The notes under the pieces were generated by a model. That model worked only from the letters and a program-made list of their open reading frames with translations, ran no database searches and had not been told where the DNA came from. Both the position numbers and the translations under genes were made by a program. Positions 1 through 64,000 of a stretch of 64,000 bases of DNA are shown one piece after another; the stretch's first letter is position 1, and every line of letters starts with the position of its first letter. Source of the DNA: Nitrososphaeraceae archaeon (GTDB taxonomy: Archaea > Thermoproteota > Nitrososphaeria > Nitrososphaerales > Nitrososphaeraceae); assembly GCA_031316115.1 (NCBI GenBank), contig JALDRC010000001.1, positions 310,001 through 374,000 of the forward strand, read 5' to 3'.

Positions 1-90
1 ATGCTAACAAGACAACAATTGTATCGATTCAAGAACAGGACCAGATATGAGCAGAAACTACAACGACTGAAGAAGAGTGGATCTAAATAA
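1..90 (+). CDS. Possible 3' end of a gene truncated by the window edge
   Basis: An open frame begins at the first base and stops at 88-90. It encodes 29 residues rich in Arg, Lys and Gln. It may continue upstream of the window, so the ATG at base 1 need not be its start. The basic tail and the IS-rich surroundings would suit a transposase C-terminus, but no motif confirms this and no function is assigned. Confidence 0.2.
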   Translation: MLTRQQLYRFKNRTRYEQKLQRLKKSGSK

Positions 91-255
91 AGATAATTAG
101 ATAATCAGACAATAAATAACAATACGATGACTTGGAGAACACGGAAGCCACATATAGCGAATGCTATTGTCTAAAATGCTTAATAGATAGAAAGACATAA
201 CAAAACATGGCTAAACAGGATACAAAAGATAACCAGCATACATGTAGATTTTCAT

Positions 256-975
256 GGATGTTAATTTAAGATAATGTTTACCTCCTTTAATAAAAAATCA
301 TTATTATTATTCACTATAGTATAATTATACATAGAAACAAAGAATTGTATCCAGCTATATACATGAAATAGATCACACTCTTCTTTGATACAAGGATAGT
401 AATCATCAAAACTTTCTATTCTGTCTTTCAAAAACTGGTTTACTCTTTCCATCAAACTTTTCTCTATTGAAGAATGCAAATAGTGTTTTAATCCAATTAC
501 ATTGCATGCTTAATCATACCATGTTCCACCATCTGTATAAATGGTATGTTTTCCATATTTTGATACAAGAGATCTGATGAATTTTTCAGCAACAAGCATA
601 TTTCTCTCTTCAGAGAGATAGATTCCAAACACAGAACTGTACAAAGGTTCAATACAAACCCATAACCAGAAATGTTTCTGTCCTATCTGAATGATGGTTT
701 CATCTATTATGAAATCAGTTACTATTTTTCTTTTGTAAATCTGACAGGATCCAAATCTTTGAATCCAATTTCAAACAGACACATGATTTCTTTTATCATC
801 TCTGAATATTACTAATGCCTTAGATGTACTACGTAAACTCAATCCAAGAAAATACATATACAAAGAATACATTACAATAAAAGTAGAGGTTTTATTCCTT
901 TCAAATTTAATTTTATTCATATCATATTTAGAATTTTCTTAGCTATATCTTTTACTGCTTATCTGAACAGAGGCC
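256..975 (-). mobile_element. Decayed IS6-family element, copy A
   Basis: The minus strand encodes recognisable IS6-type transposase pieces: IDETIIQIG with the first catalytic Asp (around 700), a TIYTDGGTWY-like stretch with the second Asp (around 520-550), and the C-terminal MERVNQFLKDRIESFDDYYP region (261-479). Stops and frameshifts break the frame, for example between the DGG motif and the C-terminal piece near 510. The outer end near 975 still reads GAACAGAGGCC, close to an IS6 terminal repeat; the other end near 256 has lost the CTCTG core. This copy keeps the GAA codon of IDET that copy C has lost. It is a non-functional remnant. Confidence 0.75.
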
Positions 976-1354
976 TTTCATCTATTATATATGAATGTAG
1001 TAACTCTTCTTCTCTTGAAGATCTTTACTGAAACAAATCGTTGAATCCACTCTTAAACTGAAACATGACTCCTATTCTGAATCTTAAAAGGTTCCAATGC
1101 TTTGGATTTATTACTTAAGTCAAGTGCCTATAAAGATAATATGTTACCATTAATGAAGTTCTATTTTTTTCAAATTTGATTTTATACATATCACAACTAC
1201 AAGCTTCTTAGCTATATCTTTTGCTGCTTGAATTAAGAGTCAGAATAACACCAAAATTTGAAATCATATTTTATCTAACTCAGATTAAATCTAATTTTTT
1301 AAGTTCATTGTTGACTAAAGTATAAATAGTAAAATTAAAAGTCAAATTAGGAAT
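976..1354. other. Intergenic stretch with a short IS6 end fragment
   Basis: No gene is visible. Bases about 1155-1230 resemble the transposase N-terminal end of the IS6 copies (a TTTCAAATTTGATTTTATAC-like stretch followed by CTTAGCTATATCTTTTGCTGCTT-like sequence), so a further IS6 scrap lies here. Confidence 0.4.
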
Positions 1355-1966
1355 TTAAATTGTTCTAAATGAATAATAACGTTCTTTTAATACCTCAATT
1401 CTCTTTTTTAAGGTCATTGCTGGAAGATCTAAATTAAAAAGTTCCCAAGAATGTGACGGTGAATTTAGATCACCGCTTGACAACTTTTGTAGACATGAAA
1501 TTGCATTTCGAAGATCTCCTGTTACGTAATTTAATGCAATTAAATCTGCCTCATATTCATTATTTTTTAACTCTTCTGCGTTATATGGAAGATTCCCAGG
1601 ACTTAGTATCTCTAGAAATCCTTTAAATATTTCTACGAGTATTGGCGTGTTATAGTCTAAATTTTTTAACAGACGTTCTATAATATTCCACATTAAAGTA
1701 TTTAAACTATGATTTTTGTAGATATGTGCTATTTCATGAGCAAGAATAAATTGAATCTCTTTTTCTGTAAAGTGTCGTTCAGATAAATAATCGAAATTAA
1801 TTAGAATAATTCCTTTGGCATTAATAGGCCAAATAGTAGAATTAATACCAAATGCACCAGCAATAAGCGAAGTTTTAGTATTTATCACTATAACGTTGTG
1901 ATCGTTAATAAGTAAACGATTAGCGAGTATCCAATTGACAGAATCTTGACAATTTTTAATATTCAA
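1355..1966 (-). CDS. Soluble M48-family zinc metallopeptidase
   Basis: The 203-residue protein carries the zinc-metallopeptidase motif HEIAHIYKNH (two His ligands and the catalytic Glu) and, about 60 residues later, NEYEADLIALNYV, whose Glu is the expected third zinc ligand of M48 peptidases (EXEAD type). M48 enzymes cut proteins, often at the membrane. Here no clear membrane segments flank the catalytic core, and the protein is shorter than HtpX or Ste24, so it is probably cytoplasmic. It starts at ATG 1966. It stands alone among IS6 remnants with intergenic sequence on both sides, so no operon partner suggests a substrate. The family call is firm; the biological role is unknown. Confidence 0.75.
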   Translation of the reverse strand: MNIKNCQDSVNWILANRLLINDHNVIVINTKTSLIAGAFGINSTIWPINAKGIILINFDYLSERHFTEKEIQFILAHEIAHIYKNHSLNTLMWNIIERLLKNLDYNTPILVEIFKGFLEILSPGNLPYNAEELKNNEYEADLIALNYVTGDLRNAISCLQKLSSGDLNSPSHSWELFNLDLPAMTLKKRIEVLKERYYSFRTI

Positions 1967-2477
1967 CGTTATATTTATTATAAATTCTCCTATAAAAAGA
2001 AGAGTTAAATTAAAAAATAAACAAATAGACTTTATTCACTTTATTGATCGCTACATATTATTATATACTAAATATACCTGTTCTTTGGAGAATTAATTAA
2101 GAATTATGTAGATTTTATTAAATTAGAAATTGTGATTTGTATATTGGTATTAATAAATACTGCCATTTTCATTGATACATTAAGATTTTACAATTCTGAC
2201 AAATAACTTTGGGTATGATGAATAATATAAATTCATGTTTCGATATCAGATTATAGAAATCTAAAAAATAGTTATGCTATCAATACATCGCACTTTTATT
2301 CTTAAGTCGATTGTGTCTATAATTATCGTAACTCAAATTACAAACCTAAAAGATTAAGATAAACGACATAGTAACAACATAAGAAAATGAACTAAATTCA
2401 TAGATCCGCAAAATCAACAGAAAGATAGTCTAATTTCCACTATTTCTAATACTACAAATGAAAATTCAAATAAAAAT
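1967..2477. other. Intergenic region, no feature recognised
   Basis: Strongly AT-rich with no convincing coding frame on either strand. It presumably holds the promoter of the peptidase gene that is read leftward from 1966. Confidence 0.4.
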
Positions 2478-3198
2478 AGGCTATGTTAATGTAAGATAAT
2501 ATTCACCTCCTTTAATAAAAAATCATTATTATTATTCACTATCGTCTCATTCTACATAGAAACAAAGAATTGTATCCAGCTATATACATGAAATAGATCA
2601 CACTCTTCTTTGATACAAGGATAGTAATCATCAAAACTTTCTATCATGTCTTTCAAAAACTGATTTACTTTTTCCATCAAACTTTTTTCTATTGAAGAAT
2701 GTAGACAGTATTTTTATCCAATTATGTTACACGCTTCGGCATGACACGTACCACCATCTGTATAGACAGTATGTTTTCCATGTTTTGATACAAGAGATCT
2801 GATGAATTTTTCAGCTACAAGCATGTTTCCATCTTCGGAGATATAGATTCAAGCATAGAAGAGTGAATTGATTCAATACAGAACCATAACCAGAAATGCT
2901 GATTACCGATTTGAATAATTGTTTCATCTATAAGAAAAGAAATTACTCTTTTTCTCTTGTAAATTTGAAAGAATCCGAATATCTTTATTAAAATCTCAAC
3001 AGCAACATAACTTCTCTTTTAATCTCTAAATATAACTAATGCTTTAGCTGTGTTACGTATACTCAAACCAAGAAAGTATAGATAAAGAAAATACATAACA
3101 ATAACAGTTCATGGTTTATTCCATTCAAATCTAATTTTTTCACATCATATTTAGAACACTCTTAGCTATATCTTTTGGTGCTTATCTTAACAGATTCG
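2478..3198 (-). mobile_element. Decayed IS6-family element, copy B
   Basis: Same layout as copy A. Starting at the left, TATGTTAATGTAAGATAATA leads into the C-terminal coding end (minus strand MEKVNQFLKDMIESFDDYYP-like), then a DGGT-like stretch around 2745-2765, an IDETIIQIG-like stretch around 2910-2930, and an N-terminal end finishing near 3198 with CTTAACAGA. Several stops and indels interrupt the transposase. It is clearly related to copies A and C but diverged from both. Confidence 0.7.
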
Positions 3199-3299
3199 TT
3201 TTTTATTGCTACTATAAATATATTGGATTAGAATATTACAAAAAATACATATTCATAATCGCATTCATTTAATGAACCTCATTTATATATTCACTTGCT

Positions 3300-4322
3300 A
3301 TGACAAAATACCTTCACAAATATGTTTATTTATTTGTGCGTATCATTAAAATCATGGTTGATTTAATTTATGGAAGAGGATTAACTGACATAATACGTGA
3401 GATGCCATTTTATATGCATATATTCAAGAACATCATAAGCATAAAGTTATTTCATTCTAAACCTGCCATGTATGGATCTGTAGATGTTAATAATGTTTGT
3501 AATTTACATTGCTCTCATTGTTATTGGTGGCTCAATAGGAAGGAAGAAGAAGATTTAACCATCGAAGAGTGGAGAAATATAATTAATGACAAATTTAAAA
3601 AACAGAATATATTTGTAGTCACTTTAGTTGGTGGAGAACCTCTCCTAAGACCAGATCTAATAAAACTGTTTTGTGATGAGATGCCAAAAAGAGTATGTGT
3701 TGTTACTAATGGGACGATTCCTTTAAAGAGATTTGAAAATCTTTATTTTTACTGGATTTCTTTGGATGGAACTGAAAAGGTTCATGATAGTATAAGAGGA
3801 AAAGGATCATATGCTATGACACGTAAAAATATATTTGAATACACTGAAAAACAACCAAAACGGACTGGAAAACCAGCATGGAAAGATATATGGATTACTA
3901 TGACTATTAATTCTGTTAATTATTCTTCTGTTATTGACCTAGCCAATGAATGGAAAGGGAAAGTAAATAAAATAGGATTTCAATTTCATACTCCATTCGT
4001 TAAGGATGATCCATTATGGTTGCCTTTTGGTGACACAAGAAATAAAGTTGTAGACGATATAACTTCAATGAAAAGAGCATATCCAGATTATATAGTAAAT
4101 ACCGAAAAACAAATATCTCTCATGAAAGGTAATTGGGGAGGTATTGATACAACACCAGTACAATGTCCTTCATGGGCAATTCTTTCGCTGGATCATATGG
4201 GAAGAGTAAAACAACCATGTTGTATTGGAAGTGCCAACAATAAAGGATTAAAACCGATATGTGAAAAATGTGGTCTTGGATGTTATGCCGTCCTTGTTTC
4301 GCAAGGAATTAAAGGAAACTAA
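3300..4322 (+). CDS. Radical SAM protein with C-terminal SPASM-like cysteines
   Basis: A 340-residue protein. CNLHCSHC at residues 67-74 is the CX3CX2C motif that binds the radical SAM [4Fe-4S] cluster; VTLVGGEPLLRP at about 110-121 is the following GGEP motif. The C-terminus (QCPSWAILSLD...QPCCIGS...CEKCGLGC) has the cysteine pattern of an auxiliary-cluster SPASM/twitch domain. Family members modify peptides, tRNA or small molecules; the substrate cannot be read from the sequence. No peptide precursor or partner gene is adjacent, because IS remnants flank both sides. A TATA-like TTTATATAT lies only about 10 bases before ATG 3300. Transcription would then start inside this frame, so ATG 3354 (MVDLIYGRG) is a credible alternative start. 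Confidence 0.8.
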   Translation: MTKYLHKYVYLFVRIIKIMVDLIYGRGLTDIIREMPFYMHIFKNIISIKLFHSKPAMYGSVDVNNVCNLHCSHCYWWLNRKEEEDLTIEEWRNIINDKFKKQNIFVVTLVGGEPLLRPDLIKLFCDEMPKRVCVVTNGTIPLKRFENLYFYWISLDGTEKVHDSIRGKGSYAMTRKNIFEYTEKQPKRTGKPAWKDIWITMTINSVNYSSVIDLANEWKGKVNKIGFQFHTPFVKDDPLWLPFGDTRNKVVDDITSMKRAYPDYIVNTEKQISLMKGNWGGIDTTPVQCPSWAILSLDHMGRVKQPCCIGSANNKGLKPICEKCGLGCYAVLVSQGIKGN

Positions 4323-4410
4323 TAAAAACTGAAAAAATGTTATTTATATCAAGTTCCTTCTATATGAGATTTTTTTTAAATAAAAACTTGAAATGAAATT
4401 CAAAAGAATT

Positions 4411-4537
4411 TAGACTCTGTTAATATAAAACATGATTACCTGCTCTTCAAAATAATTATTATTTGCTATTACTTTACCATCATAGATAGATACAAAGAAT
4501 TGTATCCGGTAATGTATATGAGATAGATTATAATCTA
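4411..4537 (-). mobile_element. Truncated IS6 end, copy D
   Basis: Starts with GACTCTGTTAATATAAA and matches the left ends of copies A-C, including the sequence that encodes the C-terminal WIQFF-like region on the minus strand. It breaks off abruptly where the short CTCTGTTAAC-ended element begins. Confidence 0.6.
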
Positions 4538-4654
4538 CTCTGTTAACTTAAGGAAATTCGTAAAAGGAAATATTGAAAAATCTATTAAAAATGCGCATAG
4601 AACACATTAGGAAAAGTAGATATTGAGAGAATTTTTACCTTTGGGTTAACAGAG
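4538..4654. repeat. MITE-like element with IS6-type terminal inverted repeats
   Basis: A 117-base segment bounded by a perfect 10-base inverted repeat, CTCTGTTAAC at 4538-4547 and GTTAACAGAG at 4645-4654. The ends match those of the neighbouring IS6 copies, but there is no coding sequence inside. It lies between truncated copy D and nearly full-length copy C, which starts 13 bases later. It fits a non-autonomous derivative that IS6 transposase could have moved. Confidence 0.5.
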
Positions 4655-4667
4655 CCCACAAAAGAAT

Positions 4668-5386
4668 GGGTTCTGTTAATTTAAGATAATATCCACCTCC
4701 TTGTCTAACTCAAAATGATTATTGTTTGCTATAGTATCGTTGTACATAGAAATAAAGAACTGTATCCAGTTATGTACATGAAATAAATTACATTCCTCTT
4801 GCCTACATGGATAGTAATCATCAAAACTTTCTATACGATCTTTCAGGTACTGGTTTACTCTTTCCATCATACTTTTCTCTATTGAAGAATGCAAATAGTG
4901 TTTTAATCCCATTACGTTGCATGCTCGAACATACCAGGTACCACCATCTGTATAGATGGTATGTTTTCCATATTTTGATATAAGAGATCTGATGAATTTT
5001 TCAGCAACAAGCATATTTCTCTCTTCCGAGAGATAGATTCCAAACACAGAACTGTGAACTGGTTCTATGCAAAACCAGAACCGGAAATGTTTATGTCCTA
5101 TCTGAATGATGGTTTAGTCTATTATGAAATCAGTTACTATTTTTCTTTTGTAAATCTGACAGGAACCATACCTTTGTATCCAGTTCCAACCAGAAACATA
5201 ACTTCTTTTATCATCTCAATATTACTAATGCCTTAGATGTACTACGTAAACTCAGTCCAAGAAAATACAGATACAAATAATACATTACAATAAAAGTAGG
5301 GTTTTATTCCTTTCAAATTTAATTTTATTCATATCATATTTAGAACATTCTCAGCTATAACTCTTACTCCTTATATGAACAGAGCC
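4668..5386 (-). mobile_element. IS6-family element, copy C (best preserved)
   Basis: About 719 bases bounded by GGGTTCTGTTAATTTAAG at the left and CTTATATGAACAGAGCC at the right. These are inverted and match the GGNNCTGTT ends of the IS6 family. The minus strand encodes the transposase. The frame 4676-5047 gives 123 residues with HTIYTDGGTWY and MERVNQYLKDRIESFDDYYP. Two lesions kill it: an in-frame TAA at 5114-5116, which replaces the Glu codon next to the first catalytic Asp (IDET in copy A), and a small deletion near 5215 that shifts the N-terminal frame. The element is complete in outline but encodes no functional protein. Confidence 0.8.
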
Positions 5387-5388
5387 GA

Positions 5389-6310
5389 AATTAGATAGTT
5401 ATTGATATAACTTCACTCATGATTCATGCGTGAGGTTAGTCCTGTTAAACTCATTGGAAGTGTGACAAAAAGTAGAGGTTATTTTTGTCATGCAAGATGG
5501 AAGGGAAGAAGAAGATGTATAAAATGTAACTATAGAATGTTGTATTATTTTGAAAAGGATAAACGTTATGGATGTAAAAGATGTAGATATAAATTTAATG
5601 ATTTCACCGGTACATATATTGGAGAATTCAATTATTCACCAGATATAATATCTCATCTTGTTTATCTCTTTACATTAGGTGTACCAGCATTCAGAATCAG
5701 ATTTTATGCACCTATCAGTCTAAAGACAATAGAAAGAACATTTAAAATATTTAGACAGGCAATTTATGATTCTTTATTAGATGAGATAAGGAAATTAAAA
5801 TTATCTATCACAATAGAAATTGATGAAGCATTATTTGGAGGTCACAAGAGAGGCGGTAAACGTGGATGGGGTTCAATTGAGCACAAAAATCTTGTATTTG
5901 GTTTATACAAAAGAAATGGAATAGTAATTACTTTCCCAGTATATGATAGAAAACATGAAACACTAATTCCGTTAATAAAACAATATACCAAGAAAGGTAG
6001 TTTGTGTTATTCTGATGATCATACTGCATTCGCAATGTTGAATATGATTGGAAAACATAAAGTAGTTGCACATGGAAGAGAAGAATATGTAAGAGAGGAT
6101 AGCCATATTAATGGATTAGAAGGATTTTGGAGTTATGCGAAAACTTGGTTATATCATTATAGGGGAGTACCAAAACAATATTTTCACCTATATCTAAAAG
6201 AAATAGAATTTAGATTCAACAACAGAAATAAAAATATCTTTCATATGTTGGCAAATATTCTCGTTAAAACTGTTCCAAAACCTTAGGTATTACCTAATGT
6301 AATATAGGCT
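5389..6310 (+). mobile_element. IS1595-family insertion sequence, intact transposase
   Basis: The left limit is set by similarity to the decayed copy at 19,450-20,345: both begin with a GAAATTAGATAGT stretch. The right limit is approximate and lies just after the transposase stop, where TTAGGTATTACCTAATG may contain the right repeat. The element abuts IS6 copy C directly. Confidence 0.65.
5426..6286 (+). CDS. IS1595-family (ISXO2-like) DDE transposase
   Basis: A 286-residue transposase with an N-terminal zinc ribbon (CIKCNYR and CKRCRYKF, about residues 33-55) that binds element ends. The ISXO2-like catalytic domain follows: IEIDEALFGG with the first Asp (about 132-141), YSDDHTAF with the second Asp (about 192-199), and INGLEGFWSYAK with the Glu (about 227-238). 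Length and domain order match the family, and no internal stop is visible, so this is the only transposase in the window that looks intact from end to end. It starts at ATG 5426. A badly decayed relative lies at 19,450-20,345. Confidence 0.85.
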   Translation: MREVSPVKLIGSVTKSRGYFCHARWKGRRRCIKCNYRMLYYFEKDKRYGCKRCRYKFNDFTGTYIGEFNYSPDIISHLVYLFTLGVPAFRIRFYAPISLKTIERTFKIFRQAIYDSLLDEIRKLKLSITIEIDEALFGGHKRGGKRGWGSIEHKNLVFGLYKRNGIVITFPVYDRKHETLIPLIKQYTKKGSLCYSDDHTAFAMLNMIGKHKVVAHGREEYVREDSHINGLEGFWSYAKTWLYHYRGVPKQYFHLYLKEIEFRFNNRNKNIFHMLANILVKTVPKP

Positions 6311-7098
6311 TTAAATTTAATCATATATTTATATTTCAAAGTTATCCGTGTAGCAACAAGAAATAATTATAATATAAAAATAATTATTTTTAAACAATAA
6401 ATAATTTATTTGATGATAACATAGCCAGATCTAATCAAACTTTTCAATTAAAAACGCTTACATTCGTTCTGATATATTAATTAAATTCATTATTAGCGTG
6501 TAAGTATCGATTAGGTGTGATCTCGCCTTCCTAAAATCGTGAAAATACAATTGACATATACAAATTAGAATCGGTAGTATTAGTGGATGTCTCTTTTCGT
6601 TATTGTTATATCCCCAGGCTACTTTTCTATGTCGTTATTTTTCGTGTAGTCTCTTTGATAACTATCTGATCAACAAATCAAATGATAAATAAATGAATAA
6701 ATGTTCGAATAAATGAATCAACAGAGAGCAATTAAATCACAGATTAGATAAAATTTATAATAAAGAATATTGAATAAAATTTAGGAATTATATCCATTTC
6801 TCCGACCAGAGTGTTATAGATTATTACTACGATACTAGATTTCTTTTTTTCTTTTCTTGTTGTTGTCTACTCGAACGTAGAAGAGATAGCTTTATTCCCA
6901 GATACGCAGAATACAATGAATTTTTCATTTGTAATATGTGATCATAATAATGATGATTTTGGTTCAGATGAGATGAATATTATCTTATCTTAAGAGCCCG
7001 ATCTGCTATATATCTTATTTATTTGCCGATAAAAAATAACGATAGTAATAAGAATAATAATATATATACATTGAAATATTAATAACTGTGATTTTATT
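6311..7098. other. Intergenic region of about 790 bases
   Basis: No coding frame is supported. A short run of imperfect AATAAATGAAT repeats lies around 6680-6720. Nothing else is recognised. Confidence 0.4.
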
Positions 7099-7392
7099 AT
7101 GGCAAAGCTTAGAGTATACAAAAGGAGTTCTAAATTTATAGATCAGGTAGACTTGGTGGGAGAAATCAGTAGTCTAGGTCTAATTGAAGGTTTGAAAAAA
7201 TACTATGATCCACCGCTTGAAAGAGAGGCTAAAAGTATAGTTGCCGGTCCTAGTTTTCTACAATTCCTAAATAAATTATTTCAAATTCAAATATCATCTG
7301 GAGATATTATAAATTTAGAAAGTTCAAGTCACAGTAAATTTTACATGCTATCTACATCTGGAACATGGGATGAAATAATAAAACTGCAATAA
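7099..7392 (+). CDS. Hypothetical protein, 97 residues
   Basis: Begins at ATG 7099 after an AT-rich leader and has no recognised domain. The sequence mixes charged and hydrophobic residues with no membrane segment or Cys motif; the middle (SIVAGPSFLQFLNKLFQIQI) could form an amphipathic helix. It is isolated, with 800 bases of non-coding DNA upstream and IS481 copy A starting 140 bases downstream. The clean frame and sensible start argue for a real gene, but this is uncertain. Confidence 0.4.
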   Translation: MAKLRVYKRSSKFIDQVDLVGEISSLGLIEGLKKYYDPPLEREAKSIVAGPSFLQFLNKLFQIQISSGDIINLESSSHSKFYMLSTSGTWDEIIKLQ

Positions 7393-7531
7393 TAAATTAT
7401 GTATAATATAATGATTTGAATTTAAAAATAGTTTATTTATCTAAGGCAATCAATTATTTTAAACCTTGGAATATAAATGAAGCAGCAATTGTATATTCAA
7501 CATCTTTAGATATTATTATGTTAAGGTAAGA

Positions 7532-8539
7532 TAGGTTACAATTTCATTTACTGACGTGAGTAACGTTTTCTAGTTCTGCTAGAAGTGTATAAAAAATAGA
7601 ATTACAAACAAAATATAATTTAATGAGAAAGAATGGACTGGAGATACTGTAATTGATATCTGTACTAGATACAAGATATCCAGAAAGATATACTACAAGT
7701 GGAAAAAAAGGTTTTTAAAGTATGGAAGGGAAGGTCTACATGATAAAAGTAGAAAACCCCATAATATCCAACCAGGAAAAGTAACAAAAGAAATAGAACA
7801 GGAAATACTAAATTTACGTATCAACAAAAGATTTGGATGCAATCGTATTAAATTCAGGTTAAAAAGACAAGGAGATTTCACTCAATACTAGAACCATATA
7901 CAACATAGTGAAAAGACATGGATTGAACAACATCCTTTGGTGTAAAATCCAAAATAAAAAATGGAAAAGATTTGCAATGAAAACACCGAACCAAATGGTA
8001 CAGATGAACATTTTAGGACATTCTTACATAGAGAGTTGTGCTCAAATGAGCTATTTTATCAGTTGTGAAGATGACTGTTCAAGGAAAACAGCAAGTGAAT
8101 AAGTTGAAAGAAAAAGAAGCATAGATGTATTGCATGTACTGGAAGGTTACATTGTGGAGAATGGTAAGCCTGAAATGGTAATTCACGATAACAGTAAACA
8201 GTTTACATCCAAAATATTAAGAGGTTTCCTGAAAAAGAACAATATAAAAGATAGATCCATACCTGCTAGATATCCACAATTACAGGGAAAAATTGAAGCA
8301 TATAACAAGATAGTAAAGAATGAGTTTCTGGTAGCAGAAAATATTCATAATGTAGAAGATGGAAAGAGAATATATGCCATGTTTGTCAAAGCATACAATG
8401 AAGAAAGAGAACCTAGTAGTATAGATGGTCATACACCATCTGAAATGTTTTTTATGAAAAAAAGATTAAATAATTCAAGAAAAAGATCATCAATCAGATA
8501 AAAAGTATTACCCATGTTGGTAAGTGAATCTGTTACCTA
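7532..8539 (+). mobile_element. IS481-family element, copy A (decayed)
   Basis: Bounded by a left end reading TAGGTTACAATTTCATTTAC and a right end reading GTAAGTGAATCTGTTACCTA. The two are imperfect inverted repeats and match copy B at 12,249-13,266. Inside, the plus strand encodes a helix-turn-helix region followed by an integrase-type catalytic core: MNILGHSYIES (first Asp mutated to Asn), VIHDNSKQFTSK (second Asp) and QLQGKIEAYNK (Glu). A stop at 8101-8103 and a frame change around 7860-7890 split the gene into pieces (7908-8102, 8130-8501). Confidence 0.75.
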
Positions 8540-8811
8540 ATCTAGGTAATTACAACAGTTAGTTAGTAAAACATATCTAGATTCTAATTTTCTAGATGGA
8601 TTTCCGTAAATCTTATTATAGAACTGTTCTGATAAAATCCGCATTTTTATTTTGAACTATTTTATAGATTTATAATATTGTCTATTGCATAGGAATTATT
8701 ATATATGATGCTGAGTGATATAATATATAGTAATTAGAAATAGATGAGATTCAAGTGCTGAAATTATACTATTCTTTTTATCTATAATAAACCTATTGGA
8801 GAGAACAAAAA

Positions 8812-10026
8812 ATGAAAACGAGTAAATTGAAGATATTAATGGTTTCGACAGAATATCCACCTATGCAAGGAGGAGTTGGAAGATATACATTTAATTTAGT
8901 ACAAGCCTTAAGAAGTTTTAACATAGAAGTATATGTATGTTCTGGAAATGAAGGGGATGGGGATTACAAGGGATTATATCCATACAATACAGACAACTCT
9001 GATATTTTATTAAAAGTTTCAGAGAAAATAGACCCCGATATTGTACATATTCAAATGGAATATGGGTTATATGGACTTAGCCTTAAATCATTATTACCAG
9101 GAAAGATTACAACATCATTAGATAATTTTTATTCAAAATATGACAAACCTATTATAACAACTTTCCATTCTTCTTATGATTTTAAACAATGGTTAAATTT
9201 AGCCTCAAATTCACAAAACAAGTTAAATATTAAAAAAATACCTGAATATTGGAAAAGAATAATAAACTATCGATCTTTTCATGAGCTTAATAATAGAATT
9301 TTTCGAAAAAGTAGTGCTAGTATAGTTTGTTCTAAATACTTGTCAAAGTTTATCCCAGGATGTAAGGTCATTTATCATGGTGCGAATTCTTATTTTTCAC
9401 AACCTGTTTCTAAAGAGGTGGCGCGAGTAAAATTATCATTACCATTAAATTCAAAAATTGCATTAGCCCAAGGTTTTTTTAACCCTACAAAGGGATGGGA
9501 TATCATAAGTCGTATGGAAATTCCTGACGATTGGGTAATAGTTTTAAATCATTCAAACTTTCATTATAGTAAACATAATTTTAATATAGACATCGTTAAT
9601 AGTAAAACGAGAAATAAAATAATTAATCTAGACAAACACTTTCTCTCAGAGTACGAATTGTCTTTGTTATTTTATGCATCAGATATTGTAATTCTTCCCT
9701 ATAAAGTATGTTCTGGTTCCGGAGTAATGTTTGATGCAATAGGACATGGAAGACCGTTTATTGCTTCAAACTTGAATTTCTTTAAAGAATTTAATGACAT
9801 GAACTTGGGTATTACTGTAGAAAGGAAAGCAGATAAATTTGTAAATGCTATTGGATATGTAGATAAAAATTATTTATATTATTTATCTAATATAGAGAAA
9901 TTTAAAGGAAATTTAGATTGGAATATAATCGCAGAACAACATCTAAAGATATACAATAACACTACTATTAGATCATCGTATATACCTAATCCAGTAAATG
10001 ATGACCCGATACTAATTCGGTCATAA
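8812..10026 (+). CDS. Glycosyltransferase family 4-like protein
   Basis: A 404-residue GT-B glycosyltransferase. The N-terminus KILMVSTEYPPMQGGVGRY is the usual GT4 opening with the Gly-rich acceptor-side loop. PDIVHIQMEYGLYG closes an early Rossmann strand. The C-terminal donor domain has ASDIVILPYKVCSGSGVMFD and AIGHGRPFIAS, the family's nucleotide-sugar binding region. It would transfer a sugar to a surface glycan, lipid or protein. GGAGAG stands about 10 bases before ATG 8812 as a ribosome binding site. No other glycan genes are adjacent: IS481 copy A lies upstream and the short-chain dehydrogenase downstream, so it looks like an orphan within an accessory region. Confidence 0.8.
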   Translation: MKTSKLKILMVSTEYPPMQGGVGRYTFNLVQALRSFNIEVYVCSGNEGDGDYKGLYPYNTDNSDILLKVSEKIDPDIVHIQMEYGLYGLSLKSLLPGKITTSLDNFYSKYDKPIITTFHSSYDFKQWLNLASNSQNKLNIKKIPEYWKRIINYRSFHELNNRIFRKSSASIVCSKYLSKFIPGCKVIYHGANSYFSQPVSKEVARVKLSLPLNSKIALAQGFFNPTKGWDIISRMEIPDDWVIVLNHSNFHYSKHNFNIDIVNSKTRNKIINLDKHFLSEYELSLLFYASDIVILPYKVCSGSGVMFDAIGHGRPFIASNLNFFKEFNDMNLGITVERKADKFVNAIGYVDKNYLYYLSNIEKFKGNLDWNIIAEQHLKIYNNTTIRSSYIPNPVNDDPILIRS

Positions 10027-10250
10027 TTTGTTACTTTGTATTATAAATTTTTTCATACTGAGAATAACTATTATTGATTTTATATCTCATATATCATGAC
10101 AATATCATGAATCTATTTTTTAACTTTTAGAGACATAACTTATAAAAGTTAATTTTTCTATAAGATGATACTTATGTCATTCAAGAGTAGCGGGTTAAAA
10201 TATATCGCCAACTCATAAACTTAAAAACATATGATAAGTAAGTATAAATA

Positions 10251-11000
10251 ATGAATAAACTTGAAGGAAAAGTCGCGGTTATTACTGGTGGAAGTAGTGG
10301 CATAGGCCTTGCAACGGCAAAGAGGTTCGTAGCCGATGGCGCATATGTTTTCATAACAGGTAGACATCAAATTGAACTTGATAAAGCAGTCAATGACATT
10401 GGTAAAAACGTCACTAGCGTCCGAGGCGATGTCTCAAATATTGAAGATCTTGATAGATTGTATTCTATAGTAAAAAAACAACAAGGAGATCTAGACGTTC
10501 TATTCGCCAATGCTGGCATTGGCGAATTTGCAAAATTGGAAGAACTTTCCGAAGAACACTTTGACAAAACCTTTGGGGTTAACGTAAAAGGACTTTTGTT
10601 CTCTGTCCAAAAATCTATTCCTTTGTTTAAAAACGGTGGTTCGATCATTTTAAATTCTTCGATCGCTGCATCTAAAGGAGTTGAAGGATTTAGTGTTTAC
10701 AGTGCAACAAAAGCAGCAGTAGGTTCATTTGCCCGGACATGGGCAGTAGATCTTAGACACCGGAATATCCGTGTTAACGCAATCAGTCCTGGTCTGATTG
10801 ATACTCAAGCCCTTAGTAACTTGATGCAAAATGAGAAACAAAGTGACCTACTCAAAAATGACCTAGTGAGAACTGTGCCTATGAGAAGGATGGGTACTCC
10901 TGATGAAGTCGCGAAAGTCGTCTTGTTCCTAGCGTCGAATGACAGTAGTTATATCACGGGTATAGACCTAGCCATTGATGGAGGTGAGGCACAGATTTAA
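10251..11000 (+). CDS. Short-chain dehydrogenase/reductase (SDR)
   Basis: A 249-residue classical SDR. TGGSSGIG at residues 12-19 is the nucleotide-binding Gly motif. FANAGIG (about 84-90) is the NAG motif. NSSIAAS supplies the catalytic Ser, and YSATKAAVG supplies the Tyr and Lys. The C-terminal SSYITGIDLAIDGG is the usual family ending. It would oxidise an alcohol or reduce a carbonyl with NAD(P); the substrate is unknown. Its base composition is visibly richer in G and C than the neighbours (CGCGG, GCGATGTC, GGCATTGGCGAA), which suggests acquisition from elsewhere. A decayed second copy of its last 160 bases lies at 13,294-13,450, beyond two IS elements. Confidence 0.85.
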   Translation: MNKLEGKVAVITGGSSGIGLATAKRFVADGAYVFITGRHQIELDKAVNDIGKNVTSVRGDVSNIEDLDRLYSIVKKQQGDLDVLFANAGIGEFAKLEELSEEHFDKTFGVNVKGLLFSVQKSIPLFKNGGSIILNSSIAASKGVEGFSVYSATKAAVGSFARTWAVDLRHRNIRVNAISPGLIDTQALSNLMQNEKQSDLLKNDLVRTVPMRRMGTPDEVAKVVLFLASNDSSYITGIDLAIDGGEAQI

Positions 11001-11398
11001 ATTCTATTGGTATAAGTCTATTCACTCGGTTAAATTATCAAATATTATAAAGCAATCATCATTAATACCTCTATTAGAGATAATAGTCACTAATTATCAA
11101 TACTATGACAAATACTTTTATTATCAACAAAACTACAAAATATATCCAAATTTTTACTGTTTAACACTAGTTAAATGATTACTAAATCCACATTCCAACA
11201 ATCTATCTCCAGACAAAAAGACGATTCTTATTAAGATTAATAAGAATGCATGGTAGTCTGGACTCATTGAAAATGAAAATACCTGGTAATGTAGACTTTT
11301 TTTCTCCTAATAGTGTTAAACGAATAAGAGATCAGACAGATGCAAGGTGTTGGTGAAAGCAAATACAACAACCACAACAACAACAGTAGTGGTAGAAG
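11001..11398. other. Intergenic region before an IS3 remnant
   Basis: No supported gene. The left end of the IS3-like element should lie somewhere after about 11,200, but I cannot define its terminal repeat. Confidence 0.3.
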
Positions 11399-11677
11399 AT
11401 GGACACCACAGGACAAAAAAAAAGGATTGTAATAAAATCACGGACTACAAACATTACAGTAGCAGAACTATGTAGAAAGTACAATCTAAATCCAAATATG
11501 TCATATAACTGGAAACAATTTATTGAAGGTGATAAGATTACGTTGTCAGATTCCCGTAAAGATATAATAAACAAGGATCTGGAAACAGAAAATGAATGTT
11601 TCAAGAGGATCATTGGAGAACAGACAATAGCAATAGATGCTTTTAAAAAAACGTTAGAAATATGGAGGAAAGGTTAG
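11399..11677 (+). CDS. IS3-family OrfA-like transposase subunit (helix-turn-helix)
   Basis: A 92-residue protein with the IS3 OrfA layout: VIKSRTTNITVAELCRKYNL forms the helix-turn-helix, followed by a Trp-containing segment (SYNWKQFIEG) and a C-terminal leucine-zipper-like helix (DLETENECFKRIIGEQT). It is followed closely by a decayed OrfB. OrfA alone binds element ends and does not catalyse transposition, so the element is inactive. Confidence 0.6.
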   Translation: MDTTGQKKRIVIKSRTTNITVAELCRKYNLNPNMSYNWKQFIEGDKITLSDSRKDIINKDLETENECFKRIIGEQTIAIDAFKKTLEIWRKG

Positions 11678-11689
11678 CAGTGTTAATGA

Positions 11690-12249
11690 CAATAGTAAAC
11701 AACAATAACACCACCACGAGAATTAGCATTAGAAAGACGTTTAAATATTCTGGCTAGAGTAAAAATCTGCGCTACAGAAAGAAAGATCATATATATGATA
11801 TTGCTACTGCAGCAACTGCAATAGTAACACCCTCAACAACAATTATAGTACAAGAGATACAAAAAATTTCCCTGCAAAGACCAACTTATGGCATCATAAG
11901 AATAGCTGTAATGCTTACAAGAATTCTTGGAATACCTGTTAACAGGAAAAGTTCAAAGAATCTTCAGAAATATGGGTTACGTTATACCATCATGACTATA
12001 GAAACAAATACTTTGCTCAAAAGCGCCTAATGTAAAAGCAGGTAGATCAAACCAAGTATGGGAAGCAGATCTGACCTACATACATTGCGGTATTGATGGA
12101 TTGGGTTACCTCTTCAATGTATTTGATGTATTTACAAGAGAATGGGTTGGTTACTTTTTTTATCTGTGTGCAGTCAAGGAAAATACAATAATATCTTTTC
12201 CCAAAAATAGGAGTCCACCCCCAATGGATAAGTGATGTACTTACACACA
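11690..12249 (+). pseudogene. IS3-family OrfB (DDE integrase) remnant
   Basis: Separate frames give QRPTYGIIRIAVMLTRILGI (about 11,877-11,937), the pre-core region of IS3 OrfB, and then NQVWEADLTYIHCGIDGLGY (about 12,048-12,108), which contains the first catalytic Asp in the usual WxxDxTY context. The rest of the catalytic core is missing, because IS481 copy B begins at 12,249 and cuts the gene off. Low-complexity ACAACAACA runs (11,365-11,395 and 11,697-11,720) interrupt the element. Confidence 0.6.
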
Positions 12250-13266
12250 TAGGTTACAATTTCATTTACTGACATGGGTAACACTCTCTAGCTCTGCTAG
12301 GAAGTTTATAGGAAATAGATTTACAAACAAAATATAATTTACTTCATGAAAAAGAATGGCCTGGAGATACTGTAATTGATATCTGTATTAGATATCAGAT
12401 ATCTAGAAAGATATACTACAAGTGGAAAAACAGGTACCTAAAGTATGGAATAGAAGGTTTACATGATAAAAGTACAAAACCTCATAATATCCAACCTGGA
12501 AAAGTAACAAAAGAGATAGAACAGGAAATACTAAATTTACGTACAACAAAAAGATTTGGATGCAATCGTATAAAATTCAGATTAAAAAGACTAAAGGAGG
12601 TATCACTAAGTACCAGAACCATATACAATATACTGAAAAGACATGGTTTGAATATCTTTTCATGTAAAATCAGACACAGAAAATACAAAAGATTTGCAAT
12701 GAAAAAACCTAATCAAATGGTACAGATGGACATTTTAGGACCATTTTACATAGAGAATTGTGCTCAAAAGAACTATGTTATCAGTTGTGAAGATGATTGT
12801 TCAAGAAAGATAGCAAGTGAATGGACTGAGAGAAAAAGGAGTGTAGATGTAATAGATGTACTGGAAGACTACATAGTAGATAATGGTAAACCAGAAAAGG
12901 TAATGCATGATAATGGTAAACAGTTTACATCCAAGATATTCAGACGTTTTCTACGACGTAACAATATAAAAGATAAATCCATACCTGCTAGATATCCACA
13001 ATTACAGGGAAAAATTGAAGCATATAACAAGATTGTAAAGAATGAGTTTCTAGCAGTAGAAAATATTCCTAATGTAGAAGATGGAAAAATAATGTATTCC
13101 ATGTTTGTCAAAGCATACAATGAAGAAAGAGAACATGGTGGTATAGGTGGTCATACACCATCTGAAATGTTTCTTATAAAAGGAAGATTAAATAGTTATA
13201 ATGGTAACAAGAAAATCAAGCAGATAAAAAGTGTTACCCATGTTGGTAAGTGAATCTGTTACCTAT
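12249..13266 (+). mobile_element. IS481-family element, copy B
   Basis: The left end ATAGGTTACAATTTCATTTA and the right end AAGTGAATCTGTTACCTAT form an imperfect inverted repeat of roughly 34 bases that runs in to ACATGGGTAAC at the left and GTTACCCATGT at the right. It is inserted into the IS3 remnant, and the decayed SDR fragment begins 28 bases beyond its right end. Confidence 0.75.
12312..13253 (+). pseudogene. IS481-family transposase without a usable start
   Basis: The frame is open from 12,312 (after a TAG at 12,309) to the stop at 13,253. It reads through a helix-turn-helix (ISRKIYYKWKNRYLKYGIEG), a second DNA-binding part (RTTKRFGCNRIKFRLKRL) and the complete catalytic core: MDILGPFYIEN, VMHDNGKQFTSK and QLQGKIEAYNK. 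There is no ATG, GTG or TTG in the frame until TTG 12,648, which lies between the DNA-binding and catalytic parts. The core is therefore intact but a full-length protein needs a non-standard start or the gene is dead. Comparison with copy A shows a 4-base length difference near 12,341-12,345, consistent with damage around the original start. Confidence 0.65.
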
Positions 13267-13293
13267 GTATACAAGTACAACAGATAAGTAACT

Positions 13294-13450
13294 CCTCAGT
13301 AACTTGATGCAAAATGAGAAAAGTGACCGAATCAAAAATGACCTAGTGATAACTGTGTCTATGAGAAGGATGGGTACTCCTGATGAAGTCGCGAAAGTCG
13401 TCTTGTCCCAAGCATCGAATGACAGTATTTATATCACTGGGATAGACCGA
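13294..13450 (+). pseudogene. Decayed duplicate of the SDR 3' end
   Basis: Roughly 157 bases match 10,810-10,974 inside the SDR gene at about 90% by eye, in the same orientation; runs such as ATGAGAAGGATGGGTACTCC and GATGAAGTCGCGAAAGTCGT are identical. It carries a 3-base deletion and substitutions, lacks the beginning and the last codons of the gene, and cannot encode a functional enzyme. It sits just right of IS481 copy B. Confidence 0.8.
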
Positions 13451-14080
13451 TTTGTAATACCAAAATGATTCAGATAGCATTAGTATATCTCTATTGGATC
13501 CTAAGGTAATACGAGCTTACAATCCTGTGGAAAAGTCAAATATCACCATAATAAAAAATTCATATTATTTTCCATTAGCGTTAGATGCTGATATCTCTCA
13601 TATCGAGTAAGTTAGATTTATTGGATTATCTACAAGATATGAGGAATTGTTATACATAATACTGATTACAAGATAAAAGTAACTGGTTCCACTTTATAGA
13701 AGGGGGGCAAATCTCTTCTTATGTTAATAATTGATTAAAATTTAAATAAAAGTTAACAAAACTTTCAATTAGCTATATTTATCTAGTATAATTAACTACT
13801 GTAAGTAACAAAAATATAAAATTAAGAACTTCTAAGTTATCATTATAATTAGAATCCCATCCTTGCTTGCAGATTGCTGATAAATATATCTTATTGATAT
13901 AAGTAATTTGATAAAATTATGGTTAGTTACAAGACGATTAGTTAGTTTTACATTCTAAATTAAATTAAGTTACTAAATAGCTAAATACAAGTCATACACC
14001 TTTCCATTAGACTCCTATTTTTGTACATCTATCGATATTACTCCAGACGAACCCGTTATGTATTAGGATTAATATATAAG
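13451..14080. other. Intergenic region, no feature recognised
   Basis: About 630 bases without a supported coding frame, between the SDR fragment and an IS630 element. GGGGGG at about 13,704-13,709 is unusual in such AT-rich DNA but has no evident meaning. Confidence 0.35.
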
Positions 14081-14196
14081 TATACTGACTAACTAAACTT
14101 CGTAGATACATTTTTAGCTAACCGGCATCTACACATATCATAATTGCATCATTATACTAAACTAGACAAGTTATACAACCAAGAATCTAATGCAGA

Positions 14197-14599
14197 TATT
14201 AAGGAAAGAATACAACTAGTAAGACGCATTAAACAAGATAAACAACACATAGAAGATGTAGCAAATGAATTACACAGATGTAGAGCATGGGCTTACAAAT
14301 GATACAAAAGATACAACGAAAATGGATTAGAAGGATTGCAAGACCAACCAAGAACAGGTAGGCCTCCAGATGTACCAAAAGATGTAATGATAAAAATAAT
14401 ACAAGAATTGGCAGAAAGCAATACAGGATGGGATTTTAGACAAGTGATGGATCTTATCTACAACAAAACTGGAGTAAGATATCATGAAGTACATATATAC
14501 AAATTATTACACAAGTGGGGATTCAAATCCAAGGTACCAAAGAAAAGATTTGTGAATGCTGCTTCTACAAAGGAAAAGAAGAGATTCAAAAAAGAGTAA
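14197..14599 (+). pseudogene. IS630 transposase OrfA (helix-turn-helix), one nonsense codon
   Basis: Encodes the DNA-binding half of an IS630 transposase: a winged-helix region ending in VRYHEVHIYKLLHKWGFKSK and RFKKE, with RTGRPPDVP in the linker. An in-frame TGA at 14,300-14,302 replaces the TGG (Trp) found in copy 2 (AYKWLHRF). Only the part from ATG 14,336 is open. The end of the frame (AGATTCAAAAAAGAGTAA) overlaps OrfB in the -1 frame. Confidence 0.7.
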
Positions 14600-15135
14600 A
14601 ACGTATTCTATCCAATTTAAAACAAGGTTGGACTGTAATTGTACAAGATGAATCAATATTTGTTTATGATCATATCTTCAAGCGAAAGAAATGGATTTCT
14701 GCAGATAAAAGACCTATAGTTACAGTAACTGGTTGTCGGAAAAAGACTATTGTATTTGGTTGTTTATCTATAAAAGGTAAACAATTATTTTTACAATATG
14801 ATAAATTTAACAGTAGTATATTTATTGATTATCTGAAACAAATACAAAAACAATTTGGTAAATGCATAGTATTTGTATATAGAGCAACACCACATTGTTC
14901 CAAGATAACTGGAAAATATCTGGCTGAAAATAAAGATACTATAAGAGTAGAATATTTCCCTGTTGGCTCTCAAGAATTTAATGCAGTAGAGGAATGTTGG
15001 AGACAGGGAAAGTACAACATACTTTCTTGTTACTATTCGACATTTGATTCTTTAAAGGATGCAATTTCTAGTTACTGTAGAACAAGAAGCTTTAATTTAG
15101 ATGTTATAAAGTATCTCACAAGGTCTACGTATTAA
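14515..15135 (+). CDS. IS630 transposase OrfB (DDE catalytic half)
   Basis: A 206-residue open frame. Its first 25 or so residues are the out-of-frame overlap with OrfA; true OrfB sequence begins around KRVKRILSNLKQGW. The catalytic domain has VIVQDESIFVYD (first Asp), KCIVFVYRATPH (where copy 2 reads FVDRATPH, so the second catalytic Asp is replaced by Tyr) and EFNAVEECWRQGK (Glu). Expression would need -1 frameshifting at the A-rich junction. The Asp-to-Tyr change should inactivate this copy even if it is translated. Confidence 0.7.
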   Translation: MGIQIQGTKEKICECCFYKGKEEIQKRVKRILSNLKQGWTVIVQDESIFVYDHIFKRKKWISADKRPIVTVTGCRKKTIVFGCLSIKGKQLFLQYDKFNSSIFIDYLKQIQKQFGKCIVFVYRATPHCSKITGKYLAENKDTIRVEYFPVGSQEFNAVEECWRQGKYNILSCYYSTFDSLKDAISSYCRTRSFNLDVIKYLTRSTY

Positions 15136-15149
15136 TGTTATTCAGTATA

Positions 15150-15475
15150 TCTGCAGTGTAATAGACATACAAAAAATGAACTACAATAAAAAATGACTGT
15201 AAATTTATCGAACAGTTACCAATATTAAGATATTTTCGAAATTCAGAAAATAAGCAATTAATAAAGTTCTATATGTTTATGATAAAAATTAGTACATCTA
15301 CAAGACATCAAAACAACAACTTAAAGAGAAGAATAATATACTGGTAGCAATAGAGTCAAATTAATTAATATCTTCTATAGCAATGTTTATAAATAATAAT
15401 AGAATATTATACAATAGCTATCTTATCTGTTCATCTCATATTATACTAATATAAGTAAATTACTTACCTAAGAAT
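15150..15475. other. Intergenic region upstream of a regulator gene
   Basis: No gene is supported in about 325 bases; it should contain the promoter of the winged-helix gene. Confidence 0.35.
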
Positions 15476-15739
15476 ATGAAAAACAGAAGTAGAACAGAAA
15501 TAATAACAACGATGCTGGAGTCAGCAAATGGGAGAGCAACCAAAACAAAAATTATGTATAGCGCTTTTCTTAGTTATAACCAATTAAAGGGCTATCTTTC
15601 CATCCTGATAGAAAACAGTCTAATAGAATATATTGAAAGAACGAAAACCTATAGAATTACAGAAAAAGGAATAAACTTTCTTAAAATGAATAATGAAATT
15701 GGAGAATTATTACATATAACTACAATAAAAAACGAATAG
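15476..15739 (+). CDS. Winged helix-turn-helix protein (ArnR1/HTH_45-like)
   Basis: An 87-residue protein with the layout of the small archaeal winged-helix family common in Thaumarchaeota: R(T)EIITTMLESANGRATKTKI (helix 1 and turn), MYSAFLSYNQLKGYLSILI (recognition helix region), then SLIEYIERTKTYRITEKGIN (the wing) and a C-terminal helix. Such proteins act as transcription regulators or, in duplicate, as chromatin-like factors. It starts at ATG 15,476. It lies upstream of the first Alba gene in the same direction, but 139 bases and a strong ribosome binding site separate them, so co-transcription is uncertain. Confidence 0.75.
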   Translation: MKNRSRTEIITTMLESANGRATKTKIMYSAFLSYNQLKGYLSILIENSLIEYIERTKTYRITEKGINFLKMNNEIGELLHITTIKNE

Positions 15740-15865
15740 ATAATTTAATTTTTTATTATACTAAAACATCCATACAAAAGGATTGTGTCTGAGGTTTATA
15801 TAAATTTACATATATTTATTAGACCTATCTACTTTTTAGTTGAAAAAACACGAACAATAGAATCC

Positions 15866-15870
15866 GGAGG
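15866..15870 (+). promoter_or_regulatory. Ribosome binding site GGAGG for alba copy 1
   Basis: GGAGG stands 8 bases before TTG 15,879. This favours TTG as the start over the later in-frame ATG 15,918. Confidence 0.5.
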
Positions 15871-15878
15871 ATTAGGAT

Positions 15879-16232
15879 TTGAAAAGCATTATATTGCTTC
15901 TTAATAATATAAAGTTAATGTCTACATATAAGGAAAATATGGAAATTAAACGAAAATATAACAACGAGGTATTTATCGGAAAAAAACCACTTATGACTTA
16001 TGTCACAGCAACACTGGTTCAACTGGCTAACGAAGAAACAGTTGTTATAAAAGCAAGAGGAAAAAGTATACCCATGGCAGTAGATGTTGCACAAATTATC
16101 GTAAAGAGAATGAATGCATTAGGTTATAGGGTAGCATCGGTCAAACTTGATTCTGAAACTGTAAAATCTCAAGATGAAAGAACTCGCAACGTCTCAACAA
16201 TCGAAGTAGCTGTTTCTAGAAATAGCTCTTAA
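15879..16232 (+). CDS. albA: Alba family DNA/RNA-binding chromatin protein, copy 1
   Basis: The Alba core runs from VFIGKKPLMTYVTATLVQLA through KARGKSIPMAVDVAQIIVKR to STIEVAVSR. The Lys of GKKP (acetylated in Sulfolobus Alba) and the RGKSI loop are present. Alba dimers coat DNA and RNA and help organise archaeal chromatin. With TTG 15,879 the protein has 117 residues, including a 30-residue N-terminal extension that the second copy lacks; starting at ATG 15,918 would give 104. The core is nearly identical to the gene at 28,113-28,424, so these are recent or strongly constrained paralogues. IS remnants surround this copy. Confidence 0.9.
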   Translation: MKSIILLLNNIKLMSTYKENMEIKRKYNNEVFIGKKPLMTYVTATLVQLANEETVVIKARGKSIPMAVDVAQIIVKRMNALGYRVASVKLDSETVKSQDERTRNVSTIEVAVSRNSS

Positions 16233-16277
16233 ATTGCCATATTTTTAACTATAATAGATATTTTGAAGCTAAAATGT

Positions 16278-16440
16278 CCTGTTAACTCAAGACTATTTCA
16301 CCTCCAATATCAAATAGAAATTGCTGTCTAATTTTTGCTTTATACAAATAATCGAATATATTGATCCAATTGTATGCATGTTGTAGATCACATTTTATAT
16401 TAATCTTGGTACATGGAAAGCCATTACCAAAACATTCATT
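16278..16440 (-). mobile_element. IS6 end fragment
   Basis: Starts with CCTGTTAACTCAAGAC and continues with ATTTCACCTCCAATATCAAA, matching the C-terminal coding end of the IS6 copies. The minus strand still encodes a short QHAYNWINIFDYL-like piece, then similarity ends. Confidence 0.55.
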
Positions 16441-16503
16441 TAAAATAATAAACCATATGTCTAATTAAAGACATAAAGGGTAGAATGTATATATAACTAG
16501 TAG

Positions 16504-17034
16504 TTGGAGGAAAAAAATAAGTTTAATAATATCAGAATTAGCGATAGGCTTGTAGATAATCTCTACTATAAATATAGAGAAACTATCTCCATGAATAAGA
16601 ATTTACTTATTTCTGGGATGTTTGGATTTTTAGCTAGTACTGTTATTGCTGAACTTTATTCTGCATATTCTCCAAATAATATATTAACTTCTACAATAAC
16701 AGTATTATTTGGATTTATAATATACAAGATATCTTTTATACTTCTTTTTCATATTGACAATAAAGCTAACTATACTGATAAATTTACTAGCCAGATTAAC
16801 TTTACTATCTTAAAACAGATAATAAAAAAGATGCTATTTGCTTGGTCAATATTTGATGTAGTTAATAATGTGTCACGATGGATAATATTGTTTGAGCTAT
16901 TGCTAGCAGGATTTAGGCCGTTTGAGGCAGTTATAATATCATCTTTAGCTGCTTCTTTACTATCCTATTTATTGATAAATTTAATATGTAAACGTATCAA
17001 AATTTTTTCATTATTAAAAAAGAATGATTCATAA
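16504..17034 (+). CDS. Multi-pass membrane protein of unknown function
   Basis: Up to 176 residues with four predicted membrane segments: ISGMFGFLASTVIAELYS (about 36-54), a second around ILTSTITVLFGFIIYKISFI, a third around WIILFELLLAGF and a fourth around VIISSLAASLLSYLLINLI. There are no catalytic motifs. The open frame starts at TTG 16,504, but GGAGG follows that codon directly, so ATG 16,591 (MNKNLLISGMFG) may be the real start; it would drop 29 charged residues and still keep all four segments. It is flanked by an IS6 scrap and a phasin-like pseudogene. The type resembles small thaumarchaeal membrane proteins without a known role. Confidence 0.6.
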   Translation: MEEKNKFNNIRISDRLVDNLYYKYRETISMNKNLLISGMFGFLASTVIAELYSAYSPNNILTSTITVLFGFIIYKISFILLFHIDNKANYTDKFTSQINFTILKQIIKKMLFAWSIFDVVNNVSRWIILFELLLAGFRPFEAVIISSLAASLLSYLLINLICKRIKIFSLLKKNDS

Positions 17035-17209
17035 TAAAAATAAAAATAAAAATAGGAATAAAAAATGACGTTAATATCATACTTAATTAGAATAAACTTT
17101 ACTGTTTGTTAGTAATTTATATAAAATAAAAATAGTTAATCTACAGAATATACATACACATTAGATACAATTATGTTAGTTTATATATGTTGATAAGTTA
17201 TATATCTTT

Positions 17210-17794
17210 ATGTCAGCAAAAGAAGAAATAAAAAACAGAAAATATATCAGTAAATGAACCAAAATTTAGTGAAAAAAATACAACTAAATTCAATAAAGAC
17301 AACAATAATTTCACTGAAAGTATAAATTTTGACTACAATAAAACATTAAATCAACAAAAAGATGCAATATACAAAACTCTTGACAACACCTTACAAACTA
17401 TTAAAAAAAGCACTGATGAGCTTACACGAGAAATTCCAAGATATGCACAATTGTTTTTCTGAATATCAAGAACATACTATTCAAACTGTAAAAGATATTG
17501 CATCTGACTTTATCGAAGCAGAAAAAGAAGTAATAGATTCTTTTCAATCAAAAGCAGATAGACATAATGTAAACCTCTCTGAAGTATGGGATTGGTATAA
17601 TCCACAAAGAATCTTTGAAAATAACACAATAATGGTAAATACATTTCACAACCTATCTATTAAATTCCATCAATGTTATAAATAATACTTTGGAATCTAA
17701 TATGAGATTATATGATACAGCACTTGAACATACTCGTGATAATTTAAAGACTTTACTAAGAACAAATACAAGTTATTTAAAACAGGTTAATTGA
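17210..17794 (+). pseudogene. Phasin-like coiled-coil protein, broken by frameshifts
   Basis: Read across three frames, the sequence gives one coherent protein of about 190 residues: a start at 17,210 (MSAKEEIKNR), a helical region NQQKDAIYKTLDNTLQTI, then EYQEHTIQTVKDIASDFIEA, a DRHNVNLSEVWDWYNPQR hinge, and a C-terminal TLESNMRLYDTALEHTRD ending at 17,794. Frame changes fall near 17,240, 17,450 and 17,665. The amphipathic helices with few Cys or Gly residues resemble phasin-type proteins that coat polyhydroxyalkanoate granules, but that is an inference. A TATA-like TTTATATATG lies about 25 bases before the start, so this was once a normal gene. Only the middle third (17,362-17,685) is now open. 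Confidence 0.55.
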
Positions 17795-17897
17795 TGTAAT
17801 TTAGAAGTAAATATTAAGAATAACTAAAAACTACTGGGTTTGATTTGATATTAAATCCAGTAATTACTGTTAAGAAAATTTTAGGCGGTGTTAACTT

Positions 17898-18834
17898 AAA
17901 GAGATTTAGCTGTCAATGTTCTAGTTCTCATCAATGGTAATTAGAATATTAAGAAACAGAACATCCACTTTTGTTGTAAGGTATTCTTTATATTGATATT
18001 TTCTTGGTCCCAGCCTAAGAAATACATCCACAGCACTGGAACTGTTCAAGGATCAAAAAAGAAGTTATGTTACTTTTTGAAAGTGCATTCAAAGGTTTGG
18101 ATCCTATCAGGTTTATAAACGAAGGATTTACGAATTCAGATAGGAGATCATCATTTCTAGTTATCGATCTATATAGAATCAGTACATAAATCTGTGCTTG
18201 GAATCTACATAGCGTAATAAAGTAGCATGTTTGTAGCATTTTGTATCCAAATATGGAAAACATGCTGTATACACAGACGGTGTTCCATGGTATTCACAAT
18301 CATGTAACTTTTTACATATAAAATAGATTGCATACCCATTTAGAGAAAAGTCTAATTGAAAGAGTAATACAGTATTTTAGAAATAGAACAGATTGTTTTG
18401 ATGATTATTATCCTTGTATCGTAATAACATGATTGTGAATACCATGGAACACCGTCTGTGTATACAGCATGTTTTCCATATTTGGATACAAAATGCTACA
18501 AACATGCTACTTTATTACGCTATGTAGATTCCAAGCACAGATTTATGTACTGATTCTATATAGATCGATAACTAGAAATGATGATCTCCTATCTGAATTC
18601 GTAAATCCTTCGTTTATAAACCTGATAGGATCCAAACCTTTGAATGCACTTTCAAAAAGTAACATAACTTCTTTTTTGATCCTTGAACAGTTCCAGTGCT
18701 GTGGATGTATTTCTTAGGCTGGGACCAAGAAAATATCAATATAAAGAATACCTTACAACAAAAGTGGATGTTCTGTTTCTTAATATTCTAATTACCATTG
18801 ATGAGAACTAGAACATTGACAGCTAAATCTCTTT
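17898..18834. repeat. Perfect 408-base inverted repeat built from an IS6 element
   Basis: The left arm 17,898-18,305 and the right arm 18,427-18,834 are exact reverse complements as far as I can read by eye, separated by a 121-base loop (18,306-18,426). On the plus strand the left arm carries the outer end and N-terminal half of an IS6-type transposase up to YTDGVPWYSQSC, and the loop continues with RVIQYFRNRTDCFDDYYP, the C-terminal part. The right arm is the N-terminal half again, inverted, so both outer ends are the same IS end (GGTGTTAACTTAAAG and TTTCTTTAACAGCACC). The element encodes nothing useful but would form a large hairpin or cruciform. Confidence 0.85.
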
Positions 18835-18845
18835 CTTTAACAGCA

Positions 18846-19449
18846 CCCAAAGAGGCTCTAAAATTATTATTTATAGGTGATGATGGTGAAGTCACTCATT
18901 ACAATGTTCTTTGTTGTATCAAAAGTTAAAATAAATTAGGAACTAAAGTTAAAACGGATACTAAAAGAATAACAGATTCATCTTGAAAATTGTAAAATCA
19001 AAGTAAAATATTCGTAAAGAACAGTATATATCAACATCCGAACAAAAATATTTTCATTTTATTCAGATTCATTCGTTTAAATAATGAAATGAAATTTTTT
19101 TGTAACTCTTTTTATTTTGTATAATCTTTCCAACATAGCTTTAAAATGTTACTCACGAGAGTAAATGAATGAAATTGTAACCTATGCAGTTAAGTAAAAG
19201 AGTTAGAGCATGACTTTCTGTATGATTTCCGTTTATGATACTTGTTTATATATCGTTTACAAATTGTAGCCATGTATTATAGTTCTATATTGAGTAGTAT
19301 TATAGCCACTTGGAGATCCGTCCAGAACAGGTATTACACTCATACAATGTTAAGTTTGAACCTATCGATTATGCAAAATAGATTTTATCATATAAAGGTT
19401 TTCACATACAGTGCGGATCATATTTCTAGGTAATCCACCTATTTTGGAA
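18846..19449. other. Non-coding region with a solo IS481 end
   Basis: No gene is supported. Bases 19,148-19,186 (GTTACTCACGAGAGTAAATG followed by AATGAAATTGTAACCTATG) match the left terminal repeat of the IS481 copies in reverse orientation, with no element attached. Confidence 0.5.
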
Positions 19450-20345
19450 CAGAAATTAGATAGTAATTGCTATAACATCAGGCTTGATTCATTCGTGAGT
19501 TTAATCCTGTTAAACTCATTGGAAGTGTGACAATAAGTATATTTTTGTCATAAGAGATTGAAAGGAAGAAGATGTATAAAATGTAACTAAAGAATGTTGT
19601 AGTATTTTGAGAAGGATCAGCGTTATGAATGTAAACAATGGAGATACATATTTAATGATTTCACTGGTACGTATGGCTATTTTCATCATTCACAGACATA
19701 GTATCTCATTTTGTTAGCTATTTACATTGGGGATGCCTACATATAGAATCAGATTTTATGGACCTGACAGTCTAAAAACAATAGCAATACCATTCAGAAT
19801 ATTTAGACAATCAATTTATGATTCTTTATTTGATGAAATTAGAAATCTAAAATATCTGTTAGAATTGAAATAGATGAAGCATTATTTTGTGGCCAGAAGA
19901 GAGGCAGCAAACGTGGATGTGGTTCAATATAGCACAAAAATCTTGTATTTAACATATTCAAAAGAAATGGAATTGTTATTACTTTTCCAATATCAGATAT
20001 AAAGCATGAAACATTAATTTTACTAATAGAACAATATACAAAAAAGGTAATTTCTATTATTCGAATAACCGTACTGTTTATATGATGTTGAATATTAGTG
20101 GAAAATATGAAATAGTTGCAGAAGTAAGAGAAGAATTTGGTAGTGAAGGATTTGTAATTGAAGATAGTCATATTAATTGATTTGAAGGATTCTGGAGTTA
20201 TGAAGAAATGGTTATATCTTTATAGAGGAGTACCAAAGAAATAGTTTCGTCTATATTTAAAAGAGATAGAGTTTAGATTTAACAGTAGAGAAAATGATAT
20301 TTTCTATGAATTCTCAATTGTTATTAAAATCTGCTACAACTATGC
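19450..20345 (+). mobile_element. Decayed IS1595-family element
   Basis: Similar over its whole length to the intact element at 5,389-6,310. It starts with GAAATTAGATAGTAATTG and then gives broken pieces of the same transposase (zinc ribbon, GTYGYFHHS, EIDEALFCGQKRGSKRG, a DSHIN motif followed by a stop near 20,180). Many stops and single-base indels prevent translation. The last part of the 3' end is diverged. Confidence 0.75.
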
Positions 20346-20496
20346 AGGTATTAAAATTCTTTATGAAGTCGTATAAATGTATTGTGAATGTTAATATCCT
20401 AATGCTTATTTTAGGAATTATTTTGCAAGAAAAAAAGAGAATAAGAACTTTTGTCTAATAGTCAGGTAGAATAAAAAAAGAATAAAATTAAAACAA

Positions 20497-20504
20497 TTTT
20501 ATAT
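20497..20504 (+). promoter_or_regulatory. TATA box of the methionine aminopeptidase gene
   Basis: TTTTATAT is centred about 26 bases before ATG 20,527. At normal archaeal spacing this puts the transcription start at or next to the start codon, giving a leaderless mRNA. Confidence 0.45.
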
Positions 20505-20526
20505 CATGAAAATATGAAATGAGACA

Positions 20527-21420
20527 ATGGATTTTCTAGAATCCTATAGAAAAGCTGGAAGAATCGCAGGCAAAGTAAGAGAAAATGCTAGAAAAAAGAA
20601 TCACATCGGTTCTACTGTGTATGAAGTTTGTCAAAAAATAGAAGAAGAGATAAAAATGATGGGAGGAAGACCTGCATTCCCTGTAAATGTGAGTTTGAAT
20701 GAAATCGCAGCACATTATACTGCTGAACCTAACGATCCCATTCAAGTAAAGGATGGGGATGTACTGAAAATAGATATTGGAGTACATATAGATGGATATA
20801 TAGCTGACACAGCTGTAACTGTCTGTTATGATCCCAAATTTGAACCTTTAGTAATAGCTTCGGAGGCATCATTGGAGGAAGCATTGAAAATTTCAAAATC
20901 TGGTAGCAAATCTTCCGATATTGGGAAGATAATTGAAATGAATATAAAAAAAAGAGGGTTTGTACCTATAAAAAATTTAAGTGGTCATTCATTAGAACAA
21001 TATACAATACACGCTGGTAGGTCTATTCCAAATATAGATTCCTTTGGCTCCTTTCGATTAGAGAATAATCACGCTTATGCCATAGAACCTTTTCTAACGT
21101 TGAAAAATGGCTTAGGCATAGTACACGAAGGAAAAATTGCTAATATCTTTGCAATCGTATCCCGAAAACCTACTAAAGATAAAGAATCTGATGAAGCATT
21201 AAATCAAATTTGGGCAAAATTCAAATCACTTCCTTTTGCCTTGCGATGGTTACTTGATTTGTATGAAGAAAAAAATGCGCGAGATGTATTGGAAAAATTA
21301 AGAAAAAGAAAAAATGTTCATGCGTATCCAGTCTTAATAGAAGGTAATGGCATGATGGTGGCTCAATCAGAACATACCATTATTCCTAAAGAAAACCACG
21401 TTGAAGTCATTACTGCCTAA
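20527..21420 (+). CDS. map: Type II methionine aminopeptidase
   Basis: A 297-residue cytosolic enzyme that removes N-terminal Met from new proteins. All expected metal ligands are visible at positions that match archaeal type II enzymes: Asp83 (KIDIGVH), Asp94 (YIADTAV), His154 (LSGHSLEQY), Glu187 (YAIEPF) and Glu282 (QSEHTII), plus the substrate-pocket His63 (AAHYTAEP). The type II insertion between the fourth and fifth ligands is present (about residues 214-265). It starts at ATG 20,527, 26 bases after a TATA box. It is followed by a tRNA-Pro gene on the same strand. This is the first clearly core gene after the IS-rich region. Confidence 0.95.
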   Translation: MDFLESYRKAGRIAGKVRENARKKNHIGSTVYEVCQKIEEEIKMMGGRPAFPVNVSLNEIAAHYTAEPNDPIQVKDGDVLKIDIGVHIDGYIADTAVTVCYDPKFEPLVIASEASLEEALKISKSGSKSSDIGKIIEMNIKKRGFVPIKNLSGHSLEQYTIHAGRSIPNIDSFGSFRLENNHAYAIEPFLTLKNGLGIVHEGKIANIFAIVSRKPTKDKESDEALNQIWAKFKSLPFALRWLLDLYEEKNARDVLEKLRKRKNVHAYPVLIEGNGMMVAQSEHTIIPKENHVEVITA

Positions 21421-21518
21421 TTGATTTGTTTAATTTTAAAACTATATGGATTTAAAAGCAGCTAAGCTAAAATTAAAATTATGCTTGCTAACCAAATAAT
21501 AGATATTGTTTGAAATAT

Positions 21519-21592
21519 GGGGTCGTTGTCTAGCTTGGTATGATGCCAGCCTTGGGCGCTGGAGTTCGCCGGTTCGAATCCGGCCGACCCCA
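21519..21592 (+). tRNA. tRNA-Pro, anticodon UGG
   Basis: A full cloverleaf. The acceptor stem GGGGTCG pairs with CGACCCC, the anticodon arm CCAGC-CTTGGGC-GCTGG has the anticodon TGG, and the T arm GCCGG-TTCGAAT-CCGGC is perfect. The discriminator base is A and no CCA is encoded. There is no intron. Confidence 0.95.
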
Positions 21593-22072
21593 ATCATACT
21601 ACCAAATAAAAATTTCCATCAACGATACAATCTCATTTCCAAAAGAAACAAGACAAGAACTATTCTATAGATTGATCAGGATCTGAATATTACGATCTGG
21701 TGTTTTTAAGTATCTAAAAAGTAGTTATTTATATTAAATAAATTTGATACTGAGACTAATCATATGTATACCTAATTTTATTTCTATTTGGTCACAGGAA
21801 AAAGGCAATTTAAATGATTAACTTTTGAGGTCTTCATTATTAACAAATGAAATTTTTGAATATCTTTCTTTTAGAAATTTTAATTACCAATTATATTAGC
21901 TAAAAAAAATAGGGATATCATCTCTTGAGATAAACAACAAAAGATATAGAATAACATCTATTGATTATATGAATAAAATCAAATTTGAAAGAAATATAAG
22001 ATCTAACTAGATTGTATTGTATTCAATTTATCTATATTTTCTTGGTTTAAGTTTACGAAATACATCTAAAGT
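21593..22072. other. Intergenic region after tRNA-Pro
   Basis: No gene. The last 35 bases (CTTGGTTTAAGTTTACGAAA and onward) resemble the N-terminal coding part of the IS6 copies (compare CTTGGTCCCAGCCTAAGAAA at 18,003), so an older IS6 scrap was interrupted here by the next one. Confidence 0.4.
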
Positions 22073-22672
22073 GCTCTGTTAAGTTAAGACAATTTCATCT
22101 CTACTATTGAATAGTAATTCCTTTCTCACTTTGGCATTAAATTAAAAAATAAATTGATTGATCACATTGTATGCATGTTGTAGATCGCAATTGTTATTAC
22201 GATACAAGGATAATAATCATCAAAACAATCTGTTCTATTTCTAAAATACTGTATTACTCTTTCAATTAGACTTTTCTCTAAATGGGTATGCAATCTATTT
22301 TATATGTAAAAAGTTACATGATTGTGAATACCATGGAACACCGTCTGTGTATACAGCATGTTTTCCATATTTTGATCCACGAGATATTATCAATTTCTCA
22401 GCAACAATCATGCTTCTCTCTTCAAAAATATGCATTCCAAGCACAAAACTGTGGAATGGTTCTACGCAAAACCATAACCAAAAAAAACTTGTTAATTATC
22501 TGAATAATAATTTCATCTATAATAAAAGAATTTATTCTTTTTCTTCTATAGCTCTGATAGGACCAGATAATATATCACAATAAATTTTTATGTTCTTCTT
22601 CATTGCAACTTTATTTACATATCATAAATAGAAGGTTATAAGGTATAGTATTTGTTGCTTAAATTAACAGGA
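22073..22672 (-). mobile_element. Decayed IS6-family element next to tRNA-Pro
   Basis: Begins with GCTCTGTTAAGTTAAGAC and ends near CTTAAATTAACAGGAG. The minus strand holds fragments of the same transposase subtype as the palindrome at 17.9-18.8 kb; the stretch TGATTGTGAATACCATGGAA and onward is shared almost exactly with both its arms. Stops and indels break it throughout. Confidence 0.65.
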
Positions 22673-22682
22673 GAGATTTATC

Positions 22683-23171
22683 ATTTGTATTGATGAGTGT
22701 TCAGGAAATATAAGTGTCTAATCTGAAAAAAAAGACTAACTATATATGTAGTGGAGATATTGATGGAATCCATTGTAGATAATAATCCACATGAAAAGGT
22801 GATGTATGATAACGGTAAACGGTGTAAATGCAAGATATTCAAATGCTTTTTGGAATAGAATAAAATAAAAGGTAAATCAATATATGTCAGATACCCACAA
22901 CTACAGGGAAAAATTGAACAATACAACAAGATAGAAAAAAAATAATTTTTAGCAATAGAAAATAATCCCAACATATAAAATTGGAAAGAGAATGTATTCC
23001 ATATTTGTAAAGGTGTATAATGAAGAGAGAGAACATGGTTGTATTCTGGGTTGCACACCACTTGAAATTTTTCTTTCTAAAAGAAGGTCAAATAATTTGA
23101 GTAGTAAGAAAAATATAATCAAGCAGATAAAAAGTGTGTTGACCATGTTAGCAAGTGAATCTTTTATCTAT
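22683..23171 (+). mobile_element. 3' half of an IS481-family element, copy C
   Basis: Matches the catalytic half and right end of IS481 copies A and B, from the region after the first catalytic Asp (FICIDECSGN) through DNGKRCKCKIF and QLQGKIEQYNK to the right repeat AGCAAGTGAATCTTTTATCT. It is strongly diverged and full of stops. The left half is missing where the IS6 remnant adjoins. Confidence 0.6.
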
Positions 23172-23295
23172 CGAGAGAAGTGCTATAGTTAATCAAGCAT
23201 TAATATTCTTTAGATAATATTGAGTTTCTTCATTAGTTGATGATTTTATATTTTTTATGATGATAAAAATAAAAAAAAGATACTTCTGTAAGAAT

Positions 23296-23583
23296 TTAGA
23301 AATTGTCGCTAAACTGTTTGGTGCTTTCGTTAACTTGCTGCTGAGGTGTCTTGGAAGATCTCTTATAGATATCTTTATGTTCTCTTCTATCATACTCTTT
23401 TTCATGCTCTTCCCTTACGTGATGAAGTCGATCTTTTTCATGAATAAACTCTTTCCCGCAGTGCTCACATTTTAAAATAGGATGATGATGAACATGACGA
23501 GTATGATTAATTAATTCTTCATATGTATGGAATTTTTCATTGTCGAATTCACATTTAAATTTATCATGGTGAAATAAATTCAT
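23296..23583 (-). CDS. C2H2 zinc-finger protein
   Basis: A 95-residue protein. The second finger is canonical: LKCEHCGKEFIHEKDRLHHV (residues about 38-57, C-X2-C-X12-H type). The first resembles a C2H2 finger with one Cys less (FKCEFDNEKFHTYEELINHT with HVH after it). The C-terminal third is charged and rich in Ser and Gln, probably disordered. Small C2H2 proteins are frequent in Nitrososphaeria and may bind DNA or other proteins; the target is unknown. It starts at ATG 23,583, downstream of the divergent small gene cluster. Confidence 0.7.
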   Translation of the reverse strand: MNLFHHDKFKCEFDNEKFHTYEELINHTRHVHHHPILKCEHCGKEFIHEKDRLHHVREEHEKEYDRREHKDIYKRSSKTPQQQVNESTKQFSDNF

Positions 23584-23722
23584 TAAAAATTATATAATCT
23601 ACGGATTATTAAAACTCTTTGAAAAAGAAGGTAATCTCAAAAGTCAAAAAGCATATTAGAATTGAAAAAACATTCCAGGTAATGAAATATTGGATAATAT
23701 CTTTAGAACTTTCCAATAAAAG

Positions 23723-23890
23723 TTATCCTCCTGAAGCCATATCTTGGTCCCAGGTATTTTGCTGATAATTATCTATTAATTCATTTATCAATTCATCTAA
23801 TTCAATATTTTTTTGTCGTCTAGCCATTAAATCCTCATTAAGTGCATTTAACCTTCTTAAAGTAAGATCTTCGATATGAATTTCTCTCAT
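23723..23890 (-). CDS. Small helical protein, 55 residues
   Basis: An open frame from ATG 23,890 to TAA 23,723. The sequence MREIHIEDLTLRRLNALNED is followed by repeated Leu/Ile-Asp-Glu helices (ELDELINELID) and an acidic tail. The pattern, a short basic start followed by an amphipathic helix, is reminiscent of ribbon-helix-helix or antitoxin proteins, but no toxin gene is adjacent. It is divergent from the gene at 23,989, sharing about 100 bases of upstream DNA. No function is assigned. Confidence 0.45.
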   Translation of the reverse strand: MREIHIEDLTLRRLNALNEDLMARRQKNIELDELINELIDNYQQNTWDQDMASGG

Positions 23891-23988
23891 AGTTAATCAA
23901 ATAAACATTACGTAAAAATATGTTTATATTAGAAGTATAAAGATTTAATAAAGCATCTCAGCATATTTCTGGAGGTATTAACTACTCC

Positions 23989-24225
23989 ATGTACATAATT
24001 AAATTCATAAAATTACCACAAACATATGAGATGTTGATTTTTGATGATCTTCTCAGGTTACTTGCTGAGCATCGGTCTGAGGATTTATCTGAAATGAATT
24101 TTTATATCCAAACAACACAAAAAAAATTTGAATTTAAAGATGTATTATTAATAATTCATGACAAAATCAATAATTCAGTTGATCTGAAAAGGATCGAAGG
24201 TGATGTTTTTTTAGCCAATTACTGA
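23989..24225 (+). CDS. Hypothetical protein, 78 residues
   Basis: Begins at ATG 23,989 with GGAGGT 12 bases upstream. The predicted fold is mixed alpha/beta, with an acidic middle (LLAEHRSEDLSEMNFYIQTT) and no membrane segment or Cys motif. It is followed after 13 bases by a small basic protein and then by the XPD-like helicase, all on the same strand, so it may be the first gene of that operon. Function unknown. Confidence 0.5.
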   Translation: MYIIKFIKLPQTYEMLIFDDLLRLLAEHRSEDLSEMNFYIQTTQKKFEFKDVLLIIHDKINNSVDLKRIEGDVFLANY

Positions 24226-24238
24226 ATTACTGAATCAA

Positions 24239-24478
24239 ATGAATAAATTTTCCAAAGAATTAATAATACAAAATATCTTACACACTAATGTAGAAATGGC
24301 TAGTATATCTAAGAAAGGACGAATTTTTCTGGGGAAAAGAATTGGTCCTAAAACGGCTAGACGTGCAAGAAAACCATTAAACGAAGATTGGACAACTGGA
24401 AGGATCCTTAATAGATACTTCGTAGATAAAAGGAAAAATCATAGACATAAAAAACTAAGAAGTAACGGAAATTTCTGA
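24239..24478 (+). CDS. Small basic protein, 79 residues
   Basis: Starts 13 bases after the preceding stop, so the two genes are probably co-transcribed. The protein is rich in Lys and Arg, especially in the middle (GKRIGPKTARRARKPLNEDW) and the C-terminus (DKRKNHRHKKLRS), which suggests nucleic-acid binding. No family is recognised. The helicase gene follows after 93 bases on the same strand. Confidence 0.5.
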   Translation: MNKFSKELIIQNILHTNVEMASISKKGRIFLGKRIGPKTARRARKPLNEDWTTGRILNRYFVDKRKNHRHKKLRSNGNF

Positions 24479-24571
24479 TATTAAATTAATCAAATAATAA
24501 TATTAGTAGATTGATTTAGGATATAAATTCAAAATTAGAGAGAGATACTGGAGAAAATTCATAAATCTGAC

Positions 24572-26299
24572 ATGAATATCCTTGATTACTTCCCATTTGA
24601 GTCCATCCGAGAAAAACAAAAGGATGTAATAAAACAAATAGAGGAATCAATAGAGAGCGGAATAAAATATATTTTTCTAGAAGCCCCGACTGGATTTGGT
24701 AAAAGTCCTATTGCTATTGCTTTAGCAAGATATTTAGGAAGTTCTCATATTTGCACTTCTACAAAAGATCTTCAAAACCAATACTCAAGTGATTTTCCTT
24801 TTATTAAGGAAGTTAAAGGAAAACAAAATTTTAAATGTTTGATAAAATATGATGATGGAATTGAGGAGTCATGTGAATATGGACCATGCCAAAAGGAGGA
24901 TAATTTTGACTGTATCTACAAAACAAGGTTGTTAGATTATGTAATTAATAGCAAAGGAAAAACATCTGAAGAAGTGGTAATTGACAAATTTCAAAAATTA
25001 AAATATTCTAGAAAACTCAAGGGGCAATTAAGATTTAAAAATATAGATTGGGAACCGTGTTATTATTTTGATCAAAAATGGATTGGAAATAAATCTTCTC
25101 ATACTATTTATAATTACAAATATTTTTTGTCAGAATTATATTTTTCTAATAATATAACAAAAAGGGAATTGCTGGTTTTTGATGAAGTACATAATATTGA
25201 ATCTGAAATTTCAGATTTTAAAAGTTTTACTATAAATGGGCAACTGATAGCAAAATTATTTCCAAAGCTCAAAATTCCAAACAAAAAAGAAGAAGACATA
25301 GATACTTGGATAAATTTCTGTGAGGATTACAGAGATCATCTTTTTGTTTTTATAGATCAATGTCAGACAAATATTGAAAAAAATGACACTATTGAACCTA
25401 TTATGGAAAAGAATTTAATAGATTCAATCAATAAAGAAAAAAATTTGTCGATAATATTAAATGAAATGAAAACCAATCGAAGAAATTGGATAGTAACTAA
25501 TATTGAAAAATCATCCCAGGATGGTATCAAAAAACTAACACTTACTCCATTAGATATTTCAAAATATTTCAAAGAAATTTTAGATAGTAGTTCTTATGGG
25601 TTATTCATGAGCGCAACCATTCTAAACAAACAATATCTGTCTAAACTTTCAGGTCTGTTGGAAGATAAAATAAATTTTATTAGAATTAAAGACTCAGATT
25701 TCCCCAAAAAAAATAGACCCATTCATTTGATGAATGTATCTTGGCTGAATAACAAAACAATGGTATCAAGTCTTCCAACTATTGCAAAAACAGTTGATAA
25801 TATTATGTCAATACATAAATATGAAAAAGGGATTATTCATACAACCTCATATTTTCAATTAAATTATATCAAAAATAATTTGAGTGTAGAAAATAGAGTG
25901 AGACTGTTAGAAACACATCCTCTTGTGGATCGAATACAAATATTAAAAAGACACGTTCAAACCAATAAACCAAGTGTTCTGATTTCCCCTTCACTCTATC
26001 AAGGACTTGATTTAAAAGATGACCTATCGAGATTTCAAATCCTTATTAAAGTACCCTATCCGGATTTAGGTAATAAAAAAATCGCTGCAATGAAGCAAAA
26101 GGACATGAGTTGGTATCTTTGGAATACAGTCATTAGAATTGTGCAGGCTTATGGTAGAAGCATAAGAAGTAATAATGATCACGCAACTACCTATATTTTG
26201 GATAGCAATATTAATTATCTTTTGAATATTGCAAAAGATATGTTTCCAAAATGGTTTGTCGAGGCCATAGTTAAAAATAATACAAGGGATAATGATTAA
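24572..26299 (+). CDS. XPD/Rad3-like superfamily 2 helicase with Fe-S cysteines
   Basis: A 575-residue SF2 DNA helicase. Walker A is APTGFGKS (residues 38-45). Four cysteines at 89, 101, 106 and 114 lie where XPD/FancJ/DinG helicases bind a [4Fe-4S] cluster. Walker B reads LLVFDEVHN (DEVH rather than the common DEAH). MSATIL follows (motif III), and QAYGRSIRS near the C-terminus is motif VI with its Arg finger. Such enzymes unwind DNA 5' to 3' in repair. The length is close to archaeal XPD. TTG/ATG ambiguity is minor: ATG 24,572 follows TGGAG at about 20 bases. It may be co-transcribed with the two small genes upstream. Confidence 0.85.
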   Translation: MNILDYFPFESIREKQKDVIKQIEESIESGIKYIFLEAPTGFGKSPIAIALARYLGSSHICTSTKDLQNQYSSDFPFIKEVKGKQNFKCLIKYDDGIEESCEYGPCQKEDNFDCIYKTRLLDYVINSKGKTSEEVVIDKFQKLKYSRKLKGQLRFKNIDWEPCYYFDQKWIGNKSSHTIYNYKYFLSELYFSNNITKRELLVFDEVHNIESEISDFKSFTINGQLIAKLFPKLKIPNKKEEDIDTWINFCEDYRDHLFVFIDQCQTNIEKNDTIEPIMEKNLIDSINKEKNLSIILNEMKTNRRNWIVTNIEKSSQDGIKKLTLTPLDISKYFKEILDSSSYGLFMSATILNKQYLSKLSGLLEDKINFIRIKDSDFPKKNRPIHLMNVSWLNNKTMVSSLPTIAKTVDNIMSIHKYEKGIIHTTSYFQLNYIKNNLSVENRVRLLETHPLVDRIQILKRHVQTNKPSVLISPSLYQGLDLKDDLSRFQILIKVPYPDLGNKKIAAMKQKDMSWYLWNTVIRIVQAYGRSIRSNNDHATTYILDSNINYLLNIAKDMFPKWFVEAIVKNNTRDND

Positions 26300-27808
26300 G
26301 AAATTCTGTCATCATTTGATCCTTTCATGGGAATATATCATATAACTTAGAGAGAGCAACAATACCTACAAATATTAAATTTTGTTTTCTTAATATTAAT
26401 CTTGGGTAATATTTATGCTTGTCAATTGTTTTATTTTTTGGTAATTTAATCAAATGTCTTCAGACCCGATTCTAATATTGACATAATCAGTTTTTCACAA
26501 TTATATCTAATTATTATTTTATTTAGTATCAGTGTATTTTGAATAATAATATTATGAATAATTTTAATAATATTTCGATATATTAAGATCTAAAACATTT
26601 TTTAAAAGTAACTTTGATAAATCAATCATCTTTTCCATTCTTTAAAAATATTTTTTTTATTAAATAAATATGAAAATATTATCAAGGTGCACATCTATAA
26701 TTATGTTACCAGGTCTTGCCATATCTTCAGAAGTTTTTTTATTCTAGTGATACTAATATATTCTATTCTTAAACAACACGATTTGGATTATTTGTTCTGA
26801 TTAACTAAATATAATTTACGAATTTGTAAAGTAGTGTGTAGAATATAGCAATTAATTTCGAGTAGTTGTTGTATTAGTAGAATAAGTGTTTGAAATTGTT
26901 ATTTATATACAAAATATTGCAGAATACTCCTATTTCACTTACTGTCAAAAAATAAGTTTTTGTGTTCAATTCAATCGTACAGCATACCTGTTCCATCTCT
27001 TTCTTATATATGGATAGATATTTTATATATTAATATATCCTAACGACTGGTATATTTTCTTTTCCTGTACAATATAAAAATACAAACGATAACCTCATTT
27101 CCTATCTGTTTATAAAAAATTCTATTGAATTAATTCCATTCACAAACAAGCAAAAAATTGAGAATAAGTATCATGTTAGCTTTGTATCAATCGTTTTGGG
27201 ATTACATGATATTTTATCAATAATTTGATTTAGATTCGAAATTTAAAAAACGGAATATAATGGATAAAATTTGTGCTTCTTTTCTAGATAATAACGACTA
27301 TAATAATTCATAATAATAATGATTTCATTCTAACGACATCTTGTCCGAAAGGTATTTTCAATTTGAAGTTTAATTATTAGAAAAAATATGAAATATTTTT
27401 ATAGTTTCAAATCAAATTTTGAAATATACTAGTCATCATATCCCCGATTTTTTAAAACTTTCCCTTGGTAATGGAATTAATAAACATAATATCTTACATA
27501 GTACAATTTAATTTCAATTAAAGCTGTATAACTTGAAATAAATATTATCATTGAAACATAATCGGATTTTTCTTATACCATTACACTAATTACCTCTAAA
27601 ATCCTAAAGTAAGAATAAACAACCAGAGTTGAATTATGCTAAGGTTTAACAAAAAAAAAAGGAAAATCAATCTTCAAAAAAAAGTAAAATATTATTATCA
27701 TGTTTGTTCAACTCAGAATGCCTATTTGAAGAAAAAGATTAATCTTTATTGTTAAAACTTGATCAGCTGTTATATCTATAATTATTCAGATACGCTTTTC
27801 TATTAGAA
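26300..27808. other. 1.5 kb AT-rich region without genes
   Basis: No frame longer than a few dozen codons is convincing on either strand, and no IS end, tRNA or repeat is recognised. It is made mostly of A/T runs. It may be a gene desert left by decay, or hold an RNA gene I cannot see. Confidence 0.4.
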
Positions 27809-28075
27809 ATGAGTATTTTTGAAATATTGGAAGGGCCAATCATCATTACTGATAATGGAATCAAACTACAACCTGAAAATATGGTAAAAGAAGAATTATA
27901 TCATTGTATTTATCAAAACAGAATTTTTCTTTTTTATAAAGATAATGATGAAATTATACATTGTTATGAGTTAGGAGACCCAAATATCATTATGAAGATC
28001 AGAGATAATCCTGATAAGATCAGCGAAATATTAAATAATCTAGCTCAATACCCTGAAAATAATAAAACCAGTTGA
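27809..28075 (+). CDS. Hypothetical protein preceding alba copy 2
   Basis: An 88-residue acidic protein of mixed strand and helix (EGPIIITDNGIKLQPENMVK, then YQNRIFLFYKDNDEIIHCYE). It has no membrane segment and no known motif. It begins at ATG 27,809 and ends 37 bases before the Alba start, so the two probably form one transcript. Function unknown. Confidence 0.5.
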   Translation: MSIFEILEGPIIITDNGIKLQPENMVKEELYHCIYQNRIFLFYKDNDEIIHCYELGDPNIIMKIRDNPDKISEILNNLAQYPENNKTS

Positions 28076-28112
28076 AAAAACATTATATTCTACTTCAATT
28101 GACATTATAGGA

Positions 28113-28424
28113 ATGACTACTAATAATGAAAATATGGGAACTGGGAAGAAAAGTAATGAGATCTTTATTGGTAAAAAGCCATTAATGACCTATGTCACCG
28201 CTACTCTAGTCCAATTAGCCAATGAACCGATAGTAATTATTAAAGCAAGAGGAAAAAGTATTCCCAGAGCTGTGGATGTTGCGCAAATAATCGTAAAAAG
28301 AATGGATACATTGGGGTACAAGATTGATGCAGTAAAATTAGGTTCCGAATCTGTAAAATCAGAAGATGGAAGAATCAGGAATGTTTCAACAATAGAAGTA
28401 GCTGTATCCAGAGTTAGCTCCTAA
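28113..28424 (+). CDS. albA: Alba family chromatin protein, copy 2
   Basis: A 103-residue protein with a complete Alba core: IFIGKKPLMTYVTATLVQLA, then KARGKSIPRAVDVAQIIVKR and STIEVAVSR. It differs from copy 1 by a shorter N-terminus and by a few changes such as IPRAV for IPMAV, which adds an Arg next to the nucleic-acid-binding loop. Alba binds DNA and RNA as a dimer; two copies could form heterodimers. It starts at ATG 28,113, downstream of the 88-residue gene. Confidence 0.9.
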   Translation: MTTNNENMGTGKKSNEIFIGKKPLMTYVTATLVQLANEPIVIIKARGKSIPRAVDVAQIIVKRMDTLGYKIDAVKLGSESVKSEDGRIRNVSTIEVAVSRVSS

Positions 28425-28479
28425 GTTTTTTGTGGTAAATCTTTTTTATTGCTTTACGGGTGAATTTTTGTTATAGAAA

Positions 28480-29145
28480 TTACCCTAATAGGGGTTTATA
28501 ATCTTTAATTGTGACTTTTGTGATCTCACACAATTTTGTATCATCAGATGCAATAATACCATGACATTCATTTCCAATATTAATACACAGAATTGAATCA
28601 GGATTATGTGATAAAACATTACCTACTGAAAATGTATCAAAGGAAAAAATATCTGGTTTTATTTTTTTACAAATATCAGTTATTCTATAATTATAATAGG
28701 GCATGATATCAAATTCACCAGCGCTAATTTTAAGTTTTGAAAATGGTAATTCAGGATCTGAATGAATTTTATAAGTTGTTGAAAAAGATGGTTGGTTACC
28801 CTGAATAAACATATTAGTAATTGAATCAAATGTACTACAATAATTTTCTATACACAAGTAATGATTTGAACAGGACAATTCTAATGAAGCCTGATCAAAT
28901 TTGCATATGTATGAATAAATGTGAATAAATACTGTACCATAATTTTCTTTAGATTCTTTTTTTATATTATTATTCTCATAAAATTGATCTAAAATTTTAT
29001 CTTTTGTCATTTCAGTGATATATCCTATAGAATCAATTTTTTTTTCAATGATTGAAACATCTACAGCGTCACCAAATAAGGAGTCTGGAAAATATAAGAA
29101 TATTAAAAATAAAGGTATGAAAATTGATTTAATAAAGAATCCCAT
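28480..29145 (-). CDS. Exported protein of unknown function
   Basis: A 221-residue protein with an N-terminal signal peptide: MGFFIKSIFIPLFLIFLYF followed by a small-residue cleavage area (DSLFGDA). The mature part has six or more Cys (CKFDQASLELSC, LCIENYC, CKKIKPD, CINIGNEC, LCE), which could form disulfides outside the cell. No enzyme motif is seen. It is convergent with alba copy 2, ending 55 bases away. It could be a surface or periplasm-like protein; function unknown. Confidence 0.6.
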   Translation of the reverse strand: MGFFIKSIFIPLFLIFLYFPDSLFGDAVDVSIIEKKIDSIGYITEMTKDKILDQFYENNNIKKESKENYGTVFIHIYSYICKFDQASLELSCSNHYLCIENYCSTFDSITNMFIQGNQPSFSTTYKIHSDPELPFSKLKISAGEFDIMPYYNYRITDICKKIKPDIFSFDTFSVGNVLSHNPDSILCINIGNECHGIIASDDTKLCEITKVTIKDYKPLLG

Positions 29146-29640
29146 ACATTGATTGAATTTATGAATAAAATATAAAGCACTATTGAAAATATCAATACTA
29201 AAAATCTTTATTACTATTGTTATGGTAGATTAATAGTTGCTTTTAATCAGAAAAATAATTAAATAAGAATACAATTAACATGTACCTGTTCTAGATCGAA
29301 AGATGTAAGATTTAAGAAAGATTATTAAATATTTTGATTATATTGAGGATATCCTAGTGAAATTAAAAAAAATACTAAACACAAAATTTCCATTTACAAA
29401 ATATTAGTATTAGATATTTAGTTAGAGTATTCCGAGAATCCGTACAATATAAAGTAAGTAATAAATTAGATTTATCAATACTAAAAATTAGCCAGAAATC
29501 AGGTAATAAAATCAAACCTTATATTTTATTAAACTTACAATAAATCAACAAGTTAAATGTGAAAACTTTTGATCCTATAAAAATATGAAAGTGTTGACAA
29601 ATAAAAAAAAACTGTGTTAAATTTTACTATACTAACTTGC
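29146..29640. other. Intergenic region left of IS630 copy 2
   Basis: About 495 bases with no supported gene; the right-hand end adjoins the IS630 terminal repeat. Confidence 0.35.
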
Positions 29641-29729
29641 TATACTGACTAACATAAATTCATACTATTATCTAATTATTTTTACCATAACTAATTTAGC
29701 TTCCTAACATATAGTCAGTTTTAACTAAA

Positions 29730-30194
29730 GTGTTAGTCAATACTACTACTGTTATAAATAATGCTTACAAGAAAGAAAAAGATAGCAATGTAAAGGAAAG
29801 AATACTGCTTGTAAGACGTGTCAAGATAGACAAACAAGAAGCAGCATCAGTAGCAGAAAATGAATTAAACAGATCAAGATGGTGGGCTTACAAATGGTTA
29901 CATAGATTTGATAAACAAGGACTGGATGGACTGAAAGATAAGGAAAGAAGTGGTAGACCTCCAGATGTACCCAAAGATGTAATGATAGAAATAAGACAGG
30001 AATTAGCAGATAGCAACACAGGATGGGATTTTAGACAGGTAATGAATCTTATCTACAAAAAGACAGGAGTAAGATATCATGAAGTACATATCTATCGTTT
30101 GTTACACAACTGGGGATTCAAATCCAAGGTATCAAAGAAAAAGTTTGTAAATACTGCTTCACCTAAGGAAAAGAAGAGATTCAAAAAAGAGTAA
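29730..30194 (+). CDS. IS630 transposase OrfA (helix-turn-helix half)
   Basis: A 154-residue protein. KIDKQEAASVAENELNRSRW and AYKWLHRFDKQGLDGLKDK form the first helix-turn-helix, RSGRPPDVP is the linker, and a second winged-helix follows (VRYHEVHIYRLLHNWGFKSK). It ends at RFKKE in a TTCAAAAAAGAGTAA context; the catalytic half continues in the -1 frame, so a frameshift on the A run would fuse the two into one transposase, as described for some IS630 relatives. The start may be GTG/ATG near 29,730; the first in-frame methionine-type codon follows the left repeat by about 70 bases. Confidence 0.8.
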   Translation: MLVNTTTVINNAYKKEKDSNVKERILLVRRVKIDKQEAASVAENELNRSRWWAYKWLHRFDKQGLDGLKDKERSGRPPDVPKDVMIEIRQELADSNTGWDFRQVMNLIYKKTGVRYHEVHIYRLLHNWGFKSKVSKKKFVNTASPKEKKRFKKE

Positions 30195-30730
30195 AACGTA
30201 TTCTATCCAATTTAAAACAAGGTTGGACTGTAATTGTACAAGATGAATCAATATTTGTTTATGATCATATCTTCAAGCGAAAGAAATGGATTTCTGCGGA
30301 AAAAAGACCAATAGTTACAGTTACTGGTTGTCGTAAAAAGACTATTGTATTTGGTTGTCTATCAATAGAAGGTAAGCGGTTATTTTTACAATATGATAAT
30401 TTTGACAGTGATACTTTCGTTGATTATCTAAAATATGTACAGAATAAATTTGGTAAATGTATCATATTTGTTGATAGAGCAACACCACATTGTTCTAAGA
30501 TATCAAAACAATATCTTTCACAACACAAGGATTCTATCAGATTAGAATATCTTCCAGTTGGTTGTCCAGAGTTTAATGCAGTAGAGGAATGTTGGAGACA
30601 AGGTTAGTATCATATACTTTCTACTTATCATAGAACATTTGACGCTCTTAAATACAATATTTGTTGTTACTACAGGAATACAAGATTCAATCTGGATATT
30701 GTAAAGTATTTGATGAGAACAATTGATTAG
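30195..30730 (+). pseudogene. IS630 transposase OrfB (DDE half) with one nonsense codon
   Basis: In the -1 frame relative to OrfA the sequence reads ILSNLKQGWTVIVQDESIFV (first Asp), KCIIFVDRATPH (second Asp, intact here) and EFNAVEECWRQG (Glu), then an in-frame TAG at 30,605-30,607 where copy 1 has AAG-type sense sequence. The frame resumes and ends at 30,730. Copies 1 and 2 carry different lesions, so they decayed independently. Confidence 0.75.
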
Positions 30731-30753
30731 CGAAATTATGTTAGTCAGTATAT

Positions 30754-32016
30754 AATAAATCCAATCACTTTGGTAATTCAAGGTTATTATTTTTTTAAAT
30801 AAATTGTAGGATTGAGTTTGTTATAATTAAAACAATAATAAATATCAATGTTACATATATTAACCCAAAAATTTCAGAATACTTCAAAGGAAAAGGAAAA
30901 TATTGTTCTTCCGTGGTTAATATGAATTTTAAAACATTGATATATAATTGTAAAAAATTATCTATTGATAAATAATTATGCTAAAGCTACAGATTAGATG
31001 ACTCATACCATCAAAATAGTAAAAATTCTTCTTAAAAGGAATTAACATTTACTGTTTTAGAGATATTTATTTAAGACATACGTGTTGGTAAAATATCTAG
31101 ATTAAATATCAAGTATTTGTCTATTTCAATAGTTAATTACTTTACCTTAAACATATTATAAATGATATAATACGCTGGAATTCAACAGAGGTGCTTGAAA
31201 ATTATATTAAAGATCTGAATTTAGGTAATGTCATTCCATAATAGCATATTCAAGATAAAGCTTCAGTTATTTGGATATGTTTAGCTGAATACGATAATAT
31301 TATAGTGGCAAGGATATGAGTATCCCGCACCATCAAGATATTAACTGTGTGCTACAACTAAAAAAGAAATCTCCAACTTTATGGCTTTATGTATTTTTAT
31401 TTTATAACAAAAAAAAGATTTCAACTTCATGTAAAATATGAAATATTTGTAAAATATCTTATGAAAAAATATAATGTAAATACTGAGTAGATTGCTATTC
31501 CTGAAATTATAAAGATCAGATATTTTATTCCTAAAAAAATAATAAACAAATGTGCCGATTTTAAACGAATAAAAGATTTAACGATATATTTAAAAAGATT
31601 TCAAAAGGTAGATAAGGAGATCCTAAGGAAATTTATGAGTAATCCTTATGATTTTAAAATAATGGATTCTTTGAAAGAATACCAAAATGTATAAAAGAAC
31701 AGAAATATGATCAATCAAAAGGATGACGGAAATCCTTTCTTTCCAATATGAATAAAAAAGAAATGAAACAGGAATTCTATCTTGTTGTACTTATATTTAT
31801 AGAACATATAATGGAATCATGATTTTTATCAATTCAGTTTTTCCTGATGATTATTTTTTGAATAGAATCATATGTGGAAGTTTCAATGTATTAAACTTTA
31901 AACGATGGATTACAAACTCAAATTTATAAAAAAAACATAATCAAGTAGGATACTTTTATTTACAGCTCAACATCAGATATCTGATTAATTATTTGGAAGA
32001 TAATTTTTTAAATTAT
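30754..32016. other. Decayed region without intact genes
   Basis: Short coding-like stretches appear between stops, for example DIIRWNSTEVLENYIKDLNL around 31,160-31,220 and FKRIKDLTIYLKRFQKVDKE around 31,560-31,620, but no complete gene or known family. It looks like one or more old pseudogenes. Confidence 0.35.
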
Positions 32017-32334
32017 TTGAATATGCATTATGCATTAACATCGCCTATAGTATTTAGATCCAACTTCCATGATAAATACCGGATGATCATGGTTAAAGAG
32101 ATAAAAACATAGAAGTACTTGACAGAGATACAGTGTAAAGCATTTTTAATAAAAGAGATGGAATCTACAAGAAATTGTATAAACATCATAGAAAAATTTA
32201 CTTTGGAGAACAAAAATTACTCAAAAAACATACAAGACATTGTTAAGTTTAGTTTACTATTTGAAATGGATGGATCTCTAGGAATATATTGTTTCGGTAC
32301 TCTTCCAAAGTATATAAGTAAGGGTATTACTTAA
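32017..32334 (+). pseudogene. Unrecognised pseudogene upstream of smc
   Basis: One frame runs through a single TAG at 32,110-32,112. Before it: HYALTSPIVFRSNFHDKYRM; after it: LTEIQCKAFLIKEMESTRNC and SLLFEMDGSLGIYCFGTLPK. The consistent frame on both sides of one stop suggests a recently broken gene or its C-terminal part. I do not recognise the family. Confidence 0.35.
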
Positions 32335-32555
32335 GAATATAGAAAAATCTATAGAATTATCCAAATTATATGGGATTGATAACTTAATTTTACAAATTAT
32401 TAAATGACAATTATATTAATTTTTATACTAAATTGAATTTCAAAATTGTTGAGGAGATTATTTACAAGAATTTAAATGATAGATAATAAACAACAAAAAA
32501 TATGGGGAAAACAAAAAATATAATAGCTAATTAGTTTTTCTTTAAATATCTACAG

Positions 32556-35500
32556 ATGGTTTTCATCAAGAAACTTGAAATTTATGGTTTTAAGTCATTT
32601 GGATTTAAGAATACTATTCTAAATTTTAATGATGGTCTAATAGCTGTAACTGGACCCAATGGTTCAGGAAAAAGTAATGTTTTAGATGCAATTATGTTTT
32701 CCTTAGGTGAAAATAGTCCAAAAGCATTAAGAGTAGACAAGTTTCAATCTCTTTTTCATGATACTTATGGTAGGGCGAATAAATTAGTCAGAGTAAGCAT
32801 TACATTTGATAATAAAGACAGAGGAATTCCGGTAAACGCTGATCATGTCACATTAACAAGAGAAATTGAAGGTAATGCAGGAGATTCTCAGTATTATTTA
32901 AATGGTAAAAGAGTAAATAAATCTACTCTTACAGAATTGCTTCAGGTTGTAGTTGCTATTCCTGCCAAAATAAACATAGTACAGCAGGGAATGATTACCA
33001 GAATTTCAGAATTGAATTCAGAAGAAAGAAGAAAAATCATTGAAGACATAGTTGGTTTGTCGTATTTTGATGATAAAAAAGAAGAATCGATTAAACAACT
33101 TGAAGAATCTGACAGAAGACTTGCAATTGCATTAGCGCGAATGGGAGAGATACGGAAGAGAATAGATGAGTTAGAAATAGAAAGAAACGAACAATTGCGC
33201 TTTGAACATATTGAAGCAAGTTTAAAAAAATACAAGGCAACAAAGATATCTCATGAAATTCAGCAAATTGAAAACGGATTAGCAAGCAATTTTTCAGAAT
33301 TACGTTTAAAAAAAAATATATCGAAAGGATTACATGATGAACTTGAAACAACCAGAACAAAAATCGAAAAATTAGATGGAGAAAAATTGGAATTTATTAA
33401 AAAAATAGATTCAATAAATAAACAAAAAGCTGAAATCAATAATGAAACATCAAGACTTGTATATGAGGTTGAAAAATTAAAGGCGATTCACAAAGAAACA
33501 GTTTATAGAATAGCAGAAATTCAAAGTAAGTTAGAAGCAATAGCCTTTGCAACCAAAGATTTAGAACAAAAAGTTCACGAACTGAATAAAGCTATCCATC
33601 TTATAAAAGAAAAAATTCAAGGAATTAATAATAAGAAATATTTTTATATTGAACAATTAAAGACCATTAACACTAATATTCTGAATGAAAATGAAAGACT
33701 TTTCAAAGTAAACAGAATAAAGGAAAAATTTGAAAATAGAAATTCCAAAATCCTAAATTTAAGTCGAAAAATAGAAATAGATCTCTTTACCAACGAAGAG
33801 AAATTAAAAATAAATATCCAAAAAGACAATGAGATAAAGCACAAAATAAACTCATTACAATTTAATATAGATACTTCTTCTAATCAAACTAAAAATGTCC
33901 AAAACATTCTGAGTAAACAGACAAAAGAACTTCTCAATATAACAAATCTTAAGTCAAATTTGCAAATAAATTTAAAACAATACTACAAAGAAATAGAAAA
34001 TTCGTCATCTACATTAGAAGAATCTGACAAGGAATCCCTAAAGATAGAAGAAAAAAATTTTATTTTAACTAATTCAATGCCAGAAGATTTGACCATTTCA
34101 GAGATATTAAAAAACAGTGAGTTAGAAATCATCGGTGTTGTTCATGATTTGATAAAGTGGGATAAAGATTATCATCGATGCGTAGTAAGCATAGCAAAAG
34201 ATTGGATGAAGGCAATAGTCGTAAAAAATGTAGAAAATATGATTAAAGTTGCAGAATTTGCAAAATACAAGAAACTTCCTAGGGTAAGGATTATCCCATT
34301 GGATCTTATTCACTATTCACAGATAGGCTTACCTAAAGAAGAGAATATTGGAATTATAGGCAATCTATCAAATTTTGTTAGTTCAGAATTTGATTCACTA
34401 GTAAAATTTTTGTTTGGAAATATAATTGTGGTTAGAACCGTTAAAGATGCTTATATGTTATCGCTAAAAGGATATAAAACAGTATCCATGGATGGAGAAT
34501 TATTTGAGCCTGAATCAAAATCTCTCCTTATAGATTACAATTCAACAATAGTCAATGTAGTTAAAGAAATAAATCTTGAAAATGATATAAAACAGCTAAG
34601 AGATCTTATTCTTAAGTTAAAATCTTATTTGGATAATAAGGTTATATATTATAATAATATTACAAAATTTGATAATGAGCTAGAAAATATCAAAAATAAA
34701 CTTGAAAACTCCATAAATTACAATCAAAAAATGATTAAAATTTACGAAAATCAAATAATCAGTTCGCAAGTAGAATTAAATCGACAGAAGGAGATCTTAG
34801 ATTTTAGTAAGGTTAATAATAAATCAATATTAGAAACTATAGAATATAACAAAAAAAGATTCTTGCGTCTATCAGAAACTAGAAAGGTGATTCAGGATAT
34901 GTTATTGAAGTTTAGTAATAAATCTAAAGAGAGGCAATTGAGCGATCTAAACATTAATAGGACCAAAATGCAGAGTCTAATTGATTCTGATAATCAAGAA
35001 ATCCAAGATAATACTATATTATTAACAACTCAACAGAATGAGAGAAATTTAGTTTTGGAACGTAAGTTATTATTAAATGAAGAAAAAATAAATTTAGAAA
35101 GAGAACTAATAGATAAAGAGTCATCTGTAATCTCGGATCAAAGAAGAAGAGAGGAAGATGAAACGATATTAAATAAATTAAGAAATCAAGAACAAGAGAT
35201 AATAAATTCTTATGGAAATTCGTATTCAATTTTACAAACATATGAATCACATATTAAGGAACTATTAGACAATGAGAGAAAAAAGTCAAAAGAATACAAT
35301 TCTTTGGAAAGGGAAATTGTATTATTGGAAAAAGAATGTTCCAATCTGGAAGAACATCAGAATAAGTTAAATAATGATTTAATTTGGTTAGGATATAAAA
35401 AATCAATTGATGAAATTTCTAATATTGAGGAGATAATCACAGAACTATCTCAAGAATATGATTTACTCAAGTCAAAAATAAACCTTCGAGCTAATGAAAA

Positions 35501-36086
35501 TTATATTCAGGTAATAGAAGGTTACCGAGGAATGTCTGAACGAAAAAATGATCTTGAAAAGGAACGTAATTCTATAGTCTTATTTATTGATAGAATAAAC
35601 CAAGAGAAGGAAAACATGTTTATGGATGCTTTTCTAAAAGTGAATCAAGATATCAATTCTACTTTTTCTTCAGTTGTTGGAGGCAACTCTTGGTTGGAAC
35701 TCGAAAACCAAGAAGATATTTTTTCAGCTGGTGTTAGATTGATTGTCCAATTTCCAGGAAAACCAAGACGAGAATCTACATCATTATCAGGAGGAGAAAA
35801 AACTATGGCAGCTACAATATTCCTTCTTGCATTACAAGCCATTAAACCATCTCCATTTTATCTAATGGACGAAATTGATGCTCACTTAGATGCAGAAAAT
35901 ACAGACAGATTATCACGAATATTGGAAGAAAGAGCACAAAAAAATCAAATAATAATGGTAACTTTAAAAGATTCGACGATCTCCAGAGTGGATCAGATAT
36001 TTGGAGTTTATCCTAAAAACGGAGTTTCGCAAATTTTAAAGTATAAATATCCTAAAAGAGCTGAATCCAATAAAATTCCTGTTTAA
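32556..36086 (+). CDS. smc: Chromosome segregation protein SMC
   Basis: An 1,176-residue SMC ATPase, the usual length. The N-terminal head has GPNGSGKS at residues 33-40 (Walker A), followed by QQGMITRI (Q-loop). Long coiled coils (about 170-500 and 670-1,000) flank a hinge around 500-650. The C-terminal head has the signature LSGGEKT and Walker B FYLMDEIDAHLD. Dimers entrap DNA and compact or segregate chromosomes. It starts at ATG 32,556. No scpA/scpB kleisin gene is adjacent; the neighbouring ABC ATPase is convergent. The gene is intact and marks the beginning of the conserved part of the window. Confidence 0.97.
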   Translation: MVFIKKLEIYGFKSFGFKNTILNFNDGLIAVTGPNGSGKSNVLDAIMFSLGENSPKALRVDKFQSLFHDTYGRANKLVRVSITFDNKDRGIPVNADHVTLTREIEGNAGDSQYYLNGKRVNKSTLTELLQVVVAIPAKINIVQQGMITRISELNSEERRKIIEDIVGLSYFDDKKEESIKQLEESDRRLAIALARMGEIRKRIDELEIERNEQLRFEHIEASLKKYKATKISHEIQQIENGLASNFSELRLKKNISKGLHDELETTRTKIEKLDGEKLEFIKKIDSINKQKAEINNETSRLVYEVEKLKAIHKETVYRIAEIQSKLEAIAFATKDLEQKVHELNKAIHLIKEKIQGINNKKYFYIEQLKTINTNILNENERLFKVNRIKEKFENRNSKILNLSRKIEIDLFTNEEKLKINIQKDNEIKHKINSLQFNIDTSSNQTKNVQNILSKQTKELLNITNLKSNLQINLKQYYKEIENSSSTLEESDKESLKIEEKNFILTNSMPEDLTISEILKNSELEIIGVVHDLIKWDKDYHRCVVSIAKDWMKAIVVKNVENMIKVAEFAKYKKLPRVRIIPLDLIHYSQIGLPKEENIGIIGNLSNFVSSEFDSLVKFLFGNIIVVRTVKDAYMLSLKGYKTVSMDGELFEPESKSLLIDYNSTIVNVVKEINLENDIKQLRDLILKLKSYLDNKVIYYNNITKFDNELENIKNKLENSINYNQKMIKIYENQIISSQVELNRQKEILDFSKVNNKSILETIEYNKKRFLRLSETRKVIQDMLLKFSNKSKERQLSDLNINRTKMQSLIDSDNQEIQDNTILLTTQQNERNLVLERKLLLNEEKINLERELIDKESSVISDQRRREEDETILNKLRNQEQEIINSYGNSYSILQTYESHIKELLDNERKKSKEYNSLEREIVLLEKECSNLEEHQNKLNNDLIWLGYKKSIDEISNIEEIITELSQEYDLLKSKINLRANENYIQVIEGYRGMSERKNDLEKERNSIVLFIDRINQEKENMFMDAFLKVNQDINSTFSSVVGGNSWLELENQEDIFSAGVRLIVQFPGKPRRESTSLSGGEKTMAATIFLLALQAIKPSPFYLMDEIDAHLDAENTDRLSRILEERAQKNQIIMVTLKDSTISRVDQIFGVYPKNGVSQILKYKYPKRAESNKIPV

Positions 36087-36158
36087 AAAAAATTTGGAAA
36101 TTTAATAAAACACCAACTCTTTAATTATATAATAATAAATTGAATAAATAACCATAAA

Positions 36159-37145
36159 TTAGGACTTATAATTAAAACAACGTACTTTATGATTTTTATC
36201 ATCTATTGTTAGGTTAGGTGCTTCGTGCTCACATTTATCAATTGCATAAATACATTTATGTAGGAATTTGCATCCTTGGTAAGTGGTTGATTGATCAAAT
36301 TCGTTTTTGACCGCTATTTTGCTATATTCAGATTGCCGTAATTTAGGGATAGCAGCAATTAAAGCTTTGGTATAAGGATGGAGAGGATTTGTTATCACAT
36401 CTTGAAGATTTCCATATTCAATAATTTGACCTTTATATAGAACAATAATATTATCTCCTACATATCTAGAAGTTGAAAGATCGTGAGTTATATATAAAAA
36501 AGATATATTATCAATTTCTTTTAATTTTTTCATCAAAGATAATATTTGCAATCTAACCGATACGTCTAACATAGAAACAGGTTCGTCAGCAATTATCAAC
36601 TTTGGCTTTAACACTAGAGATCTAGCGAAACTAACTCGTTGTCTTTGTCCTCCTGAAAGCATATGAGGATATTTATTAGAGATTTCGTCTAATGGTTCCA
36701 AATTAACCTTCGATAATGCTGAATATATCGCTTGTTTTATTTCGTTTTTTTTTAATCCTTTATTATGCACTTGTAATGGTTCCTTGATAATATCAAATAC
36801 TTTCATACGAGGATCCAAAGATGAGTAGGGATCTTGGAATATCATTTGCATTTTTGAACGAATTCTAAATAAATCCTTGCCCTTCAGATTAGTGATATCT
36901 CTATTATCAAATATTATTTTTCCAGAATCTGCATTAAGAGCTTTTATTATAATTCTAGCTAGTGTAGTTTTACCTGAACCTGATTCACCCGCAACTACAA
37001 GTATCTCACCATGATGAAGATCAAAACTAATATTATCGATAACTTTAATTGTGTTTTTTTTCCTTGATCTAAAAAAATCCAAAGGTTGTTGATTCATAAA
37101 AAAAGCTTTATTTAAATTTATTACGGTTAAAAGAGTATTGTTCAA
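36159..37145 (-). CDS. Oligopeptide/dipeptide ABC transporter ATPase (OppF/DppF-like)
   Basis: A 328-residue ABC ATPase. Walker A is GESGSGKT (about residues 53-60), the Q-loop MIFQDPYSSLDPRM is typical of Opp/Dpp proteins, the signature is LSGGQRQR, and Walker B is LIIADEPVSMLD. The C-terminal YGNLQDVITNPLHPYTKALI and the Cys-containing extension (CKFLHKC, CEHEAP) are diagnostic of the oligopeptide subfamily; the cysteines may hold an Fe-S cluster as in some Dpp ATPases. Normally it pairs with OppD and two permeases, but none of these is adjacent, so its partners lie elsewhere or it is an orphan. It starts at TTG 37,145. abfD lies 58 bases upstream on the same strand, possibly in one transcript. 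Confidence 0.85.
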   Translation of the reverse strand: MNNTLLTVINLNKAFFMNQQPLDFFRSRKKNTIKVIDNISFDLHHGEILVVAGESGSGKTTLARIIIKALNADSGKIIFDNRDITNLKGKDLFRIRSKMQMIFQDPYSSLDPRMKVFDIIKEPLQVHNKGLKKNEIKQAIYSALSKVNLEPLDEISNKYPHMLSGGQRQRVSFARSLVLKPKLIIADEPVSMLDVSVRLQILSLMKKLKEIDNISFLYITHDLSTSRYVGDNIIVLYKGQIIEYGNLQDVITNPLHPYTKALIAAIPKLRQSEYSKIAVKNEFDQSTTYQGCKFLHKCIYAIDKCEHEAPNLTIDDKNHKVRCFNYKS

Positions 37146-37202
37146 TTTTATTATACTAATGTTTATTTTAGATATAAGGAATCAAGAAGAATTAAAGAAA
37201 AA

Positions 37203-38723
37203 TTATTGTTTTTTGTTATCTTTTATGCTAAAAATGCGATCAAAATAATCAGACTGCTCCCTAGTCAACTCTTCTGCTTCCGTTTCTGGAATATTAGCTA
37301 GTTTTCTAGCCAATTTCTTTTTATATTCTAATTGCATTTGCCTAGCAATTTGAATTCTTTGTGCTTGAGGAGAACCAGCTCCATGCATAGATTCAGTTAG
37401 ATAGCCTACAGCATTTCTTCCCAAAGTCATGTTTTCTATTAAACGTAATACTCTAACCCTATTTTCTGTTGGAACTCCTTTCCTACCTTGTAAATATTTT
37501 TTTAGTAGTGGTCCTGTATTAGGGTTTTTGAAGTCTTTCTCTGAAGGCATTGTGACTACTAACCCTCCTGCTATGTCTTGAGCTAATCTACCTATCTCAT
37601 AAGGAAAACGCGTAACATTATGTTTACATACATTTGCAAGCATATCATCATTTTGAAAATTACCAGATTTAGTTTTATATGACTGATAAGAAGATGCAAT
37701 TCCTGCTGCAAAAATTGTTTCGTTGAGATGGGTCATTTCTACCAATTTATCTTTAATATGGGAAACATTAGATACTCCATTGTAATCGGCTATTGAAGCA
37801 GAGGCTCCAATTAACACATCTCCTAAACCGGTTTTACAGACATAACTTCTTCTGTGATAACAAGTGAATCTTTCTACAAGCATAGAAGCAAATTCATACT
37901 CACCATCCATAAAAATAAGTTCGTTTGGTATAAACACATTATCAAAAATTATCATAGCTTCTTGACCTGAATATTTTGCATTTCCTGCATCTAGATCTCC
38001 TCCTTCCATACTTCTCGTATCGCATGATTGTCGGCCATAAATGTAGGTAATTCCAGTTGCATCAGCAGGGACGGCCCCTACAATAGCATAATCTTTATCC
38101 TCCTTCCTCAGTCTCATAGTAGGCATTACCAAAATCCAATGAGAGTTAATACATCCTGTTTGATGTGCTTTTGCACCTGTAATATAAACCCCTTTTTCAT
38201 CTCTGTTTACAATATGAACAAATAAATCTGGATCTTCCTGCTGTGATGGAGAAAGACTTCTGTCTCCTTTTACATCAGTCATCGCTCCCCCAATTACAAG
38301 ATTTTCTTGTTGAATTTGTTTGATAAAATCCTTTAATCTTTTGTGATATTGTGTATTATTTTTTTCGTCTATTTCAAATGTAGTTGAATAAAGAGAATTT
38401 AAGGCATCCATACCTACACATCTTTGAAAACATGTCCCGGTTAATTGTCCAAGTTTACGCTGCATTCTATTCTGATTAACAACATCATGTGTGTTTTCAG
38501 CTATGTGTAAAAATCTATTTACGCGAATACCAGTTAGAGAAGATTCAGCAGATGCTAATTCAGAATCTTCATTTGCTAAATCATATGTTTTAGCAACTGC
38601 GTTAATTGAAGGGCGAATCATAGGATGGTCAACTGGCTCTTTTACAAGTTCTCCAAAAAGGTAGATTTTTAAATTTCTATTTCTTAAACTCTCTATATAT
38701 TCAGCCCCATTATTAATAGGCAT
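37203..38723 (-). CDS. abfD: 4-hydroxybutyryl-CoA dehydratase
   Basis: A 506-residue [4Fe-4S]/FAD enzyme that converts 4-hydroxybutyryl-CoA to crotonyl-CoA, a key step of the 3-hydroxypropionate/4-hydroxybutyrate CO2-fixation cycle of ammonia-oxidising archaea. The N-terminal opening (EYIESLRNRNLKIYLFGELV) is typical of the family. Cluster-ligand candidates are Cys98 and Cys102 (CFQRC) and His290 and Cys296 (YHRRSYVCKTG); the positions are close to the C99/C103/H292/C299 set known from Clostridium. The His-Cys spacing is one residue shorter than that numbering implies. The family call is strong. A TATA box lies about 30 bases upstream. It is divergent from rlmE, sharing a 143-base intergenic region. 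Confidence 0.95.
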   Translation of the reverse strand: MPINNGAEYIESLRNRNLKIYLFGELVKEPVDHPMIRPSINAVAKTYDLANEDSELASAESSLTGIRVNRFLHIAENTHDVVNQNRMQRKLGQLTGTCFQRCVGMDALNSLYSTTFEIDEKNNTQYHKRLKDFIKQIQQENLVIGGAMTDVKGDRSLSPSQQEDPDLFVHIVNRDEKGVYITGAKAHQTGCINSHWILVMPTMRLRKEDKDYAIVGAVPADATGITYIYGRQSCDTRSMEGGDLDAGNAKYSGQEAMIIFDNVFIPNELIFMDGEYEFASMLVERFTCYHRRSYVCKTGLGDVLIGASASIADYNGVSNVSHIKDKLVEMTHLNETIFAAGIASSYQSYKTKSGNFQNDDMLANVCKHNVTRFPYEIGRLAQDIAGGLVVTMPSEKDFKNPNTGPLLKKYLQGRKGVPTENRVRVLRLIENMTLGRNAVGYLTESMHGAGSPQAQRIQIARQMQLEYKKKLARKLANIPETEAEELTREQSDYFDRIFSIKDNKKQ

Positions 38724-38748
38724 TGATTTTAATTAGGTCTGGATGTTA

Positions 38749-38756
38749 TTTATATA
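38749..38756 (-). promoter_or_regulatory. TATA box of abfD
   Basis: AATATATAA (read on the minus strand) is centred about 30 bases before the abfD ATG, which places the transcription start within a few bases of it. Confidence 0.4.
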
Positions 38757-38866
38757 TTATTAAAACTAATTGGTTGTGAGCACAAAATATGGTAGCAATA
38801 TTTAGAAAATAGGAAATAACAAATTTAAGGAATATATTGATTTCATATTATAATTGGTTAATTTAA

Positions 38867-39466
38867 ATGAAATTGCAACTTTCAAAAAGAGATGAATTCA
38901 GAAAATTAGCAAAAAATCAAGGATATAGAAGTAGATCGGCATTTAAATTAAAACAGATTAATGCATCCTATGGAATATTCAAAAAAGGCAACATAGTAGT
39001 CGATATAGGCTGCTCACCTGGAGGTTGGCTTCAAATAGCTCGAAATGAAGTAGGTCATAATGGCAAAGTTATTGGGATAGATTTAAAAAAAATCGAGCCA
39101 ATAGAGGGTGTTATTTTCTTGAATGGAAATATCGAGGATAAAGTTATAAAAGAAAATTTAAATCAATTGACTAATTCTAGAGTAGATGTCATTCTTTCAG
39201 ACATATCTCCAAATTTAAGCGGTCAATGGGAGTTTGACCATGCAAGGCAAATTCTTTTAACAAAAAGCGTAATAGACTTGACTAAAAAAATAGCAAAAAG
39301 AAACAGTAAGGGAATTTTTAAGGTATTTGATGGCGATATGTTAAATGACCTAATTATCGAATTGAGAGATATCTTTGAGAAGGTAATAATTTCAAAACCA
39401 TTGGCGAGTAGACCAGCAAGTAGTGAACTATATCTTGTTTGTTTAAATTTTATTGGTAAATCATAG
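38867..39466 (+). CDS. rlmE: 23S rRNA 2'-O-uridine methyltransferase, RlmE/FtsJ family
   Basis: A 199-residue SAM-dependent methyltransferase. YRSRSAFKLKQIN at about 20-32 contains the first catalytic Lys of the K-D-K-E tetrad. VVDIGCSPGGWLQIA is the SAM-binding loop. VILSDISPNLSGQWEFDHA carries the catalytic Asp and the family's D-x-SPN motif. GIFKVFDGD (third Lys) and SRPASSELYLVC (Glu) complete the set. It methylates a uridine ribose in the large rRNA. It starts at ATG 38,867, divergent from abfD. Confidence 0.93.
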   Translation: MKLQLSKRDEFRKLAKNQGYRSRSAFKLKQINASYGIFKKGNIVVDIGCSPGGWLQIARNEVGHNGKVIGIDLKKIEPIEGVIFLNGNIEDKVIKENLNQLTNSRVDVILSDISPNLSGQWEFDHARQILLTKSVIDLTKKIAKRNSKGIFKVFDGDMLNDLIIELRDIFEKVIISKPLASRPASSELYLVCLNFIGKS

Positions 39467-39593
39467 TTTAGTATAATTATAAATACAATTCCTAGTAATA
39501 ATCTTATTTTATTTTACGGTCACAGATATTCAGTAGGATAGACAAATAGCATACAAATAAATCTTAAAATAGAGATATTAAAGAGAAAACATA

Positions 39594-40304
39594 TTGTTAA
39601 CTACAGATCATGATACACATAAACAAAGTAGAAAAAACCGAAAGATATCCAAATTAGAAAGAGATGCTTTTTATAAAATATTGTTTTCTAGAAGAGATGT
39701 TAGATCTCAATTTTCCAATAAAAAACCAATACCGTTATCTAAACTTTTTAAGATATTAGAGGCAGCTCATCATGCACCCTCTGTAGGTTTTTCACAACCA
39801 TGGAATTTTCTTCTCATAAAAGATCTAAATACAAGGGAAAAGATCAAAGAATCCTTTGCGTTAGAATATAACAAATCAATCAATATGTTAGTAACAGATA
39901 AAGAAAGACAAAAAAAATATAAATCGCTAAAATTGGAAGGCATTCTTGAATCCAACGTAAATATTTGTATAACTTATGACCCAACAAGATTTGGGCCTTT
40001 CATAATAGGCAAAACTAGTATCTCTGAAACTGGAATATATAGTGTGTGTTGTGCAATTCAAAATTTATGGTTAGCAGCAAGAGCTGAAGACATTGGAGTT
40101 GGATGGGTAAGCATATTATCTAATAAAAATTTAAAAAATATATTGTCTATTCCAAGACATATAAAACCCATAGCATACCTATGTCTTGGATATGTTTCAG
40201 AATTTTCTAATGTTCCAGATCTGGAAAAATCAAAGTGGTTACCTAGACTTGATGTAAAGGATCTTATATACTTTGAAAAATGGGGAAAATCATTGCAGTT
40301 CTAA
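39594..40304 (+). CDS. bluB: 5,6-dimethylbenzimidazole synthase, BluB
   Basis: A 236-residue flavin-dependent enzyme of the nitroreductase fold. BluB breaks up reduced FMN to make dimethylbenzimidazole, the lower ligand of vitamin B12. RRDVRSQF near the start, EAAHHAPSVGFSQPWNFLLI (the Pro-Ser-Val-Gly loop specific for BluB), CAIQNLWLAARAEDIGVGWV and the C-terminal CLGYVSEFSNVPDLEK are characteristic. The open frame begins after a TAA at 39,579-39,581 and the first usable start is TTG 39,594; there is no clear ribosome binding site. It lies 128 bases after rlmE. Thaumarchaeota are known cobalamin producers, so the gene fits. Confidence 0.9.
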   Translation: MLTTDHDTHKQSRKNRKISKLERDAFYKILFSRRDVRSQFSNKKPIPLSKLFKILEAAHHAPSVGFSQPWNFLLIKDLNTREKIKESFALEYNKSINMLVTDKERQKKYKSLKLEGILESNVNICITYDPTRFGPFIIGKTSISETGIYSVCCAIQNLWLAARAEDIGVGWVSILSNKNLKNILSIPRHIKPIAYLCLGYVSEFSNVPDLEKSKWLPRLDVKDLIYFEKWGKSLQF

Positions 40305-40640
40305 TTTTAGATAACACTATATATTATATGATATGAATATCTTACATATAAAAGATTGTAGTCATTTTTGTGTTTAATAAAAGGTTATTTAATGAAATAG
40401 TATTACGCAGAACCACGTTCAGATTAACAATAAGTTTTTCAATGTAGATTATATATAAATATATACTAAAAGCATTGTAATGATAGATAGGTTTTTGTAA
40501 AGAGTATAACAAATTTGAAACATCAATCTTATTATATTATAAGATTTAAGGATCTAAAATTATAGCATATATCTTTAGATTATTATGGATAATTCTATTG
40601 ATAAAACTGGTATTATCCTATAACATCTGTTACACTATTT
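40305..40640. other. Intergenic region between bluB and an IS remnant
   Basis: About 335 bases, AT-rich, no gene seen. Confidence 0.35.
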
Positions 40641-41540
40641 TACGTGGTGATAAGAGTAAGGAGTGTTGTTGTTACACCAGATGCAGTATAAAAGAGATTT
40701 AGAAAAGGTAAGACGATGGTGTATAAGAAGTAAATTAGATGGATGGAAAATAACTGACATCTGTAAATATGTATACATATCCATAATGAGTTTCTACAGA
40801 TACTGGAAGAGGTACAAAAAAGAAGGATTGGATGGACTCAAAGATAGATCTAAAAGACCACATACAATCCATAGAACAGATAAAAAAGTAGAACAGAAAA
40901 TAGTTCAGTTATGAAAGAAATACAATTATTGTCCATACAAAATACAGGGAACTCTTGCAAACCAACATCAAGGTTGGACATATGACAGTATACAAAATTT
41001 TATGCAAGAGTGGATTATACGACAATCTTATCACTAAACCCAAAAAAGAAGCGGAAATATATATGATTTGAGAGTAAATTTCCAAATGAATTACGGCAAA
41101 TTGACCTAAAAGTTATAGAAAATGAAGGAAAATGGTTGATATCTATTTTCGATGATCACAGCAGATGTGTGTATTATCATCTATCAGATGTATAGAAGGC
41201 ACTTCAGACAAAATTATTTACCTCTTAAAACTTACGATCAAAAAGTATGGAAAACCATTACAGATACTTACAGACCATAGTTCACAATTCTATAATTCAC
41301 ATTCTACATTGTAATCAGATTTTGATTCTTTTCAATGAACAGGACATACATCATATCATGGGTAGAATAGGAAAACCTACTACGCTTGGAAAGTTAGAGA
41401 GATGGCATCGCACATATGAGATTGAAAGACCAAGATTCAAAAGACATAAACAATTCATTAAATACTATAATAACAAAAGAGTACATATGTCATTGAACGA
41501 CATGATACCAGTATAAGTGCATAATAGGAGTGTAACACAT
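40641..41540 (+). mobile_element. Decayed IS481-like element of a different lineage
   Basis: The first piece (40,663-40,914) encodes a helix-turn-helix (WKITDICKYVYISIMSFYRY, then KKEGLDGLKDRSKRPH), as in IS481 transposases. The catalytic core survives in broken frames: LRQIDLKVIENEGKWLISIF around 41,090-41,150, DDHSRCVYYHL, TDHSSQF around 41,272-41,295, and KLERWHRTYEIERPRFK with the catalytic Glu, ending at RVHMSLNDMIPV (41,516). TGTTACACTATTTTACG at the left and GGAGTGTAACACA at the right may be its ends. Its sequence is distinct from copies A-C and it is the main IS scar in the conserved half of the window. Confidence 0.6.
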
Positions 41541-42441
41541 GTGGTGGGATCATACACTATAGATAAAATTATATTTTTTTATATGCAATTATTTGAATGT
41601 CTGGCCTGTAAATGAGACCGTTATTTCTAACAGAATAGTAGAATTTCCAAGAACTTGCTAATCGATTTTCCACTTTATTCTCTTTTTATTACTGAATCTA
41701 TTTTGAATCGATTTGATAATAACTTTTTTACATTTTATTTAAATATCGAATTCAAAAATATCTCGGTCGATGTTTATTTTCGCTTAAATTTTGGATTAAA
41801 TTTTGAAGATTCATTATGTATTCTAAACAATTTTTAATCATAATAAATCATAAATCTTTAAAGATCATCAATCTCGAAAAAATAGATAACTTATGACCAA
41901 ATATTAAAAAATTCTCGCAAGCTGAGAGCGATTGTAATTAGAAAGTTCCTAAATAAAAATTAAAAGATCATATATAATTTAATAAAAAACCTAAATATGG
42001 GAGTAAAATCATAAGCGGAGAAATAACGTTCATAACAGAAGATCATAATGCAGAAAAAAAATAAATTCAGGGTTAAGGCGGTCCAATCTTATTTAAAATC
42101 TAGTTTCATCAAATTCTTCACATTAAAAACAAAGTTGAATTAATCTTACAAAAAAAGAACTTATACACTTATTATTTTCAAAGTATCTATTTAGACTCAA
42201 TATTAGTTGTTAGTTTGCTATATAAGTAAATATTTATTACGTATTAAATTTAACAAGTCGATTTTGGTGAATTAAAAAGTAATACATCCCCATTATTTTG
42301 TTTTGGTCTATTTTAAATACATATAGACTTTGTTAGATCTAGCCTCAATTTTTCGCGATCTTATCAAATTCGGATAGGGGCTAATTAACGTTTATCTGTA
42401 GCATAGAAATAATAATATTCCTCAATGAGGTATTAAAATGA
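41541..42441. other. Intergenic region of about 900 bases
   Basis: No convincing coding frame, repeat or RNA gene; one 60-codon frame at 41,655-41,837 has no features of a real protein. Confidence 0.35.
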
Positions 42442-42825
42442 ATGGAAATTAGTAAAAAATATGTTATAGTACTTCTTGTTGTAGGTATAATTATTATTTC
42501 GATTTTCTTGTCTTCTAATGTGATATTCAAGAAAAAGAAAGAGTTTGACTTGGAGATAGATGCATTAAAGGAAGAACAATCATTATTTACACACACAAGA
42601 GTTGTAATAGCCAATACTGGACTCAAACCGCTTACTAATATAACTGCAAATTACGGGAATATAAGTGAGGAAATAATACCTATCCTGGAACCTGGTCAGA
42701 GATATCCGTTAAGTCCGCCAGCTGGGAGCAATCTTGATAGGATTATCATTACAACAGAAGAAGGATTAAACTTTACTAAGGAATATAGATCCCCCATAAA
42801 AGTCCCAGGTATGATGGGATCCTAA
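42442..42825 (+). CDS. Membrane-anchored small protein with an exposed beta domain
   Basis: A 127-residue protein with one N-terminal membrane helix (YVIVLLVVGIIIISIFLSSN, about residues 7-26) and an outside or inside soluble part of beta type. The segment THTRVVIANTGLKPLTNITA resembles the Ig-like or CARDB-type domains of archaeal surface proteins. It has no catalytic motif. TGAGG stands 12 bases before ATG 42,442. It is convergent with purE, their stops about 16 bases apart. The role is unknown. Confidence 0.6.
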   Translation: MEISKKYVIVLLVVGIIIISIFLSSNVIFKKKKEFDLEIDALKEEQSLFTHTRVVIANTGLKPLTNITANYGNISEEIIPILEPGQRYPLSPPAGSNLDRIIITTEEGLNFTKEYRSPIKVPGMMGS

Positions 42826-42841
42826 ATATACAAAAGATCAT

Positions 42842-43372
42842 TTAAATCTCTTGATCTTTACTTTCTAGATAGGTTTTCCATCCCATTTTTTCTAATTTTA
42901 GACATTTATTTTGAATTTCATTATTCAATTTATCTTTATATTTTTCAATTTGTTCTGCTAATTTGGGGGAATCGATACTTAATATTTGACATGCAAGTAT
43001 AGCTGCGTTTCTAGCACCATTTATGGCGACTGTTGCGACTGGAATTCCAGAAGGCATTTGAACGATCGACAATAGAGAATCTAAACCCGATAAACTAGAA
43101 CTTTTAATTGGTACCCCTATAACAGGAATAGAAGAAAACGATGCAACCATCCCAGGTAGGTGTGCGGATCCCCCAGCTCCAGCAATGATTACCTTTATTC
43201 CTTTTTTCTTAGCCTCAATAGAATATTTCATCATCCTTTCAGGTGTTCTATGAGCAGAAACAATTGTTAATTCATAAGTAATTTCAAAATATTCTAACAT
43301 TTCCGCTGCATATTTCATTACTTCTAGATCTGAATCGCTTCCCATAATTACTGCAACTTCAGCTTTTACCAT
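42842..43372 (-). CDS. purE: N5-carboxyaminoimidazole ribonucleotide mutase, PurE
   Basis: A 176-residue PurE class I protein. [14 protein letters not shown] at the start, the SAHRTPERM motif with the catalytic His, and [13 protein letters not shown] are diagnostic. It shifts the carboxyl group of N5-CAIR to C4 in purine synthesis. It follows purK after 12 bases on the same strand, forming a purKE operon. The C-terminal tail of about 20 charged residues is longer than in bacterial PurE. Confidence 0.95.
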
Positions 43373-43384
43373 TTTCTATTAGAA

Positions 43385-44557
43385 TCAATCTGGTGTTATA
43401 TCTATTGAATTTTTTGATTTATTTGCTCTTTGTAGAGCCTCGTCTATAGAACTTCCAGTTGCAATGATATGACCTAATTTCCTTTTAGGCATTGTAATCC
43501 TTTTTCCATATATATGAAGTTTCACACCAGGAATTGAAAAGAAATTCTTCAATCCTCGTATCATGTAATTTCCACAGAGACCTGGTGGCCCCAGAATATT
43601 TTTCATCACTACTGGACGTATTAATTCCGGTCTAGCTAAAGGTAAATTTAATATGGAGTGAATATGTTGCTCAAACTGAGAAACAGAACAAGCTTCAATA
43701 GTATAATGGCCTGAATTATGTGGTCTTGGCGCAATCTCATTAATAAGAACCTCATTTTTCTTAGTTACAAACATCTCTATGCCAAATATCCCCACGTCAT
43801 TCATATGATTGGCTATCTTTTCTGCAAGCTTTTTGGCATCTAATTTAACTTTATTGGAAATTCGGGCAGGAACAATTGTTGTATCCAAGATGTTATCATA
43901 ATGGATATTTTCAGCAACAGGAAAAGACATTGTTTCACCAGATTTGTTTCTGGCTACAAGAACTGAAATTTCATTTGTGAAATGAACAAATTTTTCAGCG
44001 AATTTTTCTTTGTTAAGAAAATAGGAATATCCTTGATCAATTTGTTTTTCGGAAGAAATTAAAAAATTCCCACGTCCATCATAAGAATCTTCGGATGCTT
44101 TTAGTACTACTGGAAAACCAAACTTTTTGATAAATGAAATTAAATCTTGTTTTGATTCTATTTTACGAAAATTAGTAACTGGTATTTTGTTTTCCTGCAA
44201 AAAAGTTTTTTGTCGAAGTTTATTTTGAATGATTTTCAGGGTTTTAGGAGATGGGTAGATGGGATATTTTTTTAATTCCAGATTCCTTAATGCAGTCGAA
44301 TTTGCTAGCTCGATTTCATATGTTATTATATCAGATTCATTAGCAAGTTCGTAAATCTTTTCCTCATCTTTAAAATCTCCTATAATCAGTCTATCACAAA
44401 TGGTTGAAGCTGGACAATCATTACTTGGGTCCAGAATTATAATTTTTAAAGACATTCTCTTGGCTTCTTGAGCAATCATCTTTCCTAATTGTCCTCCTCC
44501 TATAATTCCGATTGTAATAGGATTACTTACTGACAAATAGTCTAAAATATCATTCAT
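43385..44557 (-). CDS. purK: N5-carboxyaminoimidazole ribonucleotide synthase, PurK
   Basis: A 390-residue ATP-grasp enzyme that makes N5-CAIR from AIR, bicarbonate and ATP. The N-terminal GIIGGGQLGKMIAQEAKRM is the PurK signature. FPVVLKASEDSYDGRGNFLI is the ATP-binding loop. VFVTKKNEVLINEIAPRPHN carries metal-binding residues, and HNSGHYTIEACSVSQFEQHI is family-typical. It starts at ATG 44,557 and is followed by purE. No other purine genes are in the window. Confidence 0.95.
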   Translation of the reverse strand: MNDILDYLSVSNPITIGIIGGGQLGKMIAQEAKRMSLKIIILDPSNDCPASTICDRLIIGDFKDEEKIYELANESDIITYEIELANSTALRNLELKKYPIYPSPKTLKIIQNKLRQKTFLQENKIPVTNFRKIESKQDLISFIKKFGFPVVLKASEDSYDGRGNFLISSEKQIDQGYSYFLNKEKFAEKFVHFTNEISVLVARNKSGETMSFPVAENIHYDNILDTTIVPARISNKVKLDAKKLAEKIANHMNDVGIFGIEMFVTKKNEVLINEIAPRPHNSGHYTIEACSVSQFEQHIHSILNLPLARPELIRPVVMKNILGPPGLCGNYMIRGLKNFFSIPGVKLHIYGKRITMPKRKLGHIIATGSSIDEALQRANKSKNSIDITPD

Positions 44558-44805
44558 GAAGACAATAAATTGGATGTATTTAATGGTGTTAAAAATGTAT
44601 CAATAGGAAATTTCTTTTTAATTTCTCTACATTTGTAGGTTCAAACTATTCAAATAAATGACCATCGGTATAATGGAGGACAAGAACCAAAATGGTCAAC
44701 GATATAAAACAATTAATAGGAAAAAATAACATTAGAAAATTTCTCTAATATAATATCAGAAAAATTTTCATAATGTTTAATTAGAAGATGGTTCTATAAT
44801 AATGT

Positions 44806-44967
44806 GTGATAAAAGTTACCCATCAGAATCGATACATCCAATCTTATAGAGGAGAATTAGCTTCTCGCAAGAAGTGTTCAGGTTGCGATGGAAATGGCTG
44901 GATTTATGAATTTTATAATGATCCAGTATCATGGAGTGAATGCCCACACTGCTCTAAAGAAAATTAA
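44806..44967 (+). CDS. Small zinc-ribbon protein with a DnaJ-like CxxCxGxG motif
   Basis: A 53-residue frame from GTG 44,806 to TAA 44,967. It has CSGCDGNGWIYEF and, 20 residues after the second Cys, CPHC, giving a four-cysteine zinc ribbon of the DnaJ zinc-finger type. A stop at 44,800-44,802 limits the start to GTG 44,806. The clean zinc pattern argues for a real gene. Possible role: binding to protein or RNA; no specific target is known. Confidence 0.55.
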   Translation: MIKVTHQNRYIQSYRGELASRKKCSGCDGNGWIYEFYNDPVSWSECPHCSKEN

Positions 44968-45037
44968 AACAATTTTTTTACTTATTCACGAGTGATTAAT
45001 ATAAATACTTAACAATGATAGATGAATATTTGAGTTT

Positions 45038-45232
45038 ATGACTAGGAAAGATGAAGCGATAAAAAGGTGGTTTCCACTTGCTGCAATTTCTGCTGGTATC
45101 ACGTTTGTAATAACTTTCATTCTCAATTTACCAGTCGAGAAGGTAATAGCAGCTACTACTTTGGTCTCGGTAATGGTATTTAGCGGATTTTTTTTTAGAT
45201 CATTTGGAAAAGATAAGGACGATTATGAATAG
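45038..45232 (+). CDS. Small two-helix membrane protein
   Basis: A 64-residue protein with two membrane helices (FPLAAISAGITFVITFILNL and VIAATTLVSVMVFSGFFF) between charged ends (MTRKDEAIKRW and GKDKDDYE). The positive N-terminus suggests both ends face the cytoplasm. It starts at ATG 45,038, 70 bases after the zinc-ribbon gene on the same strand, with an AT-rich TATA-like stretch between them. Function unknown. Confidence 0.6.
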   Translation: MTRKDEAIKRWFPLAAISAGITFVITFILNLPVEKVIAATTLVSVMVFSGFFFRSFGKDKDDYE

Positions 45233-45338
45233 AAAAAATAAAGCTAAAAGTATAAACCTATAGAATAAGTTTTATCAGTTTATTTGAAAAAATTGAGTAC
45301 TATACTATTTTAATTTGAATAGGTAGTCTATTAAGCAG

Positions 45339-45773
45339 ATGGTTAGAGTTTCGAATCATATTTATTCATTTTTATTTTTCATTGCTATAAGTATTTTAAC
45401 AATAATAATAGCTCAGACTATTCATTTATTTTTACAAAATGAGATAGGAATGTTGAAATTTGTTATTTCATTAATAATTGAACTAACCTTTGGAGTAGCA
45501 ATAATCAAGGTTTATGACGATGTAGGATGTAAATGGGAAAACATACATGTTTTGCCAATTTCAAAAAAAAGAAAGGAAGAATATTCTAAGGTACAGAATA
45601 ATTATTATTATAATGCTATTACGGATTTAAAAAAATTCTGTCCCAATTGTGGAATTAGTATTGGAAAAAGTCGAAGCACATCTTATCTTGATAATGAAAT
45701 TCTACCTAGGTTTTGTAGAAATTGCGGAATACTGCTCAAGGAAACAGGTCCTACAGGAGATAATCAAAAATAA
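45339..45773 (+). CDS. Membrane protein with a C-terminal zinc ribbon
   Basis: A 144-residue protein. Two membrane helices lie at about residues 8-28 (YSFLFFIAISILTIIIAQTI) and 36-56 (LKFVISLIIELTFGVAIIKV). The cytosolic C-terminus carries two CxxC-type pairs, FCPNCGISIGKS and FCRNCGILLKE, forming a zinc ribbon. It starts at ATG 45,339. The design (membrane anchor plus zinc ribbon) is frequent in archaea, where it may tether other proteins to the membrane. The DUF192 gene follows 46 bases after it. Confidence 0.65.
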   Translation: MVRVSNHIYSFLFFIAISILTIIIAQTIHLFLQNEIGMLKFVISLIIELTFGVAIIKVYDDVGCKWENIHVLPISKKRKEEYSKVQNNYYYNAITDLKKFCPNCGISIGKSRSTSYLDNEILPRFCRNCGILLKETGPTGDNQK

Positions 45774-45831
45774 TATTTTCAAATCAAAATAAATAAATCG
45801 AGTTAATTTTCATAAATGCTTGGTATTATTT

Positions 45832-46374
45832 ATGAAAATACAAGATCGCTATTATACATTTGCTATTATTATGGTTTTACTAGTTATCATTTGTCTTGAT
45901 TTGATTAGTGAAAAAGACAATGATAGCATAATGGCTTTTTCGGAATTACCCAACAAAAGCCATTTGGACATATTGGCTAAAGAGTTGAATGATGACCGAT
46001 ACTTAAAAGGGATAGCAGAGATAAATGGTTTTGTATTGAATTTTGATATCGCATTGACTGATAAACAGAAACATGATGGATTATCGATCAAGTCATCTAT
46101 GCAGGAAAATGAAGGAATGTTATTTATTTTTGATGAACCTACTCGTCAAAGTTTTTGGATGAAAGGTATGAAGTTTCCAATAGATATTATTTGGTTGGAT
46201 GAAAATTTATCAATAGTTCACATCGAAAAGAGTTTAAATCCATGTGAAACTTGGCATCCCTGTCCATCCTATAAACCAACGGCTGAAGCATTATACGTAT
46301 TAGAAACTATATCTGGATTTTCAGAAGAACATGACCTTAAAATTGGGAAAAGAATCAATATTGAAATATCATAA
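45832..46374 (+). CDS. DUF192-family exported protein
   Basis: About 180 residues with an N-terminal hydrophobic segment (YTFAIIMVLLVIICLDLI) that acts as signal or anchor. The DUF192 domain follows: ALTDKQKHDGLSIKSSMQEN, then GMLFIFDEPTRQSFWMKGMK (the family's most conserved stretch), IDIIWLDENLSIVHIEKSL and ALYVLET. The domain occurs widely in exported proteins of unknown biochemical role. The frame is also open from TTG 45,820, but ATG 45,832 is more likely. It lies 58 bases after the zinc-ribbon membrane gene. Confidence 0.8.
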   Translation: MKIQDRYYTFAIIMVLLVIICLDLISEKDNDSIMAFSELPNKSHLDILAKELNDDRYLKGIAEINGFVLNFDIALTDKQKHDGLSIKSSMQENEGMLFIFDEPTRQSFWMKGMKFPIDIIWLDENLSIVHIEKSLNPCETWHPCPSYKPTAEALYVLETISGFSEEHDLKIGKRINIEIS

Positions 46375-46792
46375 GAAACTTAGATATTTTCTAGACAATT
46401 TATCTGATTTTACAATTATAATTAAAAACTTCACATGTATTAAGGTAGGATTATTTATGATTGCAGAAAAATAGGAGTATATAAAGGATAAGTGAATAAA
46501 GTCTAAAAGTTTTAAATAATATTATTTTAAACAATCATGAAATGAAAAAAATTTATCATCATAAAAGATATACCGGAAGAGAACAATCGTCTAATATTCA
46601 ACAAGGATAAAAAATGTAATTTTTATTTTTTAGATTACTCAGTTAAAATAAAGCACATATCAGGTGAATAGGATTTTCTCATCAATTCAAGAAAGATGTT
46701 TAAAACAACTCAAAATTTGTAGCTCTGATATTACTGCTAAAAAAGTTTTGAAAAAATAATGTTAAAATTATCTATTATATGATATCTTTTAC
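46375..46792. other. Intergenic region before an IS6 remnant
   Basis: About 418 bases, no gene or motif recognised. Confidence 0.35.
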
Positions 46793-47455
46793 GATAAGCT
46801 AAAAATCACCTCCTTATATTCAAAAATATTATTGTGAGTTACTATTGTATTATTGTACATAAATACAAATCATTATTTCTAGTTATGTACACAAAATAAA
46901 ATACAATTATCTTTTTGTCTACAAGGATAGTAATCATCAAAAATTTATATCCTAACTTTTAAATATCAATGAACTCTTAGCATTATACTTTTTTGTAACA
47001 ATTAATGGAGTGTTTTAATCCAATTACATTCAGCCCTTCATTAATATCTCTTAACTCCATCATTATAACTAGTATGTTTCCTGTATTTTACATCTAATGA
47101 TCTATTGAATTTTTCAGAAACAAGCCTATTCTTTTTTCTGAGATATAGATTCCAATCACAGAATCATTAAATAGTTCAATACAGAACCACAATCATAATG
47201 CTGGTTTTCCAATTGAACAATTCTTTCATATATAGTAAAAGCAGTTACTCTTTTTCTCTAAATTTGAAAGGCTCAGAATATCTTTATTAAAATCTAAACA
47301 GCAACATAAACTCTATTTTACTCTCTAAATACAATCGGCTGTTTAGATGTATTAAATAAACTTAATCCAAATACAGATAAAGAGAACATATTACTAAAAA
47401 AAAGAGGATGTATTACTTTCAAACATAATGTTCTTCATGTAATAAATAATATGTT
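46793..47455 (-). mobile_element. Strongly decayed IS6-family element
   Basis: GATAAGCTAAAAATCACCTC near the left end and the following ACAAGGATAGTAATCATCAA at about 46,920 match the C-terminal coding end of copies A-C. Later parts match the region around the DGG motif and the IDET motif. It has many stops and indels and is the most diverged IS6 copy of full length. It is one of few IS scars in the conserved half. Confidence 0.6.
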
Positions 47456-47715
47456 CTCATTTATAGACCTTTCTTAAAAGTAACGAGTAGATATTTTGAT
47501 ATTATTTCCTCATATGAAATTTTGTGATTTAATAATTTGAAACATCCTAGAGGTCAATCATGATTAAAATATATAATTAAATTGTCAAATTAATTTATAT
47601 ATGATGATTGGTTATGATTTACAGACCTTCATAATATAACTATTTCATGAAATTATATATATTCAAAATTTCGAATATTTGAATTAGAAATATTTTATCC
47701 GTGAAATTCTATTGA

Positions 47716-48846
47716 TCATTGCGCATAATAATATTTTTCAGGATTAGAACTAATATTGATTTGTGAATATTTGTCACCGAAGTCTCCTTTATTAATAACG
47801 AATCTATCCAATATATCTAGATTTTTGTTATCAAAAAACGTCCCTATTAGAGTATTACCATTATCTTTGATGTCAAAATTAAGGAAACCATGCTCTCGTT
47901 TTTGAATTACAGTATAAGGCAAATAGGAATCTATTTTATGAAGATCATCTCCACCTGTTCCAGCTGTTATGAATATAATTCCATCATTATTTTTGTATGA
48001 ATTACTATCACGATTAACAACTAGAGGATAAGAAGAATCATCTTTGTTATATGTTAATGGTAATGATCTTTGATAGTACTGTGTATGTCCTGAGAGAACG
48101 ATATCTACACCATTATTTTCAAATAATTTTTGGAGAGCCTTCCTCAAATCTTTGCTTGAATTTTCATCAAAATCTGATGCTGTGTAGAATGGTTTGTGAA
48201 GATATACAAATTTCCACAAAATATTTGGATCTTGTGAAGTTCTTTCTAAGTCAGCCCTAATAAAATCATATTGAGCACTACCCTTTTCAAAGGGGTGTTC
48301 GCTAGAAATCGCCAAGAAATGAATATTCCTAAAATTAAAAGAATAATATGGTTTTTCTAATCCATAATGAGATATTAGTTGTTGGTATGAGCTTGAATAG
48401 TCTAAATCATGATTCCCTATTGCTATTCTCATTATAGCATTTATCGGTTCAGATAAATCGAACCAACAATCTGCTGAAGTATTTTCAAAGATGTAATCTC
48501 CTAATCCTATGACTAGCTCCGGATCAAAATTGAGGATGTTCTTGACGGTTTTCGAAGATTCCTTGTTACATTTATAGTCACCAGCGGCAATGAAATTAAG
48601 GTTTTCAGCATTTTCTCCATTTAAAATATCTTCACTTTCTATAATAAACCCATCATTTCCATTATCATTTAACTCATTTGAGAAGGATTGATCACTATAA
48701 TCATTTGGTTCATAATAGTCTTCTGGAAATATCGCAAAAAATCCATCATCTTCTTCACCTGATGAAGCATAAAAATGAAATGATGATGATGATAGAATAG
48801 ATAAAGATAACATAGAAACAAAGATATTTTTATAATCATACACCAA
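47716..48846 (-). CDS. Exported metallophosphoesterase (purple acid phosphatase-like)
   Basis: A 376-residue protein with a signal peptide (NIFVSMLSLSILSSSSFHFY). An acidic linker (residues about 30-80, with FPEDYYEPNDYSD) precedes the calcineurin-like domain. The metal-binding motifs are in order: AAGDYKC, GLGDYIFE, GNHDLDY, YLHKPFY and SGHTQYYQRS. The last reads GHTQ instead of GHxH, a variant seen in purple acid phosphatases. It would cleave phosphate esters outside the cell. It starts at ATG 48,846. The neighbours (NHL propeller, oxidases) are also exported, though on other transcripts. Confidence 0.85.
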   Translation of the reverse strand: MVYDYKNIFVSMLSLSILSSSSFHFYASSGEEDDGFFAIFPEDYYEPNDYSDQSFSNELNDNGNDGFIIESEDILNGENAENLNFIAAGDYKCNKESSKTVKNILNFDPELVIGLGDYIFENTSADCWFDLSEPINAIMRIAIGNHDLDYSSSYQQLISHYGLEKPYYSFNFRNIHFLAISSEHPFEKGSAQYDFIRADLERTSQDPNILWKFVYLHKPFYTASDFDENSSKDLRKALQKLFENNGVDIVLSGHTQYYQRSLPLTYNKDDSSYPLVVNRDSNSYKNNDGIIFITAGTGGDDLHKIDSYLPYTVIQKREHGFLNFDIKDNGNTLIGTFFDNKNLDILDRFVINKGDFGDKYSQINISSNPEKYYYAQ

Positions 48847-49279
48847 TTTATATAAAAACCCGATGAAGACTCTTTTTAAGGTTTTAGTAGATTGTTCAGA
48901 TATTTTGATATAATATTATTTTCCCTAAAATTAATATAAAACAAATTTCAAAAGAAAAATCTTTAGATCAAATTTTCATAGGAAATGGTAATAGATATTA
49001 CAATGAAAATAGTAATCAAATATAAATTGTAAAACATGCTATTTTTAGAACGAAGAAATTTGATATTAACTGTAATAAACGCAGGATCGGATAAGAGATT
49101 ATATTTCATATTGAATCTGTTTTCAATTATGAAATAATTCTCAATTGCAGAAATTTAAAAGCTATTGGACAATAAAGGTATATTATTATTTAGATATAGT
49201 TTGGCAGGATATCTATTGATTTTACTAAATTTGTTAAAAACTCTGGTTTATAAATATGGAATTACTTTAGATAAAATGT
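48847..49279. other. Divergent intergenic region
   Basis: About 430 bases between the divergent phosphoesterase and NHL-repeat genes; it must hold both promoters. No other feature is seen. Confidence 0.35.
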
Positions 49280-50251
49280 TTGATAACAATTAATTCGTTT
49301 AAGATAATATCCTTTTTATTTTTACTGCCATTTACATTTCATATATTTTTAGCAAATAGCTTTAGTGAAGATGAAAGTAATAGTGAAAAATATATTTATC
49401 TATATCAATTTGGAGAAAAAGGATCGGGCAAAGGTCAGTTTAACGCACCTCACAGTATTGATGTTGATAAGTTTGGCAACGTGTACGTTACAGATACTGG
49501 AAATAATCGGGTTCAAAAGTTCACATCTGATGGAAAATTTATCCTAGAATGGGGTGATATGGGATCAGAAAATGGTCAATTTCTTAAATTACATGATTTG
49601 GCTGTAAATCCATCTGGTGAATATATTTATACATTAGAATTAAAAAATCATCGGGTTCAAAAGTTCACATCTGATGGAAAATTTATCCTAGAATGGACAT
49701 TCGAAGGTACAGGTGGTAAAGGATCTGAAAGGACACCTCATCAAGTGTCTATAGATTCAAAAGGTTACGTTTACCTAACTGATAAAAATGGACATCAAAT
49801 CCTGAAATTTGATGAGAATGGAAAATTTATCAAATCCCTAGGAAAAAAAGGGTCGGGTGATGGGGAGTTTATACGACCGCATGGAATTGTCTTTGATTCA
49901 AAAGACAATATGTATATAACAGACATGAGGAATTCTCGGATACAAGTTTTAGATAAGGATTTCAATCTCACAACCCAATGGGGATCCTACGGAAATAACT
50001 CTGGACAATTTTCACTTACGTTCCCTGGGATTGATTATTTTGAAAAACAAAATTTGGTTTTTGTAATTGACAAATTATCCGCACGAGTACAGGTATTTGA
50101 TAATCAAGGAAAGTTTATAACTGAATTTGGTTCTAAGGGTACAGATAATGGTCAATTTAAACGACCGGAAGATATTGCACTAGATGCCTCGGGACGGATT
50201 TATGTGTCTGATACAGGAAACTCAAGAGTACAAGTATTTGGAAACAAGTGA
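49280..50251 (+). CDS. Exported six-bladed NHL-repeat beta-propeller
   Basis: A 323-residue protein with a signal peptide (FLFLLPFTFHIFLANSFS) and six NHL repeats. Each repeat has the form G(S)GxGQFxxPHxIxVDxxGxVYVTDTxNxRVQKF, for example VTDTGNNRVQKFTSDGKFIL near residues 70-90 and VSDTGNSRVQVFGNK at the C-terminus, which would close the ring. Repeats 1 and 2 share a stretch of over 30 identical bases (around 49,510-49,545 and 49,655-49,690), a recent duplication or conversion. Propellers of this type bind proteins, glycans or metals. There is no catalytic motif. The start is TTG 49,280, the only codon near the signal peptide. Confidence 0.8.
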   Translation: MITINSFKIISFLFLLPFTFHIFLANSFSEDESNSEKYIYLYQFGEKGSGKGQFNAPHSIDVDKFGNVYVTDTGNNRVQKFTSDGKFILEWGDMGSENGQFLKLHDLAVNPSGEYIYTLELKNHRVQKFTSDGKFILEWTFEGTGGKGSERTPHQVSIDSKGYVYLTDKNGHQILKFDENGKFIKSLGKKGSGDGEFIRPHGIVFDSKDNMYITDMRNSRIQVLDKDFNLTTQWGSYGNNSGQFSLTFPGIDYFEKQNLVFVIDKLSARVQVFDNQGKFITEFGSKGTDNGQFKRPEDIALDASGRIYVSDTGNSRVQVFGNK

Positions 50252-50779
50252 TAAAGGATCAAATTCAATTGATCAGATTGTAATTATACAAATATTTTAG
50301 AAAGTCACAATAATAGGGAGAATATACATATCCTATTTTACTAAAAAAATTTTTATAAAATTAAGATTGAGTATTAGGATATGAGTAGGTAAGTACTAAC
50401 TAATCAGTCATATTTAATTGTAAAACTTAAATATTTTCAACTGTTAAAAATGTAATCTAAATAAATTGATTTTTTTTTGGAACGGTTTTCATAAAATGAT
50501 AAAAAATGTTGTGAATAATGTGATTATGATAAGATCTAGAATAAAGTCAACTCTCCTACTAGCAATCTTATATGGTGAAAACTTTAATTTTCGATAAATT
50601 AATATTTAGACCGAAAAAATATTTATGAATTGAACAATTGTTACAACATTAATTATTTTCGATGTTTCATAGTTTCAAGGGAGAGAAATAAAGGGTAAAT
50701 TTTACCTTTTAACAGTTTTTCGTTTGTCATAGAATTAATCTAAGTGAATGGTCTCAAAAAATCTTTAGAAAATTAGATT
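50252..50779. other. Intergenic region downstream of the oxidase operon
   Basis: About 528 bases between convergent genes; the T- and A-rich runs may contain both terminators. No gene seen. Confidence 0.35.
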
Positions 50780-53700
50780 TTAAGGGTAGGGAATTGGTAA
50801 TATAGATAATATATTATTAGGTTGTACGTTTTTGATAGATGGTTTCCCTATAGAATTTGTTGAAGCTTCTGCTGATTTGAGTTCTTTCTGTGTATTCGGA
50901 ACTTGATTATCATTATTCTGTGTTTCTTGACTTAAAGGTCGCTCTGCTTTAAGTTCACTTAAACTATCTTGAGAATTAAATGAGTTTGGTCCTAATACCT
51001 TGATAGGATTTGCGCCTGTATTATCCATAACTTTTCCAAAAGTATTGAAAGCCCCTATAGGATCTCTTTGTTCATCAGTCAACTGTCCAGCCCAGGAGAG
51101 ATCGAGTAGTTGCACCCAGCCAGGATATACATTGGGAATTGCATAGGTTCCTTGTCCACCCATCCCTTTTAATTTGACATTGGAATAAGCCATATTGTCA
51201 TCATTTTCGAATTGTGCATTTCCAGAGTTATCATAAGTTCCGGTCAACAACACAGTTCCCGAAATTATAGCATCCTTTGGATTACCATCGTTATTGGGAT
51301 CGCCGTCAACAACAATAAGTCTATTCGAAAACTTGCTGGTAACGTATGCATAATATCCTCCATCTTTCTTTGCACCAAAGTTTACGCCATGACAACCTGG
51401 ATCACATGGTAAACTTTTTACTACTTCATTAGTATCTGTATCAATAATTGCGATAGTTCCAGTAAGTGTATTCGCTGTAACTACGTATTGACCATTTGGA
51501 CTTACGGAGGTTTGAATAGGAAATGCATGACCTGAAGCAGCAAGATCAATTGTTTTTACTACTCTTCCCAGTTCCATGTCGATTACATTAATAGTATTTG
51601 ACAGAAGATTTGAGACATATGCTCTCTTACCATCCGGCATCATTCCAGTAGATATCGGCATATTTCCGGCATCTACTCTTGATTTGATTTCTCCGTTACC
51701 CGAATGTTGTGTGAAATCAAAAATAGTTGTGTCATCAGTAAATTGATTTGGTGTTATCATCTTGTTCCCATCTGGAGTAATCCAAAGTCCGTGTGGAGAT
51801 GTAGGATTTTGTCCAGCATCTTGAGTAGGGATTATTCGTATCATTTTAAATTTATTTTCATTTTTATCAAATTTAACCTCTGCCACTCCTTGTTCGCCAC
51901 TTAGACTTACATATAATAAATCGTTATCTGGATTAGTCATAACATGTGCAGGGGCATCACCAATTTTCAAATCATCTAACAGATTTCCAGTATCTCGATC
52001 AAAGGCAGTTAATCTATTGTCGAACCATTGAGTTTGATATATTATTTGTTGACTAGAATCACTCCATATATTATGTGGGTTATTCATATTAATCTGAGGT
52101 AATGCTACTTTTCGTTCGACTTGCCAATTTTCTGTGTTGATCATGGTTACAGTACCTGGTTTTGTTTTGGAGTGTGTTTCTTCAAACTGTGTATCTACCC
52201 ATACCTCACCTATTCCTGGATTTCCGGGATGTGTAATTTCCTCAAGTTGTTTATTTGAGCTACCTCCTATTGATTTTAGAAGTGCTTGATCAAGGTAACC
52301 GTTACCAAGATCAGTTTTTATAGGAATATGTGGAAAAGTGAGCTTCCATTCAGGATTATCCTGACTATAATCTAGCCAATTTAAAGGATTATTTGCAATA
52401 AAGAAGATTTTCAATAGTGCAAGAGTCAGTGGATGACTTGAAGGTATTTTTTCTCCTGTACTTAATTCTAATTCATCACCTAAGTCGAGAACATTTTCTG
52501 TTTCTGGATCGTCTGCTATCACCCCACCAAACATGTACGGATGTACTTTACAAGTAAATACATACAATCCTGGTGTTTCTAGTTTTACTATCCCACCTCC
52601 TGAATAGGCAGTTATTTGATCAAAGGGCATGTGTGGGGTCATGTCTGTTTGGGATTGAGGTAAATTTGAAATTTTATTTTCTTTAGTTGTCTCTGGTTTT
52701 TTGTTATCTACTAATTTTTCCATAGGCATATTTTCTGCTTCTGATGGCCACAAAAGGGTTGTAATTGTATGAACGGTGTTTGTATCGTCCATTATAAAAT
52801 GAGCAGTTCCTCCTTTTTCTACCACTCCCAAAGATTCAGTAGCACCTTTCACCAGCTCTCCACCCACATTCTTGAAGAATTTTCCTGGTTCATCGGTAAT
52901 TGAGAATGTTATGAAATTTCCTTGTTTGGTTGGTCCACTGTCTAATGGTGACGCTCCAGGGACACTTTCTGTGTGGCTATCAACTGGTCCTACCTTAAAT
53001 GTTCCCATCATTCCTGCTTCCATATGAGCAAATACATGACAATGATAACTCCAATTACCTACTCCTGCTCGATCACCTGCTTGAATTATAAAGGATGTAC
53101 CTTGGTTGGTAGAAATTAACTTTGTATCTATTATATTGGCTGTTCCCGGATCTACCCACTCATGAGCATGTAAGTGGAATGTGTGCTGATTAGCAGCACC
53201 TAAAACATGAAAACGAACTAACTGATTTAAATCTGCTCCCAAAGTAGGGTTAGTCCATAGGGGTTTCTGAATATGTTTTGAATTTATCTCTTGACCCCAA
53301 AAAGTTGAACCAACCATAAATAAAACATACTGTTTTTCAAGATCTTTTGGATCTACCTCTATAACCTTACCATCTACTTTTGAGGGGATTTTGTTAGATG
53401 AGTCAACTACGATAGCACCAAATAATCCCAAAGTGCTAGAATTTTCTCCGAAATATTCAAAAGACCCTGTTTTTTTTGGTTGGATATTTTGTGTTTTTAT
53501 GTTTCCATTTTCATCAATTGAGGTAAGAATTAGTAAATCATCTGTCTGTATCTCTAGTGTTGGACCTGGTATTGTTGGGAAATTTGGATATCTATAAGTT
53601 AAATCTTGTTCTGAATCATCATCTAAAACTATATGTTTCTTCATTAAGTACCCATATTGACCGTTTTGTAATTTCTTTGCTTCTATTGTAACTTTATGTA

Positions 53701-54052
53701 TACTTCCCTCAACTGCATTTATAGCCTTATTTTCTGCGTCTATTTTTTCAGGATCTATTTTCTTCTGATATGTTTGCTCTGTTTCCGATTTTTTCACAGT
53801 ATAATCTTTCACTTCTAAATTTTTATTGGATAATTTTGATTTAGTCTGCTCTCCCAAATTATCTGGATTTACTTCGTTATAACCCTCAGCATACTTAATA
53901 ATGGGATGCATTCCACTACCATTCGTTTCCTCAATAGTTTTATCTATTAAATCGGATTTATCCACAATTGTTTCCATACCGGTTGTTACCGTAGAAGACA
54001 ACAAAATAATTGTAAAGATTCCGATGATGGTATTATTTTTTAATTGATTCAA
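50780..54052 (-). CDS. Multicopper oxidase subunit fused to a blue-copper domain and a beta-propeller
   Basis: A 1,090-residue exported protein. The signal peptide (IIGIFTIILLSSTVTTG) is followed by a relic of cupredoxin domain 1 (about 155-218: PTIPGPTLEIQTDDLLIL, then TLGLFGAIVVDS) that lacks both HxH pairs. Domain 2 (about 240-355) is complete: His290, His293, His295 (QHTFHLHAH) and His337-Cys338-His339, His343, Met348 (HCHVFAHMEAGM), the latter giving a type 1 copper. A plastocyanin-like domain follows, with His428, Cys501, His504 and Met507 (CKVHPYM). From about 600 to 930 there is a YVTN-type propeller with a His at the beginning of most blades (608, 660, 703, 753, 842, 888). The C-terminal tail is polar. 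It starts at TTG 54,052, two bases after its operon partner, with GGAGGTG upstream. The enzyme substrate is unknown. Confidence 0.85.
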   Translation of the reverse strand: MNQLKNNTIIGIFTIILLSSTVTTGMETIVDKSDLIDKTIEETNGSGMHPIIKYAEGYNEVNPDNLGEQTKSKLSNKNLEVKDYTVKKSETEQTYQKKIDPEKIDAENKAINAVEGSIHKVTIEAKKLQNGQYGYLMKKHIVLDDDSEQDLTYRYPNFPTIPGPTLEIQTDDLLILTSIDENGNIKTQNIQPKKTGSFEYFGENSSTLGLFGAIVVDSSNKIPSKVDGKVIEVDPKDLEKQYVLFMVGSTFWGQEINSKHIQKPLWTNPTLGADLNQLVRFHVLGAANQHTFHLHAHEWVDPGTANIIDTKLISTNQGTSFIIQAGDRAGVGNWSYHCHVFAHMEAGMMGTFKVGPVDSHTESVPGASPLDSGPTKQGNFITFSITDEPGKFFKNVGGELVKGATESLGVVEKGGTAHFIMDDTNTVHTITTLLWPSEAENMPMEKLVDNKKPETTKENKISNLPQSQTDMTPHMPFDQITAYSGGGIVKLETPGLYVFTCKVHPYMFGGVIADDPETENVLDLGDELELSTGEKIPSSHPLTLALLKIFFIANNPLNWLDYSQDNPEWKLTFPHIPIKTDLGNGYLDQALLKSIGGSSNKQLEEITHPGNPGIGEVWVDTQFEETHSKTKPGTVTMINTENWQVERKVALPQINMNNPHNIWSDSSQQIIYQTQWFDNRLTAFDRDTGNLLDDLKIGDAPAHVMTNPDNDLLYVSLSGEQGVAEVKFDKNENKFKMIRIIPTQDAGQNPTSPHGLWITPDGNKMITPNQFTDDTTIFDFTQHSGNGEIKSRVDAGNMPISTGMMPDGKRAYVSNLLSNTINVIDMELGRVVKTIDLAASGHAFPIQTSVSPNGQYVVTANTLTGTIAIIDTDTNEVVKSLPCDPGCHGVNFGAKKDGGYYAYVTSKFSNRLIVVDGDPNNDGNPKDAIISGTVLLTGTYDNSGNAQFENDDNMAYSNVKLKGMGGQGTYAIPNVYPGWVQLLDLSWAGQLTDEQRDPIGAFNTFGKVMDNTGANPIKVLGPNSFNSQDSLSELKAERPLSQETQNNDNQVPNTQKELKSAEASTNSIGKPSIKNVQPNNILSILPIPYP

Positions 54053-54054
54053 TT

Positions 54055-55137
54055 TCAGTTGAACACCTCCAATGGAGATTGACCTTGGATACTTTGTCCA
54101 TTAGAATCGACCACAAAAGATCCTTTCAATCCTGATAATTCGTGCGAGGTTATTGTATCTCTATATTCGGCAATGCCATTTTTTGCTTTAATAGTAAATA
54201 CATGATTTTCGAGTGGACCGAATTTTTTCTGCTTTATTATCTGAGTAGTACCTGGATCAAGCCAGTCGTATCCGGTCAATTCAAAGATATGAAAATCTGT
54301 ACCCATTCCATATAAGTGAAAACGGATTAGGTCACCATCTCTAGCACCTATGGTAGGATTTTCCCATAAAGCCTTATGTTCGGCAAAATTCCTGTAATCA
54401 ATTTCGTCACACCAAAATGCGTCATCTGTAACATAGCATAAAATGTCCTTGCTGATATCTGCAATGTTCACTATTGTTGGTTTCCCGTCAACTAGAGCTA
54501 CAGTTTTTCCTGTATGACTATCTATTACCAGATTACCAAATAAGCCTAATGTTTCTGCCCCATTCATATTCATTCCTGTGGGATTTAATCCCAGTGTATG
54601 ATCATGGTACGGCCATGTTCCAGCAGTTGCCGGACCAGCTGAATAATGATATGTTATAGATTGTCCTGGAAATACACCTTCGTTTCGCAATCCATTAACA
54701 ACTTTTAAAGTTCCGTCACTCGCTAGTGGATAGTCTATTCCGTGAACATGTATCCCAACCATTCCTGGAACGCCAGTCTCTTCTGGATTAGTTAACGTAA
54801 GTTCTACAGAATCACCCTCTTCAATCATCAATGTAGGTCCAGGAATTGTTGGTCCGTTGGAATATCTATCGGTGATATCATTCAAGAGTAGATTTGTTTC
54901 GGGATCGTAAATCTTGTGACTATCAAGTTGATAGGCATATAGATCACCACCTGGTTTTTCAATGGCGTGGACTGATAAATCGATTTTATGGAGTACTGGA
55001 TAAGGATATTCTGTATTTCCATTAAATTCTTCTTGTGAAAAAGCTGTTGTAATGGCAGAAGTGAAATTCCCCAATCCTAATAAAAGAGACAAAATAGTAG
55101 ATAATAAAATAGAAATCGACAGGTAATACTTCATCAT
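54055..55137 (-). CDS. Two-domain multicopper oxidase subunit that keeps only domain 1 ligands
   Basis: A 360-residue exported protein (signal: LSISILLSTILSLLLGLGNF). Cupredoxin domain 1 (about 48-207) has both His pairs for a trinuclear copper site: His130/His132 (IHVHGID) and His178/His180 (TWPYHDHTLG). Domain 2 (about 215-345) aligns well with domain 2 of the downstream protein but has lost its ligands: Glu286 and Thr288 for the HLH pair, and Arg326-Asp327-Thr328 in place of His-Cys-His, with Leu337 for Met; only His283 and His332 remain. Alone it can hold neither a type 1 copper nor a full trinuclear site. It starts at ATG 55,137, 26 bases after a TATA box, and is first in the operon. Homology to nitrite reductase NirK is less likely, because the HxH pairs are of oxidase type. 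Confidence 0.85.
   Translation of the reverse strand: MMKYYLSISILLSTILSLLLGLGNFTSAITTAFSQEEFNGNTEYPYPVLHKIDLSVHAIEKPGGDLYAYQLDSHKIYDPETNLLLNDITDRYSNGPTIPGPTLMIEEGDSVELTLTNPEETGVPGMVGIHVHGIDYPLASDGTLKVVNGLRNEGVFPGQSITYHYSAGPATAGTWPYHDHTLGLNPTGMNMNGAETLGLFGNLVIDSHTGKTVALVDGKPTIVNIADISKDILCYVTDDAFWCDEIDYRNFAEHKALWENPTIGARDGDLIRFHLYGMGTDFHIFELTGYDWLDPGTTQIIKQKKFGPLENHVFTIKAKNGIAEYRDTITSHELSGLKGSFVVDSNGQSIQGQSPLEVFN
54064..54070 (-). promoter_or_regulatory. Ribosome binding site within the end of the upstream oxidase gene
   Basis: GGAGGTG lies 11 bases before TTG 54,052 and inside the last codons of the preceding gene (Glu-Val-Phe-Asn-stop). It supports the TTG start and suggests coupled translation of the two subunits. 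Confidence 0.55.
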
Positions 55138-55157
55138 AGGAAAACCTCAAAAAATGC

Positions 55158-55166
55158 ATATATAAT
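55158..55166 (-). promoter_or_regulatory. TATA box of the oxidase operon
   Basis: Read on the minus strand, ATTATATATGC is centred about 26 bases before ATG 55,137, which fits a transcript that starts at or near the start codon. Confidence 0.45.
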
Positions 55167-55413
55167 GATGGATTAATAGTTCGATAGAGAAATAACCTAA
55201 AATTTCAATAATAAAATTTATACTCTGATTACAATCTAAAATTTAGATTGAAAAAATTTGTAAATCTATTCATTAGGATTAATCCAAAGTTTGAATTTAG
55301 AAAACTTTCAAAATTAGAATAACCATTTAATATAAATTGCTTCTATCACAAACATGTAATTATAAAGCCAGTGAAATTCTTAATAATATCTTTATAAAAG
55401 TATAGATTCTAAA

Positions 55414-55902
55414 ATGACATTACCTTCGTCTTATTGGATAAAAAAATTACAACTCATTAAACATCCAGAAGGAGGCTATTATAGAGAAACCTACAAATCT
55501 TCAATAATGACAGATAAATTAGAAAAAAGATCGATTGGAACAAGTATATATTACTTATTGCATTTTGATGATTTTTCCGCTTTTCACAAAATAGATTCTG
55601 ACGAAATTTGGCATTTTTATTATGGAAGCAGTCTAACTTTATTTATTATTGACAGCACAGATGGACAATTATCTAGTATTGTATTGGGAAATAATATAGA
55701 GAAGAAAGAAAACTTAGAGGTAATAATAAATAGGAACTTTTGGTTTGCTGCGCAAGTTAATGAGAAATATTCTTATTCTCTTATAGGTTGTACAGCAATT
55801 CCAGGTTTTGAATTTAAATATTTCGAATTAGGTAAAAGAGATAAATTAATAGATTTATATCCCCAAAATCAAGAAATAATAGAACAGTTTACCAGAACTT
55901 AA
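55414..55902 (+). CDS. Cupin-fold protein, DUF985 family
   Basis: A 162-residue cupin. KHPEGGYYRETYKS near the start is the DUF985 signature; SIYYLLHFDDFSAFHKIDSD followed by EIWHFYYG gives the first cupin motif with candidate metal His and Glu. The second motif has FWFAAQVN and SLIGCTAIPGFEFKYFELG. Members are thought to be sugar epimerase-like or metal-binding cupins; no reaction is established. It begins at ATG 55,414, divergent from the oxidase operon with 276 bases between them. Confidence 0.85.
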   Translation: MTLPSSYWIKKLQLIKHPEGGYYRETYKSSIMTDKLEKRSIGTSIYYLLHFDDFSAFHKIDSDEIWHFYYGSSLTLFIIDSTDGQLSSIVLGNNIEKKENLEVIINRNFWFAAQVNEKYSYSLIGCTAIPGFEFKYFELGKRDKLIDLYPQNQEIIEQFTRT

Positions 55903-56075
55903 TTTGTTATTGTTTGACTCATAACTATTTAATTAAAATATTGTTTTTGAACAATTTTTAAATCTATTTAAAAAGAATTAAATGATTTCGTAATCTAAAA
56001 AATATATAAATATTTGTTTATTGTAAAACTTAGCAAATCCATAATATTAATTATTATTTTAGTATTAAAAACATT

Positions 56076-57662
56076 CTAGGGAGAGGAAGATAGGGATTCA
56101 AAGTTTGAAAAATTAATATTTCTTTCTTTATTTTTATTGGCTTCAGATTTCGGACCTAGCTGTTTTACTAGAGGAAATTCATCTAACTGAAAAGGAATAT
56201 TCTCGTAGTCTGAAGAACTTAATGAGAAGTTCTGATCTACGTTTGATTCAAAGTCGTTTAAAAATGCAAATTTTGTATTGTTGTTATTTTTTCCGTCAAA
56301 CTGCTCTATTTGGAATGAGTTTCCTTCTTTAGAGCCCAAGTCCTGGGTTGATATCAAATCTGGCGATACGAAGAAGGGTGTGGAAAATGTACTATTATGT
56401 GATCCTGATTTAGTTATAATAATTTTTAAATTATATTCACCTATTGGAAATAAATTTGAAATTTTTAATGGGAAATTGTATGTCCCATTGGTATCTGTTA
56501 TTCCACTAAAAGTTGACATATAGTTTGGTTTTGCCGTATTAGAGATTTCACCATATATTATTGCTGCAGTTACTGGAACAGAATTATTAAGCACTAAAAG
56601 TTCGGAAGAATAGTTATTATTTTGTATAATCGGTTCAGGGAAAGTTACAAGGACATTAAGATCAGAAAAGGAGGTAGAATTAATTTGAGTGTTCTGATTG
56701 GATTTTTTCCCTATTAATTCTAACTCTGCTAATGTATTAATAGATTTATTATTATTTTCGGACAAGTGAACTTTAGTATGGTTATCTTCTATCATATGGA
56801 TTTCAGAATCATTTTTCTGATGGGTTACTCCACTATTGGTATTCGGTGAAAATCTATCCCCAGTTTCAATTGTGGAATTCTTTGAATTTGGAAAGGAGTT
56901 CGTTATTTCTGTGTCCTTGGCACTATGAGTTTTAGGACTTCGTAATTCAACAGATTGATTTTCCAAATTACTAGTTGAATTTTCTAAATTTGTTTGTACT
57001 TTTTTATTTTTAAAATTTGTTAAAAAACCTGGGATAATCTTTTGTGATGGTTCATCTCCAAAAATACTAGTTGAATTCTCTAAATTTGTTTGTACTTTTT
57101 TATTTTTAAAATTTGTTAGAAATCCAGGAGTAAGGATTTGAGAAGGCTCTTCAATTGGTGTGGCATTGTTATTTTGCTGATTTAAACTACTGATACCCGA
57201 CTGACGAACTCCTATTAAGTTTACCGAATACCATTTTGTACCTGCGGGACCAGGAATATCAGTACATGTTATTTTTGATGTTAAATCATTATTACCTTCA
57301 GCTATTGTGTAGTAATTTGAATCATATGTAAAAAACCATTCTGAAAAATCATCTATTCCTCCTGGGCCGGCCGGTCTGACTTGTTGGAAAGGTTTTTTGT
57401 CATTCCAATCAACGTATACAATACAATTCCTCTCTGGATCATCGTTAGAAATTCCAGATATGGTTAATTGACCTATAGAAACTCTTTGGCCTTCTGAATG
57501 GGAAGTGATTTTGACTGATGGAGATTGATTTAATAAATGGTTATCAGGAATTGGCTGAGATGAAATGTAATTTATTTCGTTAATTGATAGAAGAAATAAA
57601 ATTAAGGATGTTATTGGAATCAAAATTAAATAAAAATTCATACTTTCTCTTTTACGTATCAC
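56076..57662 (-). CDS. Exported Asn/Ser-rich surface protein with an internal repeat
   Basis: A 528-residue protein. The signal or anchor is YLILIPITSLILFLLSINEI (about 11-30). An Ig-like domain spans about 48-152 (VKITSHSEGQRVSIGQLTIS, with two Cys at 80 and 133). A low-complexity linker includes a tandem repeat with a period of 32 residues (172-199 and 204-231, PGFLTNFKNKKVQTNLENST in both). Another beta domain lies around 330-435 (NVLVTFPEPIIQNNNYSSEL, then YNLKIIITKSGSHNSTFSTP). Many N-x-S/T sites make it a likely glycoprotein of the cell surface. It starts at ATG 57,662. Function is structural or adhesive by inference. Confidence 0.65.
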   Translation of the reverse strand: MIRKRESMNFYLILIPITSLILFLLSINEINYISSQPIPDNHLLNQSPSVKITSHSEGQRVSIGQLTISGISNDDPERNCIVYVDWNDKKPFQQVRPAGPGGIDDFSEWFFTYDSNYYTIAEGNNDLTSKITCTDIPGPAGTKWYSVNLIGVRQSGISSLNQQNNNATPIEEPSQILTPGFLTNFKNKKVQTNLENSTSIFGDEPSQKIIPGFLTNFKNKKVQTNLENSTSNLENQSVELRSPKTHSAKDTEITNSFPNSKNSTIETGDRFSPNTNSGVTHQKNDSEIHMIEDNHTKVHLSENNNKSINTLAELELIGKKSNQNTQINSTSFSDLNVLVTFPEPIIQNNNYSSELLVLNNSVPVTAAIIYGEISNTAKPNYMSTFSGITDTNGTYNFPLKISNLFPIGEYNLKIIITKSGSHNSTFSTPFFVSPDLISTQDLGSKEGNSFQIEQFDGKNNNNTKFAFLNDFESNVDQNFSLSSSDYENIPFQLDEFPLVKQLGPKSEANKNKERNINFSNFESLSSSP

Positions 57663-57836
57663 TATATTTAAATTGATGAATTTTCTTTTAGAACTTTTTA
57701 CTATTTGTTGGATAATATAATTGAATGTATTATTAATTAATCGTAAAAAATTTTGTTAAAGTTATAAGAAAAAGAAATTATTTAAAAAAATTATATAAAA
57801 CATTATAAAGATAGTATAATGTTTTATGGTTTAAAT

Positions 57837-57974
57837 TTATTTTCCAATCTTAAACATCTTTGTACCACAAACTCCACATATTCCTTGAGTAGCTGGCCTA
57901 CCATTTTTCATAGTTACCTTCTTTTCGTCTTGCATTTCTCTCTTTGATTTACATTTAACGCAATATCCTTCCAT
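57837..57974 (-). CDS. Small zinc-ribbon protein, DUF5679-like
   Basis: A 45-residue protein from ATG 57,974 to TAA 57,837. It has CVKCKSKREM and CGVCGTKMFKIGK, two CxxC pairs, with the central MKNGRPATQG stretch typical of this family. The same protein type occurs widely in archaea and actinobacteria. Its role is unknown. Confidence 0.75.
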   Translation of the reverse strand: MEGYCVKCKSKREMQDEKKVTMKNGRPATQGICGVCGTKMFKIGK

Positions 57975-58104
57975 GCTCTATTGTGTAAATAGACCACAAT
58001 AAAAATTTTGACATAAGATTGGCAATATTTATTACTAAAAGTGAGGCAGTCAATCGTAAAGGCAACCTATACACCGGTTTTAATGACTAGTAGAATTATT
58101 ATCA

Positions 58105-58314
58105 TTAATACGCATGAATCTCTTTTTTATGCTGGCGAAGTTTCTTAAAAGTTGAAAATCTATTCCCACATTTATCGCATCTCCAATGATTTGCTCTAGC
58201 TTCTTCATATCTAGTATATTTTTCAGAGTTTACTTCGAACATACCGGTTTTAAGATCATAATTGATGGGTTTATAATTTAGACGGAATTTTAATTTAGAG
58301 GGAGGAGTTGTCAA
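58105..58314 (-). CDS. C2H2 zinc-finger protein, 69 residues
   Basis: The C-terminus is a single canonical C2H2 finger: WRCDKCGNRFSTFKKLRQHK followed by a second His (KEIHAY). The N-terminal 40 residues are beta-like and unrecognised (FRLNYKPINYDLKTGMFEVN). It begins at ATG 58,314. It is the second C2H2 gene in the window (the other lies at 23,296-23,583). Confidence 0.7.
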   Translation of the reverse strand: MTTPPSKLKFRLNYKPINYDLKTGMFEVNSEKYTRYEEARANHWRCDKCGNRFSTFKKLRQHKKEIHAY

Positions 58315-58472
58315 ATTAACTTATCGTATAAGATAATATTAAAAAGAATGTAAGCTAGTTTTCTCTGACTCTAGCTAAAAAAAAATTAAATCTTCTATAG
58401 GATATTATTATATCATTTGATATAAATTCATCTAATAATAAATCATGATAATAAAAAAATAGACAGTTCTTA

Positions 58473-59180
58473 ATGGTAATTTATATTAAAAAAAGTATTT
58501 TTAACCCGATAAATAAGGTATCAATATTGCCTTTAGAAAACATAATTGAAAAAGGGTCCAATATTTCCTCTTCTATCTCACCTTTTATGACATCTAAGAT
58601 TAGAGATATTTTAAAGAAAGAGAATAGAGAAGATAGTATTGACGTTTTTTCAAAGGAAAATGTGAAAATTTTTGATATATTGGTAGGAGCAAAGAAAGAA
58701 ATTTGCATAGCATGTATTAGTTTAGACCAAATTTTTTCTTTTAATTATATTGAGGTTTTTAAAAGTATTTTAAAAAATAATGTAAAAATCAAAATTCTCA
58801 TTTGTGATCCGAAATCTGAATTAATAGAACATCTAAAATATTTAACAGTATATCCACATATAGAAGAAACTCTTACTTCATGCTTATCCAGACTATGTAA
58901 TATGAAAATAATTTCACTCACCACTAATGAATTGAGGAATTTTGAAATAAGGGCTTACAAAACAATATTAACTCATAATGTTATTATAATAGATCAAGGG
59001 ATAGAAGTTAATGGGATTATTTTAATAGAACATTTCTTGTTCGGAATCAAATCACCTAATAGAAAAGTAATACAGCTACATAAGAGAAAAAATCCCATAT
59101 TGTTTGATAATTATTATAAATCATTTTTAAGATTGTGGGACACTAGTCCGGAATACTCCTGTGAGTGGGAAGAATTGTAA
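58473..59180 (+). CDS. Possible phospholipase D-fold protein without catalytic HKD
   Basis: A 235-residue soluble protein. The segment AKKEICIACISLDQIFSFNY followed by EVFKSILKNNVKIKILICDP and later HNVIIIDQGIEVNGIILIEH resembles the strand pattern of PLD-like domains, where the first segment encodes a damage or bundle recognition part and the second the core. The catalytic HxKxxxxD motif is absent; only HNVIIID stands where it would be. It may be a sensor or binding protein. It starts at ATG 58,473 and is followed, 171 bases later, by an AAA+ ATPase on the same strand. This call is tentative. Confidence 0.35.
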   Translation: MVIYIKKSIFNPINKVSILPLENIIEKGSNISSSISPFMTSKIRDILKKENREDSIDVFSKENVKIFDILVGAKKEICIACISLDQIFSFNYIEVFKSILKNNVKIKILICDPKSELIEHLKYLTVYPHIEETLTSCLSRLCNMKIISLTTNELRNFEIRAYKTILTHNVIIIDQGIEVNGIILIEHFLFGIKSPNRKVIQLHKRKNPILFDNYYKSFLRLWDTSPEYSCEWEEL

Positions 59181-59351
59181 AAATTCTTAACATATTTTAA
59201 AAAGGTTAGTTTAACGAGATTCTAGACAATTTTGGTCAATGACTTGAACATGGTTTATTAAATCAAAAGATTTGGTCGCTTTTAATACATATCAAATCTC
59301 AATATCTTCTAAATCAATAAACCTATAAAGCAAAAAACCAAAGTGATAATT

Positions 59352-60059
59352 ATGATAAATACTAATCCATTACAGCTGGATGATAATAAAAATTTTGTAA
59401 ATTCTAACCATCTAATAGATAATGGATCTCTTTTTGGAGATATAGTAGGGTATACGGATATCAAGCAGATATTTAAAATGTCATTAGAATCTGACAAACC
59501 CGTTCACATATTGCTGGTTGGTCCTCCGGCATCAGCTAAAACCCTATTTATGTTAGAATGTATTAAGCTTGAAAGATCATTTTTTACATTAGGCAGCCAT
59601 AGTACTAAAGCAGGTATGATTGATTATTTGTTTGAAAATAGACCACGCTATTTGTTAATTGACGAGATTGAATACATGCCATACAGGGACCAATCTGTTC
59701 TATTGAGTTTAATGGAAACAGGTATTTTGACCGAAACAAAGTCGCAAAAAACGAAAAAAACATTATTAAAAACATGGGTTTTTGCTACCTGTAATAACAA
59801 AGATAAATTATTAACCCCAATTTTATCTAGGTTCATGATTTTTCATTTGAAGCCATACAAACGAAGTAAATTCATTGAGATTTCCAACTGTATACTAGTA
59901 AGGAATGGAACTTCTTTCGAAATGGCCAATATAATTTCGGAACTTGTTTGGGATAAACTTAGATCAAAAGATATAAGAGATACTGTAAAGATAGCAAAAT
60001 TGGCTAAAACAAAAGATGATGTTATTATGATAGCGAATGCTCTTTCCCAATACCGATAA
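59352..60059 (+). CDS. AAA+ ATPase
   Basis: About 235 residues with a complete AAA+ module: Walker A GPPASAKT, Walker B YLLIDEIE, sensor 1 WVFATCNN, and the arginine-finger region ILSRFMIFH. A short helical lid follows (ELVWDKLRSKDIRDTVKIAK). The Walker A with Ala-Ser-Ala and the overall length resemble RuvB-like or MoxR-like ATPases, but no extra domain shows which. It may remodel DNA or a protein complex. The frame is open from GTG 59,343, but ATG 59,352 is the more likely start. The gene before it encodes a PLD-like protein. Confidence 0.75.
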   Translation: MINTNPLQLDDNKNFVNSNHLIDNGSLFGDIVGYTDIKQIFKMSLESDKPVHILLVGPPASAKTLFMLECIKLERSFFTLGSHSTKAGMIDYLFENRPRYLLIDEIEYMPYRDQSVLLSLMETGILTETKSQKTKKTLLKTWVFATCNNKDKLLTPILSRFMIFHLKPYKRSKFIEISNCILVRNGTSFEMANIISELVWDKLRSKDIRDTVKIAKLAKTKDDVIMIANALSQYR

Positions 60060-60085
60060 GAATATTTCGCAACACCAAGATCGGT

Positions 60086-60247
60086 TTATATGTTTTCATT
60101 GCTATCACTATCTAGTCTTTTTTTTCGTAATATAAGGGCTATAATCACAAGAATAAACAGGATAATAATGAACGTGAGAAAAAGCGTTTCATTAATAACA
60201 CTATTTTCCGGTAAAATGGCAAAAATAACAAGAAAAACTATATCCAT
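60086..60247 (-). CDS. Small single-pass membrane protein, 53 residues
   Basis: A frame from ATG 60,247 to TAA 60,086. It has a short N-terminal hydrophobic part (MDIVFLVIFAIL), a main helix FLTFIIILFILVIIALIL and a positively charged cytosolic tail (RKKRLDSDSNENI). It is convergent with the AAA+ gene. The positive charges after the helix are typical of real membrane proteins; function unknown. Confidence 0.45.
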   Translation of the reverse strand: MDIVFLVIFAILPENSVINETLFLTFIIILFILVIIALILRKKRLDSDSNENI

Positions 60248-60430
60248 ACATTATAACTAACGATACTATTTATTTATATTTTATAAAATCATCGTTCTAT
60301 TATTATCATTGGGTAAAATAAATAAATTTTAGTTAATCTGAGGAATTTCAAGGTTAATATATTTAGAAAACTGAAAAAAGTATTAAATTATAAAACCAAG
60401 TCAATATGAAAAAAATACATGCAATGAAAA

Positions 60431-60775
60431 ATGGTTTTACATAAAAAAAAGAATTCAGATGCTAACAAAGGAAAGCATGCTCATTCTACAGAATATAGAA
60501 GATTAATTTGGGAGAAAATTGTGTGGCCTTTAATTATTGAAAAAGATAGACCTTATTTCTCGAAAGATGAATACCAATTAAAAAGAAAAGATTTTTCGAA
60601 GGATAATACTATACCTGCTTCCAAATTATCGGGAGGATTAATTTCTTTAGTTGTGAAAGGGATATTAATAAAAGAAGACAACACTTATTCCCTTCATTAT
60701 CGACTCATTCCGTATTTACGGAAAAAAGCCCATTTATCTTATGGCCAAGCTCTTAAGGAGACATACACAAAATAG
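60431..60775 (+). CDS. Hypothetical basic protein, 114 residues
   Basis: A soluble, Lys-rich protein. The N-terminal part is flexible (HKKKNSDANKGKHAHS). The rest looks helical with a winged-helix-like course (YRRLIWEKIVWPLIIEKDRP, then SKLSGGLISLVVKGILIKED). It may bind nucleic acid but has no defined family. It starts at ATG 60,431 and ends 40 bases before the tRNA-Cys gene on the other strand. Confidence 0.5.
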   Translation: MVLHKKKNSDANKGKHAHSTEYRRLIWEKIVWPLIIEKDRPYFSKDEYQLKRKDFSKDNTIPASKLSGGLISLVVKGILIKEDNTYSLHYRLIPYLRKKAHLSYGQALKETYTK

Positions 60776-60814
60776 AAAAGATCAATCGACGGTATTCTTT
60801 TAAGGAACCTCATA

Positions 60815-60899
60815 AGGTGGGGAAGGGATTTGAACCCTTATAAATTCGCTATCTGGGAATATTCTGCAGGCGAACGCATAGCCGCTCTGCCACCCCACC
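60815..60899 (-). tRNA. tRNA-Cys, anticodon GCA, with a 13-base intron
   Basis: On the minus strand, GGTGGGG pairs with CCCCACC (acceptor) and TTCGC pairs with GCGAA (anticodon stem). AAGGG-TTCAAAT-CCCTT is the T arm. The loop between the anticodon stems is 20 bases and starts CTGCAG, so the anticodon is GCA and about 13 bases (AATATTCCCAGAT) form an intron at the common 37/38 position. The base after the acceptor is U73, the identity base of tRNA-Cys. Mature length is 72. Confidence 0.85.
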
Positions 60900-60989
60900 A
60901 TAGAAGTAGGCATAAAATTGAGGAATATAAATTTGAGGCATCATCTAATTGGAAAAAAAACGAAAACTAGATGGATTACAAAATAATCT

Positions 60990-61226
60990 TTATTCAGATT
61001 TGTGAAATTTTATAGATGTTTTAAAAGCAAGTGAAATATCCTCGTTCTTGACTGTTTTCCTACCTGCATGATGAGACAGAATAATTGCAGATTTTGCAAC
61101 TTCCATTGCAACTTCTTCTAATATTATCCGTAATTGATTCGCCGCATCCTCGCTCACTCTATCCGCGCCTGCCTTTTTAATAATCCTGGTCATAACTGCT
61201 AGCCCGAATTCTAAATCATTTGTCAT
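60990..61226 (-). CDS. Archaeal histone
   Basis: A 78-residue histone-fold protein: FGLAVMTRIIKKAGADRVSE (helix 1 and loop), AANQLRIILEEVAMEVAKSA (long helix 2), then HHAGRKTVKNEDISLAFKTS (loop and helix 3). The RKTV of the second loop and the Asp of EDI are conserved in archaeal histones. It wraps DNA as dimers or longer fibres. The C-terminal tail (IKFHKSE) is short. It starts at ATG 61,226. Together with two Alba genes and smc it makes the window rich in chromatin genes. Confidence 0.92.
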   Translation of the reverse strand: MTNDLEFGLAVMTRIIKKAGADRVSEDAANQLRIILEEVAMEVAKSAIILSHHAGRKTVKNEDISLAFKTSIKFHKSE

Positions 61227-61519
61227 AAAAAAAAATTTGCAGAGTAATTTAAAAATCTAATTGAAAAAACAATCATATACTGTATTAATGTTTTAAATGA
61301 AACTTGAAATAATATTATCGTCCAATATAGTTATTCTTCTAATATTCAATAGAAATTGCTCTAAATAATTAATCCTTCATAGAACGTGGTCATCTCCTGA
61401 TGAATATTGCATTTGTTAAATTAGAATGAACTAGAGAAAATAGTGATAGGGGAAGTTAAGGAATTAACAAATATAAACACCAAGAAATTTAGTAGACAGT
61501 TTCTTCTAAATCATTATAT

Positions 61520-61822
61520 TTATGTAAAATTTCTAACGTTTTTCAATATTAATTTTCTTATTTTCGGAGATTTAAGTGAGAGCGTAAAATAGATATCAAG
61601 TATTTCATCCTCATCTGGACTTCTCCCGTATTTTTTAGCGAATTTTTCAATAAAATTCCCAATGATTATTCCCAACATCAAACCATATAAGAAGTCAGTC
61701 TGCGATCCCTGTGAAGGAAGCAATTGCTTCGTAAAAATAATCAAATTATCTATATCACACAGATTGAATTTCATCAAAGATTCTAAGGTTTTTTTATCTG
61801 CTAAATCAAGCCCCAATACCAT
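61520..61822 (-). CDS. Hypothetical protein, 100 residues
   Basis: A helical protein with a Gly-rich hydrophobic middle (FLYGLMLGIIIGNFIEKFAK), perhaps membrane-associated, and a charged end (KYGRSPDEDEILDIYFTLSL). No family is recognised. It starts at ATG 61,822 and is divergent from the DUF309 gene. Confidence 0.5.
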   Translation of the reverse strand: MVLGLDLADKKTLESLMKFNLCDIDNLIIFTKQLLPSQGSQTDFLYGLMLGIIIGNFIEKFAKKYGRSPDEDEILDIYFTLSLKSPKIRKLILKNVRNFT

Positions 61823-61896
61823 AACAATAAGAGAAAGTTTTATTTTAATTATAACGTCTATATTGGTAAATATATAAAAATATTCTACTTGAATAA

Positions 61897-62484
61897 TTGG
61901 TAAAAACCGATAAAAATAATCAATTAGAAAGGTACATGTTATACTTAGATAATCAACGCTTTGCTACTAATGATGTGAACAAAATTCTTACCCTAGCACG
62001 GGATAGAACTAGTAATAAGGAGATTATTATTAGGGATGTGAGAGTTTCCAAAAAATTTATTGAATTAGATATTAGTGTTTCTAAAAAGGAACTTAAAGAT
62101 ATTATTGATTTATTGATCGAAATTGGAAAATTGAAGGAAATTATAAACATCATGGATAGAAAATTAAAAAAAGAGGAAGCTATAGGGAAGGGGATCGATT
62201 TTTTTAATAATGAAAGATACTGGTTGGCTCATGAAGTATTAGAAGGGGTTTGGAAAAGAACATCAGATTGGGAAAAGGAATTACTCAATGGATTGATCCT
62301 AATAGCAGCTGCATTTGTACATCACCAAAAAAATGATGATGAAAGATGTCTCTCAATTCTTGAGAGAGCTATGAAAAAATTGACAAATATTGATGGCAAA
62401 TATCATGAAATTAATATTGATTTAATTAAGATCAATATAATGAAGATATTGAAAGAAAAGAAAATTTTTAGGTTTACCATTTAA
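61897..62484 (+). CDS. DUF309-domain protein
   Basis: Up to 195 residues. The C-terminal half has the DUF309 motif: GIDFFNNERYWLAHEVLEGV followed by W, then ELLNGLILIAAAFVHHQKND, where HExxExxW and the HH pair may form a metal or nucleotide site. The N-terminal half (about 1-100) is an alpha/beta region without a name. Only TTG 61,897 precedes the full frame; ATG 61,936 with AGAAAGG just upstream is a good alternative start. Function of the family is unknown. Confidence 0.7.
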   Translation: MVKTDKNNQLERYMLYLDNQRFATNDVNKILTLARDRTSNKEIIIRDVRVSKKFIELDISVSKKELKDIIDLLIEIGKLKEIINIMDRKLKKEEAIGKGIDFFNNERYWLAHEVLEGVWKRTSDWEKELLNGLILIAAAFVHHQKNDDERCLSILERAMKKLTNIDGKYHEINIDLIKINIMKILKEKKIFRFTI

Positions 62485-62509
62485 CCTAAATATCTGCTTT
62501 TTATTTACA

Positions 62510-63589
62510 TTATTTATGGCGTTTTTTCTCGAGATATCTTGTTCGCATTTCTTTTACATATTTATCTTTTAGAAGATACAATTTTTTTTGTTTTCTTTCT
62601 GAGCATTCAGATAAAACGTAGGAACAAAGCAGTGGAAAATATACAGAAGAATCGCCATAAACAATTACGTTACCTCTATGAGAAGATTTTATTTTGCCCC
62701 AACTCTTTCCTTCTTGAATGGTTGCCCCAGAAAGTCCTCCGGTATCTGGTCTTGCATCGGTTAATTGAATTACAAAATCATGTCCTCCTTCCTGAATTTT
62801 CAATATTTGGTATAATGTTGGACCAGTTTGTTGAAAAAAATTCTTAGGTACTCCACCGCCTAATTCTAGTCCTCCAGATATCTTGCTTTTCCATAAAATT
62901 GCAGCAGATTCAGCAATATCGGAAATAAGGTTGAAACCTGGCAATTTTGATTCAAAAAGCAAAGGAATCATATTCATTCCTATTGATGAATCAGCAATTG
63001 CAGGAATATACACCGGAATTTTATTTCGATAAGCAGAAACTATAAATGACTCATCTGGAAATCGTGAGTTCTCTGCAGCAATCTTACCTAAACAATAAGA
63101 AATATCCGCTGAAGAATTAAACGTCCTCTTATTATGATTGATTGTAGAAATCCCTTCCTGTATTATTTCATCTTGTTTCTGCAAGGTTTCTATTTCTTTT
63201 ATATATACATCATAAATCCTTACAATATTTTTAGAGTATAATATATCATCGTCCACATCAAAAAAACCTTGTCTGACTGGCAGGTTGTAGGCAAAGTGTA
63301 AATCATGATAGACATTTGCACCTGTAGTAATAATCCAATCGACAAAACCATTTTCGATAAGGCTAGAAATGCAACCTCCCAAACCAATTGGAGCCATTGC
63401 ACCAGAGATAGTTAAACAGGTTGTTGCATTACAATCGATCATTTTTTTAAACAATTCCGCTGCTTCAGCTAATCTTCTGGCATTAAAACCTGTTGATCCA
63501 TAAAATGCTATAATATCTGCCACAGACATATTAGGTGTTAATTTTTTTGGATGTATTTCTGGTCCTTGAAAAGAATGTTTTTTGTACAC
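62510..63589 (-). CDS. Deoxyhypusine synthase-like protein, copy 1
   Basis: A 359-residue member of the deoxyhypusine synthase family, which uses NAD and spermidine to modify a Lys of aIF5A. FYGSTGFNARRLAEAAELFK at about 30-49 and LTISGAMAPIGLGG (about 59-72) are typical. TTGANVYHDLHFAYNLPV follows; then GLELGGGVPKNFFQQTGP contains Lys249, the expected catalytic residue. QLTDARPDTGGLSGATIQE is closer to the DHS-like proteins of bacteria than to canonical archaeal DHS. It starts at GTG 63,589. A second, more canonical gene lies divergently 96 bases away. The exact substrate (aIF5A or another amine acceptor) is uncertain. Confidence 0.85.
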   Translation of the reverse strand: MYKKHSFQGPEIHPKKLTPNMSVADIIAFYGSTGFNARRLAEAAELFKKMIDCNATTCLTISGAMAPIGLGGCISSLIENGFVDWIITTGANVYHDLHFAYNLPVRQGFFDVDDDILYSKNIVRIYDVYIKEIETLQKQDEIIQEGISTINHNKRTFNSSADISYCLGKIAAENSRFPDESFIVSAYRNKIPVYIPAIADSSIGMNMIPLLFESKLPGFNLISDIAESAAILWKSKISGGLELGGGVPKNFFQQTGPTLYQILKIQEGGHDFVIQLTDARPDTGGLSGATIQEGKSWGKIKSSHRGNVIVYGDSSVYFPLLCSYVLSECSERKQKKLYLLKDKYVKEMRTRYLEKKRHK

Positions 63590-63649
63590 AATATATCATA
63601 AAATAAACTACAATTTATAAAATTTGATAAATTAATTTATTGGAAAGAG

Positions 63650-63657
63650 TATATATT
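63650..63657 (+). promoter_or_regulatory. TATA box of the rightmost gene
   Basis: TATATATT lies about 32 bases before ATG 63,686, giving an expected leader of a few bases. Confidence 0.4.
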
Positions 63658-63685
63658 TTATAGGAATGCTATCAACTATTCCTAA

Positions 63686-64000
63686 ATGATAGATAAAATT
63701 GATAAAAACATTACAAACCAAGAGGTGTTGGATTATGATATAACAAAATGTGACATTAGGGAAATTATTAAACAGATGTCTTTATCTGGTGGCTTTGAAG
63801 CAACAAATCTTGTAAATGGAATAAACATCGTAAGAAAAATAATAAACGATAACCAATGTACACGATTTTTATCCTTTGTGGGGGCAATTGTTTCGACAGG
63901 AGCAAGAGGAATTTTAAGAGAAATGGTTAAAAGAAAGATGTTTGATTGCTTGATAACAACGTGTGGTGCTTTAGATCACGACATTGCAAGAACATTTGGA
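63686..64000 (+). CDS. dys: Deoxyhypusine synthase, copy 2 (5' part only)
   Basis: The first 105 residues of a protein that runs past the window end. LSGGFEATNLVNGINIVRKI and RFLSFVGAIVSTGARGILRE match the start of archaeal deoxyhypusine synthase, and CLITTCGALDHDIARTFG matches the canonical NAD-binding segment (TTxGAxDHD). The catalytic Lys would lie beyond the window. It starts at ATG 63,686 and is divergent from the DHS-like gene at 62,510-63,589. Confidence 0.9.
   Translation, partial: MIDKIDKNITNQEVLDYDITKCDIREIIKQMSLSGGFEATNLVNGINIVRKIINDNQCTRFLSFVGAIVSTGARGILREMVKRKMFDCLITTCGALDHDIARTFG

Follow-up and report, generated by a model that had tools for sequence, protein, structure and literature searches.

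Two adjacent genes for exported cupredoxin proteins

The window, i.e. the whole 64-kb stretch of DNA that was analysed, carries two genes, hereafter A and B, that lie side by side on the minus strand with a gap of 2 bases. An earlier reading made from the letters alone (the sequence-only reading) had delimited the same two open reading frames, and both products display a hydrophobic export signal at the N-terminus, as judged from their sequences. A is a two-domain cupredoxin protein. B is much longer and contains, in this order, a dead cupredoxin domain 1, a live domain 2, a third cupredoxin and a seven-bladed beta-propeller; the sequence-only reading was correct on the residues of B but left out the last two modules. 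The features are, from the 5' end of A to the 3' end of B, with the evidence for each in brackets:

54055..55137, minus strand: gene A, exported two-domain cupredoxin protein of 360 aa (PF07732, 45 bits; AlphaFold2 single chain, pLDDT 85.4, pTM 0.81)
54742..54750, minus strand: His130-x-His132 of A, first domain-1 ligand pair (100% of A, 0% of B)
54598..54606, minus strand: His178-Asp-His180 of A, second domain-1 ligand pair (100% of A; in B, first His 41%, second 0%)
54154..54162, minus strand: Arg326-Asp327-Thr328 of A in place of His-Cys-His, dead domain-2 half (ligand comparison)
54064..54070, minus strand: GGAGGTG, ribosome-binding site for B, located in the 3' end of A (11 bases upstream of B's TTG)
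50780..54052, minus strand: gene B, exported protein of 1090 aa, TTG start (profile matches; AlphaFold2 of residues 105-1005, pLDDT 89.1, pTM 0.87)
53348..53704, minus strand: domain 1 relic of B, about residues 117-235 (alignment, segment of the first HxH deleted; pLDDT about 95)
52973..53341, minus strand: domain 2 of B, about residues 238-360, type-1 copper site and domain-2 trinuclear half (PF07731)
53162..53185, minus strand: His290-x2-His293-x-His295 of B, type-1 ligand followed by two trinuclear ligands (residue check)
53009..53044, minus strand: His337-Cys338-His339, His343 and Met348 of B (residue check)
52493..52930, minus strand: third cupredoxin of B, about residues 375-520, plastocyanin-like type-1 site H428, C501, H504, M507 (102/102 homologues)
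51218..52240, minus strand: seven-bladed propeller of B, about residues 605-945, H660, H703, H754, C883-x3-C887-H888 (PF21783/PF10282)

The gene A product is the putative supplier of the domain-1 half of a trinuclear copper site. Its domain 2 has further changes: the HxH pair is replaced by Glu287 and Thr289, and the axial Met by Leu. Domain 1 of B has no HxH pair in the window copy. The two-base spacing had been taken, together with a ribosome-binding site shared by the two genes, as support for equal expression. The spacing is borne out, but GGAGGTG is located in the last part of A and serves B only, gene A having its own GAGG ahead of its ATG; the site is therefore not shared and gives no sign of equal expression.

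The trinuclear ligands are partitioned between A and B

That A and B carry complementary halves of the trinuclear site was the central claim of the sequence-only reading, and every residue named in it is as stated. The partition is kept well beyond the window. We tabulated the ligands of 65 A and 68 B proteins, counting those of the window, against the histidines of L089, a complete relative. The four domain-1 trinuclear histidines are found in 100% of A and in 0, 0, 41 and 0% of B, and the four of domain 2 in 0, 0, 0 and 2% of A and 99-100% of B, so that neither protein holds all eight in a single chain: four are in A and four in B. The type-1 ligands of domain 2 (His, Cys, His and Met) are likewise present in 99-100% of B; A has a Cys-to-Asp change, and it is the pair as a unit that has them. 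The sole apparent exception among the A proteins (L161) is a fragment of a frameshifted B. A separate set of archaeal loci, which overlaps the first in some strains, displays the same partition in 15/15 A and 17/17 B. Note that, at 36-40% identity, every A covering the domain-1 sites keeps all four histidines; as judged from these alignments, complementary conservation at such identity is far beyond chance. Decay into pseudogenes is ruled out by the ligand conservation.

The remainder of each protein follows its ligands in part. Within archaeal B, identity is 0.45 for domain 1 vs 0.70 for domain 2, and domain 1 of A is nearer to the complete enzymes than is domain 2 of A. Within A, domain 2 is conserved as well as domain 1 and must thus have a role, which the model developed below calls merely structural. 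All 15 archaeal A and 48 of the 54 bacterial A have Asp where the type-1 Cys would be. The Leu at the axial Met, which the sequence-only reading had listed among the losses of A, is present but peculiar to the window copy, Met being found in 14/15 archaeal A. With Asp327 (54154-54162) in nearly all A, and the first His and the Met mostly kept, this position may still bind a metal; it is reminiscent of the Cys-to-Asp copper sites that have reportedly been engineered in azurin.

A and B occur as a pair in archaea and bacteria

Adjacent A-B pairs were found in soil ammonia-oxidising archaea, at no fewer than 15 further Nitrososphaeraceae loci, and, by a scan of genome contigs, at more than 50 loci of ammonia-oxidising bacteria belonging to Nitrosomonas, Nitrosospira and Nitrosovibrio; N. 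europaea ATCC 25978 (L126) is one of these. A is directly upstream of B in 63 of the 67 B genes from the contig scan; the other four comprise two at contig ends, a frameshifted B whose A is in place, and a single true orphan, from a Nitrosopumilus bin. When 61 and later 400 genomes of the order were scanned, A turned up only in Nitrososphaeraceae genomes that also carry the long B, and A adjoins B at every Nitrososphaeraceae locus read in the 400-genome scan. No natural A-B fusion was seen in the loci read: each long single chain there is a complete, unsplit enzyme. In Nitrosospira and Nitrosomonas ureae (L103, L117), a gene for a LuxR-type response regulator lies upstream of the pair.

Two cases depart from strict pairing. 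The genome of the window (3.16 Mb) harbors a second A-B pair (L040) plus a third copy of B without A (L039; 4058-7210 of contig C14), 65% identical and with insertion-sequence-like genes nearby. The Nitrosopumilus bin (G252) encodes a long-branch, B-like protein (L067, 2844-5360; L150, 4827-7343) in which very little of domain 1 is left; this bin lacks A, and it also holds a complete single-chain relative (L079). Co-occurrence of the two genes, put forward in the sequence-only reading as a check, holds at nearly all loci with B, but with these A-less copies "never one without the other" is almost, not strictly, true.

The pair is missing from many ammonia oxidisers. Of 125 genomes from the Nitrosomonas family, 72 have A; among the 67 with a detected amoA, just 41 do. 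The pair is therefore accessory and cannot be a universal step of ammonia oxidation. A being also missing from most AOA, the pair is excluded as the universal nitric-oxide oxidase, as sole enzyme, of ammonia oxidisers.

Descent of the pair and its unsplit relatives

In a tree of 71 domain-1-2 sequences, all A form one clade (100/99) and all B another (100/99), each spanning archaea and bacteria, with the complete enzymes elsewhere. The archaeal A and B subtrees mirror each other (distance correlation r = 0.965, Mantel p 5e-5, 15 archaeal pairs). Because A and B are each a single clade, parallel loss in archaea and bacteria is not supported. Note that the tree is unrooted, so that its root and the direction of the split are argued from parsimony.

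Homologues with both halves, which the sequence-only reading had regarded as evidence against a split system, do exist, but they lie outside the A and B clades and are its unsplit relatives. They come in three layouts: a two-domain oxidase gene beside a separate cupredoxin-propeller gene (Methylomicrobium, Methylocystis, Methylothermaceae, Methyloversatilis), a single fused chain in a family taken to be Nitrosopumilaceae, and a free-standing two-domain oxidase. In the methanotroph operons (L158, L160, L164) the modules are homologous to those of the pair and stand in the same order, but the oxidase is complete. The cupredoxin-propeller also occurs alone, without an oxidase half, in Nitrososphaera, Nitrospira, Chloroflexi and Betaproteobacteria (L168, L170-L176; L050, L059, L063); this stand-alone protein has no good family name.

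Overall, the partition, the adjacency, the congruent descent and the unsplit relatives point to a putative duplication with complementary loss. The simplest history starts from a complete two-domain oxidase gene that had a cupredoxin-propeller gene next to it or fused to it. This ancestor would have duplicated; copy A would have lost the domain-2 ligands of both the type-1 and the trinuclear copper, and copy B, fused to the cupredoxin-propeller, the trinuclear ligands of domain 1. This complementary loss would have taken place once and been followed by transfer between archaea and bacteria.

The same data bear on the strongest alternative, in which A and B are two separate pseudo-oxidases, each a homotrimer without a trinuclear site: B would be an electron-transfer protein with two type-1 sites and a propeller, A a copper-binding or structural protein, and no O2 would be reduced. 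Neither chain alone has the full site, as this alternative expects, and the cupredoxin-propeller proteins without an oxidase half indicate that electron transfer without O2 reduction is possible. Left unexplained, however, are the exact complementarity of the four histidines in every A and B, in both domains of life, as well as the mirrored descent and the adjacency, and we consider two independent pseudo-oxidases quite unlikely.

Fold and predicted assembly of a mixed trimer

The best 50 PDB fold matches of the A model are all two-domain small laccases, and the B model matches the same laccases over both domains, plus a YVTN propeller. A and B align over nearly the whole of these laccases, with TM-scores by target of about 0.67-0.76 and 0.59-0.64, respectively. 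That the dead domain 1 of B is confidently modelled as a folded beta structure suggests a place for it in the ring.

Type B two-domain oxidases are trimers in which adjacent monomers build the trinuclear site together, one contributing its domain 1 and its neighbour the domain 2 (PMC13151041); the sequence-only reading had also described the site as shared in this way. Those of S. coelicolor (SLAC), S. griseoflavus and C. japonicus (CjMCO) resemble the pair in having two cupredoxin domains, a type-1 copper in domain 2 and four trinuclear histidines per domain, and type B enzymes are the best fold matches of both A and B; they are, however, homotrimers of one complete chain, whereas the halves of the pair are on two genes, with at most one live site per trimer. 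Indeed, given a trimer and a site between monomers, either mixed trimer (A2B or AB2) would contain a single live interface, the one at which domain 1 of A faces domain 2 of B. All eight trinuclear histidines would meet solely there, forming one O2-reducing site, and the remaining ring positions would be structural.

The treatment of A and B as one unit in the sequence-only reading agrees with their gene order, with their mirrored trees and with the homotrimeric two-domain laccase fold of both. We consider it very likely that A and B together make up one extracytoplasmic two-domain multicopper oxidase as its complementary subunits, forming an obligate heteromer with a single live site between domain 1 of A and domain 2 of B; the enzyme can probably work only when A and B come together. 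Complex formation, stoichiometry, electron path and activity of the pair are what we infer. In geometry, A2B or AB2 would equal the six-domain ring with a single trinuclear site of ceruloplasmin and other six-domain oxidases; ceruloplasmin, unlike the pair, is one chain.

The sequence-only reading had suggested an A3B3 hexamer in which three interfaces would be live and the other three dead. Strict alternation would set every domain 1 of A against a domain 2 of B, but an odd ring, as in the trimeric two-domain oxidases, cannot alternate, and A3B3 would need a ring of twelve domains, which is not known for the two-domain oxidase fold. A dimer of trimers is possible, but it would have two live sites, not three. 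The hexamer with three live sites is, in our judgment, very improbable. Least credible of all is that the partners of A and B are other, complete two-domain oxidases of the cell and not each other: the A-less B copies (L039, L067) do need some partner if active, and the Nitrosopumilus bin has its complete single-chain relative besides the orphan B, but the adjacent pair is co-inherited with congruent trees and more than 60 loci carry both genes.

If A and B do form the mixed trimer, the active site of this multicopper oxidase would be obligatorily built from two different gene products, and the pair would be a natural case of duplication with complementary loss on one metal cluster, maintained across archaea and bacteria.

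Published "MCO3" copies and expression

In PMC12448741, NFRAN_2029 and NFRAN_2030 of N. franklandianus are called "two copies of MCO3" and both rank with the genes most strongly upregulated in biofilm; ferredoxin and ABM neighbours are described for NFRAN_2032/2033. A genome that we take as Nitrosocosmicus franklandianus (G006) has the A-B pair followed by a ferredoxin gene and a 98-aa ABM-like (monooxygenase) gene; the same neighbours occur at other Nitrosocosmicus loci and are absent from the window. NFRAN_2029/2030, members of the AOA lineage MCO3, thus appear to be the A-B pair of this genome, the match being by position and neighbouring genes and not by locus tags. If they are, the "two copies" are the two halves, co-induced, and biofilm genes reported as redundant would be recast as parts of one enzyme. 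The passages of PMC12448741 on multicopper oxidase and MCO3 do not mention complementary ligand halves, and the word "trinuclear" is absent from its text. In N. europaea, two multicopper oxidase genes rise on phage infection, with log2 fold changes of 6.16 and 6.14 (PMC13356812); they may be its A-B pair, locus tags being absent from the main text of that paper.

The sequence-only reading did not know the arrangement as a described system. This stands for the open-access literature searched, in which we found no description of a split or heteromeric multicopper oxidase, nor of a Nitrosomonas YVTN protein, but the Nitrosocosmicus genes themselves are in print. N. europaea and N. franklandianus are both cultured, so the pair is open to experiment; if the heteromer is real, expression of a single gene, the usual route for multicopper oxidase assays, is predicted to give a dead protein.

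Third cupredoxin, propeller and possible function

The third cupredoxin of B has the His, Cys, His and Met of a plastocyanin-type type-1 site in all 102 homologues. In the propeller, His660 and His703 are kept in 102/102, His888 in 100/102 and His754 in 98/102, in addition to a Cys-x3-Cys-His element, and these residues are common to archaea, AOB, methanotrophs and Nitrospira. The propeller, which has one His per blade, looks like a candidate metal site.

Nitrous-oxide reductase was ruled out by both score and ligands. The B propeller reaches 68.2 bits against NCBIfam NF052460 (clade III, lactonase-type N2O reductase), whose cut-off is 700, and five relatives score 25.7-45.6 bits, also below it. 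The third cupredoxin has a single Cys and is thus not a CuA domain; in place of a two-Cys CuA and seven propeller histidines, B has one Cys and 4-5 conserved propeller histidines.

Within the predicted heteromer, electrons would pass from a docked donor, or perhaps from a substrate bound at the propeller, to the third cupredoxin, then to the type-1 copper in domain 2 of B and on to the shared site. The heteromer might be an oxidase specific to ammonia oxidisers and methanotrophs, with the propeller metal oxidising NO, HNO, hydroxylamine or another small substrate, the third cupredoxin relaying the electrons and the split site reducing O2, with a single live site per trimer leaving room for the propeller. 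We offer this function tentatively and think it unlikely in this full form. The link of the pair to ammonia oxidisers and methanotrophs, as well as the attached cupredoxin-propeller, would point to an oxidation reaction in nitrifiers that is still without an assignment.

The window copy of the propeller has lost a further histidine, at position 756, which is now Leu.
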